The translations under genes were made by a program, and so were the position numbers. Positions 1 to 64,000 of a stretch of DNA of 64,000 nt are shown here, one piece after another (the stretch's first letter is position 1; every line of letters starts with the position of its first letter). The notes below the pieces were generated by a model. It did no database searches. It was not told the DNA's origin and saw nothing but the letters and a program-made list of their open reading frames with translations. Source of the DNA: Solidesulfovibrio carbinolicus (lineage in GTDB: Bacteria; Desulfobacterota; Desulfovibrionia; Desulfovibrionales; Desulfovibrionaceae); contig NZ_CP026538.1 of the NCBI RefSeq assembly GCF_004135975.1, forward strand, positions 1,860,001 to 1,924,000. The letters are read 5' to 3'.

Positions 1-78
1 GAAAAGCCGCCGCGCAAACGCGCTTCCGGCGAAAAGCCGGCGGCGAGCTTGCGCGGCGCGCGCCCCGACAACGCGGCG

Positions 79-531
79 CTAGGAGGCCTTGTCTTCCGGA
101 CGCATGGACAACACCGGAGCCTTGGCGGTCTTGATGACCTTTTCGGCGACGGAGCCAAACAGGATCTTGTCGATGCCCTTGCGGCCGTGGGTGCCGAGCA
201 CGATGAGGTCCGCGCCCACTTCCTCGGCGGCGTTGACGATCTCCTCGGCGGCGTAGCCGGACACGACCCGGCCTTCCACGGGCACGCCCTTGAAATATTC
301 CTGCACAAAGGAATCCATGGTCTCGGAGGCGCCGCTGACGATGCCGGAAACGAAATCGTCGATGTAGCTGGCCTGGACGTGGAACTCCACATACTGGGTG
401 AGGGACGGGGCCACGTACAGAGCCACGACCTTGGCTCCCAGGGCCTCGGCCAGGGTCTTGGCGTAGGCGGCGACCTTGGGGCTGACTTCGGAAAAATCCA
501 GGGCGCACAGAATGGTCTTGATGGCAACCAT
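79..531 (-). CDS. Universal stress protein, UspA family
   Basis: A 150-residue single-domain Usp. It begins MVAIKTILCALDFSE, the usual first strand with the nucleotide-contacting Asp. Near the C-terminus it has GTHGRKG followed by FGSVAEKV, which fits the ATP-binding G-2x-G-9x-G(S/T) signature, so it probably binds ATP. The open frame continues far upstream, but the ATG at 531 begins the conserved domain and the upstream part reads as antisense noise. It is likely a soluble cytoplasmic dimer involved in stress survival. It stands alone. GC-rich complementary segments at 1-78 could form a terminator, but they are not clear-cut. Confidence 0.93.
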   Translation of the reverse strand: MVAIKTILCALDFSEVSPKVAAYAKTLAEALGAKVVALYVAPSLTQYVEFHVQASYIDDFVSGIVSGASETMDSFVQEYFKGVPVEGRVVSGYAAEEIVNAAEEVGADLIVLGTHGRKGIDKILFGSVAEKVIKTAKAPVLSMRPEDKAS

Positions 532-692
532 GGCGATGTCCTCGCGTGTTTGGGGTTTGGCTTGGGGACACGCTAACACGGCGCGAAAAAATGTAAAAGG
601 GCGCACGGGCAGGAAAAGTGCAGGAAATAGCTCCGACATCGGCGGGCAAGCGGCCAATGGCCGGAAGCCGCAGGAATCTGGCCCGACGCTGT

Positions 693-1763
693 TTAGCGGC
701 TGGCCAGCACCCGGCGCTGGCGGAGGCGTTCGATGGGATCGGCCACGAGCTTGTTGAGCGCCAGGCTCGCCGCCACGGTGACGGCCAGGGCGATGATCGG
801 CAGATGGGTGCGGCCGCAGGCGTATTCCACGGCCATGATGACCGTCCAGTGGGTGATGTAGATGGGATACGACAGCTCCCCCACGGCCCTGTCCAGGGGC
901 AGGCGCTTGGTCAGTCGGAAGAGCAGGGGGACGGACAGGACGGTGGCGGCGTAGAGATAGAATTCCTTGACGTAAAAGCCGGGCAGGAACTGGAAGCCCA
1001 CGATGGAAGCGAGGTAGACGCCGAAAACCGTCCACAGGGCCGGCTGGGGAAAGGCCACGGGCTTGAGCGCGGCATAGAGCCGGTAGGACAGGATGCCCAG
1101 GAGGAAAAAACCGCATTCCACCGGGAAAAACCGTTGTTTCCAGGGATCAAACGGCAGGTCGGCCAGATAGACCAGGGCGCGCAGGCCGAAGCTCAGGCCG
1201 GCCAGGGCCAGCAGCGTGCCGGTCCCCCGGCGCACAAGCCAAGGCGCGAAGGCGTAGAAGACGAGTTCCAGGGACACGGTCCAGGCCTGGGGGATGAGCA
1301 GGAAAAACCAGGCCGGGGTCGGGCGGTAGAGGGCGTCGGCGGAAAAAGACAGCGTGCCGGCGTCGGTGACGTGGCTGAAAAACAGGATGTCCTGGCCGAA
1401 GATGGTGATGTTGGCGGCGGCCAACAGCGCGGCCACGGCCGGGTCGAGCTTGTGCAGCCAGGTTTGCCACGGCCCCAGGAGCAGGGCGGTGTTGAGGCCG
1501 AACTTGAAGACCAGCGACACCCCAAGCGAGAGCAGGAGCACGGCCCAGTAGAGCGGAAACAGGCGCAGGAAGCGGTTGGAATAAAAAAGGCGCGTCTGGC
1601 CCGGGCCGGCATATTTCTCGGTCAAAATCAGCGCCATGTAGAAGCCCGAGATGATGAAGAAGACCTTGATGGCCATGTAGGCGTCGGTCATGACCAGACC
1701 GTAGAGGGGGCCGGTGTGGTTGATGACCACGGCGGCGGCCAGGAGAAAGCGGACCAGACCCAT
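693..1763 (-). CDS. Acyltransferase 3 family membrane protein (OafA/YrhL-like)
   Basis: A 356-residue multi-pass membrane protein. It opens MGLVRFLLAAAVVINH, where the Arg and His of the first helix match the acyltransferase-3 signature, followed by FFIISGFYMALIL and the RFLRLFPLYW segment typical of the family. Family members O-acetylate or acylate polysaccharides or lipids at the inner membrane; the substrate cannot be read from sequence. The ATG at 1763 was chosen because the 25 preceding in-frame residues are charged and run into the cimA terminator hairpin. A second member of the family lies at 7906-8997, not adjacent. No sugar-modification operon surrounds it. Confidence 0.88.
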   Translation of the reverse strand: MGLVRFLLAAAVVINHTGPLYGLVMTDAYMAIKVFFIISGFYMALILTEKYAGPGQTRLFYSNRFLRLFPLYWAVLLLSLGVSLVFKFGLNTALLLGPWQTWLHKLDPAVAALLAAANITIFGQDILFFSHVTDAGTLSFSADALYRPTPAWFFLLIPQAWTVSLELVFYAFAPWLVRRGTGTLLALAGLSFGLRALVYLADLPFDPWKQRFFPVECGFFLLGILSYRLYAALKPVAFPQPALWTVFGVYLASIVGFQFLPGFYVKEFYLYAATVLSVPLLFRLTKRLPLDRAVGELSYPIYITHWTVIMAVEYACGRTHLPIIALAVTVAASLALNKLVADPIERLRQRRVLASR

Positions 1764-1816
1764 GAAACGGCGTCGCCTCTTTGTGTTCAAGCTGCCGGCG
1801 GCAGGCTGCAATTCGG

Positions 1817-1850
1817 AAAAAACGGCCCGCCTCTTCACCGAAGCGGGCCG
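1817..1850 (-). terminator. Intrinsic terminator downstream of cimA
   Basis: On the minus strand, CGGCCCGC and GCGGGCCG pair around a 12-nt loop and are followed by six T. It lies about 150 bp past the cimA stop and just before the acyltransferase start, so it should end the nnr-to-cimA transcript. Confidence 0.8.
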
Positions 1851-1902
1851 GTATCATAGCAAACTATCGCCTATCGTCGTCTCCCCCTGGCGGATCACCT
1901 CA

Positions 1903-1955
1903 CCCCAATTGGGGTTTCCAAAGGGGCTCAGCCCCTTTGGCCGCCGGAGCATTCT
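1903..1955 (+). repeat. GC-rich palindromic intergenic repeat, copy 1
   Basis: The 11-bp arms CCAAAGGGGCT / AGCCCCTTTGG are separated by one base and followed by the family end CCGCCGGAGC and then a pyrimidine-rich CATTCTTCATTCTC. The constant end faces the cimA stop codon. Confidence 0.7.
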
Positions 1956-2001
1956 TCATTCTCGCCTCTCACCGCTGCAATCGTATGTTTTAAAGTTGGC
2001 C

Positions 2002-3627
<1,626 letters not shown>

Positions 3628-3858
3628 GGTGTCGCTCGTGGGTGTCCGGGCGCGCTTTGGGGCGCGCCCGGGCGGTGCGTGCCGGCCGGGCAAAACGCGG
3701 GGTGCGCTTTGGCCGGCCCTGGTCGCGAAACGCAGACTCGTTTCGCGGGGGAACCTGCCTTGTCGCGTATCCGGAAAAGACGTCGGGCTTTTCGTGGGAA
3801 ACGCGACAATGCTGGCGTTCCGTCCTGGTCAGCGTCGTCGGGGCTGACCGGGCGGGCG

Positions 3859-5091
3859 CTAGCAGGCCGGGGTGGGAGCCTGGGATAGCCCGAAGGCGTC
3901 GTGCAGGGTCCGAACGGCCAGTTCGAGGTACTTTTCCTCGATGAGGCAGGTAATCTTAATTTCGGAGGTGGCGATCATGAGGATGTTGATGTTCTCCTTT
4001 TTGAGGATGGCGAACATCATGGAGGCGACCCCGGAGTGGCTGCGCATCCCCACGCCGATGACCGAGACCTTGCAGACGTTGGTGTCGTGCTGGACCTCGG
4101 CCGCGCCGATCTCGGGCTTGAGCTTTTCGAGGATGGCCAGGGTTTTGTCGAGGTTGCCCCGGGAGATGGTGAAGGTCATGTCTGTGCGGCCTTCGCGCCC
4201 GGTGTTCTGGATGATCATATCGACCAGGATGCCGGCTTCGGCGATGGGGGCGAAGATGGCGGCGGCAACGCCCGGGCGGTCCATGACGTTGCGCACCGTG
4301 ATGCGGCACTGGTCCTTGTCGTAGGCGATGCCTGAAACCAGGACGTCTTCCATTTCCGTATCCTCCAAAGTGACCAGGGTGCCGGGGTCGTCGGTGAACG
4401 TCGAGCGGACGCGGACCGGCACGTTGAATTTCTTGGCGAACTCCACCGAACGGATTTGCAGGACCTTGGCCCCCATGCTGGAGAACTCCAGCATTTCGTC
4501 ATAGGAGATGCGGTCGAGCTTGCGGGCGTTGCTGCACAGGTTGGGGTCGGTGGTGTAGACGCCGTTGACGTCGGTGTAGATCTCGCAGACCTCGGCCTCC
4601 AGGGCGGCGGCCAGGGCCACGCCCGTGGTGTCCGAGCCGCCACGGCCAAGCGTGGTCAGACGGCCCTGGCAGTCCACGCCCTGGAAGCCGGCCACCACCA
4701 GCACGTCATAGTCCTCAAGCAGGCCGCGCATCCGCTGGGTGTCGATGTCCATGATGCGGGCGCGGCAGAAATTGGAATTGGTGGTGATGGGAATCTGGAA
4801 CCCGAGCAGCGACCGGGCGCGTAGGCCGGCGTCCTTGCACAGCATGGCGAATAGCGCCACGGACGCCTGTTCGCCGGTGGTGACCAGCACGTCGAGTTCG
4901 GCCGGATCGGGATTGGGGGAAAATTCCTTGGCCATGTCGAGGAGCCGGTTGGTCTCGCCGGACATGGCCGAGAGGGCCACGACGACCTTGAAGCCCTCTT
5001 GATGAGCCTTTTGGATGCGGGCCAGGACCAGGCGCATGCGCTCCAGGCCCTTGACCGATGTGCCGCCGTACTTTTGCACCATAATCCGCAT
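3859..5091 (-). CDS. lysC: Aspartate kinase
   Basis: A 410-residue monofunctional aspartokinase that phosphorylates L-aspartate to start lysine, threonine and methionine synthesis. The kinase domain starts MRIMVQKYGGTSV (the KxGG motif) and contains GRGGSDTTGVALA. Two ACT domains follow after about residue 265, the second containing VIGVGMRSHSGVA, so feedback inhibition by pathway amino acids is likely. ATG 5091 is the first Met before the KxGG motif. It sits 43 nt after tsaE and is co-directional with cimA, linking aspartate-family and isoleucine synthesis. Confidence 0.96.
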   Translation of the reverse strand: MRIMVQKYGGTSVKGLERMRLVLARIQKAHQEGFKVVVALSAMSGETNRLLDMAKEFSPNPDPAELDVLVTTGEQASVALFAMLCKDAGLRARSLLGFQIPITTNSNFCRARIMDIDTQRMRGLLEDYDVLVVAGFQGVDCQGRLTTLGRGGSDTTGVALAAALEAEVCEIYTDVNGVYTTDPNLCSNARKLDRISYDEMLEFSSMGAKVLQIRSVEFAKKFNVPVRVRSTFTDDPGTLVTLEDTEMEDVLVSGIAYDKDQCRITVRNVMDRPGVAAAIFAPIAEAGILVDMIIQNTGREGRTDMTFTISRGNLDKTLAILEKLKPEIGAAEVQHDTNVCKVSVIGVGMRSHSGVASMMFAILKKENINILMIATSEIKITCLIEEKYLELAVRTLHDAFGLSQAPTPAC

Positions 5092-5134
5092 GAAAGCCTC
5101 CGATGATTCGGGAAAAGCGGCCTTGCCCGGCCTG

Positions 5135-5644
5135 CTAGCGGTCAAGCAGGTTCGGACAGGCCGCGATCAAGGCGGTCAAGGCCGCCGCGCCTCGCCGCCC
5201 GTGGGCAGTCAGCTCGCACAGCCTCCCCGTCGGGACCGGCAGCCAGTCGCATTCCAGGCGATCCGGCGGCGTAAGCGCCCGGGGCAGATGCTGCGCCCAT
5301 TCCACGACCGCCACGGCTTGGTTTTCCATAGCCGCTTCCAGGTGTTCCTCCACGCAGGGATCGCCGCCGGGAATCCGGTAGAGATCGACGTGGAACACCT
5401 CGGGCCGGGTCGGGTAGATATTGACGATATTGAAACTCGGACTGGCCACCTCGGCCTCGTCGCCGCCGGGCAACGCGCCGGCCAGCCCCCGGACCAGGGT
5501 GGTTTTGCCTGATCCGAGGTCGCCGCGCAAGAGCAGGGCGACCCGGGTGGCCGGGGCGGCCAGGATCGCGGCCAGGGCGTGGCCGAGCTCCAAGGTGGCC
5601 GCCTCGTCCGGCAGCCGCAGGCGCGCTGGTTGGCTGGGGTCCAT
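5135..5644 (-). CDS. tsaE: tRNA threonylcarbamoyladenosine biosynthesis ATPase TsaE
   Basis: A 169-residue P-loop protein with Walker A GDLGSGKTT at residues 41-49, ASPSFNIVN (switch I-like) and HVDLYRI, all diagnostic for TsaE/YjeE. It is the ATPase that works with TsaB, TsaC and TsaD to make t6A37 in ANN-decoding tRNAs. It starts 8 nt after the CBS-domain gene. Linkage of tsaE to nnr is common in bacteria and supports the call. Confidence 0.94.
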   Translation of the reverse strand: MDPSQPARLRLPDEAATLELGHALAAILAAPATRVALLLRGDLGSGKTTLVRGLAGALPGGDEAEVASPSFNIVNIYPTRPEVFHVDLYRIPGGDPCVEEHLEAAMENQAVAVVEWAQHLPRALTPPDRLECDWLPVPTGRLCELTAHGRRGAAALTALIAACPNLLDR

Positions 5645-5652
5645 GTCCCGGG

Positions 5653-6105
5653 CTACTTCTTGAGCAGCGTGCCCAGGATGTCGCGCATGCCGATGATGCC
5701 GACGATGGCGTCGCCGGAGAGAACCGGAATGGTGTGGTAGCCCTTTTCGGTCATGAGCGTGGCCACTTCGTCGATGGGCGTTTCCGGGGTCACGGTGACC
5801 GGCTTGGCGGTCATGGCGTGAAACGCGGTCAGGGCCGACATTTTTTCCACTTCCCGGTCCAGGTCCTTCATGGAACCCAGGGGAATGAAACCGTCGAGCA
5901 GGGAAAACACCGAGGGCAGGGACAGCTTTTTCTGCTGGGCCACCAGATCGGCCTGGCAGAGAATGCCGGTCAGTTTGCCGGCGGCGTTGACCACGGGCAC
6001 GCCGTTGTAGCCCTTTTCAAATAACAGCGTGGCGGCGGCGGTGATGTCCGTGTCTTCGTTGATGGTGACGACGTTTGCGGTCATCACGTCCTTGGCTGTG
6101 AGCAT
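5653..6105 (-). CDS. CBS domain pair protein
   Basis: A 150-residue protein made almost entirely of two CBS motifs: MTANVVTINEDTDITAAATLL at the N-terminus and MTAKPVTVTPETPIDEVATLM near residue 95. Such stand-alone pairs bind adenosine nucleotides or similar ligands and regulate partners; the partner is not evident. It lies 3 nt downstream of nnr and 8 nt upstream of tsaE, so it is certainly co-transcribed with them. Confidence 0.9.
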   Translation of the reverse strand: MLTAKDVMTANVVTINEDTDITAAATLLFEKGYNGVPVVNAAGKLTGILCQADLVAQQKKLSLPSVFSLLDGFIPLGSMKDLDREVEKMSALTAFHAMTAKPVTVTPETPIDEVATLMTEKGYHTIPVLSGDAIVGIIGMRDILGTLLKK

Positions 6106-6108
6106 CCG

Positions 6109-7653
6109 TTACTCCGTTGCGGCCCGGGGCAGCATGTCGGCGATTTCCGAGGCCAGATTGCCCCGTGCGGGATAGGCGTCGGCGAGGGCTTCGCCGGCGC
6201 GACCATGCCAATACACCGCAAGGCTTGCGGCGAGCAAGGGGGAAAGATGGCGCGCCAGCAGGCTGGCCAGCAGTCCCGAGAGCACGTCGCCCGAGCCGCC
6301 CACGGCCAGATTCGGCGCGATGACGGGGCTGACGGCCACATAGCCTTCGGGTGTGGCCACCACCGTGGCCGGCCCCTTGAGCACGGCCACGCAGCCGTAG
6401 CGCGCGGCCAGTTCCCGGGCCGAGGCCATCCGGTCGGCCTCCACGCCGGGGATGTCCTTGCCGAGCAGCCGAGCCGCCTCGCCGGGATGGGGCGTCATGA
6501 CGGCGTTTTCCCCCACCTTGGCCGCCAGTTCGCGGTCATCGGCCAGGAAATGCAGGGCGTCGGCGTCCAGGACCACGGGGCAGGGCAGCGGCAGCAGATT
6601 GGCAAGAAAACCGGCCGTGTCCGGATGGCGGCCCAGGCCCGGCCCCAGGGCGAGGGCGCCGGCTCCGGCGGCAAACTCGCGCACGGCCTGGGCCTCGGCA
6701 GCGGTGAAATGGCCGCCCGTGCCCATGGGCATGGTCATGACGTCGGGATAACCGGCCTTGAGCGCGATTTCCACCGCGCCGGGACAGGCCACGCTGACCA
6801 GCCCCGAGCCGGCCCGAAGCGCCGTCAAGCCGGCCAGAAGCGGCGCGCCGGTCAACCCCCGGCTGCCGCCGACCACCACCACCCGGCCGGCGCTGCCCTT
6901 GTGCAGCAGCGGATCGGCCGGGCCGATAAGCCCCATGACGCGCGGGGCGATGCGCCCGGCCCGGCAGGGATGGCGCTCCTTGATAAGGGTTGGGATGCCG
7001 ATGTCGCGCACCAGCAGCTTGCCCACAAAGGGCGCGGCCGGGGCGGCGGCCAGCCCGGTCTTGGCCGCCTCGAAGGTGACCGTGGCGTCGGCCCGCACGG
7101 CCACAGGCGAAGGGCGGCCATGCAGGCCGTCCAGGCCCGAAGGAATGTCGAGAGCGAAAATATACGACCGCCCGGCCAGCCGGTTGACGGCCTCGACCAC
7201 GGCCGCCATGTCCGGGCGCAACGCGCCGCGAAAACCCGTGCCGAGCAGCCCGTCCACGATGACGTCGGGCGCGCCGGCCCCGGACAGATCGGCCTTGGCC
7301 AGGGGAATCATGGGCAGGCCCAGCCGGGCCGCCAGCCGGACGTTGTAGCCGGCCGCGCCCGTGTAGCGTCCCCGAGGCCGGGCCAGGGCCAGGGTCACGT
7401 CCGCGCTCCGGTTGTGCAGATGGCGGGCCAGGGCCACGGCGTCGCCGCCGTTGTTGCCCGGGCCGGCCAGCAAAAGCACCCGCTTGCCGGCCACCTCGCC
7501 CACCTCGCCGACCAGGGCATGATACGCCTCGCGGCTGGCGTTTTCCATGAGCGTGAGAAACGACATGCCGCACTCGGCCACGCTGGCCTGATCCCAGCCG
7601 GCGATTTCCTCAGGGGTCGGCAAGGGATCAAAGGGACTGGCGTCTTGGGGCAT
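6109..7653 (-). CDS. nnr: Bifunctional NAD(P)H-hydrate repair enzyme (epimerase + dehydratase)
   Basis: A 514-residue two-domain enzyme. The N-terminal YjeF_N epimerase domain has GPGNNGGDAVALARHL and the C-terminal ADP/ATP-dependent dehydratase domain has NLAVGGSGDVLSGLLA. It repairs damaged (hydrated) NADH and NADPH. The ATG at 7653 precedes PQDASPFDPLPTPEEIAGWD. The 45 extra upstream residues of the open frame are translation of a palindromic repeat and were discarded. It is the first gene of a tight minus-strand run with the CBS gene, tsaE and lysC. Confidence 0.95.
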   Translation of the reverse strand: MPQDASPFDPLPTPEEIAGWDQASVAECGMSFLTLMENASREAYHALVGEVGEVAGKRVLLLAGPGNNGGDAVALARHLHNRSADVTLALARPRGRYTGAAGYNVRLAARLGLPMIPLAKADLSGAGAPDVIVDGLLGTGFRGALRPDMAAVVEAVNRLAGRSYIFALDIPSGLDGLHGRPSPVAVRADATVTFEAAKTGLAAAPAAPFVGKLLVRDIGIPTLIKERHPCRAGRIAPRVMGLIGPADPLLHKGSAGRVVVVGGSRGLTGAPLLAGLTALRAGSGLVSVACPGAVEIALKAGYPDVMTMPMGTGGHFTAAEAQAVREFAAGAGALALGPGLGRHPDTAGFLANLLPLPCPVVLDADALHFLADDRELAAKVGENAVMTPHPGEAARLLGKDIPGVEADRMASARELAARYGCVAVLKGPATVVATPEGYVAVSPVIAPNLAVGGSGDVLSGLLASLLARHLSPLLAASLAVYWHGRAGEALADAYPARGNLASEIADMLPRAATE

Positions 7654-7693
7654 GGGCGTCTCCTGTGGGCGGAGGAGAGGAAGAGGAAGACGA

Positions 7694-7738
7694 AGAATGC
7701 CTCCGGCGGCCGGGAGGGGGTTACCCCCTCCCGGACCC
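7694..7738 (-). repeat. GC-rich palindromic intergenic repeat, copy 2a (inverted)
   Basis: In reverse orientation it carries GGTCCGGGAGGGGGTAA / CCCCCTCCCGG followed by the family end GCCGCCGGAGGCATTC. Here the constant end faces the nnr start codon, not a stop. Confidence 0.7.
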
Positions 7739-7747
7739 TCCCTTTCT

Positions 7748-7798
7748 GGGGCGGGCCTTGGGGCTTCAGGCATAGCCTGAAGCCCCAAGGCCCGCCCC
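7748..7798. repeat. 51-bp perfect palindrome with 24-bp arms
   Basis: Two perfectly complementary 24-nt arms (7748-7771 and 7775-7798, starting GGGGCGGGCCTTGGGGCTTC) are separated only by ATA. There is no adjacent T-tract on either strand. It lies between two inverted copies of the dispersed intergenic repeat and may be part of a compound element. Confidence 0.85.
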
Positions 7799-7834
7799 GA
7801 ACAGGAAGGCTGCGGGGAGACCGCAGGCCATGTC

Positions 7835-7890
7835 GGGGGGCCGGGGGCCTGAGGCCCCCGGCGGGGCGCGGGGCGGAGCCCCGCTCTTCG
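7835..7890 (+). repeat. GC-rich palindromic intergenic repeat, copy 2b
   Basis: The core CCGGGGGCCTGAGGCCCCCGG is followed by a second hairpin, GCGGGGC / GCCCCGC, and the family tail CTCTTC. The constant end faces the stop of the acyltransferase gene 16 bp away. Confidence 0.7.
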
Positions 7891-7905
7891 TTTTCTCTTC
7901 TCCTC

Positions 7906-8997
7906 CTATTTCTTGGCGTCAAAGCGCGCCACGAGGTCGTCCTGGACGCGCGACAGGTAATAGGACAGCGGCAGGCTGACCACGGTCAGCAGGCACATGG
8001 CGGCGAAGGGGTGCAGATGGCCGCGCAGCAGATCCGCCCCGTAGCCCAGGATGGGCTGGTGGAGCAGATAGAAGCTGTAGGAGGTGGCGGCGGCCAGGGC
8101 AACCGCCGGCTTGGCCCCGAGGCGGGCCATGGCCGGGCAGACAAAGAGCGTTCCGGCCAGCCCCAGGCAGGCGACGGTGAGCAGCATGTGGGCAAGCAGG
8201 GCTGGCAGGGCGCTTTTGAAGACAATGGCCAAGGGCAGGGCGGCGTAGGTGGCTGCCAAAAAGCCGATGAGCCAAGTCGTGGGCACGCCGGTCTCCAGGT
8301 CGCCCTGGCGCGGGGCGGCGGCCCGGGCCTTCCAGGCCATGGCGAAGGCCATGCCCAGGGCGAATTCCGGCAGGCGGTAGGGCAGGTTGAAGTAGAGCAT
8401 GTAGTCGAAAAGCGCGGCCGTGTCGCTGACCTTGGCCAGAAGCGACAGGACCAGCCACAGGCCCCAGCCGGCCCCGACGCAGCCGGCGGCGGCCTTGGCC
8501 GGGCCGTACTTTTCGAAAAGTTTGAGCAGCAGCGGGAACGTCAGGTAGAACTGGGCGAGCAGGCCCATCCACCACAAGGCCGGCTCCAGGCAGAAAAAGC
8601 GGGTGGGGTCGAAGGTCTGGACGAAAAAGAGCTTTTCGGCCACGCAGGCTCCAAGCGCGGCCAGGGGCATGGCTCCGGCCACAAGGGCCACCAGGCTCCA
8701 CAGGGCCAGGGACAGGTAGTATTGCGGGGTGATGCGGCCAAAGCGGCGGCGGAAGAAGTCGAAGTAGGCCATGGGCGGCTTGCCGCCCGGATTGGCGTGG
8801 GGCAAGGTGAGGACGAAGCCGGTGATGGCGTTGAAGACCACGACGCCGAGATAGCCCTGGCTCATGATGTCGCCGAGGATGGGGCCGAAGGGATTTTGCG
8901 CGCCGCCGTCGGGCAGCACGGTCCAGACGTGGTAGAAGAAGATGGCGAACATGGCCAGAACCCGGATGCTTTCGATCTGGGTGACGCGGCGCTGCAT
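7906..8997 (-). CDS. Acyltransferase 3 family membrane protein
   Basis: A 363-residue polytopic protein beginning MQRRVTQIESIRVLAMFAIFFYH, with the ExxR...H signature of acyltransferase 3 in helix 1. Later come FNAITGFVLTLPH and a cytosolic FFRRRFGRITPQYYL segment. It probably transfers acyl groups to an envelope glycan or lipid. The ATG at 8997 was chosen from the conserved first helix; the open frame upstream is antisense noise across the divergent region. It is divergent from the MBL hydrolase gene (120-bp shared promoter region) and only distantly similar to the protein at 693-1763. Confidence 0.87.
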   Translation of the reverse strand: MQRRVTQIESIRVLAMFAIFFYHVWTVLPDGGAQNPFGPILGDIMSQGYLGVVVFNAITGFVLTLPHANPGGKPPMAYFDFFRRRFGRITPQYYLSLALWSLVALVAGAMPLAALGACVAEKLFFVQTFDPTRFFCLEPALWWMGLLAQFYLTFPLLLKLFEKYGPAKAAAGCVGAGWGLWLVLSLLAKVSDTAALFDYMLYFNLPYRLPEFALGMAFAMAWKARAAAPRQGDLETGVPTTWLIGFLAATYAALPLAIVFKSALPALLAHMLLTVACLGLAGTLFVCPAMARLGAKPAVALAAATSYSFYLLHQPILGYGADLLRGHLHPFAAMCLLTVVSLPLSYYLSRVQDDLVARFDAKK

Positions 8998-9117
8998 GAG
9001 GGCTTCCTTTGCTGTTTGGGGTGCGACGGGCGCGCTGTTTGCGGCGCGCGGGGCGTTAGCGTCGCATGACTTTGGCGAAAAGCGGAAAATATTGCAAGGT
9101 TGCGGAGGTTGTCGGCC

Positions 9118-9906
9118 ATGCGGGTGGTTTTTGTGGGCGTGGGCGAGGCGTTTGACGAGGGGTTGGCCAACACGAGCCTGTTCGTGGCCGGCCTGGCCGG
9201 TCCGACCGGCGAGACGCGGCGCACGGTCCTGCTGGACTGCGGCTTCACGGCAGGGGCGGCCTTTTTCGCCTGCCCGGCCATTGCTCCGGCCGACCGCCGG
9301 GATGGGCCGGACGCGGTCTGGATTTCCCATTTCCACGGCGACCATTTCCTGGGCCTGCCCTGGTTGATCGCCCGGCTCCACGAGCAGGGTCGGGCGCGGC
9401 CGCTTGTTGTTCATGGCGGCACGGGCGTGGCGGCCAAGGTGTTGGCCGCCCTGGATCTGGCCTATCCGAACCTGCGGGAGAAGCTGGCTTTCGAGATTGT
9501 CGGGATTGAGGCGAGGCCGGGCGAGGCTTTCGAGCTGGCCGGCTTGAGCGCCCGGGCGGCCCTGACCGGGCACGGCGCGCCGTGTCTGGGGTTGCGGCTC
9601 GAAACGCGGTTTGGGGCGCTCTATTACGGCGGCGACGGGCCGATAACGGCCAAGGGACTGGAGCTGGCCTCGGGCTGTTCCCTGGCGGTGCTGGAAGCCT
9701 ACGGCCTGGAAGCGGGCGTACCCGGCCACGGCTCGGTGTCCGAGGCTGTCGAAGCGGCCGAAGCGGCCTGGGTGGAGGCGTTGGCCGTGGTCCATGTGCG
9801 GCGCGAGGTGCGCCGGGAGCGCGGTGACGCCATCCGCCGGATGCTCACCGACGCCTCGATCCGGGCGTTTCTGCCCGAGCCGGGGGAGGTGTTCGAAGCT
9901 TCTTAG
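9118..9906 (+). CDS. MBL-fold metallo-hydrolase (RNase Z-like)
   Basis: A 262-residue beta-lactamase-fold hydrolase with the zinc motif ISHFHGDHFLGLPWL (HxHxDH) and a second His in LTGHGAPCLGL. GDGPITAKGLELASGC and GHGSV further on resemble RNase Z-like members. The substrate is unknown. The ATG at 9118 is preceded by GGAGG at 9104-9108; an in-frame start 18 nt upstream lacks that spacing. It is convergent with the LD-transpeptidase-like gene. Confidence 0.88.
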   Translation: MRVVFVGVGEAFDEGLANTSLFVAGLAGPTGETRRTVLLDCGFTAGAAFFACPAIAPADRRDGPDAVWISHFHGDHFLGLPWLIARLHEQGRARPLVVHGGTGVAAKVLAALDLAYPNLREKLAFEIVGIEARPGEAFELAGLSARAALTGHGAPCLGLRLETRFGALYYGGDGPITAKGLELASGCSLAVLEAYGLEAGVPGHGSVSEAVEAAEAAWVEALAVVHVRREVRRERGDAIRRMLTDASIRAFLPEPGEVFEAS

Positions 9907-9929
9907 GGCGTATTCCCGGCTATACGCCC
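9906..9929. terminator. Convergent hairpin between the MBL hydrolase and the LD-transpeptidase-like gene
   Basis: Arms GGGCGTAT / ATACGCCC surround an 8-nt loop, starting at the MBL stop codon, with no T-tract. It may act as a bidirectional 3'-end structure. Confidence 0.5.
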
Positions 9930-9947
9930 CAATAGAAGGGCGTGCGG

Positions 9948-11003
9948 CTAGTTCGAGGCGCTGCCCTGGGCCGAATCGCCGACCACGAGGTAGCTGCCCG
10001 GGTGGGAGACCGGGGCGCGGTCGCGGCGCAGCAGCCACATGTCGCGCTCTTTGTCCGTGGCCGCGATCTGCTCGTAGTGGCGGTCGAGGATGGAGCGGTT
10101 GTCGAGGAAGGCGTTGGCCGCCGCCGACACCCGCACGCAGCCCTTGGAATCCGGGCCGCCCAGGCGTGGTTCGCCCTGGTCCGGGTCGGTGGCATGCATT
10201 AAAAGGCGCATCTGACTGTCGTAGACGCCCTGGCGGAACTGGCGCGGGGCCTGCTGGTAGCCGAAATCCCACACCCGGCTGCCGCGCGCGCCAAGGCCGC
10301 GCCAGCCCTTGCTGTTTTTGCTGCCCTCGGCCCGGTAGCCCCAGTTTTCGGGCAGATGCTCGAACACGCCCACCGGCGTGATGAATGAGTCTTCCCGGGG
10401 CCGCAGCTTGCCCGAGGAGATGAAATCCGCGCCGACAAAGGCCACGCGTTTGGCCTGCGCGTCGTAGTAGGCCAAAAGCAGCAGCTGGGTGGCCGGATTG
10501 CGGTCGGCGTAGACGAAATACTGGCTGGCTGCGAGATCGGCGTTGGCGGCCTGGAGCCGGGCCAGGGCGTCGGCCCGGGCGGTGTCGCGGTAGGCCTGGC
10601 CGGGATCGGTGAGGAGTTCCAGGCGGCGCTGGCCGGCCTTGCCGGAAAAGCGGGCCATGGTCCGGGCCGTGACCGCCTCGGCGAACTGTCGGCCCACGTC
10701 GAGCAGTTCCTGGCGCGCGGCGGCGTCGGCTACGGCGGCGGCTTCGGCCTCGTAAAAGGGCTTCGCTTTGGCCGGCGCAGCGGCGGTGGGCGTGGCGGCC
10801 GGCTTGTCCTTGGTCGCCAGGGCCAGGCCCGGCAGCCCGGCCGTCAAAAAGACGGCCAAAAGGCCGGCCACGGCCCATCGGCCGGCCAGGAAAACGGTCG
10901 CCTGACGAAAAAGCGGGCCTCCCGTCCGAGGGAAACCCGCTTCGTGAGCCTTGGGGCGAGACACGCCGCGAACGGCGCTAGAAGACCCGACGGCCTCCCG
11001 CAT
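9948..11003 (-). CDS. L,D-transpeptidase (YkuD-like) catalytic domain protein
   Basis: About 351 residues. The N-terminal ~35 residues precede a hydrophobic stretch (AVAGLLAVFLTAGLPGLALA), a probable signal peptide or anchor. The C-terminal half carries LLMHATD and GPDSKGCVRVSAAANAFLD, the His...Gly-Cys-x-Arg arrangement of YkuD-type L,D-transpeptidases, so it likely acts on periplasmic peptidoglycan. The proposed ATG at 11003 overlaps the end of the NlpC/P60 gene by 26 nt; a later alternative start is possible. Pairing with an NlpC/P60 endopeptidase points to a joint role in peptide cross-link remodelling. Confidence 0.82.
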   Translation of the reverse strand: MREAVGSSSAVRGVSRPKAHEAGFPRTGGPLFRQATVFLAGRWAVAGLLAVFLTAGLPGLALATKDKPAATPTAAAPAKAKPFYEAEAAAVADAAARQELLDVGRQFAEAVTARTMARFSGKAGQRRLELLTDPGQAYRDTARADALARLQAANADLAASQYFVYADRNPATQLLLLAYYDAQAKRVAFVGADFISSGKLRPREDSFITPVGVFEHLPENWGYRAEGSKNSKGWRGLGARGSRVWDFGYQQAPRQFRQGVYDSQMRLLMHATDPDQGEPRLGGPDSKGCVRVSAAANAFLDNRSILDRHYEQIAATDKERDMWLLRRDRAPVSHPGSYLVVGDSAQGSASN

Positions 11004-11700
11004 AATGCGTTCTCCAGTAATCTTCTTCGAGGTGGGAGATGGTGACGTTTTTGCCTTGGCTGGCGCTGTGGATGAACTTGCCGTCTTCCAGATAGATGCC
11101 GACGTGATTGACGCCCCGTTTGGAGCGGAAGAAGACGAGATCGCCCTTGCGCAGATTGTTTTTGGCCACCATGGAACCCACCTGGTACTGCTCCCGGGAG
11201 GAGCGGGGGAGGTGGATGCCGTAGCGGTTGAAGACCCAGGTGGTGAAACCGGAACAGTCGAATCCGGAGTTGGGGTCGCAACCGCCGGAACGGTAGCGCG
11301 TGCCGAGCTGGGTGTGGGCGGTGCGCAGCATGCGGTCGTAGACACCGCCTTTGCGCTGCACCGAGGTCAGCTCGAAAAGGTTGTCGCTCAAAAGCTTGTC
11401 CGGCGAAGCCGCGGCTTGCTGCCGGGGGGCCGGCGCGGCGCTGGGAGCCGGAGTGGAGCCGCCCTGGTCGAACAGGTTGCCGGAGATGAGGTTGTTCTCG
11501 GCGGCGGCGATGAGCTGGGCTTCGTGGTCGCCAGCGACCAGGAAGTTGTTGCGGGCGTTAAAACCCTGATAGTCTTCGAAATTGTAGGAGTAGGTTTTGG
11601 GTTTCGAGGTGCACCCGGCCAGGGCGAGGGCCAGGACCGCCATGACGACGTAGGGTTTGAGCTTGGTTAGGCCTTTGGCGTGTGCGCGCGCGTCGGTCAA
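10978..11700 (-). CDS. NlpC/P60 family lipoprotein endopeptidase
   Basis: A 240-residue outer-envelope lipoprotein. The signal sequence VVMAVLALALAGC ends in a lipobox Cys. The NlpC/P60 domain carries the catalytic Cys in NSGFDCSGFTTWV and His in VNHVGIYLEDGKFIHSA. It probably cleaves peptidoglycan stem peptides. I place the start at TTG 11700 because a strong AAGGAGG (within 11707-11714) sits 6 nt upstream and the signal peptide follows directly. The ATG of the longest frame (11886) would add 62 residues of unlikely leader. It is translationally coupled to the LD-transpeptidase-like gene. Confidence 0.88.
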   Translation of the reverse strand: MTDARAHAKGLTKLKPYVVMAVLALALAGCTSKPKTYSYNFEDYQGFNARNNFLVAGDHEAQLIAAAENNLISGNLFDQGGSTPAPSAAPAPRQQAAASPDKLLSDNLFELTSVQRKGGVYDRMLRTAHTQLGTRYRSGGCDPNSGFDCSGFTTWVFNRYGIHLPRSSREQYQVGSMVAKNNLRKGDLVFFRSKRGVNHVGIYLEDGKFIHSASQGKNVTISHLEEDYWRTHYAGGRRVF

Positions 11701-11740
11701 AACGTTTCCTCCTTGCTGGAGTTGCCGGCCGGGGCCGCTT

Positions 11741-11816
11741 CCACGTTTCCGCATAAACCTTTCGGTTTCGTGGGGCCGCTGATCGCCTCGAAGCGTGGAC
11801 CGTTTGACTGGTCCAC
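11741..11816 (-). promoter_or_regulatory. Possible structured 5' leader of the NlpC/P60 gene
   Basis: The 5' untranslated region holds three nested or adjacent stems: GTGGACC / GGTCCAC (11795-11816, perfect, 8-nt loop), CCACG / CGTGG, and inside that AAACC-GAAA-GGTTT on the minus strand. A direct repeat GCGGCCCC flanks the second stem. It does not match a riboswitch class that I can name. It could be a regulatory RNA leader or an operator. Confidence 0.35.
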
Positions 11817-11990
11817 CTAGGACGATATTTTCGTTTGCATCGCCGGATACAGTTTCGAAAGGTAGGTTCCCGTTTAAAAGCTTCAAAAATCCGCGTCAAG
11901 GTTATTTTGACAATTTAATAAACTGAAATCTCCCTGCCGGCGCTTGCCAGGCCTTGTCCGGGACGCGGAAATGGGGAACACTCGGCGGAA

Positions 11991-13553
11991 ATGGCGAACG
12001 TTTTTTTTCTTGCCGGGCCGGGCGGACAGCGGGCCGTGACGTCCCATCCTGGCGACACGTTGGCCCGGGCGCTTTTCCGGGCCGGTTTTTTCGTGGGCGT
12101 GCCCCTGTGCGCCGGCCTGGGACGTTGCGGCCGCTGCCGGGCGCGTTTTGCGGCCGATGCGCCGTTGCCCCTGCCGGCCGAGTTGCGTCGCCTCGCCCCG
12201 GACGAGCTGGCTGCCGGCTGGCGCTTGGTCTGCCTGCATCCGGCCCGGGGCGGCGAACGTCTGGAGCTGCCCGAGGGCGCGACCGCCCCGGCTGCGCCGC
12301 CTGTTTCGCCGGAGCCCGTAGCGGCCGGCAACGGCCCCCTGGGCCTGGCCGTGGACCTCGGCACCACCGGCCTGGCCTGGCGGCTGGTGTCCCTGGCAGA
12401 CGGCACGGTGACGGCCCAGGGGCGCGGGGTCAATCCCCAGCTCGGGGCCGGGGCCGAGGTGGTCTCGCGTCTGGCCTTCGCCCTGGAGCCCGGCGGCGGC
12501 GATTATTTGCGCCGGTTGGTGGTGGACGAGCTGCGGCGTCTGGCCGCTCCGGCCGGCCCCAGGCTTGCCGCCCTGTGCGTGGCCGGCAATTCCGTCATGA
12601 TGTCGATCTTGTGCGATAAACCTTTGGACGGGTTGGCCCACGCGCCCTATGGCCTGTCCTGGCGCGGCGATGAAACCGTCGTCCTGGATGCCGGCCTGCC
12701 GCCGGCCTATGCGCCGCCGCTTTTCGGCCCCTTTGTCGGGGCCGACATTGCCGCCGGGCTGACCGCCCTGGTGCGGCGCGATCCGGCCTATCCCTTTTTG
12801 CTGGCCGATCTGGGCACCAACGCCGAGCTGGTGCTGGCCCTTTCCCCGGACCGCTATCTGGCCGCCAGCGCTCCGCTGGGGCCGGCTCTGGAAGGCGTGG
12901 GCCTGTCCCAGGGAGCCATGGCCGGGCCGGGGGTGGTCGTGGCTTTTGCACTCACCCCTGCCGGCATCGTGCCGGAATTTTTCGACCCCAATCATACTGG
13001 AGCGCCGCGCGGCATCGCCGGGCCGGGCTATCTGTCCTTGACCGCGCGACTTGTCGAGCAGCAAATCCTTGACGTGGACGGCCGATTCGCTACAACCCCG
13101 GCCGCGACCCCGCTTGGCCGGCGTCTGGCCGCCCTGGTCGGACGCGCCCACGGCGAACCGTATTTCGAAACCGCCGGCTGCCGGCTGCCGGCCGGCGACG
13201 TCGAGGAACTGCTCAAGGTCAAGGCGGCCTGCAATCTGGCCGTTTCGGCGCTTCTGGCCGCCGCCGGCCTGGCCACGGCCGATCTGGCCTCGGTGCATCT
13301 GGCCGGGGCGTTCGGCGCGGCGGTGTCGCCGGCCGATCTCGAAACCCTCGGTTTTCTGCCGCCCGGACTGGCCGGGCGCACCCATGTGGCCGGCAACCTG
13401 TCCCTGGCCGGCGCGGCGCTGTTTTTGGCCGATGCCCAAAGCCGCCGTCAGGCGGCCGGGCTTGCCGCCCGCACCACACTTGTTCCCCTGGTCGACGCCG
13501 CCGATTCCGGCGAGGCCTTCATCCAAAGGATGGTTTTTTCCTATGTCCCCTGA
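11991..13553 (+). CDS. RACE-type protein: 2Fe-2S ferredoxin plus ASKHA (DUF4445) ATPase domain
   Basis: A 520-residue protein. Residues 1-90 form a plant-type ferredoxin with Cys40, Cys46, Cys49 and Cys81 (CAGLGRCGRC...VCLH). From about residue 115 an ASKHA fold begins with LAVDLGTTGLAWRL and later has LLADLGTNAEL and HLAGAFGAAV. The architecture is that of reductive activators of corrinoid enzymes (RamA-like), which use ATP to reduce Co(II) to Co(I). No corrinoid methyltransferase gene is nearby, so the target is unknown. The ATG at 11991 begins the ferredoxin. The last 11 nt overlap the next gene. Confidence 0.88.
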   Translation: MANVFFLAGPGGQRAVTSHPGDTLARALFRAGFFVGVPLCAGLGRCGRCRARFAADAPLPLPAELRRLAPDELAAGWRLVCLHPARGGERLELPEGATAPAAPPVSPEPVAAGNGPLGLAVDLGTTGLAWRLVSLADGTVTAQGRGVNPQLGAGAEVVSRLAFALEPGGGDYLRRLVVDELRRLAAPAGPRLAALCVAGNSVMMSILCDKPLDGLAHAPYGLSWRGDETVVLDAGLPPAYAPPLFGPFVGADIAAGLTALVRRDPAYPFLLADLGTNAELVLALSPDRYLAASAPLGPALEGVGLSQGAMAGPGVVVAFALTPAGIVPEFFDPNHTGAPRGIAGPGYLSLTARLVEQQILDVDGRFATTPAATPLGRRLAALVGRAHGEPYFETAGCRLPAGDVEELLKVKAACNLAVSALLAAAGLATADLASVHLAGAFGAAVSPADLETLGFLPPGLAGRTHVAGNLSLAGAALFLADAQSRRQAAGLAARTTLVPLVDAADSGEAFIQRMVFSYVP

Positions 13554-14988
13554 CGCCGCCGCCGTGCCGGCCCGTCCCGGCGCCAAGCGCCTGCTAGTAC
13601 CCCTGGCCCCGGACGTCCGCGCCCGGCTCGACGCTTATCCCGACATGCTGCGAAAAGCCTTGCCGCTTCGCCCGGGCTTGGTGCGCGAACTGCCCAAAGT
13701 GGTGCGCGAACTGTCCCTGTCGCTGACCGCCGAGCGTGAAGGCGGCCCCCGGCCCGGGTATCTCAGCGACCCAAAGGTGCTGTCGGCCTATCTCTGGTAT
13801 TATCTGCCCTGGAATCTCGTACGCCTGACGCGCCTGCTACCCGGACTTGACCTCGACATCCCCGACGACGGGGTGGTCTGCGACTTGGGCAGCGGCCCTC
13901 TGACTTTCATCCAGGCCCTGTGGCTGTCGCGGCCCGATCTGCGCAAGCGGCGGCTGCGCATCACCTGCGTGGACCGCTCCAAGCGGGCCCTGGAGCTGGG
14001 GCTGGCCCTTTTTGCCGAGCTGGCCGGCTTCGACCCCACCCGCCCGGACGCGCCCTGGCGCATCCGCGTCACCCGGGGCGAATACTGGCAGGGGTTGACC
14101 GACGGGGCCGATCTGGTGGCCATGGTCAACGTGGCCAACGAGTTGGCCGGCAAGGTCCGCGAACCGCTGGACGAGCGCATGGAGCGGGTGGCCGCCCAAC
14201 TGTCCGAAAGCCTCGTGCCCGGCGGCCGGGTCCTGGTGGTCGAGCCCGGCACGCGCCTGGGCTGGCGCTGCCTGCTGGGCATGCGTCAGGCTTTTGTCGA
14301 GATGGACATGGATATTGCCGCGCCCTGTCCCCACCGTGAAGAGTGCGTGCTCTTGGCCGGGCGCACCCGGGCCTGGTGCCATTTCACCATGCCGCCGGCC
14401 GGCGCGCCCCGCTGGCTGACCGCGTTTTCCGAGCGGGCTGGCCTTGGCAAGGAGCGTCTGAGCCTGTCCTTCCTTCTGGCCCGTAAGGTCCGCCCCGCGC
14501 CCAGTGGCGGGGCGCGGGTGGTGTCCGGGGCCTTTTCCCTGGCCGACGTGCCGGGCAGCGCGGTTTACGGCTGCTCGGCTTCCGGGCTGCTTGTGCTGTG
14601 CTCCCCGGACCGCCGTCCGCCCGCCCCGGGAGACCTGCTGGCCGTGGACGTGCCGGCTGGCGCGCCGCTTGACGCAAAAAGCGGCGCGCCGCGCGTCATG
14701 CTCGCCCCGGACCCGTCCGGCCAACGGCCGGCGGAGCCAGGGGGCGCGCCCGGCCGCGACCTTGGCCGGGCGGACAAGGCGGCCCGCGGCCAGGACCGGC
14801 GCTCCGGTCCGCCCCAGGCCGGGGCCGGTTCCCGGGAGGACAAGGGCGGCAAGCGTCGTCCCCGGTCGGGCGGCGCGCCTGGAGCAACGCGCCAGGCTCC
14901 GGTGAAAAAGCCGTCGCGGCCGGCCACCAAGGGCCAATCCTCGGGATCGGGCAAACCGGCCCGGCCGCTTCGCTCGCGCCGGGACTAA
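13543..14988 (+). CDS. Rsm22-like SAM-dependent methyltransferase
   Basis: A 481-residue protein. After about 100 residues comes a Rossmann methyltransferase motif, VVCDLGSGPLTFIQALW, then ITCVDRSKRALELGL and GGRVLVVEPGTRLGWRCL. PCPHREECVL and the preceding layout resemble the Rsm22 / mitochondrial small-subunit methyltransferase-like family. The C-terminal ~100 residues are low-complexity and rich in Lys, Arg, Pro and Gly, and probably bind RNA. It starts at ATG 13543 within the RACE gene (ATGTCCCCTGA overlap), so the two are translationally coupled. Substrate unknown; rRNA is a guess from the family. Confidence 0.78.
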   Translation: MSPDAAAVPARPGAKRLLVPLAPDVRARLDAYPDMLRKALPLRPGLVRELPKVVRELSLSLTAEREGGPRPGYLSDPKVLSAYLWYYLPWNLVRLTRLLPGLDLDIPDDGVVCDLGSGPLTFIQALWLSRPDLRKRRLRITCVDRSKRALELGLALFAELAGFDPTRPDAPWRIRVTRGEYWQGLTDGADLVAMVNVANELAGKVREPLDERMERVAAQLSESLVPGGRVLVVEPGTRLGWRCLLGMRQAFVEMDMDIAAPCPHREECVLLAGRTRAWCHFTMPPAGAPRWLTAFSERAGLGKERLSLSFLLARKVRPAPSGGARVVSGAFSLADVPGSAVYGCSASGLLVLCSPDRRPPAPGDLLAVDVPAGAPLDAKSGAPRVMLAPDPSGQRPAEPGGAPGRDLGRADKAARGQDRRSGPPQAGAGSREDKGGKRRPRSGGAPGATRQAPVKKPSRPATKGQSSGSGKPARPLRSRRD

Positions 14989-15089
14989 AGGCCGCGACGG
15001 TTGTTGTCCAAGGCCGCGAAATACGTTAGAAGCGCCCATTCATTCCGCATGGCCGATCCCTTCGGCAAGCGTAGCAAAGGAGGTCCCGC

Positions 15090-15647
15090 GTGGAGGTGTC
15101 GCAAACCGGCATCCCGGGGCTTGTCGTGATCAAACCGAAAGTGTTCGGCGATCACCGGGGTTTTTTTCTGGAGACGTACAGCCGGGAGGCATACGCCAAG
15201 GCCGGTCTTAAGTATGATTTCGTGCAGGACAATCACGCCCGCTCAGGCCCCAAGGGCGTGCTGCGGGGCCTGCATTTCCAACTGCCGCCTGCCACCCAGG
15301 CCAAGCTCGTCTGGGTGACCCGGGGAGCGGTCTACGATGTCGTGGTCGATTTGCGGCAGGGATCGCCAACCTACAAAAAGTGGTACGGCATCGAGCTTTC
15401 CGCCGACAATTTCCTGCGGTTCATGGTGCCCCGAGGCTTTGCCCACGGCTACGTGACCCTGACCGAGGACGCCGAATTCATGTACAAGGTCGACGCCCCT
15501 TACGCGCCCGACCTGGATGCCGGCATCGCCTGGGACGACCCGGACATCGGCATCACCTGGCCGGTCACCGATCCTGTGCTGTCCGGGAAGGACGCGGTCC
15601 AGCCGCGCCTGTCCGCCGTGGGTTCGCCGTTTGTCTACGAGCCCTAG
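15090..15647 (+). CDS. rfbC: dTDP-4-dehydrorhamnose 3,5-epimerase
   Basis: A 185-residue RmlC-type cupin with FGDHRGFFLETY, the catalytic-region sequence GVLRGLHFQ and FVPRGFAHGY-like MVPRGFAHGY. It epimerises dTDP-4-keto-6-deoxyglucose on the way to dTDP-L-rhamnose. It uses a GTG start at 15090 with AAAGGAGGT 5 nt upstream. The other dTDP-rhamnose genes (rfbA, B, D) are not in the window; manC follows on the same strand after 119 bp, consistent with O-antigen or capsule precursor supply. Confidence 0.95.
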   Translation: MEVSQTGIPGLVVIKPKVFGDHRGFFLETYSREAYAKAGLKYDFVQDNHARSGPKGVLRGLHFQLPPATQAKLVWVTRGAVYDVVVDLRQGSPTYKKWYGIELSADNFLRFMVPRGFAHGYVTLTEDAEFMYKVDAPYAPDLDAGIAWDDPDIGITWPVTDPVLSGKDAVQPRLSAVGSPFVYEP

Positions 15648-15766
15648 GCGCGACCGTAACAGGCGTCCGTATCTTTGGTGAAGACGTTGTCGCAACAGCG
15701 CTGCCGTTAACCCGCAAGCCTGCCGTTTGAAGGCGTGAGGCAGCACGAACTGGAGAATCCGCGGCT

Positions 15767-17200
15767 ATGAGCAATTCCGATGTCGGGACAACCCCGGGCG
15801 GACGTTATGCCCTGATTTTGGCCGGTGGCTCGGGCACCCGGTTGTGGCCCCTTTCCCGGACGCTTCTGCCCAAGCAGTTGCTGGCCCTGGGCGGAGAGGC
15901 GACCCTGCTCCAGTCCACGGCCGAACGCGTGGCCAAGGCTTTTGCCCCGTCGGGCATTGCCGTGGTGACCAACGAGGAGCACGTTTTCGAGGTGCGAGCC
16001 CAGTTGCGCGGACAGCTCCCGGACGTGGACAGCGCCGTGTTGGCCGAGCCCGTGGGCCGCAACACCCTGCCGGCCATCCTGCTCGGACTGGCCCCCATCG
16101 TGGCCGCTGACCCCCAGGCTGTGGTGGGCGTGTTTCCGGCCGACCACCGCATCGACGACGCCGATTCCTGGGTCCGGGCCATGGATCGGGCGGCCGAGCT
16201 GGCTAAGGACGGCTGGTTCGTCACCTTCGGCATCCCGCCCAAGGCCCCGGAAACGGGTTACGGCTACATCCACCGGGGGGAAACCCTGGGCGAGGGCGGC
16301 TACGCCGTGCTGGGATTCACCGAAAAGCCTGACCGGGAAACCGCCGAACAGCTTTTGGCCAGCGGCGAGTACTCCTGGAACAGCGGCATGTTCGTGTTTC
16401 GGGCTGATGTCTTTCTGGACGCCGTGGCGACCCATGCTCCGGTTCTTTTCGACTGGTGGCGTACCCGGGACGAGCGTCCCCTGGCCGCTGGCTATGCCGG
16501 CATTCCCGACGTGTCCGTGGACTATGGCGTGGTGGAAAAGCTTGAGCGCATCGCCATGGTGGAGGCGGGGTTCGACTGGGACGATCTGGGGAGCTGGGAG
16601 GCGCTCTACCGGCTTGGCCGGCGCGACGCCAGCGGCTGCGTGATCCAGGGCGACGTGCTGGCCCTGGACTGCTCGAATTCGCTCTTTTTTTCACAAGGAG
16701 GCGCCCTGGCCGTGGCCGGGGTCAAGGACCTCATCGTCATCCAGACCAAGGACGCCACCCTGGTGTGCCCGGTGACCGAGGCCCAGCGAGTCAAGGACGT
16801 GGTGGGGGCGCTGAAAAAACAGGGCAGCAAGCTCGTCGAGGCCCATGTGACGGTGCGCCGTCCCTGGGGCAGCTACACCGTGCTCGAAGAGGGGCCGAAT
16901 TTTAAAATCAAGCGCATCGAGGTGTTGCCCGGAGCGCGGCTGTCGCTGCAGATGCACCATCACCGGGCCGAGCACTGGGTGGTGGTTTCGGGCACGGCCC
17001 TGGTCCAGGTGGGCGACCGGGAAATTTTGCTCACGGACAACCAGTCCGTGGACATTCCCAAGACCAGTCTGCACCGGCTTTCCAACCCCGGAAAGGTGCC
17101 GGTCGAGATCATTGAAATCCAGTCGGGGCCGTATCTTGAAGAAGACGACATCGTGCGCTTCGACGACATCTACGGCCGCGAGGGCAAAAGCCCCAAATAG
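15767..17200 (+). CDS. manC: Mannose-1-phosphate guanylyltransferase / mannose-6-phosphate isomerase
   Basis: A 477-residue bifunctional enzyme. The nucleotidyltransferase domain starts LILAGGSGTRLWPLSR and includes VGVFPADHRI and the GTP-sugar loop FTEKPD. The C-terminal type II phosphomannose isomerase cupin (from about residue 345) has RPWGSYTVLEEG and LSLQMHHHRAEHWVVVSG. It makes GDP-mannose for surface polysaccharides. It starts at ATG 15767. Likely part of the same sugar-nucleotide unit as rfbC. Confidence 0.95.
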   Translation: MSNSDVGTTPGGRYALILAGGSGTRLWPLSRTLLPKQLLALGGEATLLQSTAERVAKAFAPSGIAVVTNEEHVFEVRAQLRGQLPDVDSAVLAEPVGRNTLPAILLGLAPIVAADPQAVVGVFPADHRIDDADSWVRAMDRAAELAKDGWFVTFGIPPKAPETGYGYIHRGETLGEGGYAVLGFTEKPDRETAEQLLASGEYSWNSGMFVFRADVFLDAVATHAPVLFDWWRTRDERPLAAGYAGIPDVSVDYGVVEKLERIAMVEAGFDWDDLGSWEALYRLGRRDASGCVIQGDVLALDCSNSLFFSQGGALAVAGVKDLIVIQTKDATLVCPVTEAQRVKDVVGALKKQGSKLVEAHVTVRRPWGSYTVLEEGPNFKIKRIEVLPGARLSLQMHHHRAEHWVVVSGTALVQVGDREILLTDNQSVDIPKTSLHRLSNPGKVPVEIIEIQSGPYLEEDDIVRFDDIYGREGKSPK

Positions 17201-17243
17201 AGTCAGCAAGAGGCCGGGGATTCGTGAATTTTTTCATTAGACC

Positions 17244-17273
17244 TTGACACGGAAGAACCAGGCTGGGTAAAAA
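17244..17273 (+). promoter_or_regulatory. Candidate sigma70-type promoter of the qrc operon
   Basis: TTGACA at 17244-17249 and TAAAAA at 17268-17273 are separated by 18 bp, 165 bp before the qrcA start. The long leader contains GAGGGGACAAATCCTC, which could fold weakly. Confidence 0.45.
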
Positions 17274-17437
17274 GCGCGGTGCGACAATCCGCGCCGAGGT
17301 GAGGGGACAAATCCTCGGAGGGGTTCGTGGCGTGGCGACACGTCTTTCTTTCATCCGCCTTTCCCCGTGGGGGGGAAGGGGCCGTTGGGCGTCTTTGCGC
17401 CCGGCGGACAACCAGCAAAGGCATGGGCAGGGGACGT

Positions 17438-18007
17438 ATGGAGGAGAAAAGATCGAATTCGGCCGGCGGTGTGGGCGGCATGGCGCTTTTTGCCCTGATC
17501 GGCTTCGTCGGCGCCCTGGTGGTGGGGTGGGGCATCTTCCCGAAGATGCTGTACAGCCAAAAGACGCAACCTATTCGTTTCAGTCACACGGTCCATACCC
17601 AGCTGGGCATTGAGTGCGAGCAGTGCCACCATCTGGGTCCCGACGGCCGCTTTGCCGGCCTGCCTTCCACCGAGTCCTGCGCCGAGTGCCATGGCGAAGA
17701 GACCGGCGATACCTCTGCCAACGGCAAGGAAATCGACAAGTTCGTCAAGGACTATGTCAAGACCGGCAGGCAGGTGCCCTGGCTTGTGTACCAGTACCAG
17801 CCCGACAACGTGTTCTTCTCCCACGCTGCCCACAAGGGATTCGAGTGCACCAAGTGCCACCTCGACGTGGCCAAGATGGACACTCCCCCGCCGTACTACG
17901 AGAACCGTCTGAGCGGTTACAGCAAGGACACCATGAAGATGTGGGAATGCGAACGCTGCCACGCTTCCATGGGCACCAGCAACGCCTGCTTCGTCTGTCA
18001 TAAATAA
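17438..18007 (+). CDS. qrcA: Menaquinone reductase (Qrc) multiheme cytochrome c subunit QrcA
   Basis: A 189-residue protein with one N-terminal membrane segment (about residues 11-33) and a periplasmic cytochrome c3-like part. I see five CxxCH heme motifs: CEQCH, CAECH, CTKCH, CERCH and CFVCH. It takes electrons from the periplasmic type I cytochrome c3 pool and passes them to the Qrc core. Start ATG 17438 has AGGGGA upstream; a slightly longer start at 17423 is possible. It is the first gene of qrcABCD. Confidence 0.94.
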   Translation: MEEKRSNSAGGVGGMALFALIGFVGALVVGWGIFPKMLYSQKTQPIRFSHTVHTQLGIECEQCHHLGPDGRFAGLPSTESCAECHGEETGDTSANGKEIDKFVKDYVKTGRQVPWLVYQYQPDNVFFSHAAHKGFECTKCHLDVAKMDTPPPYYENRLSGYSKDTMKMWECERCHASMGTSNACFVCHK

Positions 18008-18017
18008 GGGGGGAGAA

Positions 18018-20168
18018 ATGGGACTTGATCGCAGAGCTTTCCTCGGTCTTGTGGCGGGTGGTACCGTTGGCGCCATGTTCACCCCCATTCCGTGGAAATT
18101 GATTGACGACGCTTCTATCTGGACCCAGAACTGGCCGTGGATCCCCCGGGTTCCCAAGGGCCAGATCGATTATGTGGCCACCACCAGCAAGCTGTGCCCG
18201 GCTGGCGAAGGCCTTAAGATCATGCGCGTGGCCGGCAATCCGATCCTGGCCGGCGGCAACCCTTCGCATCCGTTGTCCTGCGGCGGCGTCTCCGCCCTGG
18301 CCCGGTCCGAAGTCTACATGCTCTACAGCCCGGCCCGCATCAAATCGCCCATGAAGCGCAACGGCAAGACCTTTGCCCCCATCACCTGGGAGCAGGCCCT
18401 TGTCGAGATGGCCGAGAAACTCGGCGCGGCCAAGGGCGCGGTGGCCTCCATCTCCGGCGACAACACCGGCACCATCAATGAAGTCCTGACCGCCCTGACG
18501 GCCAAGCTCGGCAGCGCCGGCAGCTTCATGATGCCTTCCGAAGCCACCACCGCCGCCAAGGCCATGAAGCTCATGGGAGCCCAGGGCCAGGCCGGCTACG
18601 ACTTCGAAAACGCCGACACCGTCCTGGTTCTTGGCGCGGACATCTTCGAGACCTGGGGCACCTCCTCCAGGAACCGCAAGGCCTTCGGCGCCAGCCGCCC
18701 GGCCGGGGACAAGCCCGCCAACACCTACGTCTACGTCGGCCCCAGCCGCAACAACACCGCCGCCGTGTGCGACCAGTGGGTTCCGGCCGCCGCCGCCGAT
18801 CTCGGCGTGGTGGCCCTGGGCATCGCCTGGCATCTGCTCAAGGCCGGCGCGACCAGCAACGCTCCCGGGTTCGACACCTTCAAGGCCGTGGTCAACGGCG
18901 GCTTTGGTCCCGAAGACGTCAAGCGGGCCACGGGCGTTGCTCCCGAGACCCTGGCCGCCATCGCCAAGGCCCTGGCTTCGGCCAAGGCCCCCTTGGTGGT
19001 CACCGGCTCGCCCTTCGGACAGGGCCTGGGCGCGGCTCCGGTCATCGCCGGCATGTCGCTCAACATGCTCCTGGGCCGCATCAACAAGCCCGGCGGCGTT
19101 TACATGCTGCCGGAATTGCCCTCGGTGGTTCCGGGCGCGCTGACCCGCGCGGCCATGCTCGACGGCGATCTGCCCGCGTTTTTAAAGGGCGTGGAATCCG
19201 GCAAGACCCCGGCTCCCAAGGCCCTGCTCATCTATGACGCCAACCCGGTCTACGGCCTGCCCGAAGCGGCGACCATGGCCAAGGCCCTGGAAAAGATCCC
19301 GTTCAAGGTGAGCTTCTCCTCCTTCATGGACGAGACCGCCGCCCTGTGCGATCTGGTGCTGCCAAATTCGCTGCCGCTGGAGCGCTACGACGACGTGGCC
19401 ACGCCTTACGGCTCCGGCTTTTGCGTCTACAGTCTGGTGCGGCCCATCCAAAAGCCCATCTGCGACACCAAGACCACCGGCGACGTGCTGCTTGGCTTGG
19501 CTCGCAAGCTCTCCATTGACCTCAAGTTCGACAACTTCCAGCAGGTCATCAAGGAAAAAGTCGCCAGCCTGGCCAAGGTCAGCGGCGGTTTCGTGGCCAA
19601 GGACGTCATGCCCTGGCAGGTCGCGGCCGGTAAGCCCGCGCCCGCCCTGGTCGGCGGCGACCTCTGGAAGGCCCTGGAAGCCGGGTACGCCTGGACCATG
19701 GTCGGCCAGGCGCCCCAGACCGCCATGGGATTTGCCGCCGAAGTGGTGGCCAAGGCCGTCAAGGCCGGCAAGCCCGCCACGGCCACGGTGCTGGCTCCCT
19801 ACGCCCAGCTGCGCACCGGCACCCCGGTCACCGGCATGCCCTGCCAGGATCTGACCACGGTCCCGGACACCGAGCTTCTGGGCGACACCACCTTCATCCG
19901 CGTCAACAGCGAGACGGCCAAAACCCTGGGCCTCAAAAAAGGCCAGATGGTCAAACTGTCCGGCGCCGGCGTTGACTGCCAGGCCAAGGTCCACATCTTC
20001 GAGAGCGTCATGCCCGGCATGGTCAGCGCCCCCTTGGGCTTCGGCCATACCGCCTTCGACTACTACAGCCAGGGCAAGGGAGCCAACTACCTCTCGCTTG
20101 CCGCCGTGGTCGAGGAAGCAGGTTCGGGCCTGTCCATGTGGATCGCCCCGGAAGTCAAAATCGCCTAA
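18018..20168 (+). CDS. qrcB: Menaquinone reductase subunit QrcB (molybdopterin oxidoreductase-like)
   Basis: A 716-residue protein of the DMSO reductase superfamily with a twin-arginine-like leader (DRRAFLGLVAGGTVG). Where formate dehydrogenases have four cluster cysteines near the N-terminus, only the Cys of KLCPAGEG and LSCGG are visible. This agrees with the literature view that QrcB has lost the molybdenum cofactor and its cluster and is structural or electron-relaying. It is periplasmic. It starts 10 nt after qrcA with GGGGGAG upstream. Confidence 0.94.
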   Translation: MGLDRRAFLGLVAGGTVGAMFTPIPWKLIDDASIWTQNWPWIPRVPKGQIDYVATTSKLCPAGEGLKIMRVAGNPILAGGNPSHPLSCGGVSALARSEVYMLYSPARIKSPMKRNGKTFAPITWEQALVEMAEKLGAAKGAVASISGDNTGTINEVLTALTAKLGSAGSFMMPSEATTAAKAMKLMGAQGQAGYDFENADTVLVLGADIFETWGTSSRNRKAFGASRPAGDKPANTYVYVGPSRNNTAAVCDQWVPAAAADLGVVALGIAWHLLKAGATSNAPGFDTFKAVVNGGFGPEDVKRATGVAPETLAAIAKALASAKAPLVVTGSPFGQGLGAAPVIAGMSLNMLLGRINKPGGVYMLPELPSVVPGALTRAAMLDGDLPAFLKGVESGKTPAPKALLIYDANPVYGLPEAATMAKALEKIPFKVSFSSFMDETAALCDLVLPNSLPLERYDDVATPYGSGFCVYSLVRPIQKPICDTKTTGDVLLGLARKLSIDLKFDNFQQVIKEKVASLAKVSGGFVAKDVMPWQVAAGKPAPALVGGDLWKALEAGYAWTMVGQAPQTAMGFAAEVVAKAVKAGKPATATVLAPYAQLRTGTPVTGMPCQDLTTVPDTELLGDTTFIRVNSETAKTLGLKKGQMVKLSGAGVDCQAKVHIFESVMPGMVSAPLGFGHTAFDYYSQGKGANYLSLAAVVEEAGSGLSMWIAPEVKIA

Positions 20169-20189
20169 CGAAGGGAAAGGGAAGCCGTC

Positions 20190-20948
20190 ATGTCCGGACA
20201 GAAAATGGAATTCCCGATCACCTGGGGCATGGTGATCGATATTGACAAATGCACCGGCTGCGGAGCCTGCATGGCCTCCTGCCAGACCGAGAACAACGTC
20301 GAACCCCAGCGCGAAGCCTCCAACAAGCTGCGCGCCACGTCGTGGATGCTCGTCTACGAGCTCACCAACGACAAAGCCTTCCCCAATCACGACATTGCCT
20401 ATCTGCCCCGGCCCTGCCAGCAGTGCGGCAATCCGCCTTGCGTTTCCGTGTGCCCGGTCATCGCCACGGACAAAAACGAGAACGGCGGCATCGTGAGCCA
20501 GGTCTACCCCCGTTGCATCGGATGCCGGTATTGCGTGGCCGCCTGCCCCTACCACGTCCGCTACTTCGGCTGGTACGACCCCATTTGGCCGGAAGGCATG
20601 GAGAAGACCCTGTCTCCCATGACCTCGGTGCGCCCCCGCGGCGTGGTCGAGAAATGCACCTTCTGCCATCATCGCTGGACCCAGGCCAAGGACGCCGCCC
20701 GCGTCGCCGGCAAGGATCCCGATAACCTCGATGACGGGGCCTACGTCACCTCTTGCGTCCAGAATTGCCCTTCCGGGGCCCTCGCTTTCGGGGACATCAA
20801 AAACCCCAAGCACAAGGTGCACGAGCTGGTCAAAAGCCCCTACGCCTTCCGTCTGTTGGAGCGCCTGGGCACCGATACCCAGGTCTACTACATCAGCCGG
20901 CGGGAATGGGTCCGCAAGCTCGGCGACAACTACCTTAAAAGCGAGTAA
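20190..20948 (+). CDS. qrcC: Menaquinone reductase iron-sulfur subunit QrcC
   Basis: A 252-residue periplasmic ferredoxin-type subunit with four cluster motifs: CTGCGACMASC, CQQCGNPPCVSVCP, CIGCRYCVAACP and CTFCHHRW together with CVQNCPSG. It lies between QrcA/B and the membrane subunit and moves electrons toward menaquinone. No signal peptide of its own is seen, so it is probably exported with the Tat-dependent QrcB. Confidence 0.94.
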   Translation: MSGQKMEFPITWGMVIDIDKCTGCGACMASCQTENNVEPQREASNKLRATSWMLVYELTNDKAFPNHDIAYLPRPCQQCGNPPCVSVCPVIATDKNENGGIVSQVYPRCIGCRYCVAACPYHVRYFGWYDPIWPEGMEKTLSPMTSVRPRGVVEKCTFCHHRWTQAKDAARVAGKDPDNLDDGAYVTSCVQNCPSGALAFGDIKNPKHKVHELVKSPYAFRLLERLGTDTQVYYISRREWVRKLGDNYLKSE

Positions 20949-20962
20949 TCGGGGGGGATGCA

Positions 20963-22207
20963 ATGAGCTTTATTGAAATCGAAAAAACCTGGTACCCCGA
21001 GGGCGTCGAGCGTTGCTCCCTTGGGAAGTTCATGAAGTGGCTCAGCGTGTTGGGCGTCGTCGCCCTCTACGGCTTCTTCGCCATGATCGTGTGCTTCGCC
21101 TACGGTCTTGGCGTCACCGGCCTGGACAACTACTTTGGTTTCGGCCTGTGGATCACCTTCGATCTGGCCGTCATCGCCCTGGGCGCCGGAGCCTTTTTCA
21201 CCGGGCTTTTGCGTTACATCATCCGCATCGACGAACTCAAAAACATCATCAACCTGACCGTCATCAAGGGCTTTATTTGCTACTCCGGGGCCATGCTCAT
21301 CCTGTCCCTGGACGTCGGCCAGCCCATCCGGTCGTGGTTCGGCTACTGGCACCCCAACGTCCACTCGATGCTGACGGAAGTCATCTTCTGCATCACTTGC
21401 TACCTGATGGTGCTCATCATCGAGTACATTCCGCTCATCCTTGAGCAGAAGCAGATCAACAAGATCCCGTTCCTGCACAACCTGGCCCACCAGATGCACG
21501 TGGTCATGCCGCTTTTCGCCGGCATCGGCGCGTTCCTCTCGACCTTCCACCAGGGGTCGCTGGGCGGCATGTACGGCGTCATGTTCGCCCGTCCCTACGC
21601 TTTCCGCGACGGGTTTTTCATTTGGCCCTGGACGTTCTTCCTGTTCGTCCTGTCGGCCATCGCCTCCGGCCCGTGCATGACGGTGCTGATCTGCGGCTTC
21701 ATGGAAAAAATCACCGGCCGCAAGCTCACCACCTACCGGGTCAAGTCGCTCATGTGCAAGATCGGCGGCACCATGCTGCTTATCTACACGGTGTTTAAGT
21801 ACCTGGACACCTGGGCCTGGATCAACGACATCCTGCCCCGGGCCGGTCTGACCTTCGACCAGATGTTCTACGGCATGGTCTACGGCAAGTGGCTGTTCTT
21901 CTCCGAACTGGTGCTGTGCCTGATCGTCCCGGTCATTTGCCTGCTCACGCCTCTGCGCAAGAAGCCGTTCTTTATGTATTTGGGCGCCATCCTGGCCTGC
22001 ACGGGCGTGGTCATCAACCGCTACGTCTTCACTGTCCAGGCCCTGGCCCAGCCGGTGCTGCCGTTCACCAAGTGGGAGATCTACACCCCCAACTGGGCGG
22101 AATGGGCCACCTCGCTCATGGTCGTCGCCTACGGCTTCATCATCATGAGCCTGTCCTACCGCTATCTGCCGATCTTCCCCCAGGAAGTCGGGCTCAACAA
22201 GAAGTAG
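20963..22207 (+). CDS. qrcD: Menaquinone reductase integral membrane subunit QrcD (NrfD-like)
   Basis: A 414-residue polytopic NrfD/PsrC-family protein with about ten hydrophobic helices (for example VVALYGFFAMIVCFAYGLG). It contains the quinone site and couples menaquinone reduction to charge movement. It is the last gene of the operon: it starts 14 nt after qrcC and is followed by a strong terminator. The complete qrcABCD set links periplasmic hydrogen/formate oxidation to the quinone pool for sulfate reduction. Confidence 0.95.
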   Translation: MSFIEIEKTWYPEGVERCSLGKFMKWLSVLGVVALYGFFAMIVCFAYGLGVTGLDNYFGFGLWITFDLAVIALGAGAFFTGLLRYIIRIDELKNIINLTVIKGFICYSGAMLILSLDVGQPIRSWFGYWHPNVHSMLTEVIFCITCYLMVLIIEYIPLILEQKQINKIPFLHNLAHQMHVVMPLFAGIGAFLSTFHQGSLGGMYGVMFARPYAFRDGFFIWPWTFFLFVLSAIASGPCMTVLICGFMEKITGRKLTTYRVKSLMCKIGGTMLLIYTVFKYLDTWAWINDILPRAGLTFDQMFYGMVYGKWLFFSELVLCLIVPVICLLTPLRKKPFFMYLGAILACTGVVINRYVFTVQALAQPVLPFTKWEIYTPNWAEWATSLMVVAYGFIIMSLSYRYLPIFPQEVGLNKK

Positions 22208-22233
22208 GACCGCGTTTCCCCCGAAACGACCAA

Positions 22234-22264
22234 GCCCGGCCGCGCAAGCGGCCGGGCTTTTTTT
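22234..22264 (+). terminator. Intrinsic terminator of qrcABCD
   Basis: A perfect 10-bp stem GCCCGGCCGC / GCGGCCGGGC with a GCAA tetraloop is followed by seven T, 27 bp past the qrcD stop. Confidence 0.95.
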
Positions 22265-22342
22265 CGGCCGGCTGGATTGTGTTTCGACTGGTCGTGCTTG
22301 GTCCTGGCGTGCTGTCGGCTTTGATGTGTCGCAGGTGTCAGC

Positions 22343-22594
22343 TTGCGCCGTAGGCTAGATTTCACGGATCGCCAGGTACCGGCTCGGCCACGTTCCTGGC
22401 TATGGGCTGACGCGCCCGATGACGAATTTGCAGCAGCCCTTCACGGCTTGATCAGCCTGGAAATCCCCATCGAGTACATGCTGGGAAAATGGAAGGTCAG
22501 CCAGAACCGGTCGGCAACTGACCGGCGCGGCGTGCCAGGGGGGCTGGGACAAGACGCCGACGCCATGGCCGCGCTGGTCGCCGTGACACTGTAA
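22343..22594 (+). pseudogene. Remnant of a PaiB-type FMN-binding protein (C-terminal piece)
   Basis: The last ~60 codons read LHGLISLEIPIEYMLGKWKVSQNRSATDRRGV and onward, matching the C-terminal signature I know from PaiB/FMN-binding split-barrel proteins (IPIxxLEGKWKxSQNR). The family is about 200 residues long; here only the end survives and the upstream 130 bp in all frames lacks the N-terminal part. The first ~20 residues are probably not original. Inference: a decayed gene between the qrc terminator and mgtA. Confidence 0.6.
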
Positions 22595-22649
22595 TCGCCC
22601 GCGACACATCAGAAAATACTTTTACGCCGGTTTTGCCGCGCGAAACGGA

Positions 22650-22691
22650 CAAGCCCCGACTCGCTCCCTTGAAGGCGCGAACCGGGGCTTG
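22650..22691 (-). terminator. Hairpin downstream of the Mg2+ P-type ATPase
   Basis: CAAGCCCCG / CGGGGCTTG pair around a 24-nt loop about 33 bp past the ATPase stop. There is no good T-tract on the minus strand, so termination strength is uncertain. Confidence 0.5.
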
Positions 22692-22723
22692 TTGTTGTGG
22701 TCCGGCCGACCTGTAAGCCTCCC

Positions 22724-25498
22724 TTAACCTTCCGCGGCGATGCGTCGCACCACCCAGGTTTTGACGATCTGGGCCAGGCACATGTAGGCGAAGATGACCA
22801 GGGCGATAAGCCCCCAGTAATGGGCCGGCGGCACGACCAGACCGAAAGAGGCGGCCAGGGGCGAGAAGGGCAGCCATACACCCACGGCGCAGATGGCCAG
22901 CGTCGTCATCCCTAGGGCCAGGCTGGAGCGGCTTTGCAGGAAGGGAATGCGGTCGGTGCGGATGACGTGGACAATGAGCGTCTGGGACAACAGCGATTCG
23001 ATGAACCAACCGGTCTGGAACAGCGCGGCGTTGTCCCAGGCGTGAAATACATGCAGCAAGATGAAGAACGTAACGTAGTCGAAGATGGAACTCACCGGGC
23101 CAAGCCAGACGATGTAGCGCCGAATATCGTCGATGCGCCAGCGCCTGGGGGCTTTGACAATGTCGTCGTCCACGTTGTCCGTGGGAATGGCCGTCTGGGA
23201 GAAGTCGTACATGAGGTTGTTGACCAGGATCTGAATAGGCAGCATGGGCAGGAAGGGCAAAAAGGCGCTGGCCCCGAGCACGCTGAACATGTTGCCGAAG
23301 TTGGAACTGGCCCCCATGCGGATGTATTTGGTGATGTTGAAGAAAATCTTGCGGCCCTCGACCACGCCGTGCTCCAGCACGTGCAGGCTTTTTTCCAGCA
23401 AAATGATGTCGGCCGACTCCTTGGCCACATCCACGGCCGAATCCACCGAAATGCCGACGTCGGCGGCCCGCAGGGCCGGGGCGTCGTTGATGCCGTCGCC
23501 CATGAAGCCGACCACGTGGCCCCGGGCGCGAAGCGCGGCCACGATGGCTTCCTTTTGCATGGGGTCGAGCTTGGCGAACACGTGGCAACTCTCCACGGCC
23601 TCGGACAGCTCGGTCGGGCTCATGGCCGCCACCATGTCGCCGGTGATGATGCGGTCCCCGGCGTCAAAACGCACTTCCCGGCAGATCTTGGCCGTGATGA
23701 CGGCATTGTCGCCGGTGACGATCTTGGGCTGGATGCCGTGGGCCAGCATGGTGGCCAGGGCGTCGGCCGCCGTGTCTTTGGGCGGATCAAGGAAGGCCAA
23801 GTACCCCATAAGCGTCAGGTCGGCTTCGTCGGCCACGCCAAAGTCGTGGCGCTGCCCGTCCACTTCCTTGTAAGCCAGGGCCACGACGCGAAAGCCGTCG
23901 TCGTTAAGATCATGCACCAGTTGCTGCATGGTTTCGCGATGCTCGGCATCAAGGGCGGACACGACACCGTTCTGGAGGCAGTCGCGGCTTTGGGCGAAGA
24001 CCTCTTCGGCCGCGCCCTTGCAGATGAGAATCGCCTTGCCGGTGCGCTTGTCCCGCACGATGACGCTCAAGCGGCGGCGCATGAAATCGAAGGGAATCTC
24101 GTCAAGAAGTTCGTAATGCTCGGGGTCGATGGCCGAGGTCGCGTCGTCGCCCGAACTGATGACGGCCAGATCCAGGGCGTTTCGCAGGCCCGTTTGCAGC
24201 TTGCTGTTGAGGTAGGCGTATTCCAGCACCGAGCAGTCTTCGCGGCCGGCGACGTCGAGGTACTTTTCCAGGATGATCTTGTCCTGGGTCAGCGTGCCGG
24301 TCTTGTCCGTGCACAGCACGTCGATGGCCCCGAAATTTTGGATGGCGTCCAGGCGCTTGACGATGACCTTGTGCTTGGACATGGCCAGCGCGCCCTTGGA
24401 CAGGCACACCGTCACCACCATGGGCAGCATTTCCGGGGTCAAGCCAACGGCCACGGCCAGGGCGAACATGAACGCGCCCATCCAGTCACCGCTGGTTGCG
24501 CCGTTGATGAGAAAGACAAAGGGCACCATGATCATCATGAAACGCAGCATGAGCATGGTGAAATTTTTGATGCCCTTGTCGAAATCTGTCTCCACCCGCT
24601 TCTGCGACAGCTTGGCCGCGATGCCGCCGAAGTAGGTGCGCGCCCCGGTGGCCATGACCAGGGCGGCGGCCGAACCGGACACCACGTTGGTGCCCATGAA
24701 GCACATGGCCGGATCGCCAAGGCCGGTCTCGCCCTCAGGGGCGGCCTCGCCGGCCGGGCGGACGGTCTTTTCCACGGGCAGGGCCTCGCCGGTCAACATG
24801 GCCTGATTGATGTGGAGATCCTTGGCCCGCACGATCTGGACGTCGGCCGGCACCATGTCGCCGGCGGCGAGCAGCACCATGTCGCCGGGGACCACCTGGG
24901 CCATGGGGATTTCCGTCTGCTGCCCGTCGCGCAGCACCGTGGCCGTGGTGTGGACCATCTTGCGCAGTTCCTCGGCGGCGGTGTCGGCCTTGGCTTCCTG
25001 GATGACTTTGAGCGTCACGCCAAGGACGGCCATGCCGATGATGACCACGGCTGAACGGACGTCGTCGGTGGCGTAGGAGATGGACCCCAGAACAAACAGC
25101 AAGAGCACCAGCGGGTTTTTGACCGCGTCGAGCAGGCGGGCGGCCAGGGTGATCCGCTTGGCGGCGGCGGCCTGGTTGGGGCCGTACTTGGCCAGCCGCT
25201 CCCGGGCTTCGGCTGTGGAAAGGCCCAGGGCCGCGGGTTGGGCGGCAGGGGCGGGTTCGGCGAGGCGCTCCCCGGACTCGGCCACCTCCCGCCACAAGGC
25301 GTTGAGATGCTGGAAGGCCTCGTAGGGTTCGATTTTGTGTTTGACGGCCAGGGCCGCAAACACATCGGCCTTCTGGACGAAGTGTTCCAGGGTTTTGACA
25401 AAGGCCGTGTCCGGGGCCAGGCGAAGGTCTTCCGGGGCGGGCGCGGCGGCGGGATGGGACGGGGACTGGCCGGTGGCGGGCGGCGTGGGCTGCGTCAT
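22724..25498 (-). CDS. mgtA: Magnesium-translocating P-type ATPase (MgtA/MgtB type)
   Basis: A 924-residue P3B-type ATPase that imports Mg2+ using ATP. Visible motifs: cation ATPase N-domain (about 65-135), TGEALPVEK (actuator), the phosphorylated Asp in CTDKTGTLTQD, TGDNAVITAK and MGDGINDAPALRAADVGISV, with six C-terminal helices. The ATG at 25498 follows GGAGGCC; the longer frame upstream adds 17 doubtful residues. It lies 193 bp downstream of the HprK-related kinase gene on the same strand and may share readthrough with the GAK cassette. Its own -10-like TATAAT lies upstream. Confidence 0.95.
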   Translation of the reverse strand: MTQPTPPATGQSPSHPAAAPAPEDLRLAPDTAFVKTLEHFVQKADVFAALAVKHKIEPYEAFQHLNALWREVAESGERLAEPAPAAQPAALGLSTAEARERLAKYGPNQAAAAKRITLAARLLDAVKNPLVLLLFVLGSISYATDDVRSAVVIIGMAVLGVTLKVIQEAKADTAAEELRKMVHTTATVLRDGQQTEIPMAQVVPGDMVLLAAGDMVPADVQIVRAKDLHINQAMLTGEALPVEKTVRPAGEAAPEGETGLGDPAMCFMGTNVVSGSAAALVMATGARTYFGGIAAKLSQKRVETDFDKGIKNFTMLMLRFMMIMVPFVFLINGATSGDWMGAFMFALAVAVGLTPEMLPMVVTVCLSKGALAMSKHKVIVKRLDAIQNFGAIDVLCTDKTGTLTQDKIILEKYLDVAGREDCSVLEYAYLNSKLQTGLRNALDLAVISSGDDATSAIDPEHYELLDEIPFDFMRRRLSVIVRDKRTGKAILICKGAAEEVFAQSRDCLQNGVVSALDAEHRETMQQLVHDLNDDGFRVVALAYKEVDGQRHDFGVADEADLTLMGYLAFLDPPKDTAADALATMLAHGIQPKIVTGDNAVITAKICREVRFDAGDRIITGDMVAAMSPTELSEAVESCHVFAKLDPMQKEAIVAALRARGHVVGFMGDGINDAPALRAADVGISVDSAVDVAKESADIILLEKSLHVLEHGVVEGRKIFFNITKYIRMGASSNFGNMFSVLGASAFLPFLPMLPIQILVNNLMYDFSQTAIPTDNVDDDIVKAPRRWRIDDIRRYIVWLGPVSSIFDYVTFFILLHVFHAWDNAALFQTGWFIESLLSQTLIVHVIRTDRIPFLQSRSSLALGMTTLAICAVGVWLPFSPLAASFGLVVPPAHYWGLIALVIFAYMCLAQIVKTWVVRRIAAEG

Positions 25499-25639
25499 GA
25501 GGCCTCCTTCGACTCGATGCGCGGGGGAGGCCGGCCGAAGCGCAGCCAAGGACTCCCCCGATGACGCATCAGGCCCTACGGGCCGGGGATTGCTTTTTCA
25601 TGACGGAAACGAGGCATACAAGCGCTTTACGCAATTGAC

Positions 25640-25670
25640 ATTATATCGGCTCCGCGCCGGCTTTCGGACA
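25640..25670 (-). promoter_or_regulatory. Possible promoter for mgtA
   Basis: On the minus strand an exact TATAAT occupies 25640-25645, about 140 bp before the mgtA start; TTGTCC lies upstream with a 20-bp spacer, which is longer than ideal. A short GGCCCGTAGGGCC hairpin sits in the leader. This is not a recognisable M-box. Confidence 0.35.
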
Positions 25671-25691
25671 AGAGCCTTACGCCATGGGCAA

Positions 25692-26774
25692 TTACCGGCT
25701 CACTGCGGCCAAAAAAGCCAGGCTTTCCTGGGCGGCCTTGTGGAAGTCCACGCCGCCGTCGATTTCCAGCACCGGCAGATCGCCCAGAAGTTCCAGATAG
25801 GCGTTCTGGCTGGCCATGGACGGCTCGGACGGGTCCTCGAATTCGTAGAAAAGCCCCACGTCCTTCATGAAGGCCGGCATGAGGTCGCGCCGGTCGGCCA
25901 GCCGCACCCGGGCGCCGGTCATGGGCGAGGCGTCGCGCTTCCAGCGCAGGATGACCAGCCCGGCCATGGGGCAGCCCAGCTTGAACCGGCCCGGGCCGAA
26001 GCATTCGTCGATAAAGGCGTCGTACTTGTGTTCCAGATCCCACAGTTCGGCCGTGGGCAGGGCTGAGAAACGAGCCCGGTCGGCGGCGTCCATGACCGGG
26101 GCAAGACTTGGGTTGTTGAGCACCGTGCCGGGGTTGACCCGGGGCATCTTGGCCACGCCGTGCATGACGAGGCCTTCGCCCTCGCGGGAAACCATGACCC
26201 GGTCGTTGCTGATGAACTCCGTGCCATGACGCATGATTTCCAAGGCCAGGGTCGATTTGCCGGCTCCGGAAAAACCGGCGATGACCAGGCCTTGGCCGCC
26301 TTGGGCGACGCCGGCGGCGTGAAACAGCAGCGCCCCGCGCTTCAGGCGCCATTCGATGAAGCGGTTGTTGATGAAGTTGACGATCTGGTTGTCGTTTTCC
26401 AGGCACGGCCCCACGGCGTAGTTTTTGCCCTGGCCGAAGAGGAAGACGAGGCCCGTGAGGAGTTTTTTGACTACCCGGCCGTCGGGGAGGTCCAGAGACG
26501 ATTCCTTGAGTTTGGTCTTGCCCGGTTCCCGGGGGTGGACGGCAAAGGGCAGGTCAAACTCCGGCGGCCCGGCCTCGATGGCCGTGACTTCGATGCGGTA
26601 GGAACCGCCGCCGCCGAGAAAGTCGCGGTAGTAGCGGCCGAGCTTTTCCGACAGGGCGTGGGAGTTGGTGGCCACAACCACGGTCACGTCGTCAAAGGTG
26701 ACTTCCAGGCCATGGGCCAGGGGCGCGGTTTCCAGGACGGGGGCCATAAGCCCGGCGATGGTGGGGCCGCTCAT
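25692..26774 (-). CDS. HprK-related kinase B (GAK cassette)
   Basis: A 360-residue protein whose C-terminal half resembles the HPr kinase P-loop fold: LLFHAAGVA, then Walker A GFSGAGKST at 167-175 and ISNDRVMV at 188-195. The N-terminal 140 residues are unique to this group. No HPr or PTS gene is nearby, so the phosphorylated target is unknown; the ATP-grasp or amphi-Trp partners are candidates. Its ATG overlaps the ATP-grasp stop (ATGA), with AAGGAG upstream. The kinase-B family assignment comes from memory of the GAK cassette, a grouping defined by co-occurrence. Confidence 0.85.
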   Translation of the reverse strand: MSGPTIAGLMAPVLETAPLAHGLEVTFDDVTVVVATNSHALSEKLGRYYRDFLGGGGSYRIEVTAIEAGPPEFDLPFAVHPREPGKTKLKESSLDLPDGRVVKKLLTGLVFLFGQGKNYAVGPCLENDNQIVNFINNRFIEWRLKRGALLFHAAGVAQGGQGLVIAGFSGAGKSTLALEIMRHGTEFISNDRVMVSREGEGLVMHGVAKMPRVNPGTVLNNPSLAPVMDAADRARFSALPTAELWDLEHKYDAFIDECFGPGRFKLGCPMAGLVILRWKRDASPMTGARVRLADRRDLMPAFMKDVGLFYEFEDPSEPSMASQNAYLELLGDLPVLEIDGGVDFHKAAQESLAFLAAVSR

Positions 26775-27655
26775 GCGATCTCCTTGAGGACATAGTCGGC
26801 GTAGGCCGCAGCCGCGTCCAGGCCGCAGGCGTCGAGGAGTCCCCGGAAGCCGCCGAAGGCCGAGACTTCGTAGATGGCCGCGCCGGATGGGGTTTCCACC
26901 ACGTCCACGCAGGTGAAGGCCATGCCCGGGAAGAGGTTTTGGGCCTTGCGGGCCAGTTCGATGATCTCGTCCGATGGATTATGGGGCACGTAGCGGCCGC
27001 CGGTGCGGGTGGTGGTGTCCCAGGAATTGCCGCTGCCCTGGCGGGCGTAGGTGGCCAGATACTGGCCGCCCAAAAACGACACCCCGAGATCAAGATGCCC
27101 GCCGGCGTGGGAGACCATCTGCTGGATGTACATGACCCGGTTGCCGGCGGCCTTGTAATCGGCGATCTCCTCATGCATTTCCGGGCCTTCCTCAATGACG
27201 GTCATGCCCCGGGCCTTGGAGCTGTACAGCGGCTTGAACACGGCCCGGCCGTAGTCCGAGACGGCGGCGGCGGCTTCGCTGACGTCCTCGGTGACGGTGG
27301 TCGGCGGCATGGGGATGCCGCCCCGGCGCAGCACGGCCGTGCCGCTTAAGCGATCAATAAGCCGAAACATGCTGTCCGGGTTGGAAAAGACCGGCAGCCC
27401 GCCGGAATGGAGAAAGCGCAGGATCTCCATGCGGTCCAAGGCGTCGGGGGTGTAGGACGGGGCGATCTTTTTGACGATGAGCCCATCGAGGCTGGTGAGG
27501 TCGGTGTCCTTATAAAAGGCCTTGCCCGTTTCCAGGTCCAGGCGCACTTCGGCCATGTCGATGCACAGGCGAAAGCCGGTGCGGGCTTCCAGGGCGTCCA
27601 GCAAACGCAGGGTGGACCAGCCGCCGGGGATGCCCACCACGCCAATCTTTTTCAT
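26771..27655 (-). CDS. GAK-system ATP-grasp enzyme (RimK-like)
   Basis: A 294-residue ATP-grasp protein. It starts MKKIGVVGIPGGWST; nucleotide-binding features are AVFKPLYSSKARGMTVI (139-154) and MYIQQMV, and the metal site near the C-terminus is VDVVETPSGAAIYEVSAFGGF. The usual ExN of RimK-like enzymes reads ExS here. Such enzymes ligate a carboxylate to an amine or thiol, often on a peptide or protein, but the substrate is unknown. The ATG at 27655 has GGAGA 5-6 nt upstream; a start at 27667 is possible. It begins 28 nt after the PhoU-kinase gene. Confidence 0.87.
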   Translation of the reverse strand: MKKIGVVGIPGGWSTLRLLDALEARTGFRLCIDMAEVRLDLETGKAFYKDTDLTSLDGLIVKKIAPSYTPDALDRMEILRFLHSGGLPVFSNPDSMFRLIDRLSGTAVLRRGGIPMPPTTVTEDVSEAAAAVSDYGRAVFKPLYSSKARGMTVIEEGPEMHEEIADYKAAGNRVMYIQQMVSHAGGHLDLGVSFLGGQYLATYARQGSGNSWDTTTRTGGRYVPHNPSDEIIELARKAQNLFPGMAFTCVDVVETPSGAAIYEVSAFGGFRGLLDACGLDAAAAYADYVLKEIA

Positions 27656-27683
27656 TTGTTTCTCCATGGTTGCAGGAAGGTTT

Positions 27684-29315
27684 TCAGTAGCACAGGGCGT
27701 CGACGGGCAGCTTGAAGTCCGCTGGGTCGCCGTCATGGGCGGCCACGCGCTGCAGCAAAAAGACGCCCCGGTGGAACATGAGCCGGGCGAAACGCTCGCT
27801 CAGTTCGAATCGGGTCGAAGTAATAAGTGACCGGCCAAGGCCAAGGGCCAGCCGGATGTCGAAGGTCGTGTCGCCATGCTTGGCGGCAAAAGCGGCGGCA
27901 AAGCGGCGCATCTCCAGGATGACGGCGGAAAGGACGCCGCGCCGGGCCTTGTCGAAGATGGGCAGGCGGAAGTTGGAGACCATGTACACCGAGACGTCCT
28001 GCACCAGGTCGGCGTCGGCCGATCGGTGCAGGTCGATGTAGTGGATGCGGTCCTCGGCCGGATCATAGAGGATGTTGTTGGTGTTGTAGTCGCCGTGGAT
28101 CAGCACGCTGTAGGGCGCGGCAAGGGTGCGCTCCACGGCCTCGGCGGCGTCGATGATTTCGTCCAGGGACGGCAAGGGAAAAGCGCCGATGGCCTTGCGC
28201 TTGACCCGAAAGCCCGGGTGCACGGTGAGCACCTCGGGCAGGCGGGCGCGCAACTGCTTGCTGTAGCCGATGGGGCGGGGGCCGGGGGTCAGGGTTTTTT
28301 CCCAGAGTTCCCCGGCGGTGCGGCACTGGGCGGCCACGGCCCGGGAGAGCAGCTTGCGGTCGCCGGAGAGCGACAGGTCCTGGATGGTCTGGCCGGGCAA
28401 GAGCTCGATGAGCATGGAGCTGGTCTTTTCCCCTTCGCGAAAGGCTTCCAGATGCGGAGCCAGGCCCGGCATGAGGGACTCCCAGCGGGCGAAGTTGGCG
28501 GCTTCCTGGCGCAGCTTGCCCGTGTCGCCGTCCTTGAAGATGACTTCCTTGTGGCAGTCGCCTTCGCCGCCGCGTTCCTGAATCCGGCCGATGCGGCAGC
28601 CTGAGCGGGTGCCCCAGATGGAGGCGAATTCCACATCGGACAGCGGGTTTTCGTGGCCGGAGGCGGCCAGAATGTCGTTTAAGGCGGTGAACTGGCGGAT
28701 TTTGAATTTGTCGCCGGTGATGGCGAAGATGGCGGCTTCGCCGACGTTGAGCAGGGCGTCGCCCATGCGTTCGAGATAGCGGAAGATAAACAGGGTGGTG
28801 AGCAGGTCGCCGGTGTTGAAGCCCGTGCGCAGTTCGTCGCGGATGCGGTCGAACTCCTGCTTGTAGAGCCGGTCGAGATGCAGCTCGCAGCGGCAGATTT
28901 TCAGCGCCGCGGCCATGTCGCGTTCCAGCACCGCCTTTGGCATCCAGCCCAGGGCATTCTGGATTTCCTGGAAAAACGGCTTGTAGTCGTAGCGCAGCAG
29001 GCATCTTGGATCGTCGTAGTGGCGCGTTTGGCGCACCACGTTGACGGCATGGTCGCCCACCCGTTCGAGGTTGCTGCCGATGATGTGAAACGCCCGGATG
29101 CGGGCCACTTCCGGGGCGGTGGGCCGGGTTTCGCCGTGCAGGGTGGCGAAGCAGGCGTTTTCGATCACGCTTTTCAAGTTGTCGATATAGTCGTCGCGGG
29201 CCTCGATCTTGGCGATGGCCTTTTCGTCACGATGCTTGAGGACTTCGATGGTGCCGGCGATCTGTCGCTCGATCTCCACGAGCAGGAATTTGAAATTGCG
29301 CTCGATCTCAAGCAT
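27684..29315 (-). CDS. PhoU domain fused to an APH-like kinase domain
   Basis: A 543-residue fusion. Residues 1-215 are a PhoU-type helical domain with both signature helices (SNLERVGDHAVNVV at 81-94; RYLERMGDALLNVG at 179-192), which bind metals in phosphate-signalling proteins. Residues about 240-540 resemble aminoglycoside/choline phosphotransferases, with catalytic HGDYNTNN at 407-414 and metal-binding IDLH at 427-430. It probably phosphorylates a small molecule under phosphate- or metal-linked control. Its start overlaps the amphi-Trp gene by 8 nt. I do not know this fusion as a described family. Confidence 0.85.
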   Translation of the reverse strand: MLEIERNFKFLLVEIERQIAGTIEVLKHRDEKAIAKIEARDDYIDNLKSVIENACFATLHGETRPTAPEVARIRAFHIIGSNLERVGDHAVNVVRQTRHYDDPRCLLRYDYKPFFQEIQNALGWMPKAVLERDMAAALKICRCELHLDRLYKQEFDRIRDELRTGFNTGDLLTTLFIFRYLERMGDALLNVGEAAIFAITGDKFKIRQFTALNDILAASGHENPLSDVEFASIWGTRSGCRIGRIQERGGEGDCHKEVIFKDGDTGKLRQEAANFARWESLMPGLAPHLEAFREGEKTSSMLIELLPGQTIQDLSLSGDRKLLSRAVAAQCRTAGELWEKTLTPGPRPIGYSKQLRARLPEVLTVHPGFRVKRKAIGAFPLPSLDEIIDAAEAVERTLAAPYSVLIHGDYNTNNILYDPAEDRIHYIDLHRSADADLVQDVSVYMVSNFRLPIFDKARRGVLSAVILEMRRFAAAFAAKHGDTTFDIRLALGLGRSLITSTRFELSERFARLMFHRGVFLLQRVAAHDGDPADFKLPVDALCY

Positions 29316-29583
29316 CGTCTTCGTCCCGGGCAGTGATGAGCAGTGGGGCGGAACATTCCTGTTCGCGCTCCTTCCAGCGGAAGGTCAGCTTGAGTTTGCG
29401 GTCCTCGCCCTTGGCCTTGCCTTCCACGGTGACGGCCACCAACCCCTTGGGGATAAGGCGCAGCACGTCCTCGCCCTGGGACAGGGTGATCTCTCCCGTG
29501 GCGAACCCGTCGCGCACGGCCTCCAGATAGGCGGCGATGACGTCGGGCTGCTGCAATCCGTCGTATTTGAAAAGCTTGTTCAC
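29308..29583 (-). CDS. Amphi-Trp domain protein (first gene of GAK cassette)
   Basis: A 91-residue protein consistent with the small amphi-Trp domain: an N-terminal helix rich in acidic residues (AAYLEAVRDGFATGEITL), then short amphipathic strands (LVAVTVEG, LKLTFRWKE) with the characteristic late Trp. It starts at GTG 29583, supported by AAGGAGG 6 nt upstream. The function of the domain is unknown; in the cassette it could be the carrier or target of the ATP-grasp and kinase enzymes. The 3' end overlaps the next start (ATGCTTGA). Confidence 0.8.
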   Translation of the reverse strand: MNKLFKYDGLQQPDVIAAYLEAVRDGFATGEITLSQGEDVLRLIPKGLVAVTVEGKAKGEDRKLKLTFRWKEREQECSAPLLITARDEDDA

Positions 29584-29840
29584 GAACTTCCTCCTTGGCG
29601 GCCCGGGGAGACGATCCGGGCGCGTCATTGGCTGTAGCACCCGATTATGAAGAAAAGGTGAAGCCCTGCTTGTTTTTTTGCACAACGGCCGGGTTTTTCC
29701 GCGCCGCGCGTTCGTCATGAGAGACTCACGCAACCTTCACCGGTTTACCCTGTACGCGGCCGGCCCGACTGGGCTAGGGTCGTGTCCGTGAAAGCGCATA
29801 CGGCGTTTGGCAGGCAACGCATGAAGACCACCAATTTTTC

Positions 29841-29865
29841 CTTAACAATACGTCGTATTGTTAAG
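29841..29865. promoter_or_regulatory. Perfect 25-bp palindrome, probable operator
   Basis: Arms CTTAACAATACG / CGTATTGTTAAG are separated by one T. It lies in the 315-bp divergent region, 34 bp before the Nif11-like ORF and about 260 bp before the GAK cassette. The rest of this region (29584-29898) shows no other gene. Confidence 0.6.
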
Positions 29866-29898
29866 GGACGCGACATTGGGTCAGGCACGGAGGAGGCC

Positions 29899-30081
29899 AT
29901 GAGTCAGGAAGCCATCGATCAATTTCTGGCCTGGTTGCAGGCCGACAAGGACCGGCTGCTCCTGGTCGGCGGCCTGCCCCTTGATGAACTGGCGGCCCAC
30001 GCCGCCGCCCACGGGTTTATTTTCACCGTGGAGGAACTCAAGGCCAGGCAGGCCCTGGTGCATCTGGTGGAAGGCACCTAG
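29899..30081 (+). CDS. Small Nif11-like protein
   Basis: A 60-residue ORF starting MSQEAIDQFLAWLQAD, with a C-terminal AHGFIFTVEELKARQ, which follows the Nif11 pattern (MSxExxxxFL...GFxFtxEEL). Nif11 domains serve as leader regions of some peptide natural products or as small free proteins; there is no core peptide or maturase here, so it is more likely a free small protein. GGAGG lies 3 nt before the ATG. It sits between the palindrome and the PiT transporter and may be in the transporter's transcript. Confidence 0.65.
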   Translation: MSQEAIDQFLAWLQADKDRLLLVGGLPLDELAAHAAAHGFIFTVEELKARQALVHLVEGT

Positions 30082-30240
30082 CGCCGCACTCGAAAAATAC
30101 GAAGGTGTCGTTGGGGAGTTCAATGTTTTTTCGCTTGTTGCCAGCAAAACGCCTGCTGTTTTTTTCGAGGATACGCCACGGGGAGGGGCGGCTTAACCGC
30201 TGCTCACGCCCGCTTTCTCCCACCCGCACCGGAGTACGGC

Positions 30241-31692
30241 ATGTTGCAGTCCCTTGCCAGCCTTGACGGCCATTCCCTGATCCTGTTGTGCCTGTCCCTG
30301 GGAATCGCCCTGGCGTTTGAATTCGTCAACGGTTTTCACGACACGGCCAACGCCGTGGCCACGGTGATCTACACCAAGGCGCTTCGGGCCACCACGGCTG
30401 TCGTCCTGTCGGGCATCTGCAATTTCCTCGGCGTGCTGCTTGGCGGCATCGCCGTGGCCTATTCCATCGTCCATCTGCTGCCGGTGGACCTGCTCGTGTC
30501 GGTCAACTCCAACCTCGGGTTGGCCATGGTCTTTTCCCTGCTCGTCTCGGCCATCCTGTGGAACTTCGGCACCTGGTACCTGGGGCTGCCGGCGTCGAGT
30601 TCCCACACGCTCATCGGCGCAATCCTGGGCGTGGGGCTGGCCAACGCCGTACGCGAAGGCCTGCCGGCCGGGGCCGGGGTCAACTGGCACAAGGCCGTCG
30701 AAGTCGGCTTGTCGCTATTCATCTCGCCCATCATCGGCTTTGTCCTGGCCGGCGGGCTGCTGCTTTTGCTGCAACGACTGCTCAAAAATCCGGCCCTGCA
30801 TCGGCCGCCTCAAGGCGACGCGCCGCCGCCGCCGGCCATGCGGGCGGCGCTGATCCTCTCGGGCCTGGGCGTAAGCCTGGCCCATGGCTCCAACGACGGC
30901 CAGAAGGGGGTGGGCCTTATCATGCTTATCCTCATCGGCATTCTGCCCGGGGTCTATTCCCTGGACGCCGACCTGTCGCCCGGCGAGACGGCCATGGTGC
31001 GCCAGGCGGCGGCCCGGTTCACCGACTATTTCGACGCCCACCGGCTGGAGATCGACAAGGCCTATGCCAATGGCTCCATCCGGGAGCTGCCCGAGAAATC
31101 TTCAGCCGTGAGCTGCGACGTGCGCGGGGCCGTGGCCGCCTCGGAAGACATCCAGCGCCAGCTGGCCCTGTATGATTCCATTGCCGCCATCCCGGCCGGG
31201 GAACGCTGGGAGCTGCGCACCGACATCCTGTGCCTGGACGACGCCGCCCGGATCATGCAGGGGCTTTCGGGCAGCGCCGCCGAGCGGGCCGAAATCGAGC
31301 AACTGCGCGAAACATTGCGCCGGCCTACAGAATACGCCCCGGATTGGGTCATCATGGCCGTGTCCCTGGCCCTTGGCGTGGGCACCATGGTCGGTTGGAA
31401 GCGCATCGTGGTCACCATCGGCGAGAAGATCGGCAAGACCAAGCTCAGCTATGCCCAGGGCGCGTCGGCCCAGATCGTGGCCATGGCCACCATCGGCCTG
31501 GCCGACGGCCTGGGGCTGCCGGTGTCCACCACCCATGTGCTGTCCTCGGGCGTGGCCGGGACCATGGCCGCCCACAAAAGCGGCCTGCAGATGCGCACCC
31601 TGCGCTCCATCGCCATGGCCTGGGTGTTCACCCTGCCGGCGGCCATGCTGCTGGGGGCCGGGTTCTTTTTCCTCTTCACGGCCTGGCTGTAG
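30241..31692 (+). CDS. Inorganic phosphate transporter, PiT family
   Basis: A 483-residue membrane transporter of the PiT/Pho-4 family. The two signature repeats are visible: FVNGFHDTANAVATVIYT near residue 28 and LSLAHGSNDGQKGVG near residue 217. A cytoplasmic insert of about 120 residues lies between the helical halves, as in PitA-like proteins. Uptake of metal-phosphate is driven by cations. Divergence from a cassette with a PhoU-domain protein suggests that the two act together in phosphate homeostasis. Confidence 0.93.
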   Translation: MLQSLASLDGHSLILLCLSLGIALAFEFVNGFHDTANAVATVIYTKALRATTAVVLSGICNFLGVLLGGIAVAYSIVHLLPVDLLVSVNSNLGLAMVFSLLVSAILWNFGTWYLGLPASSSHTLIGAILGVGLANAVREGLPAGAGVNWHKAVEVGLSLFISPIIGFVLAGGLLLLLQRLLKNPALHRPPQGDAPPPPAMRAALILSGLGVSLAHGSNDGQKGVGLIMLILIGILPGVYSLDADLSPGETAMVRQAAARFTDYFDAHRLEIDKAYANGSIRELPEKSSAVSCDVRGAVAASEDIQRQLALYDSIAAIPAGERWELRTDILCLDDAARIMQGLSGSAAERAEIEQLRETLRRPTEYAPDWVIMAVSLALGVGTMVGWKRIVVTIGEKIGKTKLSYAQGASAQIVAMATIGLADGLGLPVSTTHVLSSGVAGTMAAHKSGLQMRTLRSIAMAWVFTLPAAMLLGAGFFFLFTAWL

Positions 31693-31780
31693 GGTGTGGC
31701 GGCCGGGCTTGCCCGAACTCCGGTTTGCGCCTAGATAAGCGCCTGGCCGGCGCAATTGCGCCGCCACCGGACGTTCCCCT

Positions 31781-32908
31781 ATGCTGCTGTATATCCACGT
31801 GCCCTTTTGCCGGAGCAAGTGCCGGTACTGCGCTTTTGTCTCGCGTCCCCTGGACATGGCCGAGGTGGAGGTCTACGCCACGGCCTTGCCGCTGGAGATC
31901 CGGCATTTCGGCAAAAAGCTCGGCCGGCCCAAGGTCGAGACCATCTATTTCGGCGGCGGCACGCCCACGCTGTTGCCGCCCTGGGCGCTGTCGCGCATCC
32001 TGCCGGAAATCACCCGCCATTTCGATGTGCATCCGGCCGTGGAATGGACGTTTGAGGGCAATCCCGATTCGGCCCTGGACCAGCAGTATCTGAGCATCCT
32101 GGCCGGGGCCGGGGTCAATCGCCTGAGTCTTGGGGTGCAGAGCTTTTCCGACGCCATGCTGAAGATCCTGGGCCGCCCCCATGACGCCAGAACGGCCCAT
32201 ATGGCCTTCGAGGCGGCCCGCAAGGCGGGGTTCGCCAATATCAGCCTGGACCTCATCTGGGGCCTGCCCGGCCAGCGCGAGGGGAGCTGGATGGAGGACC
32301 TGAAGGCAGCCGTGCGCCTGCGGCCGGAGCATCTGTCCTGCTACGGCCTGACCCTGGAGCCGGGCACGCCCCTGGCCGCCTCGGCCGAGGCCGGCGAGCT
32401 GGAGCTGCCGCCGGATGGCGAGCAGGGCCGCATGTACGTGCATGGGGCGGAGTTTCTGGAAGAGCAGGGCTACCTGCAATACGAAATCTCCAATTACGCC
32501 CGCATGGGTTTCCAAAGCCGCCACAATTCGGGCTACTGGGAAGGCCGGGACTATCTTGGCTTGGGGCCGGGGGCGGTATCCACCGTGGCCGGAGTGCGCC
32601 ATGAAAATCCCCGCGACGTCCGCGACTGGGCCGTCCAGGCAAAGGCCGGGCGCTGCGGTGCGGGCGGGGTGGCGCTGTCGCGGGAGGAGCGTATCCGCGA
32701 ACTGGTAATGCTCTCGCTGCGAACGGCCAAGGGGCTTCGGCTGGGACTGTACAAGCGGTTGACTGGAATTGATTTTCTCAAGGAAAACGAAGCGCTCGTC
32801 ACCGCTTTGCGGCAAAAGGAGCTGGTACGCCTGAGCGCCGGGCATCTGCGGCTGACCAAGAACGGCTTTCTGGTCAGCAACCTCATCCTGGAGCGCCTGC
32901 GCTTCTGA
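31781..32908 (+). CDS. hemW: Radical SAM heme chaperone HemW (HemN-like)
   Basis: A 375-residue radical SAM protein with CxxxCxxC at Cys10, Cys14 and Cys17 (HVPFCRSKCRYCAF), IYFGGGTPTLL and NRLSLGVQSFSD. The C-terminal HemN_C region contains NSGYWEGRDYLGLGPGA. It lacks the fourth Cys typical of true oxygen-independent coproporphyrinogen oxidase (CxxxCxxCxC reads CAF), which favours the HemW heme-chaperone subfamily. It starts 89 nt after the PiT gene. Confidence 0.9.
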   Translation: MLLYIHVPFCRSKCRYCAFVSRPLDMAEVEVYATALPLEIRHFGKKLGRPKVETIYFGGGTPTLLPPWALSRILPEITRHFDVHPAVEWTFEGNPDSALDQQYLSILAGAGVNRLSLGVQSFSDAMLKILGRPHDARTAHMAFEAARKAGFANISLDLIWGLPGQREGSWMEDLKAAVRLRPEHLSCYGLTLEPGTPLAASAEAGELELPPDGEQGRMYVHGAEFLEEQGYLQYEISNYARMGFQSRHNSGYWEGRDYLGLGPGAVSTVAGVRHENPRDVRDWAVQAKAGRCGAGGVALSREERIRELVMLSLRTAKGLRLGLYKRLTGIDFLKENEALVTALRQKELVRLSAGHLRLTKNGFLVSNLILERLRF

Positions 32909-32987
32909 CAATCGCTGCCGCGTCGGTCTTCCTCGCCTTGTTCTTTCCCGAATTGCGCAACCCGCCCACCGTAATGGCTCTCCCCCT

Positions 32988-33052
32988 TAACCCCTTTCTC
33001 CATTTGGGGGGGGCTGGGGGCCTCAGGCCCCCAGCCGCCGGAGGCCTCTTCC
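32988..33052 (+). repeat. GC-rich palindromic intergenic repeat, copy 3
   Basis: A full-length copy: TTAACCCCTTTCTCC, TTTGGGGGGG, the palindrome CTGGGGGCCTCAGGCCCCCAG, then CCGCCGGAGGCCTCTTC. Its end lies 22 bp from the M23 peptidase stop codon. Confidence 0.75.
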
Positions 33053-33073
33053 CTTTTCTTTTCAGCCTGTTCC

Positions 33074-34471
33074 CTACATTCCTCCCTTGGTCGGTGGCAA
33101 AGCGTCGGCCAGGGCGGCGGGGGGCTTGTGGCCGTCGAGGACGGCGGCGTAGGTCAGGGCGTCTTCGCGGAATTCGGCCAGCCGGGCGCGGGGCAGGGGC
33201 GTGGCTTCGGCGGTGTCGTTATCCAGGGCGTTGACCGGCTGGCCGTCGGCGTACATGCGGAAATCGAGGTGGGGGCCGGTGGCGTAGCCGGTGGCCCCGA
33301 CATAGCCGATGACTTGGCCTTGGACCACACGGCTGCCTTGGGCGATGCCCTTGGCGAAGCGGCTTAAGTGGTTGTAGCGGGTGACGTAGGTTTTGCCGTG
33401 GCGCACGGTCAGGTAGTTGCCGGCGGCGTGGTTGCGGCCGCGTTCGATGACCACGCCGTCGCCCACGGTCCAGACGGGGGTGCCGGTGGGGGCGGCGTAG
33501 TCCACGCCGTAATGGGGTTTGCGGACCTTGAGGATGGGGTGCAGGCGCGAGGCGGTGAAGCCCGAGGTGACGCGCAGAAATGACAGGGGGGCGCGCAGGA
33601 AGGTTTTGCGCCGGGGGGTTCCGTCGGCGTCGTAGTATTCCAGGCGGCCTTTGTCGCCGAGGATGCCGTAGCCTTCCAGGACTTTGTCGCCGCTGGTGTA
33701 GCGGGCGGCCAGCACGCGGCCCAGGCCGGCCGGGCGGCCTTCCACGTAGCGCTCTTCCACCACGGCCCGCACGGTGTCGCCGGGCTGCACGTCGCGGCTG
33801 AAGTCCATGTCCGAGGCGAAGATGTCGGCCAGGGCCAGGGCGGTGGCCAGATTGCCGCCGGCCTCGGCCACGGCTTCGGACAGGGTGGATGTGACGGTGG
33901 TGGTCAGAAGGGCGGGGCGTACCTCGCACTGTTTGGTTTCGACCCGGGCGGCGAGCTCGCCGTCGTTTTCGTCGATGACGAGGGTTTCGGTTTCGTTGAT
34001 GTCGTATTCGAAGGAGACCAGTTCCCGGTCGCGCAGGGTGAGGCGGTAAGGCTGGCCGGTGCGCAGGTCGGAGAAGGAGAAATCCTCGGGGTCGGCCAGG
34101 GCGGCGATTTTGGCCGGCTCGGCGTGGCGGCCGAGGAGGCCGGCCAGGGTCTGGCCGGGGCGGACCTCGCCGGTGATGGTCCGGGCGTCGGATGCGGCGG
34201 CGTCCCCGGCTTCGGCGGGGGGGGCGGACGTGTCGGGCTGGTCGAAGAGATTGCCGACGATGGCGACGTTGGGATCGGCTTGGACCGGAGCCTGCGCGGT
34301 TTGGAAAAGCGATGCCCAAAAGGCCAGGGGCGCGGGCAGGCCGGACATGTAGCCGATGGCGGCGGCCAGGGCCACGACGATCAGGCCGAGCAGGAAAAAC
34401 CGTGGCCAGGAACGGCGTCGGCGTTTGGAGAAGATCGGTCGACCAGGGTCGCCAAGCGACGGATAGGGCAT
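33074..34471 (-). CDS. M23 family peptidoglycan endopeptidase (MepM-like)
   Basis: A 465-residue protein. A cytoplasmic N-terminus, one membrane anchor (about residues 22-44), a linker, an opacity-associated/LysM-like region around residues 85-150, and a C-terminal LytM domain with H-x3-D in HYGVDYAAPTGTPVW, GNYLTVRHG and HLDF near residue 407. The catalytic residues are intact, so it is likely an active DD-endopeptidase loosening peptidoglycan at the periplasmic face. It starts at ATG 34471 and is divergent from the lipoprotein gene. Confidence 0.92.
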   Translation of the reverse strand: MPYPSLGDPGRPIFSKRRRRSWPRFFLLGLIVVALAAAIGYMSGLPAPLAFWASLFQTAQAPVQADPNVAIVGNLFDQPDTSAPPAEAGDAAASDARTITGEVRPGQTLAGLLGRHAEPAKIAALADPEDFSFSDLRTGQPYRLTLRDRELVSFEYDINETETLVIDENDGELAARVETKQCEVRPALLTTTVTSTLSEAVAEAGGNLATALALADIFASDMDFSRDVQPGDTVRAVVEERYVEGRPAGLGRVLAARYTSGDKVLEGYGILGDKGRLEYYDADGTPRRKTFLRAPLSFLRVTSGFTASRLHPILKVRKPHYGVDYAAPTGTPVWTVGDGVVIERGRNHAAGNYLTVRHGKTYVTRYNHLSRFAKGIAQGSRVVQGQVIGYVGATGYATGPHLDFRMYADGQPVNALDNDTAEATPLPRARLAEFREDALTYAAVLDGHKPPAALADALPPTKGGM

Positions 34472-34753
34472 AGGCGTGGTTCCGTTATGGTGCGCCGGGC
34501 AGGCGGATGGCGTTTGGCTGGGGCAATGAGATCACGGCGCGCCGGCGTCGGCGTGCAGCTGATAGGAGTATGAAAAATTGTTCATGTTGCGTTGAGTCGG
34601 TGCATGAGTGCGGTTTGATGCAGTTGATTCCTGCGGAGGATAACGATTTTTCGGGATCGGTCAAGGTGGGGTCTTTTCTGCAAAGAGCGTCTGGTGATTG
34701 GTTGTTTTTGGATATGATGCGTCCATGATTTCTTTGTTTGTGGAGTAAATTTC

Positions 34754-35515
34754 ATGAAAAAAACTTTTGTTTGGAATGTAATATATCTTTTGAAGAGAAA
34801 ACCATCTCTTTGTGTGGACTATTGCGTGGCGAGGTGTTTTGCCAGAGTCTGGGGGAGGGACTGCAACGCGCGTCGGCCGCACTGCGGTTATGTGCCCTGG
34901 CGGCGCAGGGCTGGGGGGGCGGCAGACGGAGCGCCCGGGCCTGGCAGGCTCGGCAAGGGCGACGCCCGGAGCAGGCCCTGGGAGAGGGCTTGGGGCGCGG
35001 CCGCCCTTGGGCTGCTGGCCGTCGTGCTGCTTTTGGGGGGCTGTTCCGGGACCGGGGAGCCGGCTGGGCCGGCCGGGCCGCCGGGGCGCCTGTTCGGACT
35101 GGCCTTTGGCGATGCGCCCGGTCCGGGGCTGGCCCGGTTGGCCGTGCCGCTACCAAGTGCCCTGGCCGAATCCTTGGCTTTCTATGCCGCGCCTGGGCAG
35201 GGGGATGCGCCGTTTGGCGCGGCCCTGACCCAGGCCACGCTGGCCTTCTGGCAAGGCGGGCTTTTCTCCGTGGAAGCTGCCTTGGCCGCGCCGGCTGATG
35301 CGCCGGCGCTCACCGCGCGACTGACTCGCGATCTTGGGCCGCCGCATTGCCGCGAGGCCGCCTCCGGGCGCGTGTGCCTGTGGCGCAACGGCGATTTTGA
35401 AGCCGTGCTGGAGCAGTCCGGCGACGCGGCCCGGCTTATGTTGCGCCAGGCCGCCACGGCGGCGGCGGTGGCGGCGGCCCTGCCCCAGCCGCCGCCCCTG
35501 GAGCGCGCCGAGTAA
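34754..35515 (+). CDS. Predicted lipoprotein of unknown function; start uncertain
   Basis: The C-terminal ~160 residues are a coherent GC-rich coding sequence after a lipobox-like LLAVVLLLGGCSG (Cys97 of this frame). It contains ALAESLAFYAAPGQGDAPFGAAL and CLWRNGDFEAVLEQS; I do not recognise the family. The ATG at 34754 has GGAG 8 nt upstream, but gives an implausible 80-residue basic, Cys-rich segment before the signal sequence. A GTG at 34892 is another candidate. The first 100 bp are AT-rich, unlike the rest. Confidence 0.6.
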   Translation: MKKTFVWNVIYLLKRKPSLCVDYCVARCFARVWGRDCNARRPHCGYVPWRRRAGGAADGAPGPGRLGKGDARSRPWERAWGAAALGLLAVVLLLGGCSGTGEPAGPAGPPGRLFGLAFGDAPGPGLARLAVPLPSALAESLAFYAAPGQGDAPFGAALTQATLAFWQGGLFSVEAALAAPADAPALTARLTRDLGPPHCREAASGRVCLWRNGDFEAVLEQSGDAARLMLRQAATAAAVAAALPQPPPLERAE

Positions 35516-35596
35516 CACCCCGCGTCAACACAAGGCCCCGTCGCCGGAGAAACAGTGTTTCCCGACCGGCCACAGCGCCGATGTACGCCACACCTC

Positions 35597-35660
35597 CTTA
35601 ACCCCTTTCTCCGTCTGGGGGGTCTGGGGGCCTCAGGCCCCCAGCCGCCGGAGACATCTT
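35597..35660 (+). repeat. GC-rich palindromic intergenic repeat, copy 4
   Basis: The same layout as copy 3 (CCTTAACCCCTTTCTCC, palindrome around GGGGGCCTCAGGCCCCC, CCGCCGGAGACATCTT). It ends 7 bp from the glycerophosphodiesterase stop codon. Confidence 0.75.
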
Positions 35661-35666
35661 ATCTCC

Positions 35667-36728
35667 CTATTTTCCCTTCATAAATATTTCACGAGCGGCC
35701 ACGGCGGTGTCGGGGAAATCGGAGAACAGGCCGTCAACGCCGAGTTCGTAGAACTGGAGATATTCCTTGATGGGGTCGCCGCCGTAGTCCTTGGCCAGGT
35801 AGCGGTCCTCGTTGCGGAAGGTGTAGGGATGCACGGTCAGCCCGGCGGCGTGGGCGTCGGCCACCACGCTGTTGGCCGCAGCCAGAGTCTTGTCCGGGTT
35901 TTCGGCGATGATAAGGCGCTTCCAGGGACCGATGCCGTTGGCGAAGGCGGCGATCTCCTTGAGGTTGGCCGGGGAGAGCAGTTCGGCGAAGGTGCGCTTG
36001 TCGCCGGAGACCACGAAATCGTAGGGCCGCATGTCGGGCTCGTCGTAGAGAAAGACGAGCTTGACCGGCGTCATCTGGCGCAGGTCCTTCAAATTGCCGA
36101 TCTCGAAGGACTGGATGAAGATCGGGGAATCGGCCTTGTCGTAGCCGTTTTTGGCGAGAATCTCGACGAGCTTGCCTTCCAGGGGCAGGCCGATGCTTCG
36201 GAAATAGGTCGGGTGCTTGGTTTCGGGATAGATGCCGATGGTGCGGCCGGTTTCCTTTTCCTTGCGCTTGACCAGTTCGATGACCTCTTCGAAAGTCGGT
36301 ATGGCGAACTGGCCGTCGCGGCTGTGGTCGCGGAAGTCGAGGCGTTCCTTGGCCCGCAGGGTCCTTAGTTCGGCCAGGGTGAAATCTTCGGTGAAATAAC
36401 CTTCTATTTCGGTTCCATCGATGGTTTTTTTGGTTTTGCGGTCCGGGAACTTGGCGGCCACGTCGGTGGTGCCGCTGATGTCGTTTTCGTGGCGGGCGAT
36501 GAGCACGCCGTCCTTGGTGGCGACGAGGTCCGGCTCGACGTAATCGGCCCCCATGTCGATGGCCAGTTCGTAGGAAGCCAGGGTGTGTTCGGGGCGGTGG
36601 CCGCAGGCGCCCCGGTGGCCGATGACCAGGGGGGCGGGGCGGGACTGGGCCAGGGCCTCGCCGGCCAGACCGCTGGCGGCGGCCAGGGCCAGGGCCAGGG
36701 CGGCGAGTCGAAGGGTCGTTTTACGCAT
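35667..36728 (-). CDS. glpQ: Periplasmic glycerophosphodiester phosphodiesterase
   Basis: A 353-residue GDPD enzyme with an N-terminal signal peptide (LALALAAASGLAGEALA). The catalytic core starts IGHRGACGHRPEHTLASYE (the two essential His) and includes EPDLVATKDGVLIARHE with metal-binding Glu/Asp. It hydrolyses glycerophosphodiesters to glycerol-3-phosphate and an alcohol. The ATG at 36728 has GAGGAG upstream and begins the signal peptide; the open frame further upstream is noise. A GlpT transporter is not in the window. Confidence 0.95.
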   Translation of the reverse strand: MRKTTLRLAALALALAAASGLAGEALAQSRPAPLVIGHRGACGHRPEHTLASYELAIDMGADYVEPDLVATKDGVLIARHENDISGTTDVAAKFPDRKTKKTIDGTEIEGYFTEDFTLAELRTLRAKERLDFRDHSRDGQFAIPTFEEVIELVKRKEKETGRTIGIYPETKHPTYFRSIGLPLEGKLVEILAKNGYDKADSPIFIQSFEIGNLKDLRQMTPVKLVFLYDEPDMRPYDFVVSGDKRTFAELLSPANLKEIAAFANGIGPWKRLIIAENPDKTLAAANSVVADAHAAGLTVHPYTFRNEDRYLAKDYGGDPIKEYLQFYELGVDGLFSDFPDTAVAAREIFMKGK

Positions 36729-36878
36729 GGGATGCTCCTCGGATGTGGTATGGAAAAGACCAAGGTGCGCCCGGTCCGTGTCCGCCGGATAACCGACAGG
36801 TAACCGATGGGCGACAATTGCGCGAGTCCGGCGTCGCGGGCATTTGACAGCCGCCCTTGCCGGTCCTACAAGGCCCAA

Positions 36879-38069
36879 ATGCAGGCTTCCACCGCTTTCG
36901 CTCCGACCTCCGGGCCGGCCGGCCCCCTGGAACTGGCGGCCAGGCTTATTCCCAATCCTTCCGTGCTCTCCGACCGGGGATTGGCTGCCCTGGTCGAGAC
37001 AGCCTACCGGGCCAGCCTCAAGCGGGAAGAGGGTCGCTATCCGTCGTTTCAGCTGTTTTCGCCCCTGGCCGGCGGGGCCGAGCCGGTGCTTGATCTGCGT
37101 TTTTCCCCGCCCCAACCCTGTCAGCTTGCGACCTTGCACCGGCTATCGCCGGGCATCCCGCCGGGGCCTTACGCCTTCGTGGTCAAGGAAGGGCCGGAAG
37201 GGCTGCGGCTGGAAGGCGTGTCCAAGGTCGAGTATTCCGGCTTTGCCGCCCTGCGCGGCCGCATCGACTACCACGGCGGCACCCAGTTCCCGGGCCTTTC
37301 CTTGAGCGTCTCGGCTCCGGGCAGGTTGCGGGCGTCGCTCGTCTGTCCGGACCAGCCGGCGCTGTATCTGGAGTTGCGGGAAGGCCGGCTGTCGGTGTGC
37401 CACGACAACGCTTTTTCGCCCATTTTCCTGCCGCTTTGCCGCCAGGCCGCTCAGGGCTTGACCCACGGCGTCGAGGATTCCGGGGCTTTGGCCAGTCTGG
37501 TCAAGGCGACCCTGGCCCGGGTGTTCGCCCTGGCCGTGGCCGCCGGCCATGGCGGCATGTTCGTGTTTCTGCCGCCCGGCCGGGCCGAGGCCGCCGCCGC
37601 CAGGACGCTCCTGTCGCCAGGGGTCGGCGTGGCCTGGCCCAACCTCGGCCGGGTGGCCCAGAATCTGGCCGGCGCGGGCGGTGGCCAGGCCGTGCACCTG
37701 GAACAATGGGACACGGCCACCCGGGTGGCGGCCCAGGCCTCGTGCGTGGACGGGGCGGTGATCCTGGACGCCGCCTTGTCGGTGCAGGCCTTTCGGGTGG
37801 AACTCTTGGCCCGTGACGAGGACGCCTTGCCGCTTTGTCTGTCGCTGTCGCCCCAGTCCACGGAGCTGGTCCCTACGGCTTCCCTGGACATTGCCGGCTT
37901 CGGCACCCGCCACCGTAGCGCCGCCCGCTATGTGGCCAGGGCGTCGGGAGCCGTGGCGGTGGTGGTGTCCCAGGACGGCGAGATGCGGGAATTCGTCCGG
38001 CTGCCTGATGGGCGGGTGGGCGTTTGCGGACCGCTGGCCCCCATGTCCGTGTCGGCTCCGGCGGCCTGA
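36879..38069 (+). CDS. Predicted diadenylate cyclase-like protein (DACNV-type sensor + DAC domain)
   Basis: A 396-residue protein. The N-terminal ~190 residues match no family that I can name with certainty, though they fit the DACNV sensor type. The C-terminal part has the DAC layout: HGGMFVFLP near 224, VDGAVILDAAL (DGA at 291-293) and GTRHRSAARYV at 342-352, followed by VAVVVSQDGEMREFV. DGA and RHR are the catalytic motifs of c-di-AMP synthases, so activity is plausible. The start is ambiguous: ATG 36879 (AAGG upstream) or ATG 36807. Confidence 0.72.
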   Translation: MQASTAFAPTSGPAGPLELAARLIPNPSVLSDRGLAALVETAYRASLKREEGRYPSFQLFSPLAGGAEPVLDLRFSPPQPCQLATLHRLSPGIPPGPYAFVVKEGPEGLRLEGVSKVEYSGFAALRGRIDYHGGTQFPGLSLSVSAPGRLRASLVCPDQPALYLELREGRLSVCHDNAFSPIFLPLCRQAAQGLTHGVEDSGALASLVKATLARVFALAVAAGHGGMFVFLPPGRAEAAAARTLLSPGVGVAWPNLGRVAQNLAGAGGGQAVHLEQWDTATRVAAQASCVDGAVILDAALSVQAFRVELLARDEDALPLCLSLSPQSTELVPTASLDIAGFGTRHRSAARYVARASGAVAVVVSQDGEMREFVRLPDGRVGVCGPLAPMSVSAPAA

Positions 38070-38181
38070 TGTCCGCATTGGCGCTTTCTAAAGCGCCGCG
38101 AAACGGCTATGCTTGCCTTCGGCGAGCCAACGTCAAAGTGGATGCCGGCCGCGCCGCGCGTGCATGAAGTGAGGAAAAGGC

Positions 38182-38559
38182 ATGGGAGACAACAAGAGAC
38201 GCCGCAGCCGGGTCTGCGCCCAGTTCGACGCGTACGTGTACATAGACGGGGAGAAGATTCCGGTCAGCACCCAGAATCTGAGCCTCAAGGGGGCGCTTTT
38301 TTGCCCCGAGCCGCGCTTGGCCCCGAGCCGGGACTGCACGGTGGTCTTTGAATTGGCCAAGGACATCAAGGTGCGGCTTAAGGCCACTGTCGTGCGCTCC
38401 AATGACGAGGGCGTGGCCATCGATTTCGACAGCATGGACGAGTCCGCCTTTTTCCATCTGCGCAACATGGTGCGCTATTCCTCCCAGGACGCCGACCGCA
38501 TCGACGACGAACTGCATGTGCCGGCCTTTGACGTGGACCGCGAAGGGGGCGGGTCTTGA
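38182..38559 (+). CDS. PilZ domain protein
   Basis: A 125-residue single-domain protein with the c-di-GMP motif pair: KRRRSRV (RxxxR) at residues 5-11 and a degenerate D/NxSxxG (NLSLKGALF). The beta-barrel continues through VRSNDEGVAIDFDSMD. It is probably a c-di-GMP receptor; the output is unknown. It is translationally coupled to the TPR gene that follows and lies 112 bp after the DAC-like gene, so two cyclic-dinucleotide-related genes are neighbours. Confidence 0.85.
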   Translation: MGDNKRRRSRVCAQFDAYVYIDGEKIPVSTQNLSLKGALFCPEPRLAPSRDCTVVFELAKDIKVRLKATVVRSNDEGVAIDFDSMDESAFFHLRNMVRYSSQDADRIDDELHVPAFDVDREGGGS

Positions 38560-39170
38560 AGATTTCGCGACTGCTGGCTGCCTGTGCGCTGTGCCTGCCG
38601 GCCTTGCTGGGCAACCCGGCCCTGGCCGGCGGCCTGGATCAGGCCAAGGCCGCCCTGGCTGCCTTGGACGCCAAGGAATACCCGTCGGCCGTAACCCAGC
38701 TCACCGAGGCCATGGACTCCAACGAACTGCCGGCCGAGCAGGCCTACCTGTTCCTGGCCGCCCGAGGCTACGCCCGGGCCGCCATGGGCGACTACAACGC
38801 CGCCATCGACGACTATTCCAAGGCCGTCCAGCTCGACGCCAGCTACGTGTCGGCCATCTACAACCGGGGCAACGCCCATTTCGCCCTACGCCACTACGAC
38901 CAGGCCATCGACGACTACTCCCTGGCTCTGGAGACCGACGCCAAGGACGCCAAGCTCCTCAATAACCGGGGTTCGGCCTGGTTTAAAAAAGGCAACCTGC
39001 AAAGCGCCATGGCCAATTTTTCCCTGGCCATCGAAGCCTCGCCCGACGACCCCGACCTCTACCTCAATCGCGGCAAGGTCTACGAGGCCCTGGGCGAGCC
39101 GGACAAGGCCCGTGAGGATTTTTTGCAGGTCAAAAAGCTCGATCCTTCCGCCAAAACGCCCCTTGATTAG
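38556..39170 (+). CDS. Secreted TPR repeat protein
   Basis: A 204-residue protein with a signal peptide (LLAACALCLPALLGNPALAGG) and about four TPR units (AARGYARAAMGDYNAAIDDYSKAV, IYNRGNAHFALRHYDQAIDDYSLAL, and so on). It begins at TTG 38556, overlapping the PilZ stop as TTGA, with AAGGGGGCGGG just upstream; no ATG precedes the signal sequence. It is a periplasmic scaffold whose partner is unknown. Confidence 0.87.
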   Translation: MKISRLLAACALCLPALLGNPALAGGLDQAKAALAALDAKEYPSAVTQLTEAMDSNELPAEQAYLFLAARGYARAAMGDYNAAIDDYSKAVQLDASYVSAIYNRGNAHFALRHYDQAIDDYSLALETDAKDAKLLNNRGSAWFKKGNLQSAMANFSLAIEASPDDPDLYLNRGKVYEALGEPDKAREDFLQVKKLDPSAKTPLD

Positions 39171-39361
39171 CCCCGCGTTTTCACTAAACGCCCAAGGCCT
39201 TACGGGCATGGCGCGGCGTGTCCATGGTCGTGGACCCGGGGCTTGGCCGTGCTGCCCCGGCGTTCCTTGGTAGGCGCCCAAAGCCAAGCAGATCGTCCTT
39301 GACCGAGACGCGTGGCCGTGCTTGAGTCTGCAATAGGGATCAGTTCCCGGAGGAGGCTTCT

Positions 39362-39715
39362 ATGGGTATGCGGAAACGTTTTCTGGCGGCCGCCGTGGCC
39401 GGCGCGCTGTGTTGTCTGGTCCAGGTCGGGCCGACGCCCGTCGCCCAAGCCGGCGATCAGGGGATGGTGGTGGCCCAGTGGCAGCAGCCGCCGCAGCAGG
39501 GCGGGCAACGGCCCCAAGGCCAGCAAGGCGGCCAGCGGCCACAGGGCCAGCAGCAACAGCAAGGCCAGCCCCAGCAGCAGGGCGGCCCGGCCAACAACTC
39601 CTGCGTCCAGAGCTACCAACGCTGCGTCATGATGTGCGCCGGGGTCGGCAATTGCGTCAACAACTGCAACATCGGCTACGCTGTCTGCCAGCAACAGCAA
39701 GGCGGCGGCAGTTAG
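39362..39715 (+). CDS. Small secreted Q/G/P-rich protein with a Cys-rich tail
   Basis: A 117-residue protein: a signal peptide to about residue 30, a 50-residue low-complexity region of repeated PQGQQGGQR-like units, then a compact tail with five cysteines (SCVQSYQRCVMMCAGVGNCVNNCNIGYAVC has six counting the last). GGAGGAGG lies 6-13 nt before the ATG. I recognise no family. The tail pattern (CxxxxxxCxxxCxxxxxC) suggests disulfides or metal or heme contact. Confidence 0.75.
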   Translation: MGMRKRFLAAAVAGALCCLVQVGPTPVAQAGDQGMVVAQWQQPPQQGGQRPQGQQGGQRPQGQQQQQGQPQQQGGPANNSCVQSYQRCVMMCAGVGNCVNNCNIGYAVCQQQQGGGS

Positions 39716-39758
39716 CCAGAGAGAGCGCGAGAGAGAAGAAGAGGGAGAAGAAGAAGAT

Positions 39759-39820
39759 GCTCCGGCGGCTGGGAGCCTGAGGCCCCCAGCCCCCCGCATG
39801 GAGAAGTGCTTCAGGGGTTA
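39759..39820 (-). repeat. GC-rich palindromic intergenic repeat, copy 5 (inverted)
   Basis: A reverse-orientation copy (reading minus: AACCCCTGAAGCACTTCTCC, GGGGGGCTGGGGGCCTCAGG, CCGCCGGAGCATCTTC). The constant end faces the stop codon of the small secreted protein gene, 43 bp away. Confidence 0.7.
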
Positions 39821-39871
39821 TCGAGCTGGGAGAGTTTGATCTGCGGTGCACAATGAAGGGAACCGCCGAAA

Positions 39872-39903
39872 CGCCAAAGGGCCGCGTAAGCGGCCCTTTG
39901 GCG
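39872..39903 (-). terminator. Terminator hairpin of the nadCAB operon
   Basis: A perfect 14-bp stem CGCCAAAGGGCCGC / GCGGCCCTTTGGCG with a 4-nt loop, 31 bp past the nadB stop; only TTT follows on the minus strand. Confidence 0.75.
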
Positions 39904-39933
39904 TTGGGAAGGGCGTCAGCGCGTCCTGTCGTA

Positions 39934-41514
39934 CTAGTCGATACGGTAATGACAGCCCAGCGAACGGCGGTTCTGCATAGCCGCGATGGTGATGGTGTAG
40001 GCCGCCTGGCAGCCATGGAACAGGTCCACGATGGATTTGCTGATGGGCGTTTCGCGGTAGAAATCGTGGATGTGCTTGTTGAGTTCGCGCAGATCCTCGA
40101 AAGCCCGCTTGAGCCGGGAACTCGACCGGTTGATGCCGACGTAGTTCCACATGGTGTTGCGGATGGTGGCCCAGTCCTGGGCAATGAGCGCCGGGTCCTC
40201 GTTGCGGTTGGAGCCGGGGCTGACCCAGTCCGGGATGCTGTCCAGCAGACGCCGGCCGATGGCCGCCTTGGAGCCGGCCCGCTTGGCCACGTCCTGGCCG
40301 GTGCTGTGGCCCCACAGCACACATTCCAGAAGCGAAGTGCTGGCCAGGCGGTTGGCCCCGTGGATGCCGGTGCAGGCGCATTCGCCGGCAGCGTAGAGCC
40401 GCTCCAGGGTGGTGCGGCCGGCGCTGTCGGTGAGCACGCCACCGCAGAAGTAGTGGGCCGCCGGCACCACCGGAATGGGCTGCTTGGTGACGTCAATGCC
40501 GAGCTGCAGGCAGCCCTTGTGGACGGTGGGAAAGTGCTCTTCGAGGTTTTTTACGTAGCTGGCCACGTCGAGATAGACGCAGTCCTGGTCGGTCTTGAGC
40601 ATCTCGGCCAGGATGGCCCGGGTGACGATGTCGCGCGGGGCCAGATCGGCCCGGGGATCGTAACGCTGCATGAAGGGTTCGCCGGCCGCGTTGACAAGGC
40701 GCGCCCCTTCGCCGCGAAGGGCCTCGGTGATGAGCAGCCGGCGTTCGGCCCGGTGAAAGAGCGTGGTCGGGTGGAACTGCACGTATTCCACGTTCATGAC
40801 CTTGGCAAAGGCGCGCGAGGCCATGGCCAGGGCCGAGCCGATGGAGGAGCGGGTGTTGGAGGTGTGCAGGAAAAGCCTCCCGCAGCCGCCCGTGGCCAAT
40901 ACGGTGAAATCGGCCAGGATGGTTTCCACCTGCCCTGAGACCTCGTTTAAGACGTAGGCCCCCAGGCACTGGTTCAGAAGCTGGTACTTGAATTCCAGCA
41001 GCGTGGCGTGGTGGTTGGAGGTGAGCAGGTCCACGGCCGTGCGGCGGGTGAGGACCTTGATGTTGGGCTTGGCTTTGACCGCCGCCATCAGGCCCTCCAT
41101 GATGGCCCGGCCGGTGCGGTCGGCCATGTGGAGGATGCGGGCCACGCTGTGGCCGCCTTCCTTGCCCAGATGGTAGTCGCTGCCGCCGCCCTTGTGGTCA
41201 AAGGGCAATTGCAGCTTGTCGATGAGCAGTTCCTGCACCACCTGCGGCCCACGCCGGGCCAGATACTTGACCGCGCGTACGGAATTGTGCCGCCAGCCGC
41301 AGGTGAGTATGTCGCGCTCCAAAAGCTGGGGCGAGTCGTCCGGGCCGCGATAGACGATGCCGCCCTGGGCCAGGGCGCTGTTGCCGTCGTCGAGATCCTC
41401 GCCGGAAGTCAGCAGAATAACTTCCAAGCCGGCCTCGGCCATGGTCAGGGCGGCGGTAAGGCCGGCCAGTCCCGAGCCGATGACCAGGGCGTTGGCGTGC
41501 ATGCGGTAGACCAT
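39934..41514 (-). CDS. nadB: L-aspartate oxidase
   Basis: A 526-residue flavoprotein of the succinate dehydrogenase/fumarate reductase family. The FAD site is ALVIGSGLAGLTAAL near the N-terminus. NSALAQGGIVYRG, the substrate-side HPTTLFHR and CTGIHGANRLASTSLLECV are typical. It oxidises L-aspartate to iminoaspartate for NAD synthesis; in an anaerobe fumarate may be the acceptor. ATG 41514 has AGGAGG 10 nt upstream; ATG 41502 is also possible. It is the third gene after nadC and nadA. Confidence 0.95.
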   Translation of the reverse strand: MVYRMHANALVIGSGLAGLTAALTMAEAGLEVILLTSGEDLDDGNSALAQGGIVYRGPDDSPQLLERDILTCGWRHNSVRAVKYLARRGPQVVQELLIDKLQLPFDHKGGGSDYHLGKEGGHSVARILHMADRTGRAIMEGLMAAVKAKPNIKVLTRRTAVDLLTSNHHATLLEFKYQLLNQCLGAYVLNEVSGQVETILADFTVLATGGCGRLFLHTSNTRSSIGSALAMASRAFAKVMNVEYVQFHPTTLFHRAERRLLITEALRGEGARLVNAAGEPFMQRYDPRADLAPRDIVTRAILAEMLKTDQDCVYLDVASYVKNLEEHFPTVHKGCLQLGIDVTKQPIPVVPAAHYFCGGVLTDSAGRTTLERLYAAGECACTGIHGANRLASTSLLECVLWGHSTGQDVAKRAGSKAAIGRRLLDSIPDWVSPGSNRNEDPALIAQDWATIRNTMWNYVGINRSSSRLKRAFEDLRELNKHIHDFYRETPISKSIVDLFHGCQAAYTITIAAMQNRRSLGCHYRID

Positions 41515-41638
41515 GGGGCAGCTTCCTCCTTGGGCGCGCTCGGGGCTGGCGGGGCGTCCTCAAAAACGGTCAGAACAAGGGCGATAATGCGCTGTTGCAC
41601 AAATCCATTTTGCAAAAAGCGAGTTCGTGGCCGCCGGC

Positions 41639-42673
41639 TCAGGCCGAGGCTTCGAGCATCCGCGTGACGGCCAACGCGGCCGGGGCGCACACGGCCTCGT
41701 CCACGCGCACCGGCTCGGCCGCGTCGAGATTTTGCAGCGTTGCCAGCAGATTGGCCTCGGTGCCCTTGGCCATGTTGGAACAGGCGCTTAAGGCCAGGGG
41801 CCGGATGGTCTTTTTCCCCTGGTACTGCTTGGCCAGCCGCTTGACCAGATTGATCTCCGTGCCGATGACGATTTCGGAACCCTCCGGGGCCTCGGCCACG
41901 TACTTGATGATAAACGAGGTCGAGCCGGCTGCGTCGGCGGCGGACACGGTCTCGGGCGAACATTCGGGATGGACCACGATGCGGGCCTCGGGGGTCTGCA
42001 CGCGGATGGCGGCGATGTCCCGGGCCTTGAACCGGGCGTGGATGACGCACTGGCCGGGCCAAAGGAGCACCTCGGCCTTGGTCGCCGCCGCAAGGTCGAG
42101 CTGGGAGCCGCCGCCGCGCACGTCCAGGATGTGGCGGGCGCTTTCCGGCACGCCAAGGGTGTTGCAAGTATTTTGCCCAAGCATCTTGTCCGGCAAAAAA
42201 AGCACGCCGCGCCCGTGGTCCAGAGCCCATTTGAGCATTTTCGGCGCGTTGGCCGAGGTGCACACCGCGCCGCCGCAGGCTCCGACCACGGCTTTGACCG
42301 CCGCCGAGGAGTTGACGTAGGTCAACGGCAACACCGCGCGACCGGCCTCACGCAGACGCGTCAGCACGGCCTCGACCAGGGCAGCCGGGGCCATCTCGGA
42401 CATGACGCAGGCCGCGTCCGGGGCCGGAATATGGATGCGCTGGCCGGGCGCGGCCAGCATGGCCGCTGTCTCGGCCATGAAATACACGCCGCAAAACACG
42501 ATGTCCCTGGCCGAAAGCGCGGCGATCTTGCGCGACAGCTCCAGGGAATCGCCAAGGATGTCGGCATGAGCCACCACGTCGTCGGTCTGGTAGTGGTGGG
42601 CCAGGATAGCCAGGTCGCTGCCGCGTTTTCGGCGGATCTCGTCGATTTTCGTGGCGGTTTCGGCGGTCGTCAT
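41639..42673 (-). CDS. nadA: Quinolinate synthase
   Basis: A 344-residue NadA that condenses iminoaspartate with dihydroxyacetone phosphate. It has LAILAHHYQTDDV, DILGDSLELSR and FCGVYFMAETAAML. The three cluster cysteines fit Cys in FCGVYF, GACGGAVCTSANAPK and SACSNMAKGTE. It starts at ATG 42673 overlapping the nadC stop (ATGA). A 124-bp gap separates it from nadB. Confidence 0.96.
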   Translation of the reverse strand: MTTAETATKIDEIRRKRGSDLAILAHHYQTDDVVAHADILGDSLELSRKIAALSARDIVFCGVYFMAETAAMLAAPGQRIHIPAPDAACVMSEMAPAALVEAVLTRLREAGRAVLPLTYVNSSAAVKAVVGACGGAVCTSANAPKMLKWALDHGRGVLFLPDKMLGQNTCNTLGVPESARHILDVRGGGSQLDLAAATKAEVLLWPGQCVIHARFKARDIAAIRVQTPEARIVVHPECSPETVSAADAAGSTSFIIKYVAEAPEGSEIVIGTEINLVKRLAKQYQGKKTIRPLALSACSNMAKGTEANLLATLQNLDAAEPVRVDEAVCAPAALAVTRMLEASA

Positions 42674-43560
42674 GCGGTCGTCTCCTTGAGCAACATGCTT
42701 AAGTCGGCGCTTTTGGCGGAATGGGTGATGCGGCCCACGGACACGAAATCCGGGCCGAGCGCGCCAATGCCGGCCAGGGCGTCCAGTTCCACGCCGCCGC
42801 TGACTTCCGTTTCGATGCCGGTCGGGACCATGGCCAGGGCCTCGCGCATGGTCGGCTCGTCCATGTTGTCGAGCATGATGCGCTTGGGGGCTTCGGCTAT
42901 GGCCTGGGCCACTTCGGCCAGGGTCCGGCATTCGATTTCCACGGGCGGCATGGATTCTATACGGCCTTGGTAGGATTTGCGCAAGGCGGCCATGGCCTGG
43001 GGGATGCCGCCGGCCCGGTCGATGTGGTTGTCCTTGAACATAAGCATTTCGGCCAGATCGAGGCGGTGGTTGACGCCGCCGCCGCACACCACGGCGTATT
43101 TCTCTGGATAGCGCAGGCCGGGCAGGGTTTTCCGGGTGTCGAGAAGGCGGGTCCTCGTGCCGGCCAGGGCGGCCACGGCCGTGGCGACCATGGTGGCGAT
43201 GCCCGAAAGGTGGCAAATATAGTTGAGGATGACGCGCTCGGCCTTAAGCAGCGTGATGGCCGGCCCCACGATCTCGGCCACCACGGCGCGGTTGGCCACG
43301 CGCTGACCGTCGGCGGCCAAAAGCGTAACCGAGCAAGCCTCGGCCTGGCCCATGCGTTCAAGGACCAAGGGGGCGATGGGCAACCCGGCCATGACCGCCT
43401 CTTGCTTGGCCACGATGGCGGCGGTCAGCCGGTCCTCGGGGGCGAAAACGGCCATGGCGGTCAAGTCCGGTCCGTCTTCCTCCAGGGCGAGGTCGATGGA
43501 GCGGAAAAGGTAGTCCCGGGCCTTGCCGGAAAAATAGCCTTCGAAGCGTAAATCGGTCAT
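42670..43560 (-). CDS. nadC: Nicotinate-nucleotide pyrophosphorylase (carboxylating)
   Basis: A 296-residue quinolinate phosphoribosyltransferase. It has LLDTRKTLPGLRYPEKYAV, CGGGVNHRLDLAEMLMFKDNHI and VEIECRTLAE. It makes nicotinate mononucleotide from quinolinate and PRPP. The ATG at 43560 starts TDLRFEGYFSGKAR. It is the first gene of nadC-nadA-nadB, giving the complete de novo route from aspartate. Confidence 0.96.
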   Translation of the reverse strand: MTDLRFEGYFSGKARDYLFRSIDLALEEDGPDLTAMAVFAPEDRLTAAIVAKQEAVMAGLPIAPLVLERMGQAEACSVTLLAADGQRVANRAVVAEIVGPAITLLKAERVILNYICHLSGIATMVATAVAALAGTRTRLLDTRKTLPGLRYPEKYAVVCGGGVNHRLDLAEMLMFKDNHIDRAGGIPQAMAALRKSYQGRIESMPPVEIECRTLAEVAQAIAEAPKRIMLDNMDEPTMREALAMVPTGIETEVSGGVELDALAGIGALGPDFVSVGRITHSAKSADLSMLLKETTA

Positions 43561-43689
43561 GGCGCACCGCGTCGGGTAGAGGGCGGCGTCGCAAAGTCGC
43601 CGATGCGCGCCCGGGTGTCTAATGACGGCGGGCAAGAACCGCGCCGACGCGGCGCATGCCCTTGCCCTTGGCAAAAAGCCGCGCCGCAT

Positions 43690-43710
43690 CGAAAAAAATA
43701 GCTTTTTTCG
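43690..43710. terminator. A/T-rich palindrome between rarA and nadC
   Basis: CGAAAAAA / TTTTTTCG flank ATAGC. It follows a GCCCC / GGGGC hairpin on the minus strand past the rarA stop and could end that transcript or lie in the nadC promoter. The rest of 43561-43805 shows no gene. Confidence 0.4.
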
Positions 43711-43805
43711 GCCCCTGCCACAAGACCGGGGCGTGGCGACTTTTGACCGAATCGCGCCTTGGCCGTGTCCCAGAAGTTCCCAAACGGCCGAATGGGTCCC
43801 GGGCT

Positions 43806-45032
43806 TTAGCCGTGACGCTTGCGAAGCCTGGCCAGCCGGGCGGCCAGGCGCGGTTCCTGGCCTTGCTCCTTGGGCATGTAGAACTGGCGGCCCACCAGTT
43901 CCTCGGGCAGGTAGTCCTGTTCCACCCAGGCGTCGGGATAGGCGTGGGGATACATGTAGCCTTTGCCGAAGCCCCATTCCTTTTGCAGCTTGGTCGAGGG
44001 ATTGCGCAAATGCAGGGGCACGGGCTTGACCCCGGACTGCATGATCTCCTTTTTGGCGGTCAGATAGGCGGCGTAGGTGGAGTTGCTCTTGGGGGCCAAC
44101 GCCAGATAAACGACGGTCTGGGCCAGGGGGATGAAGCCTTCGGGCATGCCGATGCGCTCCACGGCTTCGGCGGCGGACACGGCCAGGGGCAGGGCCATGG
44201 GGTCGGCCAGACCGATGTCCTCGGAAGCCGAGATCATGAGCCGGCGGCAGCAAAAACGCGGGTCCTCGCCGGATTCGAGCATGCAGGCCAGGTAGTACAG
44301 GGCGGCGTCCGGGTCGCTGCCGCGGATGGATTTGATCATGGCCGAGGCCAGTTCGTAATGGGAGTCGCCGTCGCGGTCGCCCCGGGCCAGGGCCTCGGGA
44401 AGGTGCTTGCGCAACTCGTCCGGGGCGCGTTTGTCCTCGGACAGGGCGGCCGTATATTCGACCAGATTGAGCAGCGTTCGGCCGTCGCCCGAGGACAGCA
44501 TGGCGATGGTCTCCAGGCTCTCCTTGGCCAGATTCATGCCGGCCTCGCGCGCCCCGCGTTCGGCCAGCACCATGAGCTGGGGATGGGTCAGCGGCCCCAG
44601 GCGCAGGACGTGCAGCCGGGACAGGAGTTGGCGCGTGACGGAAAACGACGGGTTTTCCGTGGTGGTGGCCAAGAGCACGATCTCGCCCGTTTCGAGGATG
44701 GGCAGGAAAAAGTCCTGCTGCGCCTTGGAAAAGCGGTGCAGCTCGTCCAGGATGAGGATTTCCTTGCCCTTGATGAGTTCGCGCAGGGCGGCAAGCCCGG
44801 CTTCCGGAGCGCTGACGCGCACGTAGGGCCGGCCCTTGGCCCGGGCCAGAATCAGCGCCAAGGTGGATTTGCCGCAGCCCGGCGGGCCAAACAGCAGCAG
44901 GCTGGGCAGGCGCGGCGCGGCCAGCATATTGGTCAGCCGCGAGATGACATGGGCCTGGCCCACGAAGTCTTCAAGCTTGGCCGGCCGGATGCGCTCGGCC
45001 AGGGGCCGTTTTTCGTTTCCCAACAAATCCAT
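43806..45032 (-). CDS. rarA: Replication-associated recombination protein A (AAA ATPase)
   Basis: A 408-residue clamp-loader-like ATPase (RarA/MgsA). It has LAERIRPAKLEDFVGQAHVI, Walker A LLFGPPGCGKSTLAL, Walker B ILILDELHRFSK and sensor TTENPSFSVT. The C-terminal tetramerisation part contains SDPDAALYYLACMLESGEDPRF. It acts at stalled replication forks. The start ATG 45032 has GAGG 12 nt upstream; the longer frame upstream is repeat-derived. Confidence 0.95.
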   Translation of the reverse strand: MDLLGNEKRPLAERIRPAKLEDFVGQAHVISRLTNMLAAPRLPSLLLFGPPGCGKSTLALILARAKGRPYVRVSAPEAGLAALRELIKGKEILILDELHRFSKAQQDFFLPILETGEIVLLATTTENPSFSVTRQLLSRLHVLRLGPLTHPQLMVLAERGAREAGMNLAKESLETIAMLSSGDGRTLLNLVEYTAALSEDKRAPDELRKHLPEALARGDRDGDSHYELASAMIKSIRGSDPDAALYYLACMLESGEDPRFCCRRLMISASEDIGLADPMALPLAVSAAEAVERIGMPEGFIPLAQTVVYLALAPKSNSTYAAYLTAKKEIMQSGVKPVPLHLRNPSTKLQKEWGFGKGYMYPHAYPDAWVEQDYLPEELVGRQFYMPKEQGQEPRLAARLARLRKRHG

Positions 45033-45063
45033 GCAAGTCGCCTCGTGGATGTGGTCGTGGGGA

Positions 45064-45098
45064 AAGCCTCCGGCGGCCAAAGGGCGCTGCCCTTTGGA
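45064..45098 (-). repeat. GC-rich palindromic intergenic repeat, copy 10 (inverted, short form)
   Basis: Reading minus, CCAAAGGGCAGCGCCCTTTGG precedes CCGCCGGAGGCTTT, the same short form as copy 1. The constant end faces the rarA start. Confidence 0.65.
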
Positions 45099-45212
45099 AT
45101 CCCGTTTCGGGGTCGGCTGAAGGCTCTCCGCCGTGGTTGGCGAAGGTTATTGGTCGGCGACCATTAGTTGTCGTTTCGTACGACTCATCGGGGCATCGGA
45201 ACTCGTTGTCGA

Positions 45213-45280
45213 ACCCCTTTATCCTTTTCCCATGTGGGGGGGCCGGGGGCCTCAGGCCCCCGGCCGCCGGAGGCTCTTAT
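45213..45280 (+). repeat. GC-rich palindromic intergenic repeat, copy 6
   Basis: AACCCCTTTATCC, GTGGGGGGGC, the palindrome CCGGGGGCCTCAGGCCCCCGG, then CCGCCGGAGGCTCTTA. The tail overlaps the rsmE stop codon. Confidence 0.75.
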
Positions 45281-46023
45281 CTCGCCTCGGCTGTCAAGCC
45301 CAGGGCCAGCACGGCCAGAGCGGCGGTTTCCCAGCGCAGCACGCGCGGGCCGAGGGTGACCGGAACGAACCCGGCGGTTGTGAGTGTTGCGGCCTCGGCG
45401 TCGCTGAAGCCGCCTTCCGGGCCGACGACGCACAGGGTGTCGCCGTCTGCGGTCAGATCGGCCGGTGTGAGCGGGCGCGACACGGCCGGGTCTTCCCAAA
45501 GGAGAAACCTGCGGGGGTAGGCTTGTCCGGCCTGCGCCAGACCGGCTACGCCGCCGGGCAGGCAGGCGAGCGTCGGCAGTCGTGCCGCGCCGCATTGTTT
45601 GGCGGCGGCGATCAGCCCGGCAGTCCAGGCTTCCTTGGGGTCGCCGGGCATTTTTCCCTGGGTGCGTTCGGCCTGCCAGAAGACGATGCCGGCCGCGCCG
45701 AGTTCGACCGCCTTTTCCAGAAAAAAGTCGCGCCGGGACGAGCGGGAAAAACCGGCGGCGACGTGCAGCCGCCGCGCGGGCAGGGGGGATTCTTCAAGAC
45801 TCTCGGGGACAAGCTCCACCCGGTCGCGCCCGACGGTTTCGATGCGAAAAAGCCCGTGGCGGCCGGTGCCGTCAAAGGCGCGCACGCGTTCGCCGGGACG
45901 TTTGCGCAGCACCTTGGCGCAGTGGCCCGCCTCGCCTCCGGTGAGGGCAAAGGGCGCGGCGAACTGCTCGGGCGGGATGTAAAAGGCGTCGGGTCGGCCC
46001 ACGAAAAAGTCCTTGGCTGGCAT
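45277..46023 (-). CDS. rsmE: 16S rRNA (uracil1498-N3)-methyltransferase RsmE
   Basis: A 248-residue SPOUT methyltransferase. The N-terminal PUA-like part has HCAKVLRKRPGERVRAFDG; the C-terminal trefoil-knot SAM site has VVGPEGGFSDAEAATL and LGPRVLRWETAALAVLAL. It methylates U1498 of 16S rRNA. The ATG at 46023 follows the usual RsmE N-terminus (FFVGRPDAFYIPP). Confidence 0.95.
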   Translation of the reverse strand: MPAKDFFVGRPDAFYIPPEQFAAPFALTGGEAGHCAKVLRKRPGERVRAFDGTGRHGLFRIETVGRDRVELVPESLEESPLPARRLHVAAGFSRSSRRDFFLEKAVELGAAGIVFWQAERTQGKMPGDPKEAWTAGLIAAAKQCGAARLPTLACLPGGVAGLAQAGQAYPRRFLLWEDPAVSRPLTPADLTADGDTLCVVGPEGGFSDAEAATLTTAGFVPVTLGPRVLRWETAALAVLALGLTAEAR

Positions 46024-46114
46024 TGCCGCAACGTCCGGCGACGAAAGCGGCCGAGAGGCAACACCCCTCGGCCGCATGACTATGCTCCCAATGCTGCCTC
46101 AGGTTTCTCTCGCA

Positions 46115-46160
46115 GGGGTCCGGGGGGATGATCCCCCCGGCCGCCGGAGGCATCTTCCTC
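46115..46160 (+). repeat. GC-rich palindromic intergenic repeat, copy 7
   Basis: The core CCGGGGGGATGATCCCCCCGG is followed by CCGCCGGAGGCATCTTCC. It ends 8 bp from the gcvT stop codon. Confidence 0.7.
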
Positions 46161-46167
46161 TTCCCTC

Positions 46168-47256
46168 TTAGCCCGTAATCGCCTTTCTGGCCGTGCCGTC
46201 CTTGTAAAACGGCAGATCGCGGCGCTTGGCCGGCAGTTCGACCCGGGCGGCCTTGACCAGGAAGTCCTTGGCCTCGGCGGCCGAGGCATCCACGTAGGCC
46301 AGGGCCACGGCGTGACCAAGGCTTGGGGCAAACGAGGCGCTGGTGACCACGCCGACCGGCTTGCTGGACTTGTCGCACACGACGTCGCCGTGGCGGGCGC
46401 TGCGGCGGCCGGGGATTTCCAGGCCGATGAGCTTTTGGCGCAGGCCGGCCGCCTTGCCTTTGCCGACGTAGTCGGCCGGGGAAGTCAGCAGCCAGCCGTA
46501 GCCGGCCTCGGCCGGGGTGTGCTCCTCGTCGAGATCCTGACCGTAGAGGGGATAGCCCATTTCGAGCCGGATGGTGTCGCGCGCGCCAAGGCCGGCCGGG
46601 GCCACGCGCGGATCGGCCGTGATGGCCTCCCACAGGGCCACGGCCTGGCCGGCCGGCAGGAACAGCTCGTAGCCGAGTTCGCCCGTGTAGCCGGTGCGGC
46701 TGACCATCATTTTGGCGCCCTGGAAGTCGGTCCAGACGAAGTTGAAGTATTTGAGGCCCGAAAAATCGCCGGGCAGGCGGTCGCGCAGCACCTCGAAGGC
46801 CAGCGGGCCTTGCAGGTCGATCTTGGCCGTCTCGGCCGAGACGTTGCGGAAGTTCGAGCCGGCCGGCAGCCGGGCTTTGATGGTCTCGAAATCCACGACG
46901 ATGCGCGAGCCGTTGACCACCAGCATGTAGTCGTCCACGCCCAGACAGTAGATGATGAGGTCGTCGATGACGCCGCCTTCTTCATTGAGGAGAAAGCCGT
47001 AGCGGCATTTGCCCGGGGCCAGGGTGGCCAGGTCGTGGGTGACGGCCTTGCCCAGGGCCTGGGCCGCGCCGTCGCCGGACAGGGTGAATTCGCCCATGTG
47101 GCAGATGTCGAAGACGGCGGCTTTGTTGCGGGTCTGCTCGTGTTCGGCCAGGATGGAGGTGTACTGCACCGGCATGTCGAAGCCGGCAAAGGGGACCATC
47201 TTGGCTCCGTGCTCGCGGTTCCAGTCGGTCAGGGGAGTGGGGGTGGGCTTTTCCAC
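46168..47256 (-). CDS. gcvT: Glycine cleavage system aminomethyltransferase (T-protein)
   Basis: A 362-residue GcvT with tetrahydrofolate and substrate motifs: TPLTDWNREHGAKMVPFAGFDMPVQY, ICHMGEFTLSGDGA, LQGPLAFEVLRD and GYTGELGYELF. It transfers the aminomethyl carbon of glycine to tetrahydrofolate. The gcvH and gcvP genes are not in the window, and no glycine riboswitch is recognisable in the AT-rich 177-bp upstream region, which contains TATATAAATAT-like stretches. Confidence 0.95.
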   Translation of the reverse strand: MEKPTPTPLTDWNREHGAKMVPFAGFDMPVQYTSILAEHEQTRNKAAVFDICHMGEFTLSGDGAAQALGKAVTHDLATLAPGKCRYGFLLNEEGGVIDDLIIYCLGVDDYMLVVNGSRIVVDFETIKARLPAGSNFRNVSAETAKIDLQGPLAFEVLRDRLPGDFSGLKYFNFVWTDFQGAKMMVSRTGYTGELGYELFLPAGQAVALWEAITADPRVAPAGLGARDTIRLEMGYPLYGQDLDEEHTPAEAGYGWLLTSPADYVGKGKAAGLRQKLIGLEIPGRRSARHGDVVCDKSSKPVGVVTSASFAPSLGHAVALAYVDASAAEAKDFLVKAARVELPAKRRDLPFYKDGTARKAITG

Positions 47257-47433
47257 GGCAATTGGCTCCGGGTCTGTCGGACACGGCGTTCCGACGTCAA
47301 GGGTGTACGGCGGCCGGGCCGCCGGTCAGGTTCTGTTCCGATTGCAGTTGCGAAGTGCAACAATACAACAAGCAACATGTTTGCATATTTATATATTTTA
47401 CAACACAACCATCGTTACGTTATAAAGGAAGCA

Positions 47434-49191
47434 TCAGCTCTGGGCCACCAGGGGCAAGACAATGCCCTGTTCTTTCTTGGCCTTGCGGATCATGCGGAAT
47501 TCGTCGAGCAGGGCCACCAGCCGGCCGTAGGTCTTTTTGACGGACAGGCCATAAGGTGAAAGGTCCATATCCTTTTTGCGGATGTAGGTCCGAAGCAGAT
47601 AGCTGTCGTTTAAGATCATGTCGCCAAGGGACAGGACCCGCTCGACCAGGGCGTCGAAATAGTTGACGATCTCGAATTTGAGATCGTTTAAGACTTCGGT
47701 GAAAAGGGCCAGCATTTTGGCGTAGGTCAGCCGTTCGCCCTTGTAATTGCGGTCTTGCAGGTCTTCAAGCATCTTCACTTTTCTGGCCTGCTGGATGTAG
47801 CTGTATTTGCTCCAGACCTCTTGGTAGACGTCGCGCATGTTGCTGAAGTCGTCGTAGTGGTCGGCGCTTAAGAGGTAGTTGTCGAGAACCTTGACCACGT
47901 TGGAATAGAAATCGTCGGAGTAGCCGATGATGCGGCGCTGGTGCTTGGACAGCCAGGCGTAGAGGAATTTGAGCTTTTTCTCGTGGGTGTCGGTGTTTTC
48001 CACGATTTCGTTGCGCTTGTAGACGATGCGGCCGGAATATTCGCCGCGCACGATGTCGTTTAAGCGCAAGAACAGGCTGTAGGTGTCCTTGACGAGGTTG
48101 AGGCGGTAGTAGCTGCGGCCGGTCAGGGGATGGATGACCTCTTGTGTGGCCACGGACAGGGCGCGATCCTGGCGCACGTTGTTGGGATCGTACTTGTGCT
48201 GGCGGTAGACCACCCGGGTGATGACCACCCGGCGGTCGGGATCGATGAAGTAGCCGCCTTCGGCCAGGGCCTTGACCGCCTCGGTCTGGGACTTGTCCAC
48301 AGCCACCAGGGCGATTTTTTCCACGCGCGGATAAAAGCGCGCGTCAGGATGGGAGTAGAGCGTGGTGATGGCCCGGTCGGTCTGGCCAAGGACGCGGACC
48401 AGGAATTTTTCGCCCATACGGAACAGCCGGCGGGCGAATAGCGCCGACGAGGTGCGCCGCTCGGACACGATGGGGAAGCCGTAAAGCTCCATGAGAAACT
48501 GGTAGACAAAGCCGCGATGGCGCTCGTAGCGTCGGTCGTCGCCCACGGCGAATTTCTTGATGTTCAGGCCAAACCGCTTGAGTTCGGTGTCGAGGTAGGA
48601 CGGGAACGAACAGTAGACGCCGGAGAGGTAGAAGTCGTTTTGGCTGTCCATGGACAGCACATGGGCCCGGTCCATGTCGAGGATGGTGGGGAGCAGGGCG
48701 GCGTAGTTCTCCAGGCTCGTGACGTCGGTCTCGGAAAAGCGGGTGCGGAAGGCGTCCTGGCTGGCCTTGGGCAGGTGGGCGCAGAACGTGCGGATATTTT
48801 GGCTGAAAATCGAGGATTCCAGCGGACACTGGTCGCGGTATTTTTCGTCGGCGTAGTCGAGCAGGCAGTGCAGGATGTCGTACTGGAAGATTTCCTGAAA
48901 GTACTTGAGCGGCCGGGCCAGGGCGACCATGGAAAAGCCCGGCAGCTCCTTGTATTCGTAGGCGTCGGCCTCAAACGACGGGAGCAGTTCGCGGAAATCC
49001 ACCACCGGGTAGTTGGCATGTTCGGCATAGGGCTTGAGCAGGCACTGCTTGATGTGGATCCAATCGAGGAAACGGCGCAGGTCGGGCAACGTCTGGACGC
49101 GCAGGATTTCCCCTTCCCTGGCGCGGTGCTGGCCGTCGAGGAAAGGGGCTTCCGGAACCTGGGAAAAGGCGGTCGTCCAGTCGAAGATCAT
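47434..49191 (-). CDS. Large protein of unknown family
   Basis: A 585-residue soluble protein that I do not recognise. It is unusually rich in Tyr, Phe, Arg and Asp and has no signal or membrane segment. Landmarks: FLDWIHIKQCLLKPYAEHANYPVVDFREL (N-terminus), a central YSHPDARFYPRVEKIALVAVDKS, YRLNLVKDTYSLFLRLNDIVRGEYSGRIVYKRNE, and a helical C-terminus (LTYAKMLALFTEVLNDLKFEI). The coding bias is strong and the start ATG 49191 is the only good one. It stands between gcvT and the GAF gene with no operon partner. Confidence 0.8.
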   Translation of the reverse strand: MIFDWTTAFSQVPEAPFLDGQHRAREGEILRVQTLPDLRRFLDWIHIKQCLLKPYAEHANYPVVDFRELLPSFEADAYEYKELPGFSMVALARPLKYFQEIFQYDILHCLLDYADEKYRDQCPLESSIFSQNIRTFCAHLPKASQDAFRTRFSETDVTSLENYAALLPTILDMDRAHVLSMDSQNDFYLSGVYCSFPSYLDTELKRFGLNIKKFAVGDDRRYERHRGFVYQFLMELYGFPIVSERRTSSALFARRLFRMGEKFLVRVLGQTDRAITTLYSHPDARFYPRVEKIALVAVDKSQTEAVKALAEGGYFIDPDRRVVITRVVYRQHKYDPNNVRQDRALSVATQEVIHPLTGRSYYRLNLVKDTYSLFLRLNDIVRGEYSGRIVYKRNEIVENTDTHEKKLKFLYAWLSKHQRRIIGYSDDFYSNVVKVLDNYLLSADHYDDFSNMRDVYQEVWSKYSYIQQARKVKMLEDLQDRNYKGERLTYAKMLALFTEVLNDLKFEIVNYFDALVERVLSLGDMILNDSYLLRTYIRKKDMDLSPYGLSVKKTYGRLVALLDEFRMIRKAKKEQGIVLPLVAQS

Positions 49192-49265
49192 GGCCGCTCC
49201 GTGGGCGGGTTGTCGGTTGCCGGCCGCCGGCGGGCTGGCCGTCGCTGCCGAAAACCCTTTCTTAG

Positions 49266-49281
49266 CCTAATATCCATTAGG
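49266..49281. promoter_or_regulatory. Small inverted repeat in the divergent region
   Basis: CCTAAT / ATTAGG flank ATCC, within 314 bp (49192-49505) that hold no gene. It is a possible operator for the unknown 585-residue protein or the GAF protein. Confidence 0.35.
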
Positions 49282-49464
49282 AATAAAGCCCCGCAGAGGT
49301 GGTGGCGGTTACGATGGGTGAACGATTTGACGCAGGCGGCCCGTCTCCGTAAGGTGCGCCCAAGACGGAAGCCTCTATGGGGGCGGGCGTTGACCGGGCG
49401 GCCTTGGGTCGGGCCAGGGTTGCCATCATGCCGTTTAACAAGCTGAATTTATAATTCCTAGTTG

Positions 49465-49484
49465 AAAAAGCCAGCCGGCTTTTT
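49465..49484 (+). terminator. Terminator-like hairpin just before the GAF gene
   Basis: AAAAAGCC / GGCTTTTT pair around AGCC, ending in five T, only 21 bp before the GAF start codon. It could be an attenuator or could mark the end of an upstream small transcript. Confidence 0.45.
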
Positions 49485-49505
49485 GCAAGCGAGACACCGG
49501 CCGCC

Positions 49506-50477
49506 ATGCAGCAGACCGCCTTTTACGAGCAACTGCTCGACATTGTCGGCAACGTCTTCGACGCCTATTCGGCCGTGCTGTTCCTGCCCGATCCGGCCGA
49601 GCCCGGGGTGTGCCGGGCGGCGGCCGCGTTCAGCCTGGGCGAGGCGCTCAATCGCGAGGCCGCCATCGCCCCGGGCCAGGGGCTGGTCGGCTGGATCATC
49701 CGCGAGAAAAAACCGCTTCTGATCAGCAATTTCGACCAGCAGCGCGGTATTCTGGGCTATTACCGAGGCGGCGAAGAGGAGCGTATCCGGGCGTTTATGG
49801 GCCATCCCGTGCCGGCCACCGGCGGGGCGCTTTGCATCGACACCCGCAAGACCTACGCTTTTGTCGAAAAAGACCTCAAGATCCTGTCGCAGTTCGCGCA
49901 ACTGGCCGGCAACCACCTGGCCCGCAGCCGGGAAGTGGCCCAAAGCCTGGTCGAACACGGGTTTTACAAGGCCCACCAGCGCATTGCCCTGCTGCACAAG
50001 ACCCACCCCAAATGGGCCGCCTTTCGCGAGGCGTTCCTGTCGATCCTGGCCGAGGCGACGGGATTTCGCCACGCCATCCTGGCCGTTCGCGACGAATCGG
50101 GGCGCTCGTATTTTCTGGAAGGCGTCAGCGAAAGCCCGTTTGTGGGCGGCCGCGACGTGCCGGCCCGGTTTTCCGTGGGCCAGGGGCTGGTCGGCTGGGT
50201 GTTTAAAAACAACACCCCGGTCTATACCGGCGAAAAGGACGAAGCCAGCCGGTTGCCGCTTTTCGGCCTGGACGTGGCGACCACGGATTGCAAAAGCGTC
50301 ATCTGCCTGCCCATCGCCTTTTCCAAAAAGATCCGGGCCGTGCTGACCCTGGCCGATCCCCGGCCCCTGCCCGTGGCCGAAGACCTCAAGACCTTCGTCG
50401 GCATGGTCTCGGAAAGCCTGGCCTTGTTTCTGGAAAACCTGCACCTGCGCACTCGTCTCGGCGGCCCTTCGGCGTAG
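49506..50477 (+). CDS. Tandem GAF domain protein
   Basis: A 323-residue protein with two GAF-like domains: residues about 1-145 (APGQGLVGWIIREKKPLLISNFDQQ) and 165-315 (FSVGQGLVGWVFKNNTPVYTGEKDE); the repeated GQGLVGW shows internal duplication. There is no output domain, so it may sense a small ligand and act through a partner. It lies 87 bp before mreB on the same strand and may be co-transcribed. An upstream hairpin suggests transcript-level control. Confidence 0.82.
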   Translation: MQQTAFYEQLLDIVGNVFDAYSAVLFLPDPAEPGVCRAAAAFSLGEALNREAAIAPGQGLVGWIIREKKPLLISNFDQQRGILGYYRGGEEERIRAFMGHPVPATGGALCIDTRKTYAFVEKDLKILSQFAQLAGNHLARSREVAQSLVEHGFYKAHQRIALLHKTHPKWAAFREAFLSILAEATGFRHAILAVRDESGRSYFLEGVSESPFVGGRDVPARFSVGQGLVGWVFKNNTPVYTGEKDEASRLPLFGLDVATTDCKSVICLPIAFSKKIRAVLTLADPRPLPVAEDLKTFVGMVSESLALFLENLHLRTRLGGPSA

Positions 50478-50564
50478 ACTTTTCGGCCGTGCCCATCTAC
50501 CATGGGTCAATTGTCCGGCAATGGGCCGTCCTCTTTTTTTTCGAACGCCAACGCGAGTGTGGGC

Positions 50565-51590
50565 ATGTTTTTCACGAAACTGTTTCGGTTCCTCGGCAAG
50601 GACCTGGCCATGGACCTCGGCACGGCCAATACGCTGCTCTATACCGCCCAGGACGGCATCGTGCTGGCTGAACCGTCGGTGGTGGCCATTGACACCCGCA
50701 CCGACGAGCTCATTGCCGTGGGGGCCGAGGCCAAGGAGTACCTTGGCCGCACCCCCGAGCGCATCCGGGCCATTCGTCCCATGAAGGACGGCGTTATTGC
50801 CGACTTCGACGTCACCCGGGCCATGATCGCCTTTTTCGTGCGCAAGGTGCTGACCGGTTTCCGCTACGCCAAGCCCAAGATGGTCATTTGCGTGCCCACC
50901 GGCATCACCCAGGTCGAAAAGCGCGCCGTGGTCGAATCGGCCCAAATGGCCGGCGCGCGCGAGGTCAAGCTGGTCGAGGAGCCCATGGCCGCGGCCATCG
51001 GCGCGGGCCTGCCCATCGACCGGCCCTCGGGCAACATGGTGGTGGACATCGGCGGCGGCACCACGGAGGTGGCCGTCATCTCGCTTTCCGCCATCGCCTA
51101 CGCCGAGTCCGTGCGCGTGGCTGGCGACGAACTCAACGAGACCGTCCAGCGCTACGTCCAGGACGAGTTTCAGCTGCTCATCGGCGAGAACATGGCCGAG
51201 GAGATCAAGATCCGCATCGGGTCGGCCATGCCGCTGCCCGAGCCGCGCTCCATGGAAGTTTCGGGCAAATCGCTCATCGACGGCACCCCGACCACGGTGA
51301 CCGTCACCGACGAGCAGATCCGCGAAGCCATCCGCGAGCCGGTCAACATCATCGTCAGCGCCGCCATGAAGGCGCTGGAGAAAACGCCGCCGGAGCTCGT
51401 GGCCGATATCGCCAAAAACGGCCTGCTCCTGGCCGGCGGCGGGGCGCTTTTGGCCGGGCTGGATCAGCGCATCAGCCAGGAGACCAATCTCACGGTGGTT
51501 CTCGACGACGATCCCCTCACCACCGTGGTGCGCGGCACCGGCCGTTCCATGGTAGACCGGGAGCGCTTCAAGGACGTCTTCATCAATTAG
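50565..51590 (+). CDS. mreB: Rod shape-determining protein MreB
   Basis: A 341-residue actin-like protein with phosphate-1 motif MDLGTANTLLY, ICVPTGITQVEKRAV, VVDIGGGTTEVAVIS and LLAGGGALLAGLD. The start ATG 50565 begins FFTKLFRFLGKDLAMD, an amphipathic N-terminus fitting membrane attachment; the 21 upstream in-frame residues were rejected. mreC/D and rodA do not follow directly, so this copy is apart from a classic mre operon. Confidence 0.95.
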   Translation: MFFTKLFRFLGKDLAMDLGTANTLLYTAQDGIVLAEPSVVAIDTRTDELIAVGAEAKEYLGRTPERIRAIRPMKDGVIADFDVTRAMIAFFVRKVLTGFRYAKPKMVICVPTGITQVEKRAVVESAQMAGAREVKLVEEPMAAAIGAGLPIDRPSGNMVVDIGGGTTEVAVISLSAIAYAESVRVAGDELNETVQRYVQDEFQLLIGENMAEEIKIRIGSAMPLPEPRSMEVSGKSLIDGTPTTVTVTDEQIREAIREPVNIIVSAAMKALEKTPPELVADIAKNGLLLAGGGALLAGLDQRISQETNLTVVLDDDPLTTVVRGTGRSMVDRERFKDVFIN

Positions 51591-51690
51591 CGCCTTGCCG
51601 CGTTGCATTGCTCCGAGCCAGACCGTCCGAAGCGCCGGCGTGGTCCCGGCAGGCTTTTCCCCTTGACCGCTTCCGCCCGCTGCAGCGGCC

Positions 51691-51750
51691 CCCTTTAACC
51701 CTTTGGGGGGTCCGGGGCCTCAGGCCCCCGGCCGCCGGAGGCATTCTTCA
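51691..51750 (+). repeat. GC-rich palindromic intergenic repeat, copy 8
   Basis: CCCTTTAACCCTTTGGGGGG, the palindrome CCGGGGCCTCAGGCCCCCGG with one base missing in the left arm, then CCGCCGGAGGCATTCTTC. It faces the start codon of the inositol monophosphatase gene 29 bp away. Confidence 0.7.
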
Positions 51751-51778
51751 TCTTCGCAAGATGTGAGGACAACCACCC

Positions 51779-52567
51779 ATGACGAAGACGGAAACGGCAC
51801 GCCTGATGGAGGCCGTGCGGCAGGCGGTCTTGGCGGCCGGCGAGCGCATCAAGGCCGATTGGGACGCTCCGCGCGACGTGCGCCTCAAGGGCCGCATTGA
51901 TCTGGTGACGGCCACGGATCTGGCCGTGGAGGATGGGCTGAAGGCGGCTTTGGCCCGGGTGTTGCCCGAGGCCGCTTTTCTGGCCGAGGAGACCGCCGCC
52001 AAGACCGTGCTGTCGGGGCTGACCTGGATCATCGATCCGGTGGACGGCACCACCAATTTCGCCCATGGGTTTCCGTTTGTCTGCACGTCGGTGGCGCTGT
52101 ACGACGGCCTGGAGCCGGTGGTGGGCTGCGTCAACGCGCCGATACTTGGCCAGTGTTTTACGGCCGGCAAGGGGATAGGCGCGTTTTGCAACGGTCAGCC
52201 CATTGGGGTTTCGGGGACCGACCGGCCCGAAGCGGCCCTTGTCGCCACGGGTTTTCCCTACGCCATCCGCGAGAATCTGGACGAGATCATGGCCGATTTG
52301 CGGGTCATGCTGGCCGAAACCCAGGGCATCCGCCGGCCGGGTTCGGCCGCCCTGGATCTGGCTTACGTGGCCGCCGGGCGGTTCGACGCCTTTTATGAGC
52401 TGGCGCTCAATCCCTGGGACGTGGCGGCCGGGGCGTTGCTCGTGGCCGAGGCCGGGGGCAGGGTGGGGAGCTATCGCCCGGACGGTCCGTACCGTTTGGG
52501 CGATTTCCGGATACTTGCCACCAACGGCGCGCTCCACGACCCCATGCTGGCCCTGCTGGCCGATTGA
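51779..52567 (+). CDS. Inositol monophosphatase family protein
   Basis: A 262-residue Mg-dependent phosphatase with the metal motifs AEETAAK, WIIDPVDGTTNFAHGFP and ALNPWDVAAGALLVAEAGG. It hydrolyses inositol-1-phosphate or similar sugar phosphates (SuhB type). It starts at ATG 51779, which follows the dispersed repeat and ATGTGAGGAC. It is convergent with the NUDIX gene. Confidence 0.94.
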   Translation: MTKTETARLMEAVRQAVLAAGERIKADWDAPRDVRLKGRIDLVTATDLAVEDGLKAALARVLPEAAFLAEETAAKTVLSGLTWIIDPVDGTTNFAHGFPFVCTSVALYDGLEPVVGCVNAPILGQCFTAGKGIGAFCNGQPIGVSGTDRPEAALVATGFPYAIRENLDEIMADLRVMLAETQGIRRPGSAALDLAYVAAGRFDAFYELALNPWDVAAGALLVAEAGGRVGSYRPDGPYRLGDFRILATNGALHDPMLALLAD

Positions 52568-52570
52568 TTT

Positions 52571-52660
52571 TCCCCCATTTGGGGGGTCCGGGGGCCTCAG
52601 GCCCCCGGCGGAGAGGTCCAGGAGAGGCAGCGCCTCTCCTGGCCGCCGGAGGCTCTTCGC
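52571..52660 (+). repeat. GC-rich palindromic intergenic repeat, copy 9 (long form)
   Basis: The core CCGGGGGCCTCAGGCCCCCGG is followed by an inserted second hairpin (CCAGGAGAGGC / GCCTCTCCTGG) before CCGCCGGAGGCTCTTC. It ends 8 bp from the NUDIX stop codon. Confidence 0.75.
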
Positions 52661-52667
52661 CTTTCAA

Positions 52668-53222
52668 TCACAACCTCGGGAACAACGTGCCCTTTTCGAA
52701 AAAGTGGACCACGGCCGGGGTGAGGCAGTCGCGGTAGTCGCGCACCAGGGCGGCCAGTTCGGCTTCGTCCACGAACATGCCGCCGGAGAGTTCCTCGGGA
52801 TTGGGGCGCGGCGTGTCGGCCAGGCGGCCGGCGGAAAAGACGGTGACGAACTCGTAGGCCGTTTCCCGGCTGGCCTGGGCGGCGTCCACGGGAGTCAGCG
52901 TCTTGGCGGTCAGCCCGAGTTCTTCGTGGAGTTCCCGGGCGGCGGCTTCCTCGCGGGCCTCGCCGGCCTGGACATGGCCCGTGGCCGAGAGATCGAAGCG
53001 GCCGGGGTAGAGGTCCTTGTGCGGGGCGCGTTTTTGCAGATAGAGCCGCCCCTCGGGGTCGTAGACCAGCACCATGGCCGCGCGGTGGTACAGGCCCTGG
53101 CGGTGGGCCTCGCCAAGGGGCATGACGAGCAGTTCGCGGTCGTTTTCATCGACCACGTCCACCATTTCCTCGGCCGGTTTGGGAGTTGTTTTTTTTGCCA
53201 CGGTTGGTCCTGTGGCGGCCAT
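52668..53222 (-). CDS. NUDIX hydrolase (IPP isomerase-like subgroup)
   Basis: A 184-residue protein with a full Nudix box around GHVQAGEAREEAAARELHEELGL (near residue 82). The upstream DENDRELLVMPLGEAHRQGLYHRAAMVLVY is characteristic of the YfcD/Idi-like subgroup. Substrate unknown. The start ATG 53222 is likely; a start nearer VDVVDENDREL is possible. It is divergent from rimI with only 20 bp between the starts, so the promoters must overlap the coding starts. Confidence 0.9.
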   Translation of the reverse strand: MAATGPTVAKKTTPKPAEEMVDVVDENDRELLVMPLGEAHRQGLYHRAAMVLVYDPEGRLYLQKRAPHKDLYPGRFDLSATGHVQAGEAREEAAARELHEELGLTAKTLTPVDAAQASRETAYEFVTVFSAGRLADTPRPNPEELSGGMFVDEAELAALVRDYRDCLTPAVVHFFEKGTLFPRL

Positions 53223-53242
53223 GATGCCAGGAGACGCCGGAA

Positions 53243-53797
53243 ATGCAACCGGATGCAGCGAGCCCCGCAAGCGGGGAGCAGACAGCGGGGCGGGCAGCGC
53301 CGGACGCGCCGTCGCAACAGGCCGGCGGGCCACAGGCCGCTGCGCCCGAGGGGCTGGGCCTGGCCGACGCCGCAGCCCTGGCGGCTTTGGAGGGGGTCTG
53401 CTTTCCCGACGCCTGGGACGCGTCCACCTTTGCCGCCGCCCTGGCCCGGCCCCATGTCCGGGCCTACGGCATCCGCGACGGCGACCATCTTGCCGCCTAC
53501 GGCGTATTTCATTTTCTCGGCGATGAATTCGAGGTGATCAACATCGCCGTGGACCCGGCCCGGCGCGGGCAGCGCCTGGGGTCCCGGCTTTTCGGCCATG
53601 TCTTGCAACAGGCCGACAAAGCAGGCATGTTGCAGGGGCATCTGGAAGTACGCGCCGGCAACGAGCCGGCCAAACGCTTGTATCTTCGCCACGGTTTCGC
53701 CGTGGTCGGCGTGCGAAAACGGTACTACCCCGACACCGGGGAGGACGCCCTGGTTATGCGGCGCGAAGCCGGGCAGGGCGCGAGCGCCAACATATAA
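53243..53797 (+). CDS. rimI: Ribosomal protein S18-alanine N-acetyltransferase (RimI-like)
   Basis: A 184-residue GNAT enzyme: an N-terminal ~35-residue low-complexity stretch rich in Ala, Pro and Gln, then LEGVCFPDAWDASTFAAAL, acetyl-CoA motif AVDPARRGQRLGSRLF, VRAGNEPAKRLYLRHGFAVVGVRKRYY and GEDALVM, which together fit RimI. The start is uncertain because the first 35 residues are atypical of RimI; ATG 53243 is the only in-frame ATG at the beginning. Confidence 0.88.
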   Translation: MQPDAASPASGEQTAGRAAPDAPSQQAGGPQAAAPEGLGLADAAALAALEGVCFPDAWDASTFAAALARPHVRAYGIRDGDHLAAYGVFHFLGDEFEVINIAVDPARRGQRLGSRLFGHVLQQADKAGMLQGHLEVRAGNEPAKRLYLRHGFAVVGVRKRYYPDTGEDALVMRREAGQGASANI

Positions 53798-53828
53798 CCC
53801 CACTTCAGGCACGCGTTAAGGAGTTCTC

Positions 53829-55031
53829 ATGGCCCTTATCCGCATTGATCAGATCGATGTCGCCGGCAAGAAGCTGCTCATCCGGGTGGACTACAACGTG
53901 CCGCTCAAAGATGGCGAGATCACCGACGACCTGCGCATCCGGGCGAGCCTGCCGACCATCGAATACGCCCTGTCCAAGGGCTGCTCGCTCATCCTGTGCT
54001 CCCACCTCGGCAAGGCCAAGGGCGCGCCGGACGCCAAGTATTCCCTGGCCCCGGCGGCCAAGCGGCTGTCCGAACTGCTCGGGCGCGAGGTCAAGATGGC
54101 CCCGGACTGCCTGGGCGAGGCGACCAAGGCCATGGCCGCGGCGCTTAAGCCGGGCGAGATCCTCATGCTCGAAAACCTGCGCTTCCATCCGGGCGAGACC
54201 GCCGGGGACATGGACTTCGCCAAGGACGTCATGTCCATGGCCGAGGTCTACGTGTGCGACGCCTTTGGCACGGCCCACCGGCCCCATGCCTCCATGGTGG
54301 CCTTTGCCAAGCTCGCCAAACAGTGCTGCGCCGGGTTCCTTCTTATGAAGGAATGGCAGTTCCTGGGCGAGGCCGTGGAAGCGCCCCAGCGGCCCTTCGT
54401 GGCCGTCTCGGGCGGGGCCAAGGTATCCTCTAAGCTCGGGGTGCTCAAAAATCTGCTCACCAAGGTCGACGCCATGTGCATCGGCGGGGCCATGGCCAAC
54501 ACCTTTCTGGCCGCCCAGGGCTACGGCGTGGGCAAGTCCCTGGTCGAACCCGACCTGTTCGAGGCGGCGCTGGAGATCATGGCCGAGGCCAAAAAGCGCG
54601 GCGTGGGCTTCTACCTGCCCGTGGACTTCATCATCTCCAAGGACGCGGACAAGCCCATGGCCGAGATGCAGCCCTGCGGCCAGGTTCCCTTTGCCGCCAT
54701 TCCCGAGGACGCCGTGGCCCTGGACGTCGGGCCGGTGACGGCCGGGCTTTTCGCCCTGGTCATGGACGAGGCCAAGACCGTGGTCTGGAACGGCCCCATG
54801 GGCGCGTTCGAGAACCCCGCCTTTGCCCAGGGGTCCTACACCGTGGCCCACATCGTGGCCGGAGTGCGGGGGCTGAGCATCGTCGGCGGCGGCGACACCG
54901 ACGTGGTGGTGCATCAGGCCGGGCTGGCCGATAAGATGGCCTTTATCTCCACCGGCGGCGGCGCGTCGCTGGAATTCCTGGAAGGCAAGGAACTGCCGGC
55001 CTTTGCCGCGCTTAAGGAGTGTCAGTCATGA
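53829..55031 (+). CDS. pgk: Phosphoglycerate kinase
   Basis: A 400-residue glycolytic enzyme with [60 protein letters not shown] and GGGDTDV with a C-terminal [23 protein letters not shown] precedes ATG 53829. It overlaps tpiA by 4 nt, forming a pgk-tpiA-secG run. Confidence 0.97.
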
Positions 55032-55783
55032 AAAAGCTCATGGCCGCCAACTGGAAGATGTACAAGCTTCGCGGCGAGGCGGGCCAGACGGCCGCCGATC
55101 TGGTCGCCGCTTTGGCCGGCAAGCTGCCGGCCGACCGCGAGGTGCTGGTGATCCCGCCCTTTACCGCCCTGGGGACCACGGGCGAAGCCCTGGCCGGCCA
55201 GGCCGGGTTCGCCCTGGGCGCGCAGAACTTCTATCCCTCGAGCCAGGGAGCGTTCACCGGCGAGATCGCGCCGGAGATGCTCCTGGACGCGGGCTGCTCC
55301 TACGCCCTGGCCGGCCATTCCGAGCGCCGCCACATCCTGGGCGAGGACGACGCCATGGTCGGGCGCAAGGTGGGCTTTGGGCTGAAAAGCGGTCTGTCCA
55401 TGATCCTGTGCGTGGGCGAGAAGGTGGAGGAGCGTAAGGCCGGCGAGCTGGAAGCCGTGCTGCGCCGCCAGATCGAGGCCGGGTTGGCCGAGGCCCCGGC
55501 CGATATCGCGCCGGAAAAGCTGGCCGTGGCCTACGAGCCGGTCTGGGCCATCGGCACCGGGCTCACGGCCGGACCGGAAGAAGTGGCCGAGGCACACGCC
55601 CTGGTGCGCTCCATGCTGGTCGAACGGCTGGGCGCTGTTGGCGGCAACATCCGCATTCTCTACGGCGGCAGCGTGAAGCCGGGCAACGCGGGTCAGCTTT
55701 TGGGGATTGACAACGTCGATGGAGTGCTGGTAGGTGGCGCAAGCCTTGAGGCTGGAAGCTTCGCGGCGATTGTGACAGCTTGA
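55028..55783 (+). CDS. tpiA: Triosephosphate isomerase
   Basis: A 251-residue TIM barrel. It has AANWKMYK, LAGHSERRHILGE (catalytic His), VAYEPVWAIGTG (catalytic Glu) and ILYGGSVKPGNA. It starts at ATG 55028, overlapping the pgk stop as ATGA, with AAGGAG 8 nt upstream; a GTG at 55019 is too close to that site. Confidence 0.97.
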   Translation: MKKLMAANWKMYKLRGEAGQTAADLVAALAGKLPADREVLVIPPFTALGTTGEALAGQAGFALGAQNFYPSSQGAFTGEIAPEMLLDAGCSYALAGHSERRHILGEDDAMVGRKVGFGLKSGLSMILCVGEKVEERKAGELEAVLRRQIEAGLAEAPADIAPEKLAVAYEPVWAIGTGLTAGPEEVAEAHALVRSMLVERLGAVGGNIRILYGGSVKPGNAGQLLGIDNVDGVLVGGASLEAGSFAAIVTA

Positions 55784-55825
55784 CGAACACGTGGACATGT
55801 CCGCGAAAATAACGGGATAAATCAG

Positions 55826-56209
55826 TTGACAACTCTCATAATTACTGTACATGTACTCGCCTGCGTGGCCGTGATCATCCTGGTTCTGCTGCAGTCCGGC
55901 AAGGAAGGCATGGGGGTGATCTTCGGAGGCGGGAGCCAATCCGTCTTCGGCAGCACGGGGGCAGGCGGACTGCTCGTCAAGCTGACCGCGCTTTTTGGAG
56001 CGATCTTTCTTATGACTTCGCTTGCCTACAATGTGTATTCGGGCTCGCACAAGCGTTCGGCCAAATCGGTCATGATGGACGCCAGCGGTGCTCCGGTGCA
56101 GATTCCGGCGGCTTTGGAAGGCGCCAAGGATGCGGAACCCAAGAAGGGCGTGACCTTCGAGGATGTTCCTGCTCCGGCGGCTCCGGCCCCTGGCGCGGCG
56201 AAGCAGTAG
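55826..56209 (+). CDS. secG: Preprotein translocase subunit SecG
   Basis: A 127-residue inner-membrane protein with two helices (LIITVHVLACVAVIILVLLQ and LTALFGAIFLMTSLAYNVY) and the SecG signature LVLLQSGKEGMGVIFGGGSQSVFG between them, followed by a 50-residue Pro/Ala-rich tail. The start is TTG 55826, the only candidate directly before TTLIITVHV. It is part of SecYEG. Confidence 0.93.
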   Translation: MTTLIITVHVLACVAVIILVLLQSGKEGMGVIFGGGSQSVFGSTGAGGLLVKLTALFGAIFLMTSLAYNVYSGSHKRSAKSVMMDASGAPVQIPAALEGAKDAEPKKGVTFEDVPAPAAPAPGAAKQ

Positions 56210-56220
56210 AGACGATATTT

Positions 56221-56306
56221 GCCGAAGTGGTGGAACTGGTAGACACGCCATCTTGAGGGGGTGGTGGGCCATGCCCGTGGGGGTTCGAGTCCCCCCTTCG
56301 GCACCA
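56221..56306 (+). tRNA. tRNA-Leu (anticodon GAG)
   Basis: An 86-nt class II tRNA. The acceptor stem GCCGAAG pairs with CTTCGGC, the D arm includes GGTAGACAC, the anticodon stem CCATC / GGTGG holds loop TTGAGGG with anticodon GAG, a long variable arm follows, then the T arm GGGGG-TTCGAGT-CCCCC, and an encoded CCA ends at 56306. It is 11 bp after secG. Confidence 0.96.
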
Positions 56307-56309
56307 TAG
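56295..56309 (+). other. Putative attachment site at the tRNA-Leu 3' end
   Basis: CCTTCGGCACCATAG, made of the acceptor 3' strand, CCA and TAG, recurs with one mismatch at 63330-63344 on the far side of the integrase-bearing segment. Confidence 0.6.
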
Positions 56310-56358
56310 CTTAGTCCAGGAAGGTCCAATACGGTCCTTAAGTACCTGGAAACAAAGA

Positions 56359-56393
56359 GAAGCCGGGCTAGCGATAGTCCGGCTTCGTCTTTT
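56359..56393 (+). terminator. Terminator after secG-tRNA-Leu
   Basis: GAAGCCGG / CCGGCTTC pair around a 12-nt loop followed by GTCTTTT, 50 bp past the tRNA. It now lies inside the element boundary. Confidence 0.75.
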
Positions 56394-56550
56394 GGGGTCC
56401 GTTGACATCCGGAAGCCTTGGGGGCACATGATGGGGCACTTGGTAGGTGCCCTTTTTGTTTGGGGGCACATGCATGGCGAGCCCCGTATTTTCTGGGTTT
56501 GCGGGCCAAGTGTCCACCTGATCTGAATGCCCCAAATGACAAGGTGCCTC

Positions 56551-57804
56551 ATGCCGAAGAAGACACTTCCTCTGACGGACATTGCCATCAGAAATGCCAA
56601 GCCGAAGACCAAGTCTTACAAGCTCTCCGATGGGAATGGGTTGTATGTGGAGATTTTGGCTTCGGGCGGAAAATCTTGGCGCTTGAAGTACCGGTTTGGC
56701 GGTCAGGAAAAGCGTCTGACTTTCGGCCTGTGGCCCGACGTGAGCTTGAAGCTGGCGCGGCAACGGCGTGATGAAGCCCGGACATTGCTTGCAGAAGGGA
56801 TAGACCCCGGGGAGAAGCGAAAGCAGGAGAAGGCAGATGCCGAGGCTCAAGCGGCTGAAGATGCGAATACCTTTGAGGTGGTCGCCCGGGATTGGCACGC
56901 CAAACAGGTCAAGGTCTGGAGCGAGAGCCATGCCGTCAAAGTCCTGGGGCGTATGGAACAGCACCTTTTTCCGGCCTTCGGGCATGTCCCGATAGCAACG
57001 CTGCGCGCTCCTGCCATCCTGCCCACGCTTCGGGAGATCGAGGCTAAGGGGCATCATGAGACAGCCAAGCGGCTGCGCCAATACTGTGAAGCTGTTTTTG
57101 CCTTCGCTATCTCCACGGGAATTGCTGAGCGGAATGTTGGCGCTGACCTTCGTGGGGCGTTGGCCCCGGGGCGCGTCACGAATCGCCCTGCCATCATTGA
57201 CCCCAAGGGGGTTGCGCAACTCCTGCGGGCCATAGACGGCTATCAGGGAAGCCCCATCACGGTGGCGGCCTTGCGGCTGGCCCCGCTTGTCTTCGTGCGC
57301 CCTGGGGAACTGCGGCAAGCGGAGTGGAACGAGATCGACCTCGACGCCGCCGATGGGCCTCGCTGGTCCATTCCTGCCGCAAAGATGAAGATGCGTCGAG
57401 ATCATGTCGTGCCGTTGTCTCGGCAAGCCGTAGGGATCATAGAAGACCTTCGCCCTTTGACGGGGCATGGCCAGTATTTGTTTCCATGCAATCGTACAAA
57501 TGGTCGTTGCATGTCCAATATGGCATTGAACGCGGCTTTGCGACGCATGGGGTATGAACAAGGGGAGATGTGCGCTCACGGATTTAGAGCGATGGCTTCT
57601 ACTTTGTTGCATGAGCTTTCTTGGGCAAGTGACCTCATTGAGGCGCAACTTGGGCATGTTGAGCGTAATAAGGTCAAGGCTGCGTATAATAGGGCGGAAT
57701 ATTTGCCGCAGCGACGAAAAATGATGCAGGCTTGGGCCGACTATCTGGACAAGCTCAAGGCTTGGGCAAAGGTAACACCTCTACATGCCGTTGCCGGCGA
57801 ATAG
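56551..57804 (+). CDS. Tyrosine recombinase / P4-type phage integrase
   Basis: A 417-residue integrase. The N-terminal DUF4102 region has PLTDIAIRNAKPKTKSYKLSDGNGLYVEI and RLTFGLWPDVSLKLARQRRDEA; the core-binding domain spans about residues 100-200. The catalytic residues are visible: Arg in VFVRPGELRQAEW, His/Arg in CAHGFRAMAST, LGH and the Tyr in KAAYNRAEY. The ATG at 56551 has AAGG upstream; the frame opens 24 nt earlier. It probably catalysed integration into tRNA-Leu next door. Confidence 0.94.
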   Translation: MPKKTLPLTDIAIRNAKPKTKSYKLSDGNGLYVEILASGGKSWRLKYRFGGQEKRLTFGLWPDVSLKLARQRRDEARTLLAEGIDPGEKRKQEKADAEAQAAEDANTFEVVARDWHAKQVKVWSESHAVKVLGRMEQHLFPAFGHVPIATLRAPAILPTLREIEAKGHHETAKRLRQYCEAVFAFAISTGIAERNVGADLRGALAPGRVTNRPAIIDPKGVAQLLRAIDGYQGSPITVAALRLAPLVFVRPGELRQAEWNEIDLDAADGPRWSIPAAKMKMRRDHVVPLSRQAVGIIEDLRPLTGHGQYLFPCNRTNGRCMSNMALNAALRRMGYEQGEMCAHGFRAMASTLLHELSWASDLIEAQLGHVERNKVKAAYNRAEYLPQRRKMMQAWADYLDKLKAWAKVTPLHAVAGE

Positions 57805-57811
57805 GGAATGC

Positions 57812-58327
57812 ATGTCCTGGAAAAATAAGTTGTTTGTCCCAAATTGGGATGAAGAGCATGTCATTCGCAAGGCGTACAAGAATGGAAAAGGAATCGCTGC
57901 CTGGGAAATGCTTTATAGGTGCAATAGAGATGTAAGCTTAATACCGAAATGGGTTTTTGACTACATGTTTGACTGCGCCGATAAACTCGCTGACATAGAA
58001 GATGTTGGAAAGGATGGGCCACGTATCATAGTTCAAGCTTTGTCATTGAATAATCTTCGCAATGCATTCGACGATGAGGATAAGAATGCAGACCTGTTTG
58101 CGCTTCAAGACTATGCTTATGGTCGTTATGTTGACTTAAAAGTTTTCGGGCGGTCCGATGAAGATATTTGTGCCGACATTGCCCAGGAGATGAACAGCGA
58201 AGCGGCAGAAGACCAAGAAGTCAGGTCAATACTCAAGAGGAGGGGCGAAATCACAGAAGATGCGGTCAGGTCGTGGGTGAGCAAACAGAAAAAATTTCAC
58301 CAAACACTGCGAGATGAAGAGCTATAG
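57812..58327 (+). CDS. Hypothetical protein of the integrated element
   Basis: About 171 residues starting MSWKNKLFVPNWDEEHVIRKAYKN. The frame also allows ATG 57785, which overlaps the integrase end. It is acidic and helical (DDEDKNADLFALQDYAYGRY; EDICADIAQEMNSEAAEDQEV), with no motif that I can name. The AT-rich codon use differs from the core genes, which fits recent acquisition. Confidence 0.65.
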   Translation: MSWKNKLFVPNWDEEHVIRKAYKNGKGIAAWEMLYRCNRDVSLIPKWVFDYMFDCADKLADIEDVGKDGPRIIVQALSLNNLRNAFDDEDKNADLFALQDYAYGRYVDLKVFGRSDEDICADIAQEMNSEAAEDQEVRSILKRRGEITEDAVRSWVSKQKKFHQTLRDEEL

Positions 58328-58473
58328 CGGTTTCACCCCGGCTTAGCGTTCTCCGGACTTTGGGTCCGAGAAAGAAACTCTACGAGTTCGATTCTTTGTG
58401 GGCCATTCCGATCCTCCGTACAACCCTCCCTATCGAGTCCAGCCCCGTGCAAACAGGGCTAAATCCGACTCAT

Positions 58474-58701
58474 ATGGAGACCATTTTCCAAATGTCCAAT
58501 GTCAATTTGGCAGGCCTTCTGCGTCTGCCTCAGGTTCTGAAGCTCATCCCGATCAGCAAGTCATCATGGTATGCCGGCATTAAGACCGGCCGATTCCCCG
58601 CGCCCGTAAAACTCGGCCCCAGAACCGCAGTTTGGCGCACAGACGACATTTTGGGTCTTGTGGCCCGCATCGGAGCCGAAGGGGGGATGGAGCTTGCTTA
58701 A
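58474..58701 (+). CDS. AlpA-like excisionase/regulator
   Basis: A 75-residue winged-helix type protein. It has LLRLPQVLKLIPISKSSWYAGIKTGRFPAPVKLGPRTAVWRTDDI, which is the AlpA pattern (helix-turn-helix with KxGRFPxPxKLGxRxxxW). AlpA proteins activate excision or integrase expression in P4-like elements. The start is uncertain (ATG 58474, ATG 58492 or further upstream). Confidence 0.82.
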   Translation: METIFQMSNVNLAGLLRLPQVLKLIPISKSSWYAGIKTGRFPAPVKLGPRTAVWRTDDILGLVARIGAEGGMELA

Positions 58702-59707
58702 CTCGGCCACCTTTTCGGCAACCCTCATTACCGCTTCCGTCCCCGCGCATTTGTCGAAGGGGTTTCGCCTGGACGCCGGCAACGCACTGGTCAAAGTCCC
58801 GGGCGGCCAGCTGGTGAACGGTTTGGCCGAGACAAAACGCTTCACAACGCTGGCGAACTTTTCCGATGCCCTGGCAGGGCTGACCCCGGCTAACGCCTTG
58901 GTTTATGGCGTTTGCGGCCATGGTAAAGCCCGGATCGTCACCCAGGACCAGCTTGCAACGGCTGCGGGGAGTGACCTCCCGGCTATTGCCCGGACACGAG
59001 AGCACTTCAGCTATCCCGCTGGCCCGGCCATTATGATGATTGACCACGACACGCCCAAGGAAGCCTCACCCATGACGGACGAAGCCCTTTTGGCCGCGCT
59101 CTACGGCGTGTTGCCGGGCCTTGACCGAGCGCCGCACATTCTGGCGCACTCGGCGTCAAGCTACATCTATGAGGGCGACCGGGAATTGATCGGGCAACGA
59201 GGCCGGCGCGTTTACGTGCTGGTCGCGGATGGCCGGGACATCCCGAGGGCTGGGGCAGTGCTGTTCAAGCGCCTGCAATTGGCTGGCCTCGGCCATATCG
59301 AGATCGGGAAAGCGGGACAACTGCTGGAGCGCGGGCTAATTGACGCCGCTGTGTTCCAGCCCGAGCGCTTGGACTTTGCCGGTGGAGCGGCTTGTGTCCT
59401 GCCCCTGGAACAGCGCCGGCCGGCTCCCGTCCTCTTCAACGCTGACGCTGCGCCTTTTGACACCCAGGCTGCCATTCTCGACCTTACCCCGGCCGAGGAG
59501 TCGAAGCGTCGGCAGATCGTGACCGCCCTCAAAGACGCCTCCAAGCCCCAGGCCGCCGTGGTCCGCGAGAAGTGGGCGGAGGAGCAGGCAGGGCGCATCC
59601 TGGCCCGGGACGGCAAGACGCCGATTTCCCATCCCAAGGACGCGGACAAGCTGCGCGAAGTCTATCATAATGCGGCCGATCACCGCGACCTTGTACGGCG
59701 AGTTTGA
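58658..59707 (+). CDS. Primase-like N-terminal half of a replication protein
   Basis: About 349 residues. An acidic DHD in PAIMMIDHDTPKE (near 129) and RELIGQRGRRVYVLVADGRDIPRAGAVLFKRLQLAGLGHIEIGKAGQLLERGLIDAAVFQPERLDFAGG-type sequence recall primase-polymerase parts of integrative elements. The frame ends abruptly in HRDLVRRV while the next frame begins 38 nt earlier with a continuation that fits. The start is unclear: only TTG codons lie near the N-terminus (58658 or 58694). Confidence 0.65.
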   Translation: MWPASEPKGGWSLLNSATFSATLITASVPAHLSKGFRLDAGNALVKVPGGQLVNGLAETKRFTTLANFSDALAGLTPANALVYGVCGHGKARIVTQDQLATAAGSDLPAIARTREHFSYPAGPAIMMIDHDTPKEASPMTDEALLAALYGVLPGLDRAPHILAHSASSYIYEGDRELIGQRGRRVYVLVADGRDIPRAGAVLFKRLQLAGLGHIEIGKAGQLLERGLIDAAVFQPERLDFAGGAACVLPLEQRRPAPVLFNADAAPFDTQAAILDLTPAEESKRRQIVTALKDASKPQAAVVREKWAEEQAGRILARDGKTPISHPKDADKLREVYHNAADHRDLVRRV

Positions 59708-61481
59708 GCTTGCCATGGCCGATGGAAAGACCGTCACGGTGGCCGAAGTTTTGGCAAAGCCCGACCTTTACCATGGGCAACGTTGCGCTGATCCACTTGA
59801 GCCGACCTATGGCAACGACAACCGCATAGCGCTCTTGAACCTTCGGGCGGCCGGCAAGCCCTACATCTACTCCCACGCTCATGGCGGCGTCCGGTACAGC
59901 TTGCGCCGAGAACGCCGGGCGCATGTCGTCCGAGGCGGTGAACGTCTTGCTGCCGTCGAAGCCGCTTTGGGAGCCATGCGTGGCGATGGGGCGCTTTTCG
60001 AGCGTAACGGCGAGATTGTCCGCGTCACCGACCAAGGGGCCATTGTGCCGCTCTCCCTGGCTGGCATTCTGCTGGAGCTAGACCGGCTGGTGCGTTGGCA
60101 AAAGCCCGGCAAGGAAGGGAAAATCGCGCCTTGTGATTGCCCCCGCAACGTGGCCGAGGGCGTCATGGCGATGCGGGGCCAGTGGGGCTTGCCCAAGCTG
60201 GCCGCTGCGACGACTGCACCGCTGTACCATCCTCAGGTTGGCCGCATCATCGAACGCGACGGTTTTGACGCGGAAACCGGCATCTTGGTTGCTTGCCCCG
60301 ACTTAAGCAATTGGCCCGGCATTCCAGCTAATCCTACCCCGGAGCAGGCCAAAGAAGCGGTGGATACCTTGATGGCCCCGTTTAAAGGGTTTCCTTTGGC
60401 CGGCTCCCTGGATCAAGGCGTCTTGTTGGCTGCGATCCTGACAGCCATGTTCCGGCCAGCCTTTCCCACCGCGCCCGGTTTCCTGTTGACCGCTAGCACG
60501 GCGGGATCGGGCAAGAGCCTGTTGGCGAAGTGCTTGTCTCACCTCGCGGGCTGCGATGTGCCTGCGGTCATGGTAGGCACGGAAGACGACACGGAAATGC
60601 GCAAGCGGCTGGTTGCCGTGGGCCGGCGTGGAGTTGCCGCCATCGTGCTGGACAACCTGAACGGCCACCTTGATTCCGATGCGTTGTGCGCCTGGACGAC
60701 AAGCGAGTACCTGTCAGATCGCATCCTTGGCGTGTCCGAAGAGGTTATGGTGAGAACAGGCGGCTTGCTGCTGATGACCGGCAACAATGTGATTCTCAAG
60801 GGCGACCTCTGCCGGCGCATCCTCACTTGTCATATCGAGACGGGTATGGAGGCTCCATGGAGAAGGTCTTTCGACCTGGACCCGGCGCAATACTGCAAAG
60901 AGAACCGCCTTCCCATGGTCGCCGCTGGCCTGACTTTAATCCGCTATTGCCTGGGACGGCCTAATCCCCTGACGGACCGCACCGCCAGCTTTGAGGCGTG
61001 GTCAGACACGATTCGTCGGGCTGTCGTCTGTGTCGGCAAAGAGGACTTGTGGGACGTGGCCGATCCGGTATTGAGCATTGACGCGGCCTACAGCGAAGAC
61101 CCTGAGACTTCGAAGCTCCGGGCGTTGCTCACGTCCTGGCACAACCACTTTGGGAAGACTCCCGCCACCGTTGCCCAGGCCATCGCCGCCAGCGGGACCG
61201 ACAAGGCATTGGAAGCCGCCTTGGAGGAGATCGGGGGCGATGGTGACAGTGTCAATGCTCGCCGTCTGGGGCGCTGGATTGAGCGTAACGCCAACCGAAT
61301 AGTGGATGGGTTGAAGTTCGAGCGAGCGGGCAAGGTGCATGGGTCTGCCAGTTGGCTGGTCCGGGGGGTTATGGGGGTTATGGGGGTTTCTTTTCACCCT
61401 ACGCATAAGAAGTTGGATGATGTTTATGTATATGGTTCAGAAATAACCCCCCAAACCCCCCAAACCACCCTGCCGTTGTAA
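59670..61481 (+). CDS. Helicase/ATPase C-terminal half of a replication protein
   Basis: A 603-residue frame. Early on it has YGNDNRIALLNLRAAGKPYIYSHAHGG; the ATPase core has Walker A STAGSGKSLL (276-285), Walker B AIVLDNLNG and LLMTGNNVILKGDLCRRIL (sensor/Arg region). It probably unwinds DNA for element replication. There is no ribosome-binding site before ATG 59670, and LYGEFELAMADG reads as a natural continuation of the preceding frame, so the two are probably one ~940-residue protein broken by a frameshift or joined by recoding. Confidence 0.75.
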   Translation: MRPITATLYGEFELAMADGKTVTVAEVLAKPDLYHGQRCADPLEPTYGNDNRIALLNLRAAGKPYIYSHAHGGVRYSLRRERRAHVVRGGERLAAVEAALGAMRGDGALFERNGEIVRVTDQGAIVPLSLAGILLELDRLVRWQKPGKEGKIAPCDCPRNVAEGVMAMRGQWGLPKLAAATTAPLYHPQVGRIIERDGFDAETGILVACPDLSNWPGIPANPTPEQAKEAVDTLMAPFKGFPLAGSLDQGVLLAAILTAMFRPAFPTAPGFLLTASTAGSGKSLLAKCLSHLAGCDVPAVMVGTEDDTEMRKRLVAVGRRGVAAIVLDNLNGHLDSDALCAWTTSEYLSDRILGVSEEVMVRTGGLLLMTGNNVILKGDLCRRILTCHIETGMEAPWRRSFDLDPAQYCKENRLPMVAAGLTLIRYCLGRPNPLTDRTASFEAWSDTIRRAVVCVGKEDLWDVADPVLSIDAAYSEDPETSKLRALLTSWHNHFGKTPATVAQAIAASGTDKALEAALEEIGGDGDSVNARRLGRWIERNANRIVDGLKFERAGKVHGSASWLVRGVMGVMGVSFHPTHKKLDDVYVYGSEITPQTPQTTLPL

Positions 61482-61540
61482 GCCTCGCAAGCCTAAGCGA
61501 TATTGTGCGGTAATACATAGGCTATTGCGGACACAGGAAA

Positions 61541-62089
61541 CTAGCAATAACCAACGGGCCACGCTCTGGAATGCCATCCAGACGTGGCCTTTTGAGTTTG
61601 CAGAGACAACGTAAAGTAGTCCATTTTATCGACCGTCAACCAGCCTTCGAATGTAGGCGAGCTTGTGATACTAAAATGGGCAAATATTCCATGCGGCCCT
61701 TGACAATTTGCATTTATGCATCTGTCGTAAGGTTCGCTTGTTAGTTGCATCTGTAACGATATTAGAAGGATTTGAGCAACGCATGGCGTACAAAGGCGTG
61801 TAATTATCCGCCATATAAAAAGACTATATTGGGCATAGCCCTGTAACGCTATTAGTGACCGATACAGAGGCATTTGTCGGGTGGTGAAGTTCAGGTCGTT
61901 TTGTGGCGCAGAACGTCTTAGATGGCGTTTTACGAGGTCGCTGAAAGCCTGTAGGCGCAATGTTTTGGGGAGCGTAAAAAAGGATTCCTCTTCAGTCAGC
62001 GCCACGGAAGCCAATGTCTGCCGCTCTAGTTCCACCCCTGCAATTACAAACGCAAGCCGGCCCTTTTTGATCGTCTCCACTATCAGCAT
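61541..62089 (-). CDS. Hypothetical minus-strand ORF within the element
   Basis: About 182 residues from ATG 62089 (MLIVETIKKGRLAFVIAGVEL); the frame is open to 62335. I recognise nothing in it. The middle (LPKTLRLQAFSDLVKRHLRRSAP) looks protein-like, but the last codons run through the plus-strand terminator hairpin at 61557-61593, which weakens the case. It is the only candidate gene in the 960 bp between the helicase and the HTH gene. Confidence 0.35.
   Translation of the reverse strand: MLIVETIKKGRLAFVIAGVELERQTLASVALTEEESFFTLPKTLRLQAFSDLVKRHLRRSAPQNDLNFTTRQMPLYRSLIALQGYAQYSLFIWRIITRLCTPCVAQILLISLQMQLTSEPYDRCINANCQGPHGIFAHFSITSSPTFEGWLTVDKMDYFTLSLQTQKATSGWHSRAWPVGYC
61557..61593 (+). terminator. 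Terminator after the primase/helicase gene
   Basis: GGCCACG and TCTGG pair with CCAGA and CGTGGCC around an 8-nt loop, with one bulged C, followed by TTTT; 75 bp past the stop codon. Confidence 0.8.
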
Positions 62090-62445
62090 TCTCTCGTAGT
62101 GCCCCTTGTGCCTCTGGTGATCCGAGACATCTAAGGGGGGTGCCGAGGGGGGCATGGGGCAGCTTGTTTCAGAACCGCACGGCCAGGGCCAGGAAGTGGT
62201 ACACCCTTTCAGTTGGCCAGTAAGGCGTCGGCTGCGAACTGCGTCTTGCCCTTGTCGTGCTTGGCTTGTCAGTCGCGCGGCCAGTTTGGTCAATCCCCGT
62301 TCCGTCTGGTTTTGGCCGACTTCCCGGCGCGGCATCGATTGGTGTCAGGTCGTCGAAACTAGGCACTTTTTTCGACCATGGAGGATGAAATGTCGGGATA
62401 GGCACGGGCTCCACAATCTTGGCCCGTTGTTGTTATCTTGCCCAG

Positions 62446-62685
62446 ATGAAAAACACCTCAAGCCCGGCCAAGAGCCGGCCCGATTTCGAGTTTGCCGCTC
62501 AAGTGAAGCGGTTTTTCTCCAACCCTGAAACCCGTATGACCCAACCCCAGCTCGCCAGAAAGCTGCAAATTCCTTGCTCAACGCTGCGGTCGTATCTGCT
62601 TTGTGTCACACCCTTCCCTGGTGCTGTTCGTCTTGGACTTGAGGCGATTATGAGGAGTGTAGGCGAGGAGGTGCGCCTTGGCTAA
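62446..62685 (+). CDS. Small helix-turn-helix protein
   Basis: 79 residues. MTQPQLARKLQIPCSTLRSYLLCVTPFPGAVRLGL has the spacing of a DNA-binding helix-turn-helix. It may control the antirepressor that follows, whose TTG start it overlaps by 8 nt. The ATG at 62446 is preferred over 62419; neither has a strong ribosome-binding site. Confidence 0.62.
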   Translation: MKNTSSPAKSRPDFEFAAQVKRFFSNPETRMTQPQLARKLQIPCSTLRSYLLCVTPFPGAVRLGLEAIMRSVGEEVRLG

Positions 62686-63253
62686 GCGTAGCGCTACCCC
62701 TGTTATTGAGGGTGAGCTTGTCCCGATTGGCGAGAGCTTTGCTGGCCCTATCGCTGATAATATTTTGTTGAACTCCGACGACGATCAAATCCGAGTTGTC
62801 GTTGATGGTGCTGGCCGGCCATGGTTTGTGGCGCGGGACGTTTGTGCCGCATTTGGAGACACGCACTATCGGCGGTCATTTGGTCGATTGGATGACGATG
62901 AAAAGGGCGTGACACATATTGTAACTGCCGGAGGCAAGCAGTTAATGGCGATTGTTAACGAACAGGGGCTGTTTTCCATGCTGTTGTCCATGGATCCTAA
63001 GAAATCGCCGCTGTGTCATGTTGATTATGAGAGAGTCAATCGCCGTATCGATAAACTCAAAGCATTTAAACGCTGGCTCTTTAAGGAGGTATTGCCAGCA
63101 ATCCGTAAATACGGTGCGTATATGACGCCTACTGTGGTTGAAAAGGCGTTGATTGACATAGATACGATTATTGATCTGGCCTTAAAACTTAAAGCTGAGC
63201 GCTCCACAGGCGACAGTGCATGTAAGGATGCGTCGTTTGCAATAACGTCGTAA
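62678..63253 (+). CDS. BRO-N domain antirepressor
   Basis: A 191-residue protein with a BRO-N/antirepressor domain: IRVVVDGAGRPWFVARDVCAAFG, then LMAIVNEQGLFSMLL and AFKRWLFKEVLPAIRKYGAYM, the classic end of the domain. It starts at TTG 62678 with GAGGAGGT 5 nt upstream. The C-terminal 40 residues are unlike known antirepressor tails. It probably interferes with a repressor of the element. Confidence 0.85.
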   Translation: MAKRSATPVIEGELVPIGESFAGPIADNILLNSDDDQIRVVVDGAGRPWFVARDVCAAFGDTHYRRSFGRLDDDEKGVTHIVTAGGKQLMAIVNEQGLFSMLLSMDPKKSPLCHVDYERVNRRIDKLKAFKRWLFKEVLPAIRKYGAYMTPTVVEKALIDIDTIIDLALKLKAERSTGDSACKDASFAITS

Positions 63254-63299
63254 CTAGGTCATCAATTTCAAGACCGTGGTGCGGTCGGCCGGCCTGACA

Positions 63300-63344
63300 A
63301 GCTAGATGCGTAATGCATTGTCTAGCTGTCCTTCCGCACCATAG
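63300..63344. other. Putative right attachment site with adjacent inverted repeat
   Basis: AGCTAGA (63300-63306) and TCTAGCT (63321-63327) form an inverted repeat beside CCTTCCGCACCATAG (63330-63344), which matches the tRNA-Leu 3' end at 14 of 15 positions. Confidence 0.55.
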
Positions 63345-63650
63345 AACACAAATATTTCCAGGTAGTTAATTGAAGATTAAGACAATATCAACGCAATATA
63401 TACGCAATAGCCGTAATTATCGATAGGTTTTATATTGTCATTGTCGTAGTTAACTGGCTTATAATTGAAATCTGCTAGTCGTCCAAAGCTCATTACGTAG
63501 GTGCAAGCGATTGCCTAGCCAATGTCATGAACGTATATTGGACAAGATGCAGCTAACCGATGGACATATGCGGCCAGGGCTAGTATTTTGCTTGATTTTA
63601 TGTATCAAGTTGCCTAACGTTGGCTAGGCAATTTGATACGGAGGCAAAGC
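63345..63650. other. AT-rich intergenic region with short repeats, no gene seen
   Basis: It contains ACGCAATA twice in direct orientation, 11 bp apart (63392 and 63403), and GACAATAT (63382-63389) inverted against ATATTGTC (63432-63439). ATTGCCTAGCCAATG at 63510-63524 repeats the arm of the inverted repeat at 63602-63639. I see no credible ORF. Confidence 0.5.
63602..63639. repeat. 38-bp inverted repeat upstream of the serine recombinase
   Basis: Arms GTATCAAGTTGCCTA / TAGGCAATTTGATAC (15 bp, one mismatch) surround an 8-nt centre and end 11 bp before the recombinase start, so the ribosome-binding site lies next to it. A likely operator or recombinase binding site. Confidence 0.65.
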
Positions 63651-64000
63651 ATGGCTGGCAAGTTCGTTTCGTACCTACGAGTGTCCACCAAGCGCCAAGG
63701 TGACAGCGGCCTTGGGCTTGAGGCCCAACAAAAGGCAATCCTGGACTTCCTGAATGGGGGAGCGTGGGAACTTGTCGGCGAGTTCGTGGAGGTGGAGAGC
63801 GGCAAGCGCCAGGATAACCGGCCGAAGCTTCAAGAGGCGCTTCAGCTTGCCAAAGCCACGGGGGCGAAGTTGCTTATCGCCAAGCTGGACAGGCTTTCCA
63901 GAAATGCCGCTTTCCTCCTGTCCCTTCGTGATGCCGGCGTTGACTTCGTGTGCGTGGACAATCCTCAGGCCACGCCTTTGACCATCGGCATATTGGCCGT
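63651..64000 (+). CDS. Serine recombinase (resolvase family), N-terminal part, runs off the window
   Basis: 116 codons are visible. FVSYLRVSTKRQGDSGLGLEAQ carries the nucleophilic Ser in the YxRVS motif; LLIAKLDRLSRNAAFLL is the second resolvase signature. GGAGG lies 7 nt before ATG 63651. Spacing suggests a resolvase or a large serine integrase; the size cannot be judged because the window ends. It may belong to a second element next to the tRNA-Leu island. Confidence 0.9.
   Translation, partial: MAGKFVSYLRVSTKRQGDSGLGLEAQQKAILDFLNGGAWELVGEFVEVESGKRQDNRPKLQEALQLAKATGAKLLIAKLDRLSRNAAFLLSLRDAGVDFVCVDNPQATPLTIGILA

Follow-up and report, generated by a model that had tools for sequence, protein, structure and literature searches.

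Phosphate import in bacteria is regulated by the PhoU, PitR and NptA groups of proteins, and PhoU groups are reported to pair each with one importer family (PMC13170248). The protein at the centre of this analysis shares with these regulators a PhoU domain and a phosphate importer as its neighbour, but differs from them by a fused kinase. A second described system is GAK, a cassette named by annotators and covered by the NCBIfam models TIGR04354-TIGR04358; no paper on the GAK cassette or on amphi-Trp was found in the open-licence literature. In the window (the whole stretch of 64,000 nucleotides that was analysed), the ATP-grasp enzyme, HprK-related kinase B (HprK-B) and the amphi-Trp protein passed the curated cut-offs of this system, and the CofD-like and XXXCH members were present in the same genome. 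The host version differed in being split over three loci and in having PitA and MgtA as neighbours.

Four GAK genes were located on the minus strand of the window, overlapping or nearly touching each other. The amphi-Trp gene (29308..29583, 91 aa; TIGR04354, 57.1 bits, cut-off 31) begins with a GTG at 29583, just 5' of which lies AAGGAGG. It overlaps by 8 nt the PhoU-kinase gene (27684..29315; PF01895, 79 bits, cut-off 23.5; APH PF01636, 34 bits, cut-off 23.2), and a gap of 28 nt leads to the gene of the RimK-type GAK ATP-grasp enzyme (26771..27655, ATG start at 27655; TIGR04356 grasp_GAK, 424.8 bits, cut-off 300), which in turn overlaps by 4 nt that of HprK-B (25692..26774; TIGR04355 HprK_rel_B, 535.6 bits, cut-off 200). 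The coordinates bore out the coupled layout described in the original prediction, and profile searches upheld its ATP-grasp, HprK and amphi-Trp assignments. The two transport genes that it had named on either side were also there: the ORF of a MgtA-type Mg2+-translocating P-type ATPase (22724..25549, minus strand; TIGR01524, 1105 bits) starts 142 nt downstream of HprK-B, and a PitA-type phosphate transporter gene is divergent (30241..31692, plus strand; PF01384, 302 bits, cut-off 33.7), its product scoring 514 bits against NF033774 PitA, under the cut-off of 800.

The PhoU-kinase consists of a PhoU domain (residues ~1-217) followed by an APH-type kinase (~255-465), and the catalytic HGDxNxNN was kept in 91 of 92 homologues. 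The whole protein scored 80.6 against the PhoU model TIGR02135, under the curated cut-off of 130.25; it has a PhoU domain yet is not filed as PhoU. In a tree that did not include PitR and NptA, the PhoU parts of 25 PhoU-kinases split from 9 stand-alone PhoU proteins. Two sets of loci were surveyed: 92 host-family loci with the ATP-grasp gene read, taken from 108 ATP-grasp places, and 80 named loci from several phyla, the best 80 of at least 519 confirmed relatives. No more than 300 bp separated the PhoU-kinase and ATP-grasp genes in 87/92 and 74/80 of them respectively, and of the five family loci at which an adjacent copy was missing, one was at a contig end. Across 199 genomes, both genes were present in 96, one only in 3 and neither in 100, after three genomes with only a weak, PhoU-like match had been excluded from the PhoU-kinase set (101 to 98). 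Because of this near-constant proximity and near-perfect co-occurrence, the PhoU-kinase is, judging from gene content and order, a core GAK gene, and the survey did not bear out the random-neighbour outcome that would have refuted the original prediction. On the same kind of evidence, the constant core of GAK is the PhoU-kinase, the RimK-type ATP-grasp enzyme and the HprK-type kinase, accompanied by amphi-Trp in most copies.

RimK-type ligases have an E-x-N Mg-binding pair near the C-terminus; RimK acts on a protein, and MptN is a small-molecule ligase. The GAK ATP-grasp profile matched RimK (4iwx) at E 1.8e-20 over nearly its full length (positions 2-285 of 291), and MptN was the next-best NCBIfam family after its own (118 bits). 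The enzyme was nevertheless below the cut-offs of the glutamate-ligase models listed, and it differed from RimK and MptN by having EVS in place of EVN in 92/92 homologues. The E-x-N pair is therefore absent, and since Ser replaces the usual Mg-binding Asn, the activity of the enzyme is uncertain. Signalling of the inositol-pyrophosphate type, which would combine an ATP-grasp kinase with a histidine phosphatase and Nudix, was considered and rejected, the ATP-grasp enzyme being nearest to the RimK and MptN ligases. The P-loop region of HprK-B aligned with that of HPr kinases whose structures are solved (2qmh, E 8.4e-5). It shares with HPr kinase/phosphorylase the P-loop and the following strand, but the match covers ~50-60 residues only, and the score against the HprK equivalog model was 31.6 bits, far under the cut-off of 240.

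These likenesses would fit a cassette that modifies its own small proteins: amphi-Trp or XXXCH would gain an amino acid through the RimK-like enzyme and be phosphorylated by HprK-B, as a post-translational switch, whether phosphate is the trigger or not. This was the reading of the original prediction and is one form of the explanation that we prefer; we regard it as rather unlikely. The kinship with a protein modifier and the retained HPr-kinase P-loop argue for it, as do the presence of amphi-Trp in 84/92 family loci and 72/80 named loci (best 80 of at least 519) and the C-terminal end CH-x-x-[YHF]-x of XXXCH, found in 31/31 aligned sequences. The small proteins themselves argue against it. 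Amphi-Trp had almost no invariant residue, a single Trp in an alignment of 55 sequences and a Trp plus a Pro in one of 33, and therefore no conserved acceptor was visible; XXXCH was present in just 31/80 named loci (best 80 of at least 519), some loci being clipped by contig ends. The predicted structure of amphi-Trp is a helix with a four-stranded sheet (AlphaFold pLDDT 87), for which fold searches gave no confident match (none at E 0.001 or better in one, a best Z of 2.6 in the other). At the sequence level, the PDB yielded weakly scoring matches to a pair of designed proteins and to a baseplate protein of a phage. Two comparisons of XXXCH are leads and not results: its C-terminal part with cytochrome c' (E 0.067) and its N-terminal part with amphi-Trp (55% probability).

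The usual order of GAK genes is XXXCH, an unannotated 390-aa protein of predicted PHP fold, amphi-Trp, PhoU-kinase, ATP-grasp, HprK-B and CofD. In the host genome this set was spread across three loci, the window being one. Locus B combines a second PhoU-kinase with amphi-Trp, the 390-aa protein and a copy of XXXCH, and locus C reads PstB-PhoU-HprK-B2-CofD. XXXCH was present twice (100.5 and 95 bits against a cut-off of 40), and the CofD-like gene (G000:C1:2231961-2233064; 534 bits, cut-off 340) adjoins the second HprK-B. The statement that CofD-like and XXXCH members are not seen was true for the window but not for the genome, which retains both: the set is split over three loci, and neither member was lost.

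The AlphaFold model of the 390-aa protein (pLDDT 90.9) matched 3o0f, 3e0f, 9etk and 2yb1 at Z 15.3-16.5, the match with 3o0f (Z 16.5) having an rmsd of 3.6 over 247 aligned residues. The nearest folds were a putative phosphoesterase (3o0f), RNase AM (9etk) and 2yb1, which was solved with AMP and phosphate. The PHP motifs were intact in 78/78 homologues, and the protein is predicted to be a PHP-fold phosphoesterase. Compared with PHP phosphoesterases such as RNase AM, it shares the predicted fold and the intact motifs but has an extra helical stretch (model residues ~141-251) and lacks a sequence match in NCBIfam, Pfam and PDB: no NCBIfam model matched it, two of its members gave no match to the Pfam PHP family at E up to 1, and PDB sequences gave none at E up to 1. 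The GAK cassette thus appears, from sequence and model, to gain two core parts, the PhoU-kinase and this phosphoesterase. The PHP-fold protein and the CofD-like protein, which resembles YvcK (104-122 bits), occur in the majority of loci. Other phosphate-bond hydrolases, namely a histidine phosphatase, a metallophosphatase, Nudix or HP-Nudix in other lineages, substitute for the PHP protein in 9/80 named loci (best 80 of at least 519 relatives), and both kinds were absent from the stretch read at loci such as L179 and L183.

That the replacements are histidine phosphatase, metallophosphatase and Nudix enzymes suggests that the substrate resembles a nucleotide or polyphosphate, which speaks against modification of the cassette's own proteins. 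These hydrolases favour instead a cassette for the synthesis and breakdown of a small phosphorylated compound, a messenger or a molecule akin to a cofactor, derived from a nucleotide or a UDP-sugar and bound by amphi-Trp, as do the proximity of the ATP-grasp enzyme to MptN, the YvcK-like partner and the nearest folds of the PHP protein. This is the other form of our preferred explanation, and we hold it possible, if still doubtful: it matches no known pathway or known metabolite, and HprK relatives act on proteins. A small-molecule substrate fits the GAK enzymes at least as well as ligation and phosphorylation of a small protein.

We further examined the phosphate and Mg2+ neighbours. PiT adjacency was found in 13 of the 92 host-family loci, 12 from the window's genus, and a MgtA-type ATPase in 15/92, 13 from that genus. 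Nearly all cases of the proposed co-occurrence of PiT with GAK came from this one genus, and gene neighbours within a genus go back to shared descent. Such inheritance, the stability of PitA and MgtA in one genus only, and the majority of GAK loci that had no phosphate transporter gene nearby among the matches listed would agree with an accident of gene order, in which the PhoU-kinase does a different job in GAK and the phosphate genes stand nearby through coincidence or inheritance. Phosphate sensing is not obligatory for PhoU-like domains. We nevertheless judge such an accident distinctly unlikely, given the recurrence of other phosphate genes elsewhere. PstB was within 10 kb of CofD in at least 12 genomes of 7 genera (~0.65 places expected) and PiT in at least 10 genomes of 2 genera (~0.68 expected), together ~1.3 expected places; these counts are lower bounds from 150 listed places each for CofD, PstB and PiT, the PiT list excludes the PitA of the window's genus, and the expected values assume 4-Mb genomes and uniform placement. 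Among the matches listed, at least 5 of the 108 ATP-grasp places were near PstB and at least 1 near PiT. Five genomes from four genera had a complete cassette that immediately followed PstB and a stand-alone PhoU, each of which scored above its cut-off, and PhnCDE lay just upstream of the GAK genes at L051. In all, about ten host-family genera have PstB-PhoU, PhnCDE or another PiT next to GAK genes. Outside this family, stand-alone PhoU above cut-off recurred upstream of the cassette at L155 (64 bp) and at L166 and L162 (2-3 kb), although an upstream stand-alone PhoU, profile-confirmed or of PhoU length, was present in only 4/80 named loci (best 80 of at least 519). Twenty control regions searched with nine profiles (PstB not included) gave no match except one MgtA-type. 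The recurrence of phosphate genes beside GAK is well above chance, and the proposed phosphate link recurs in other genera with different phosphate genes.

GAK was found above cut-off in 24/395 genomes of the phylum. This patchy distribution, with a multi-enzyme cassette and small companion proteins, would also suit an anti-phage defence or conflict system; we consider this highly improbable, as PADLOC matched 0/8 proteins and the cassette was present in 14/14 sampled genomes of the window's genus.

Together, these results favour the window as one module of a GAK cassette acting as a phosphate-linked, perhaps Mg2+-linked, covalent modification pathway, a reading to which we assign a probability of roughly 0.5. 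In such a pathway, the PhoU half would dock on a phosphate importer, PitA in the window and Pst at other loci, or read its state, and would control the APH-type kinase to which it is fused. Together, the ligase and both kinases would build a phosphorylated and/or amino-acylated product, the PHP enzyme, or the other hydrolases in other lineages, would remove it, and amphi-Trp and XXXCH may either be the modified carriers or read the product. For Solidesulfovibrio, PitA would be the local output and MgtA may keep Mg2+ in step with phosphate. No PitR-family (PF01865) gene lies beside the window PitA; the two PF01865 matches of the genome are elsewhere, and its other PiT adjoins a PitR-family gene. 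More tentatively, GAK could be a widespread, hitherto undescribed form of phosphate signalling, in which a fourth, kinase-fused kind of PhoU accessory would read the state of the importer and set a kinase-ligase-kinase chain in motion, with a phosphorylated product on a small protein or a metabolite and a hydrolase as eraser. Uptake of phosphate (and Mg2+) would thereby be tuned either independently of PhoR-PhoB or alongside it. Phosphate offers a concrete physiological lead for the cassette. If true, bacteria would have a new means of linking covalent signalling with the import of phosphate, one that runs parallel to the PhoU, PitR and NptA groups.

The predicted perfect palindrome between the PiT and GAK genes was confirmed at 29840..29866 (CCTTAACAATACG-T-CGTATTGTTAAGG; 13-bp arms, 1-bp spacer). 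Its 23-bp core occurred once in the window against 0 expected, and its 19-bp core had a single exact site in the genome and one more at 3 mismatches. As an RNA hairpin it reached -15.9 kcal/mol (z -5.3). A conserved operator was rejected: in three close relatives the arms were altered together and still complementary, and 9/13 genus loci had no comparable repeat at this position. A terminator-like hairpin lies at 30142-30158, 5' of PitA; such hairpins arise in shuffled sequence too. Between the palindrome and PitA, a small Nif11-like ORF (29899..30081, plus strand, 60 aa) matched PF07862 below threshold, the longer ORF scoring 21.8 bits, just below the cut-off of 23.8, and a homologue of the ORF was present at 12/13 genus loci.

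The GAK cassette, the NCBIfam grouping TIGR04354-TIGR04358, is real and widespread, and the PhoU-kinase is a real member of it. Gene neighbourhoods were surveyed in the window and in 100 stretches of at most 20 kb from the same family, 101 in total. Of the family loci having an ATP-grasp gene, 87/92 carried the PhoU-kinase on the same strand within 300 bp of it, and 89/92 carried HprK-related kinase B (HprK-B). Five family loci had no adjacent PhoU-kinase: L067 was at a contig end, L055 was a second copy of the ATP-grasp and HprK-B pair, and L073, L082, and L091 came from one genus, in which the PhoU-kinase was located at a separate locus (e.g. L083). The survey was extended by 80 named loci, drawn from the species-level genome collection as the best 80 of 519 confirmed relatives, with record titles including Thermodesulfobacteriota, Zixibacteria, Phycisphaerae, Alpha- and Gammaproteobacteria, Nitrospirae, Nitrospinota, and Polyangia, and with many metagenome bins. 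The PhoU-kinase lay within 300 bp in 74/80 of them and somewhere in the locus in 76/80. The six without an adjacent copy were L151 and L203 (same cluster), L145 and L202 (starting at the ATP-grasp gene), and L147 and L148 (gene absent). Because CofD was found in 55/80 and XXXCH in 31/80 of these best 80 of 519, the PhoU-kinase was a steadier partner than either, contig ends being partly allowed for. Across 199 family genomes, ATP-grasp and PhoU-kinase occurred together in 96, singly in 3, and not at all in 100, with three genomes having weak PhoU-like matches only scored as PhoU-kinase absent. The outcome that would have spoken against the original reading, a PhoU-kinase that is only a random neighbour, was not seen.

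The window lies at 1.86-1.92 Mb on contig 1 of a 4.69 Mb genome, and its nearest named relatives among the best 80 of 519 were Solidesulfovibrio magneticus genomes, with ATP-grasp identity of 97-98%. Coordinates and profile searches confirmed the earlier account of the four minus-strand genes, both how they overlap and which families they belong to. On the side of PitA, a Nif11-like ORF of 60 aa (window 29899-30081), present in 12/13 loci of the genus, was located between an inverted repeat (29840-29866) and PitA, with a terminator-like hairpin (30142-30158) between the ORF and PitA. Both arms of the inverted repeat vary in concert in close relatives, which fits a hairpin or a short mobile repeat better than an operator of fixed sequence. 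Elsewhere in the window (18018-22207), translations gave apparent genes for molybdopterin oxidoreductase, iron-sulfur, and NrfD-like membrane subunits.

The typical order in family neighbourhoods was XXXCH, a 390-aa protein, amphi-Trp, PhoU-kinase, ATP-grasp, HprK-B, and CofD, often with a second amphi-Trp gene. CofD-like and XXXCH members had been reported as not seen; they are missing from the window but present in the genome, where the set is divided among three loci. The window is locus A. Locus B (1.19 Mb) contained XXXCH, the 390-aa protein of predicted PHP fold, amphi-Trp, and a second PhoU-kinase, and locus C (2.23 Mb) contained PstB, PhoU, a second HprK-B, and CofD. The members missing from the window therefore sit elsewhere and were not lost. 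The genome had five amphi-Trp genes in total, three of them outside GAK loci (G000:C1:2137140, 2346819, and 4197098). A ParA-like ATPase gene was read from the sequence in the GAK neighbourhoods L035, L051, L093, L105, L120, and L128, some copies adjoining further amphi-Trp genes. An 822-aa protein (L128:12996-15464) had a start that read as PHP-like and a family 4 glycosyltransferase end, and its cluster was found again in 18/101 neighbourhoods.

The phosphate link proposed from the flanking PitA and Mg2+ ATPase genes was partly supported and is now well motivated. Those two genes were mainly neighbours in one genus. PitA was present in 13/92 family loci (12 of the 13 in the window's genus) and the Mg2+ ATPase in 15/92 (13 in that genus, two in one other genome); taken alone, their adjacency would be weak evidence. 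The same profiles found one MgtA-type gene and no PitA in 20 control stretches. Other phosphate genes (PstB-PhoU, PhnCDE, PiT) recurred beside GAK genes in about ten genera altogether, genera being a fairer count than genomes because genomes within one genus are not independent. Four genera (g11, g15, g16, and g32), with five genomes between them, had PstB and a stand-alone PhoU (above cut-off in 5/5) upstream of the entire cassette, and in L058 they were preceded by PhoB-like and PnpS/PhoR-like genes whose top matches fell under their cut-offs. Outside the family, L155 had a stand-alone PhoU above cut-off 64 bp ahead of the cassette, and L166 and L162 had one 2.3 kb and 3.1 kb ahead of it, respectively. 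In L051, PhnC, PhnD, and PhnE, each above cut-off, were upstream of the cassette. Among the matches listed, CofD was within 10 kb of PstB in at least 12 genomes of at least 7 genera, and within 10 kb of a PiT gene in at least 10 genomes, 9 of them in genus g40; uniform placement would give about 0.65 and 0.68 places respectively. In those nine g40 genomes (e.g. G195:C38 and G126:C1), 2.7-3.3 kb separated CofD-GAK from the PiT gene, and ATP-grasp was not found in the genus. Counting against the link, ATP-grasp was near PstB in at least 5/108 places and near PiT in at least 1/108, again among the matches listed. As for Mg2+, the second ATP-grasp and HprK-B pair of L055 (9147-10028, G005:C125), which had no PhoU-kinase, lay 152 nt behind an MgtA-type gene, a Mg2+ link beyond the window's genus. 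In L167, MgtA lay 548 nt behind CofD.

We also considered the PhoU-kinase and PitA as partners. A match to the PitR family (PF01865) was not found beside the window's PitA; the genome has two such matches elsewhere, one about 70 bp from its other PiT match and the second at 4.14 Mb. Since the other PiT has a PF01865 neighbour and the window's PitA does not, the PhoU-kinase is a reasonable candidate for the accessory protein of this PitA. The passages searched in a paper on PhoU groups each paired with one phosphate importer family (PMC13170248) contain no mention of 'fusion', 'fused' or 'ATP-grasp'. In a tree limited to 25 PhoU domains of PhoU-kinases and 9 stand-alone PhoU proteins from the same family, the two sets separated.

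The 390-aa protein was present in 73/92 family loci and in 54/80 of the named loci (best 80 of 519). Scanning two members gave no NCBIfam match and no Pfam family above cut-off. The motifs HWHPE, PTxHN, PHPExFWP, and MGDDxH were complete in 78/78. Its modelled structure (pLDDT 90.9) predicted a PHP phosphoesterase fold, with 3o0f (Z 16.5, rmsd 3.6, 247 residues), RNase AM 9etk (Z 15.9), and 2yb1 (Z 15.3) as nearest matches, other PHP domains down to Z 9.1, and subsequent rows at 6.0 or lower. The 26 named loci of the best 80 lacking this protein comprised nine hydrolase variants, Solidesulfovibrio loci with the gene elsewhere, short contigs, and some, among them L179 and L183, that had neither the protein nor substitute hydrolases. 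The nine variants (L200, L202, L203, L205, L206, L207, L210, L215, and L219) encoded a histidine phosphatase and a metallophosphatase, with an HP-Nudix-type protein in five and a Nudix enzyme in five, domains being assigned by Pfam in L215 and L200. This variant was seen in 0/101 family loci. Because the kinase-ligase-kinase core stays constant while one phosphate-bond hydrolase gives way to others, the cassette may encode enzymes that write a phosphorylated product and enzymes that erase it. A CHAD protein was also encoded near L215.

The catalytic APH motif HGDxNxNN was kept by the PhoU-kinase in 91/92. The ATP-grasp protein aligned with RimK across nearly its full length; however, the E-x-N pair usual in RimK-type ATP-grasp enzymes was replaced by EVS in 92/92, and for this reason its chemistry may differ from that of RimK. 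The likeness of HprK-B to HPr kinases was confined to the P-loop surroundings, and YvcK was the nearest match of CofD-GAK after its own family. Amphi-Trp was predicted as a confident helix and four strands, with no clear match in the PDB comparison. The XXXCH proteins (L035:6739-7302) were weakly cytochrome c'-like in their C-terminal part, without the first heme cysteine, and weakly amphi-Trp-like in their N-terminal part.
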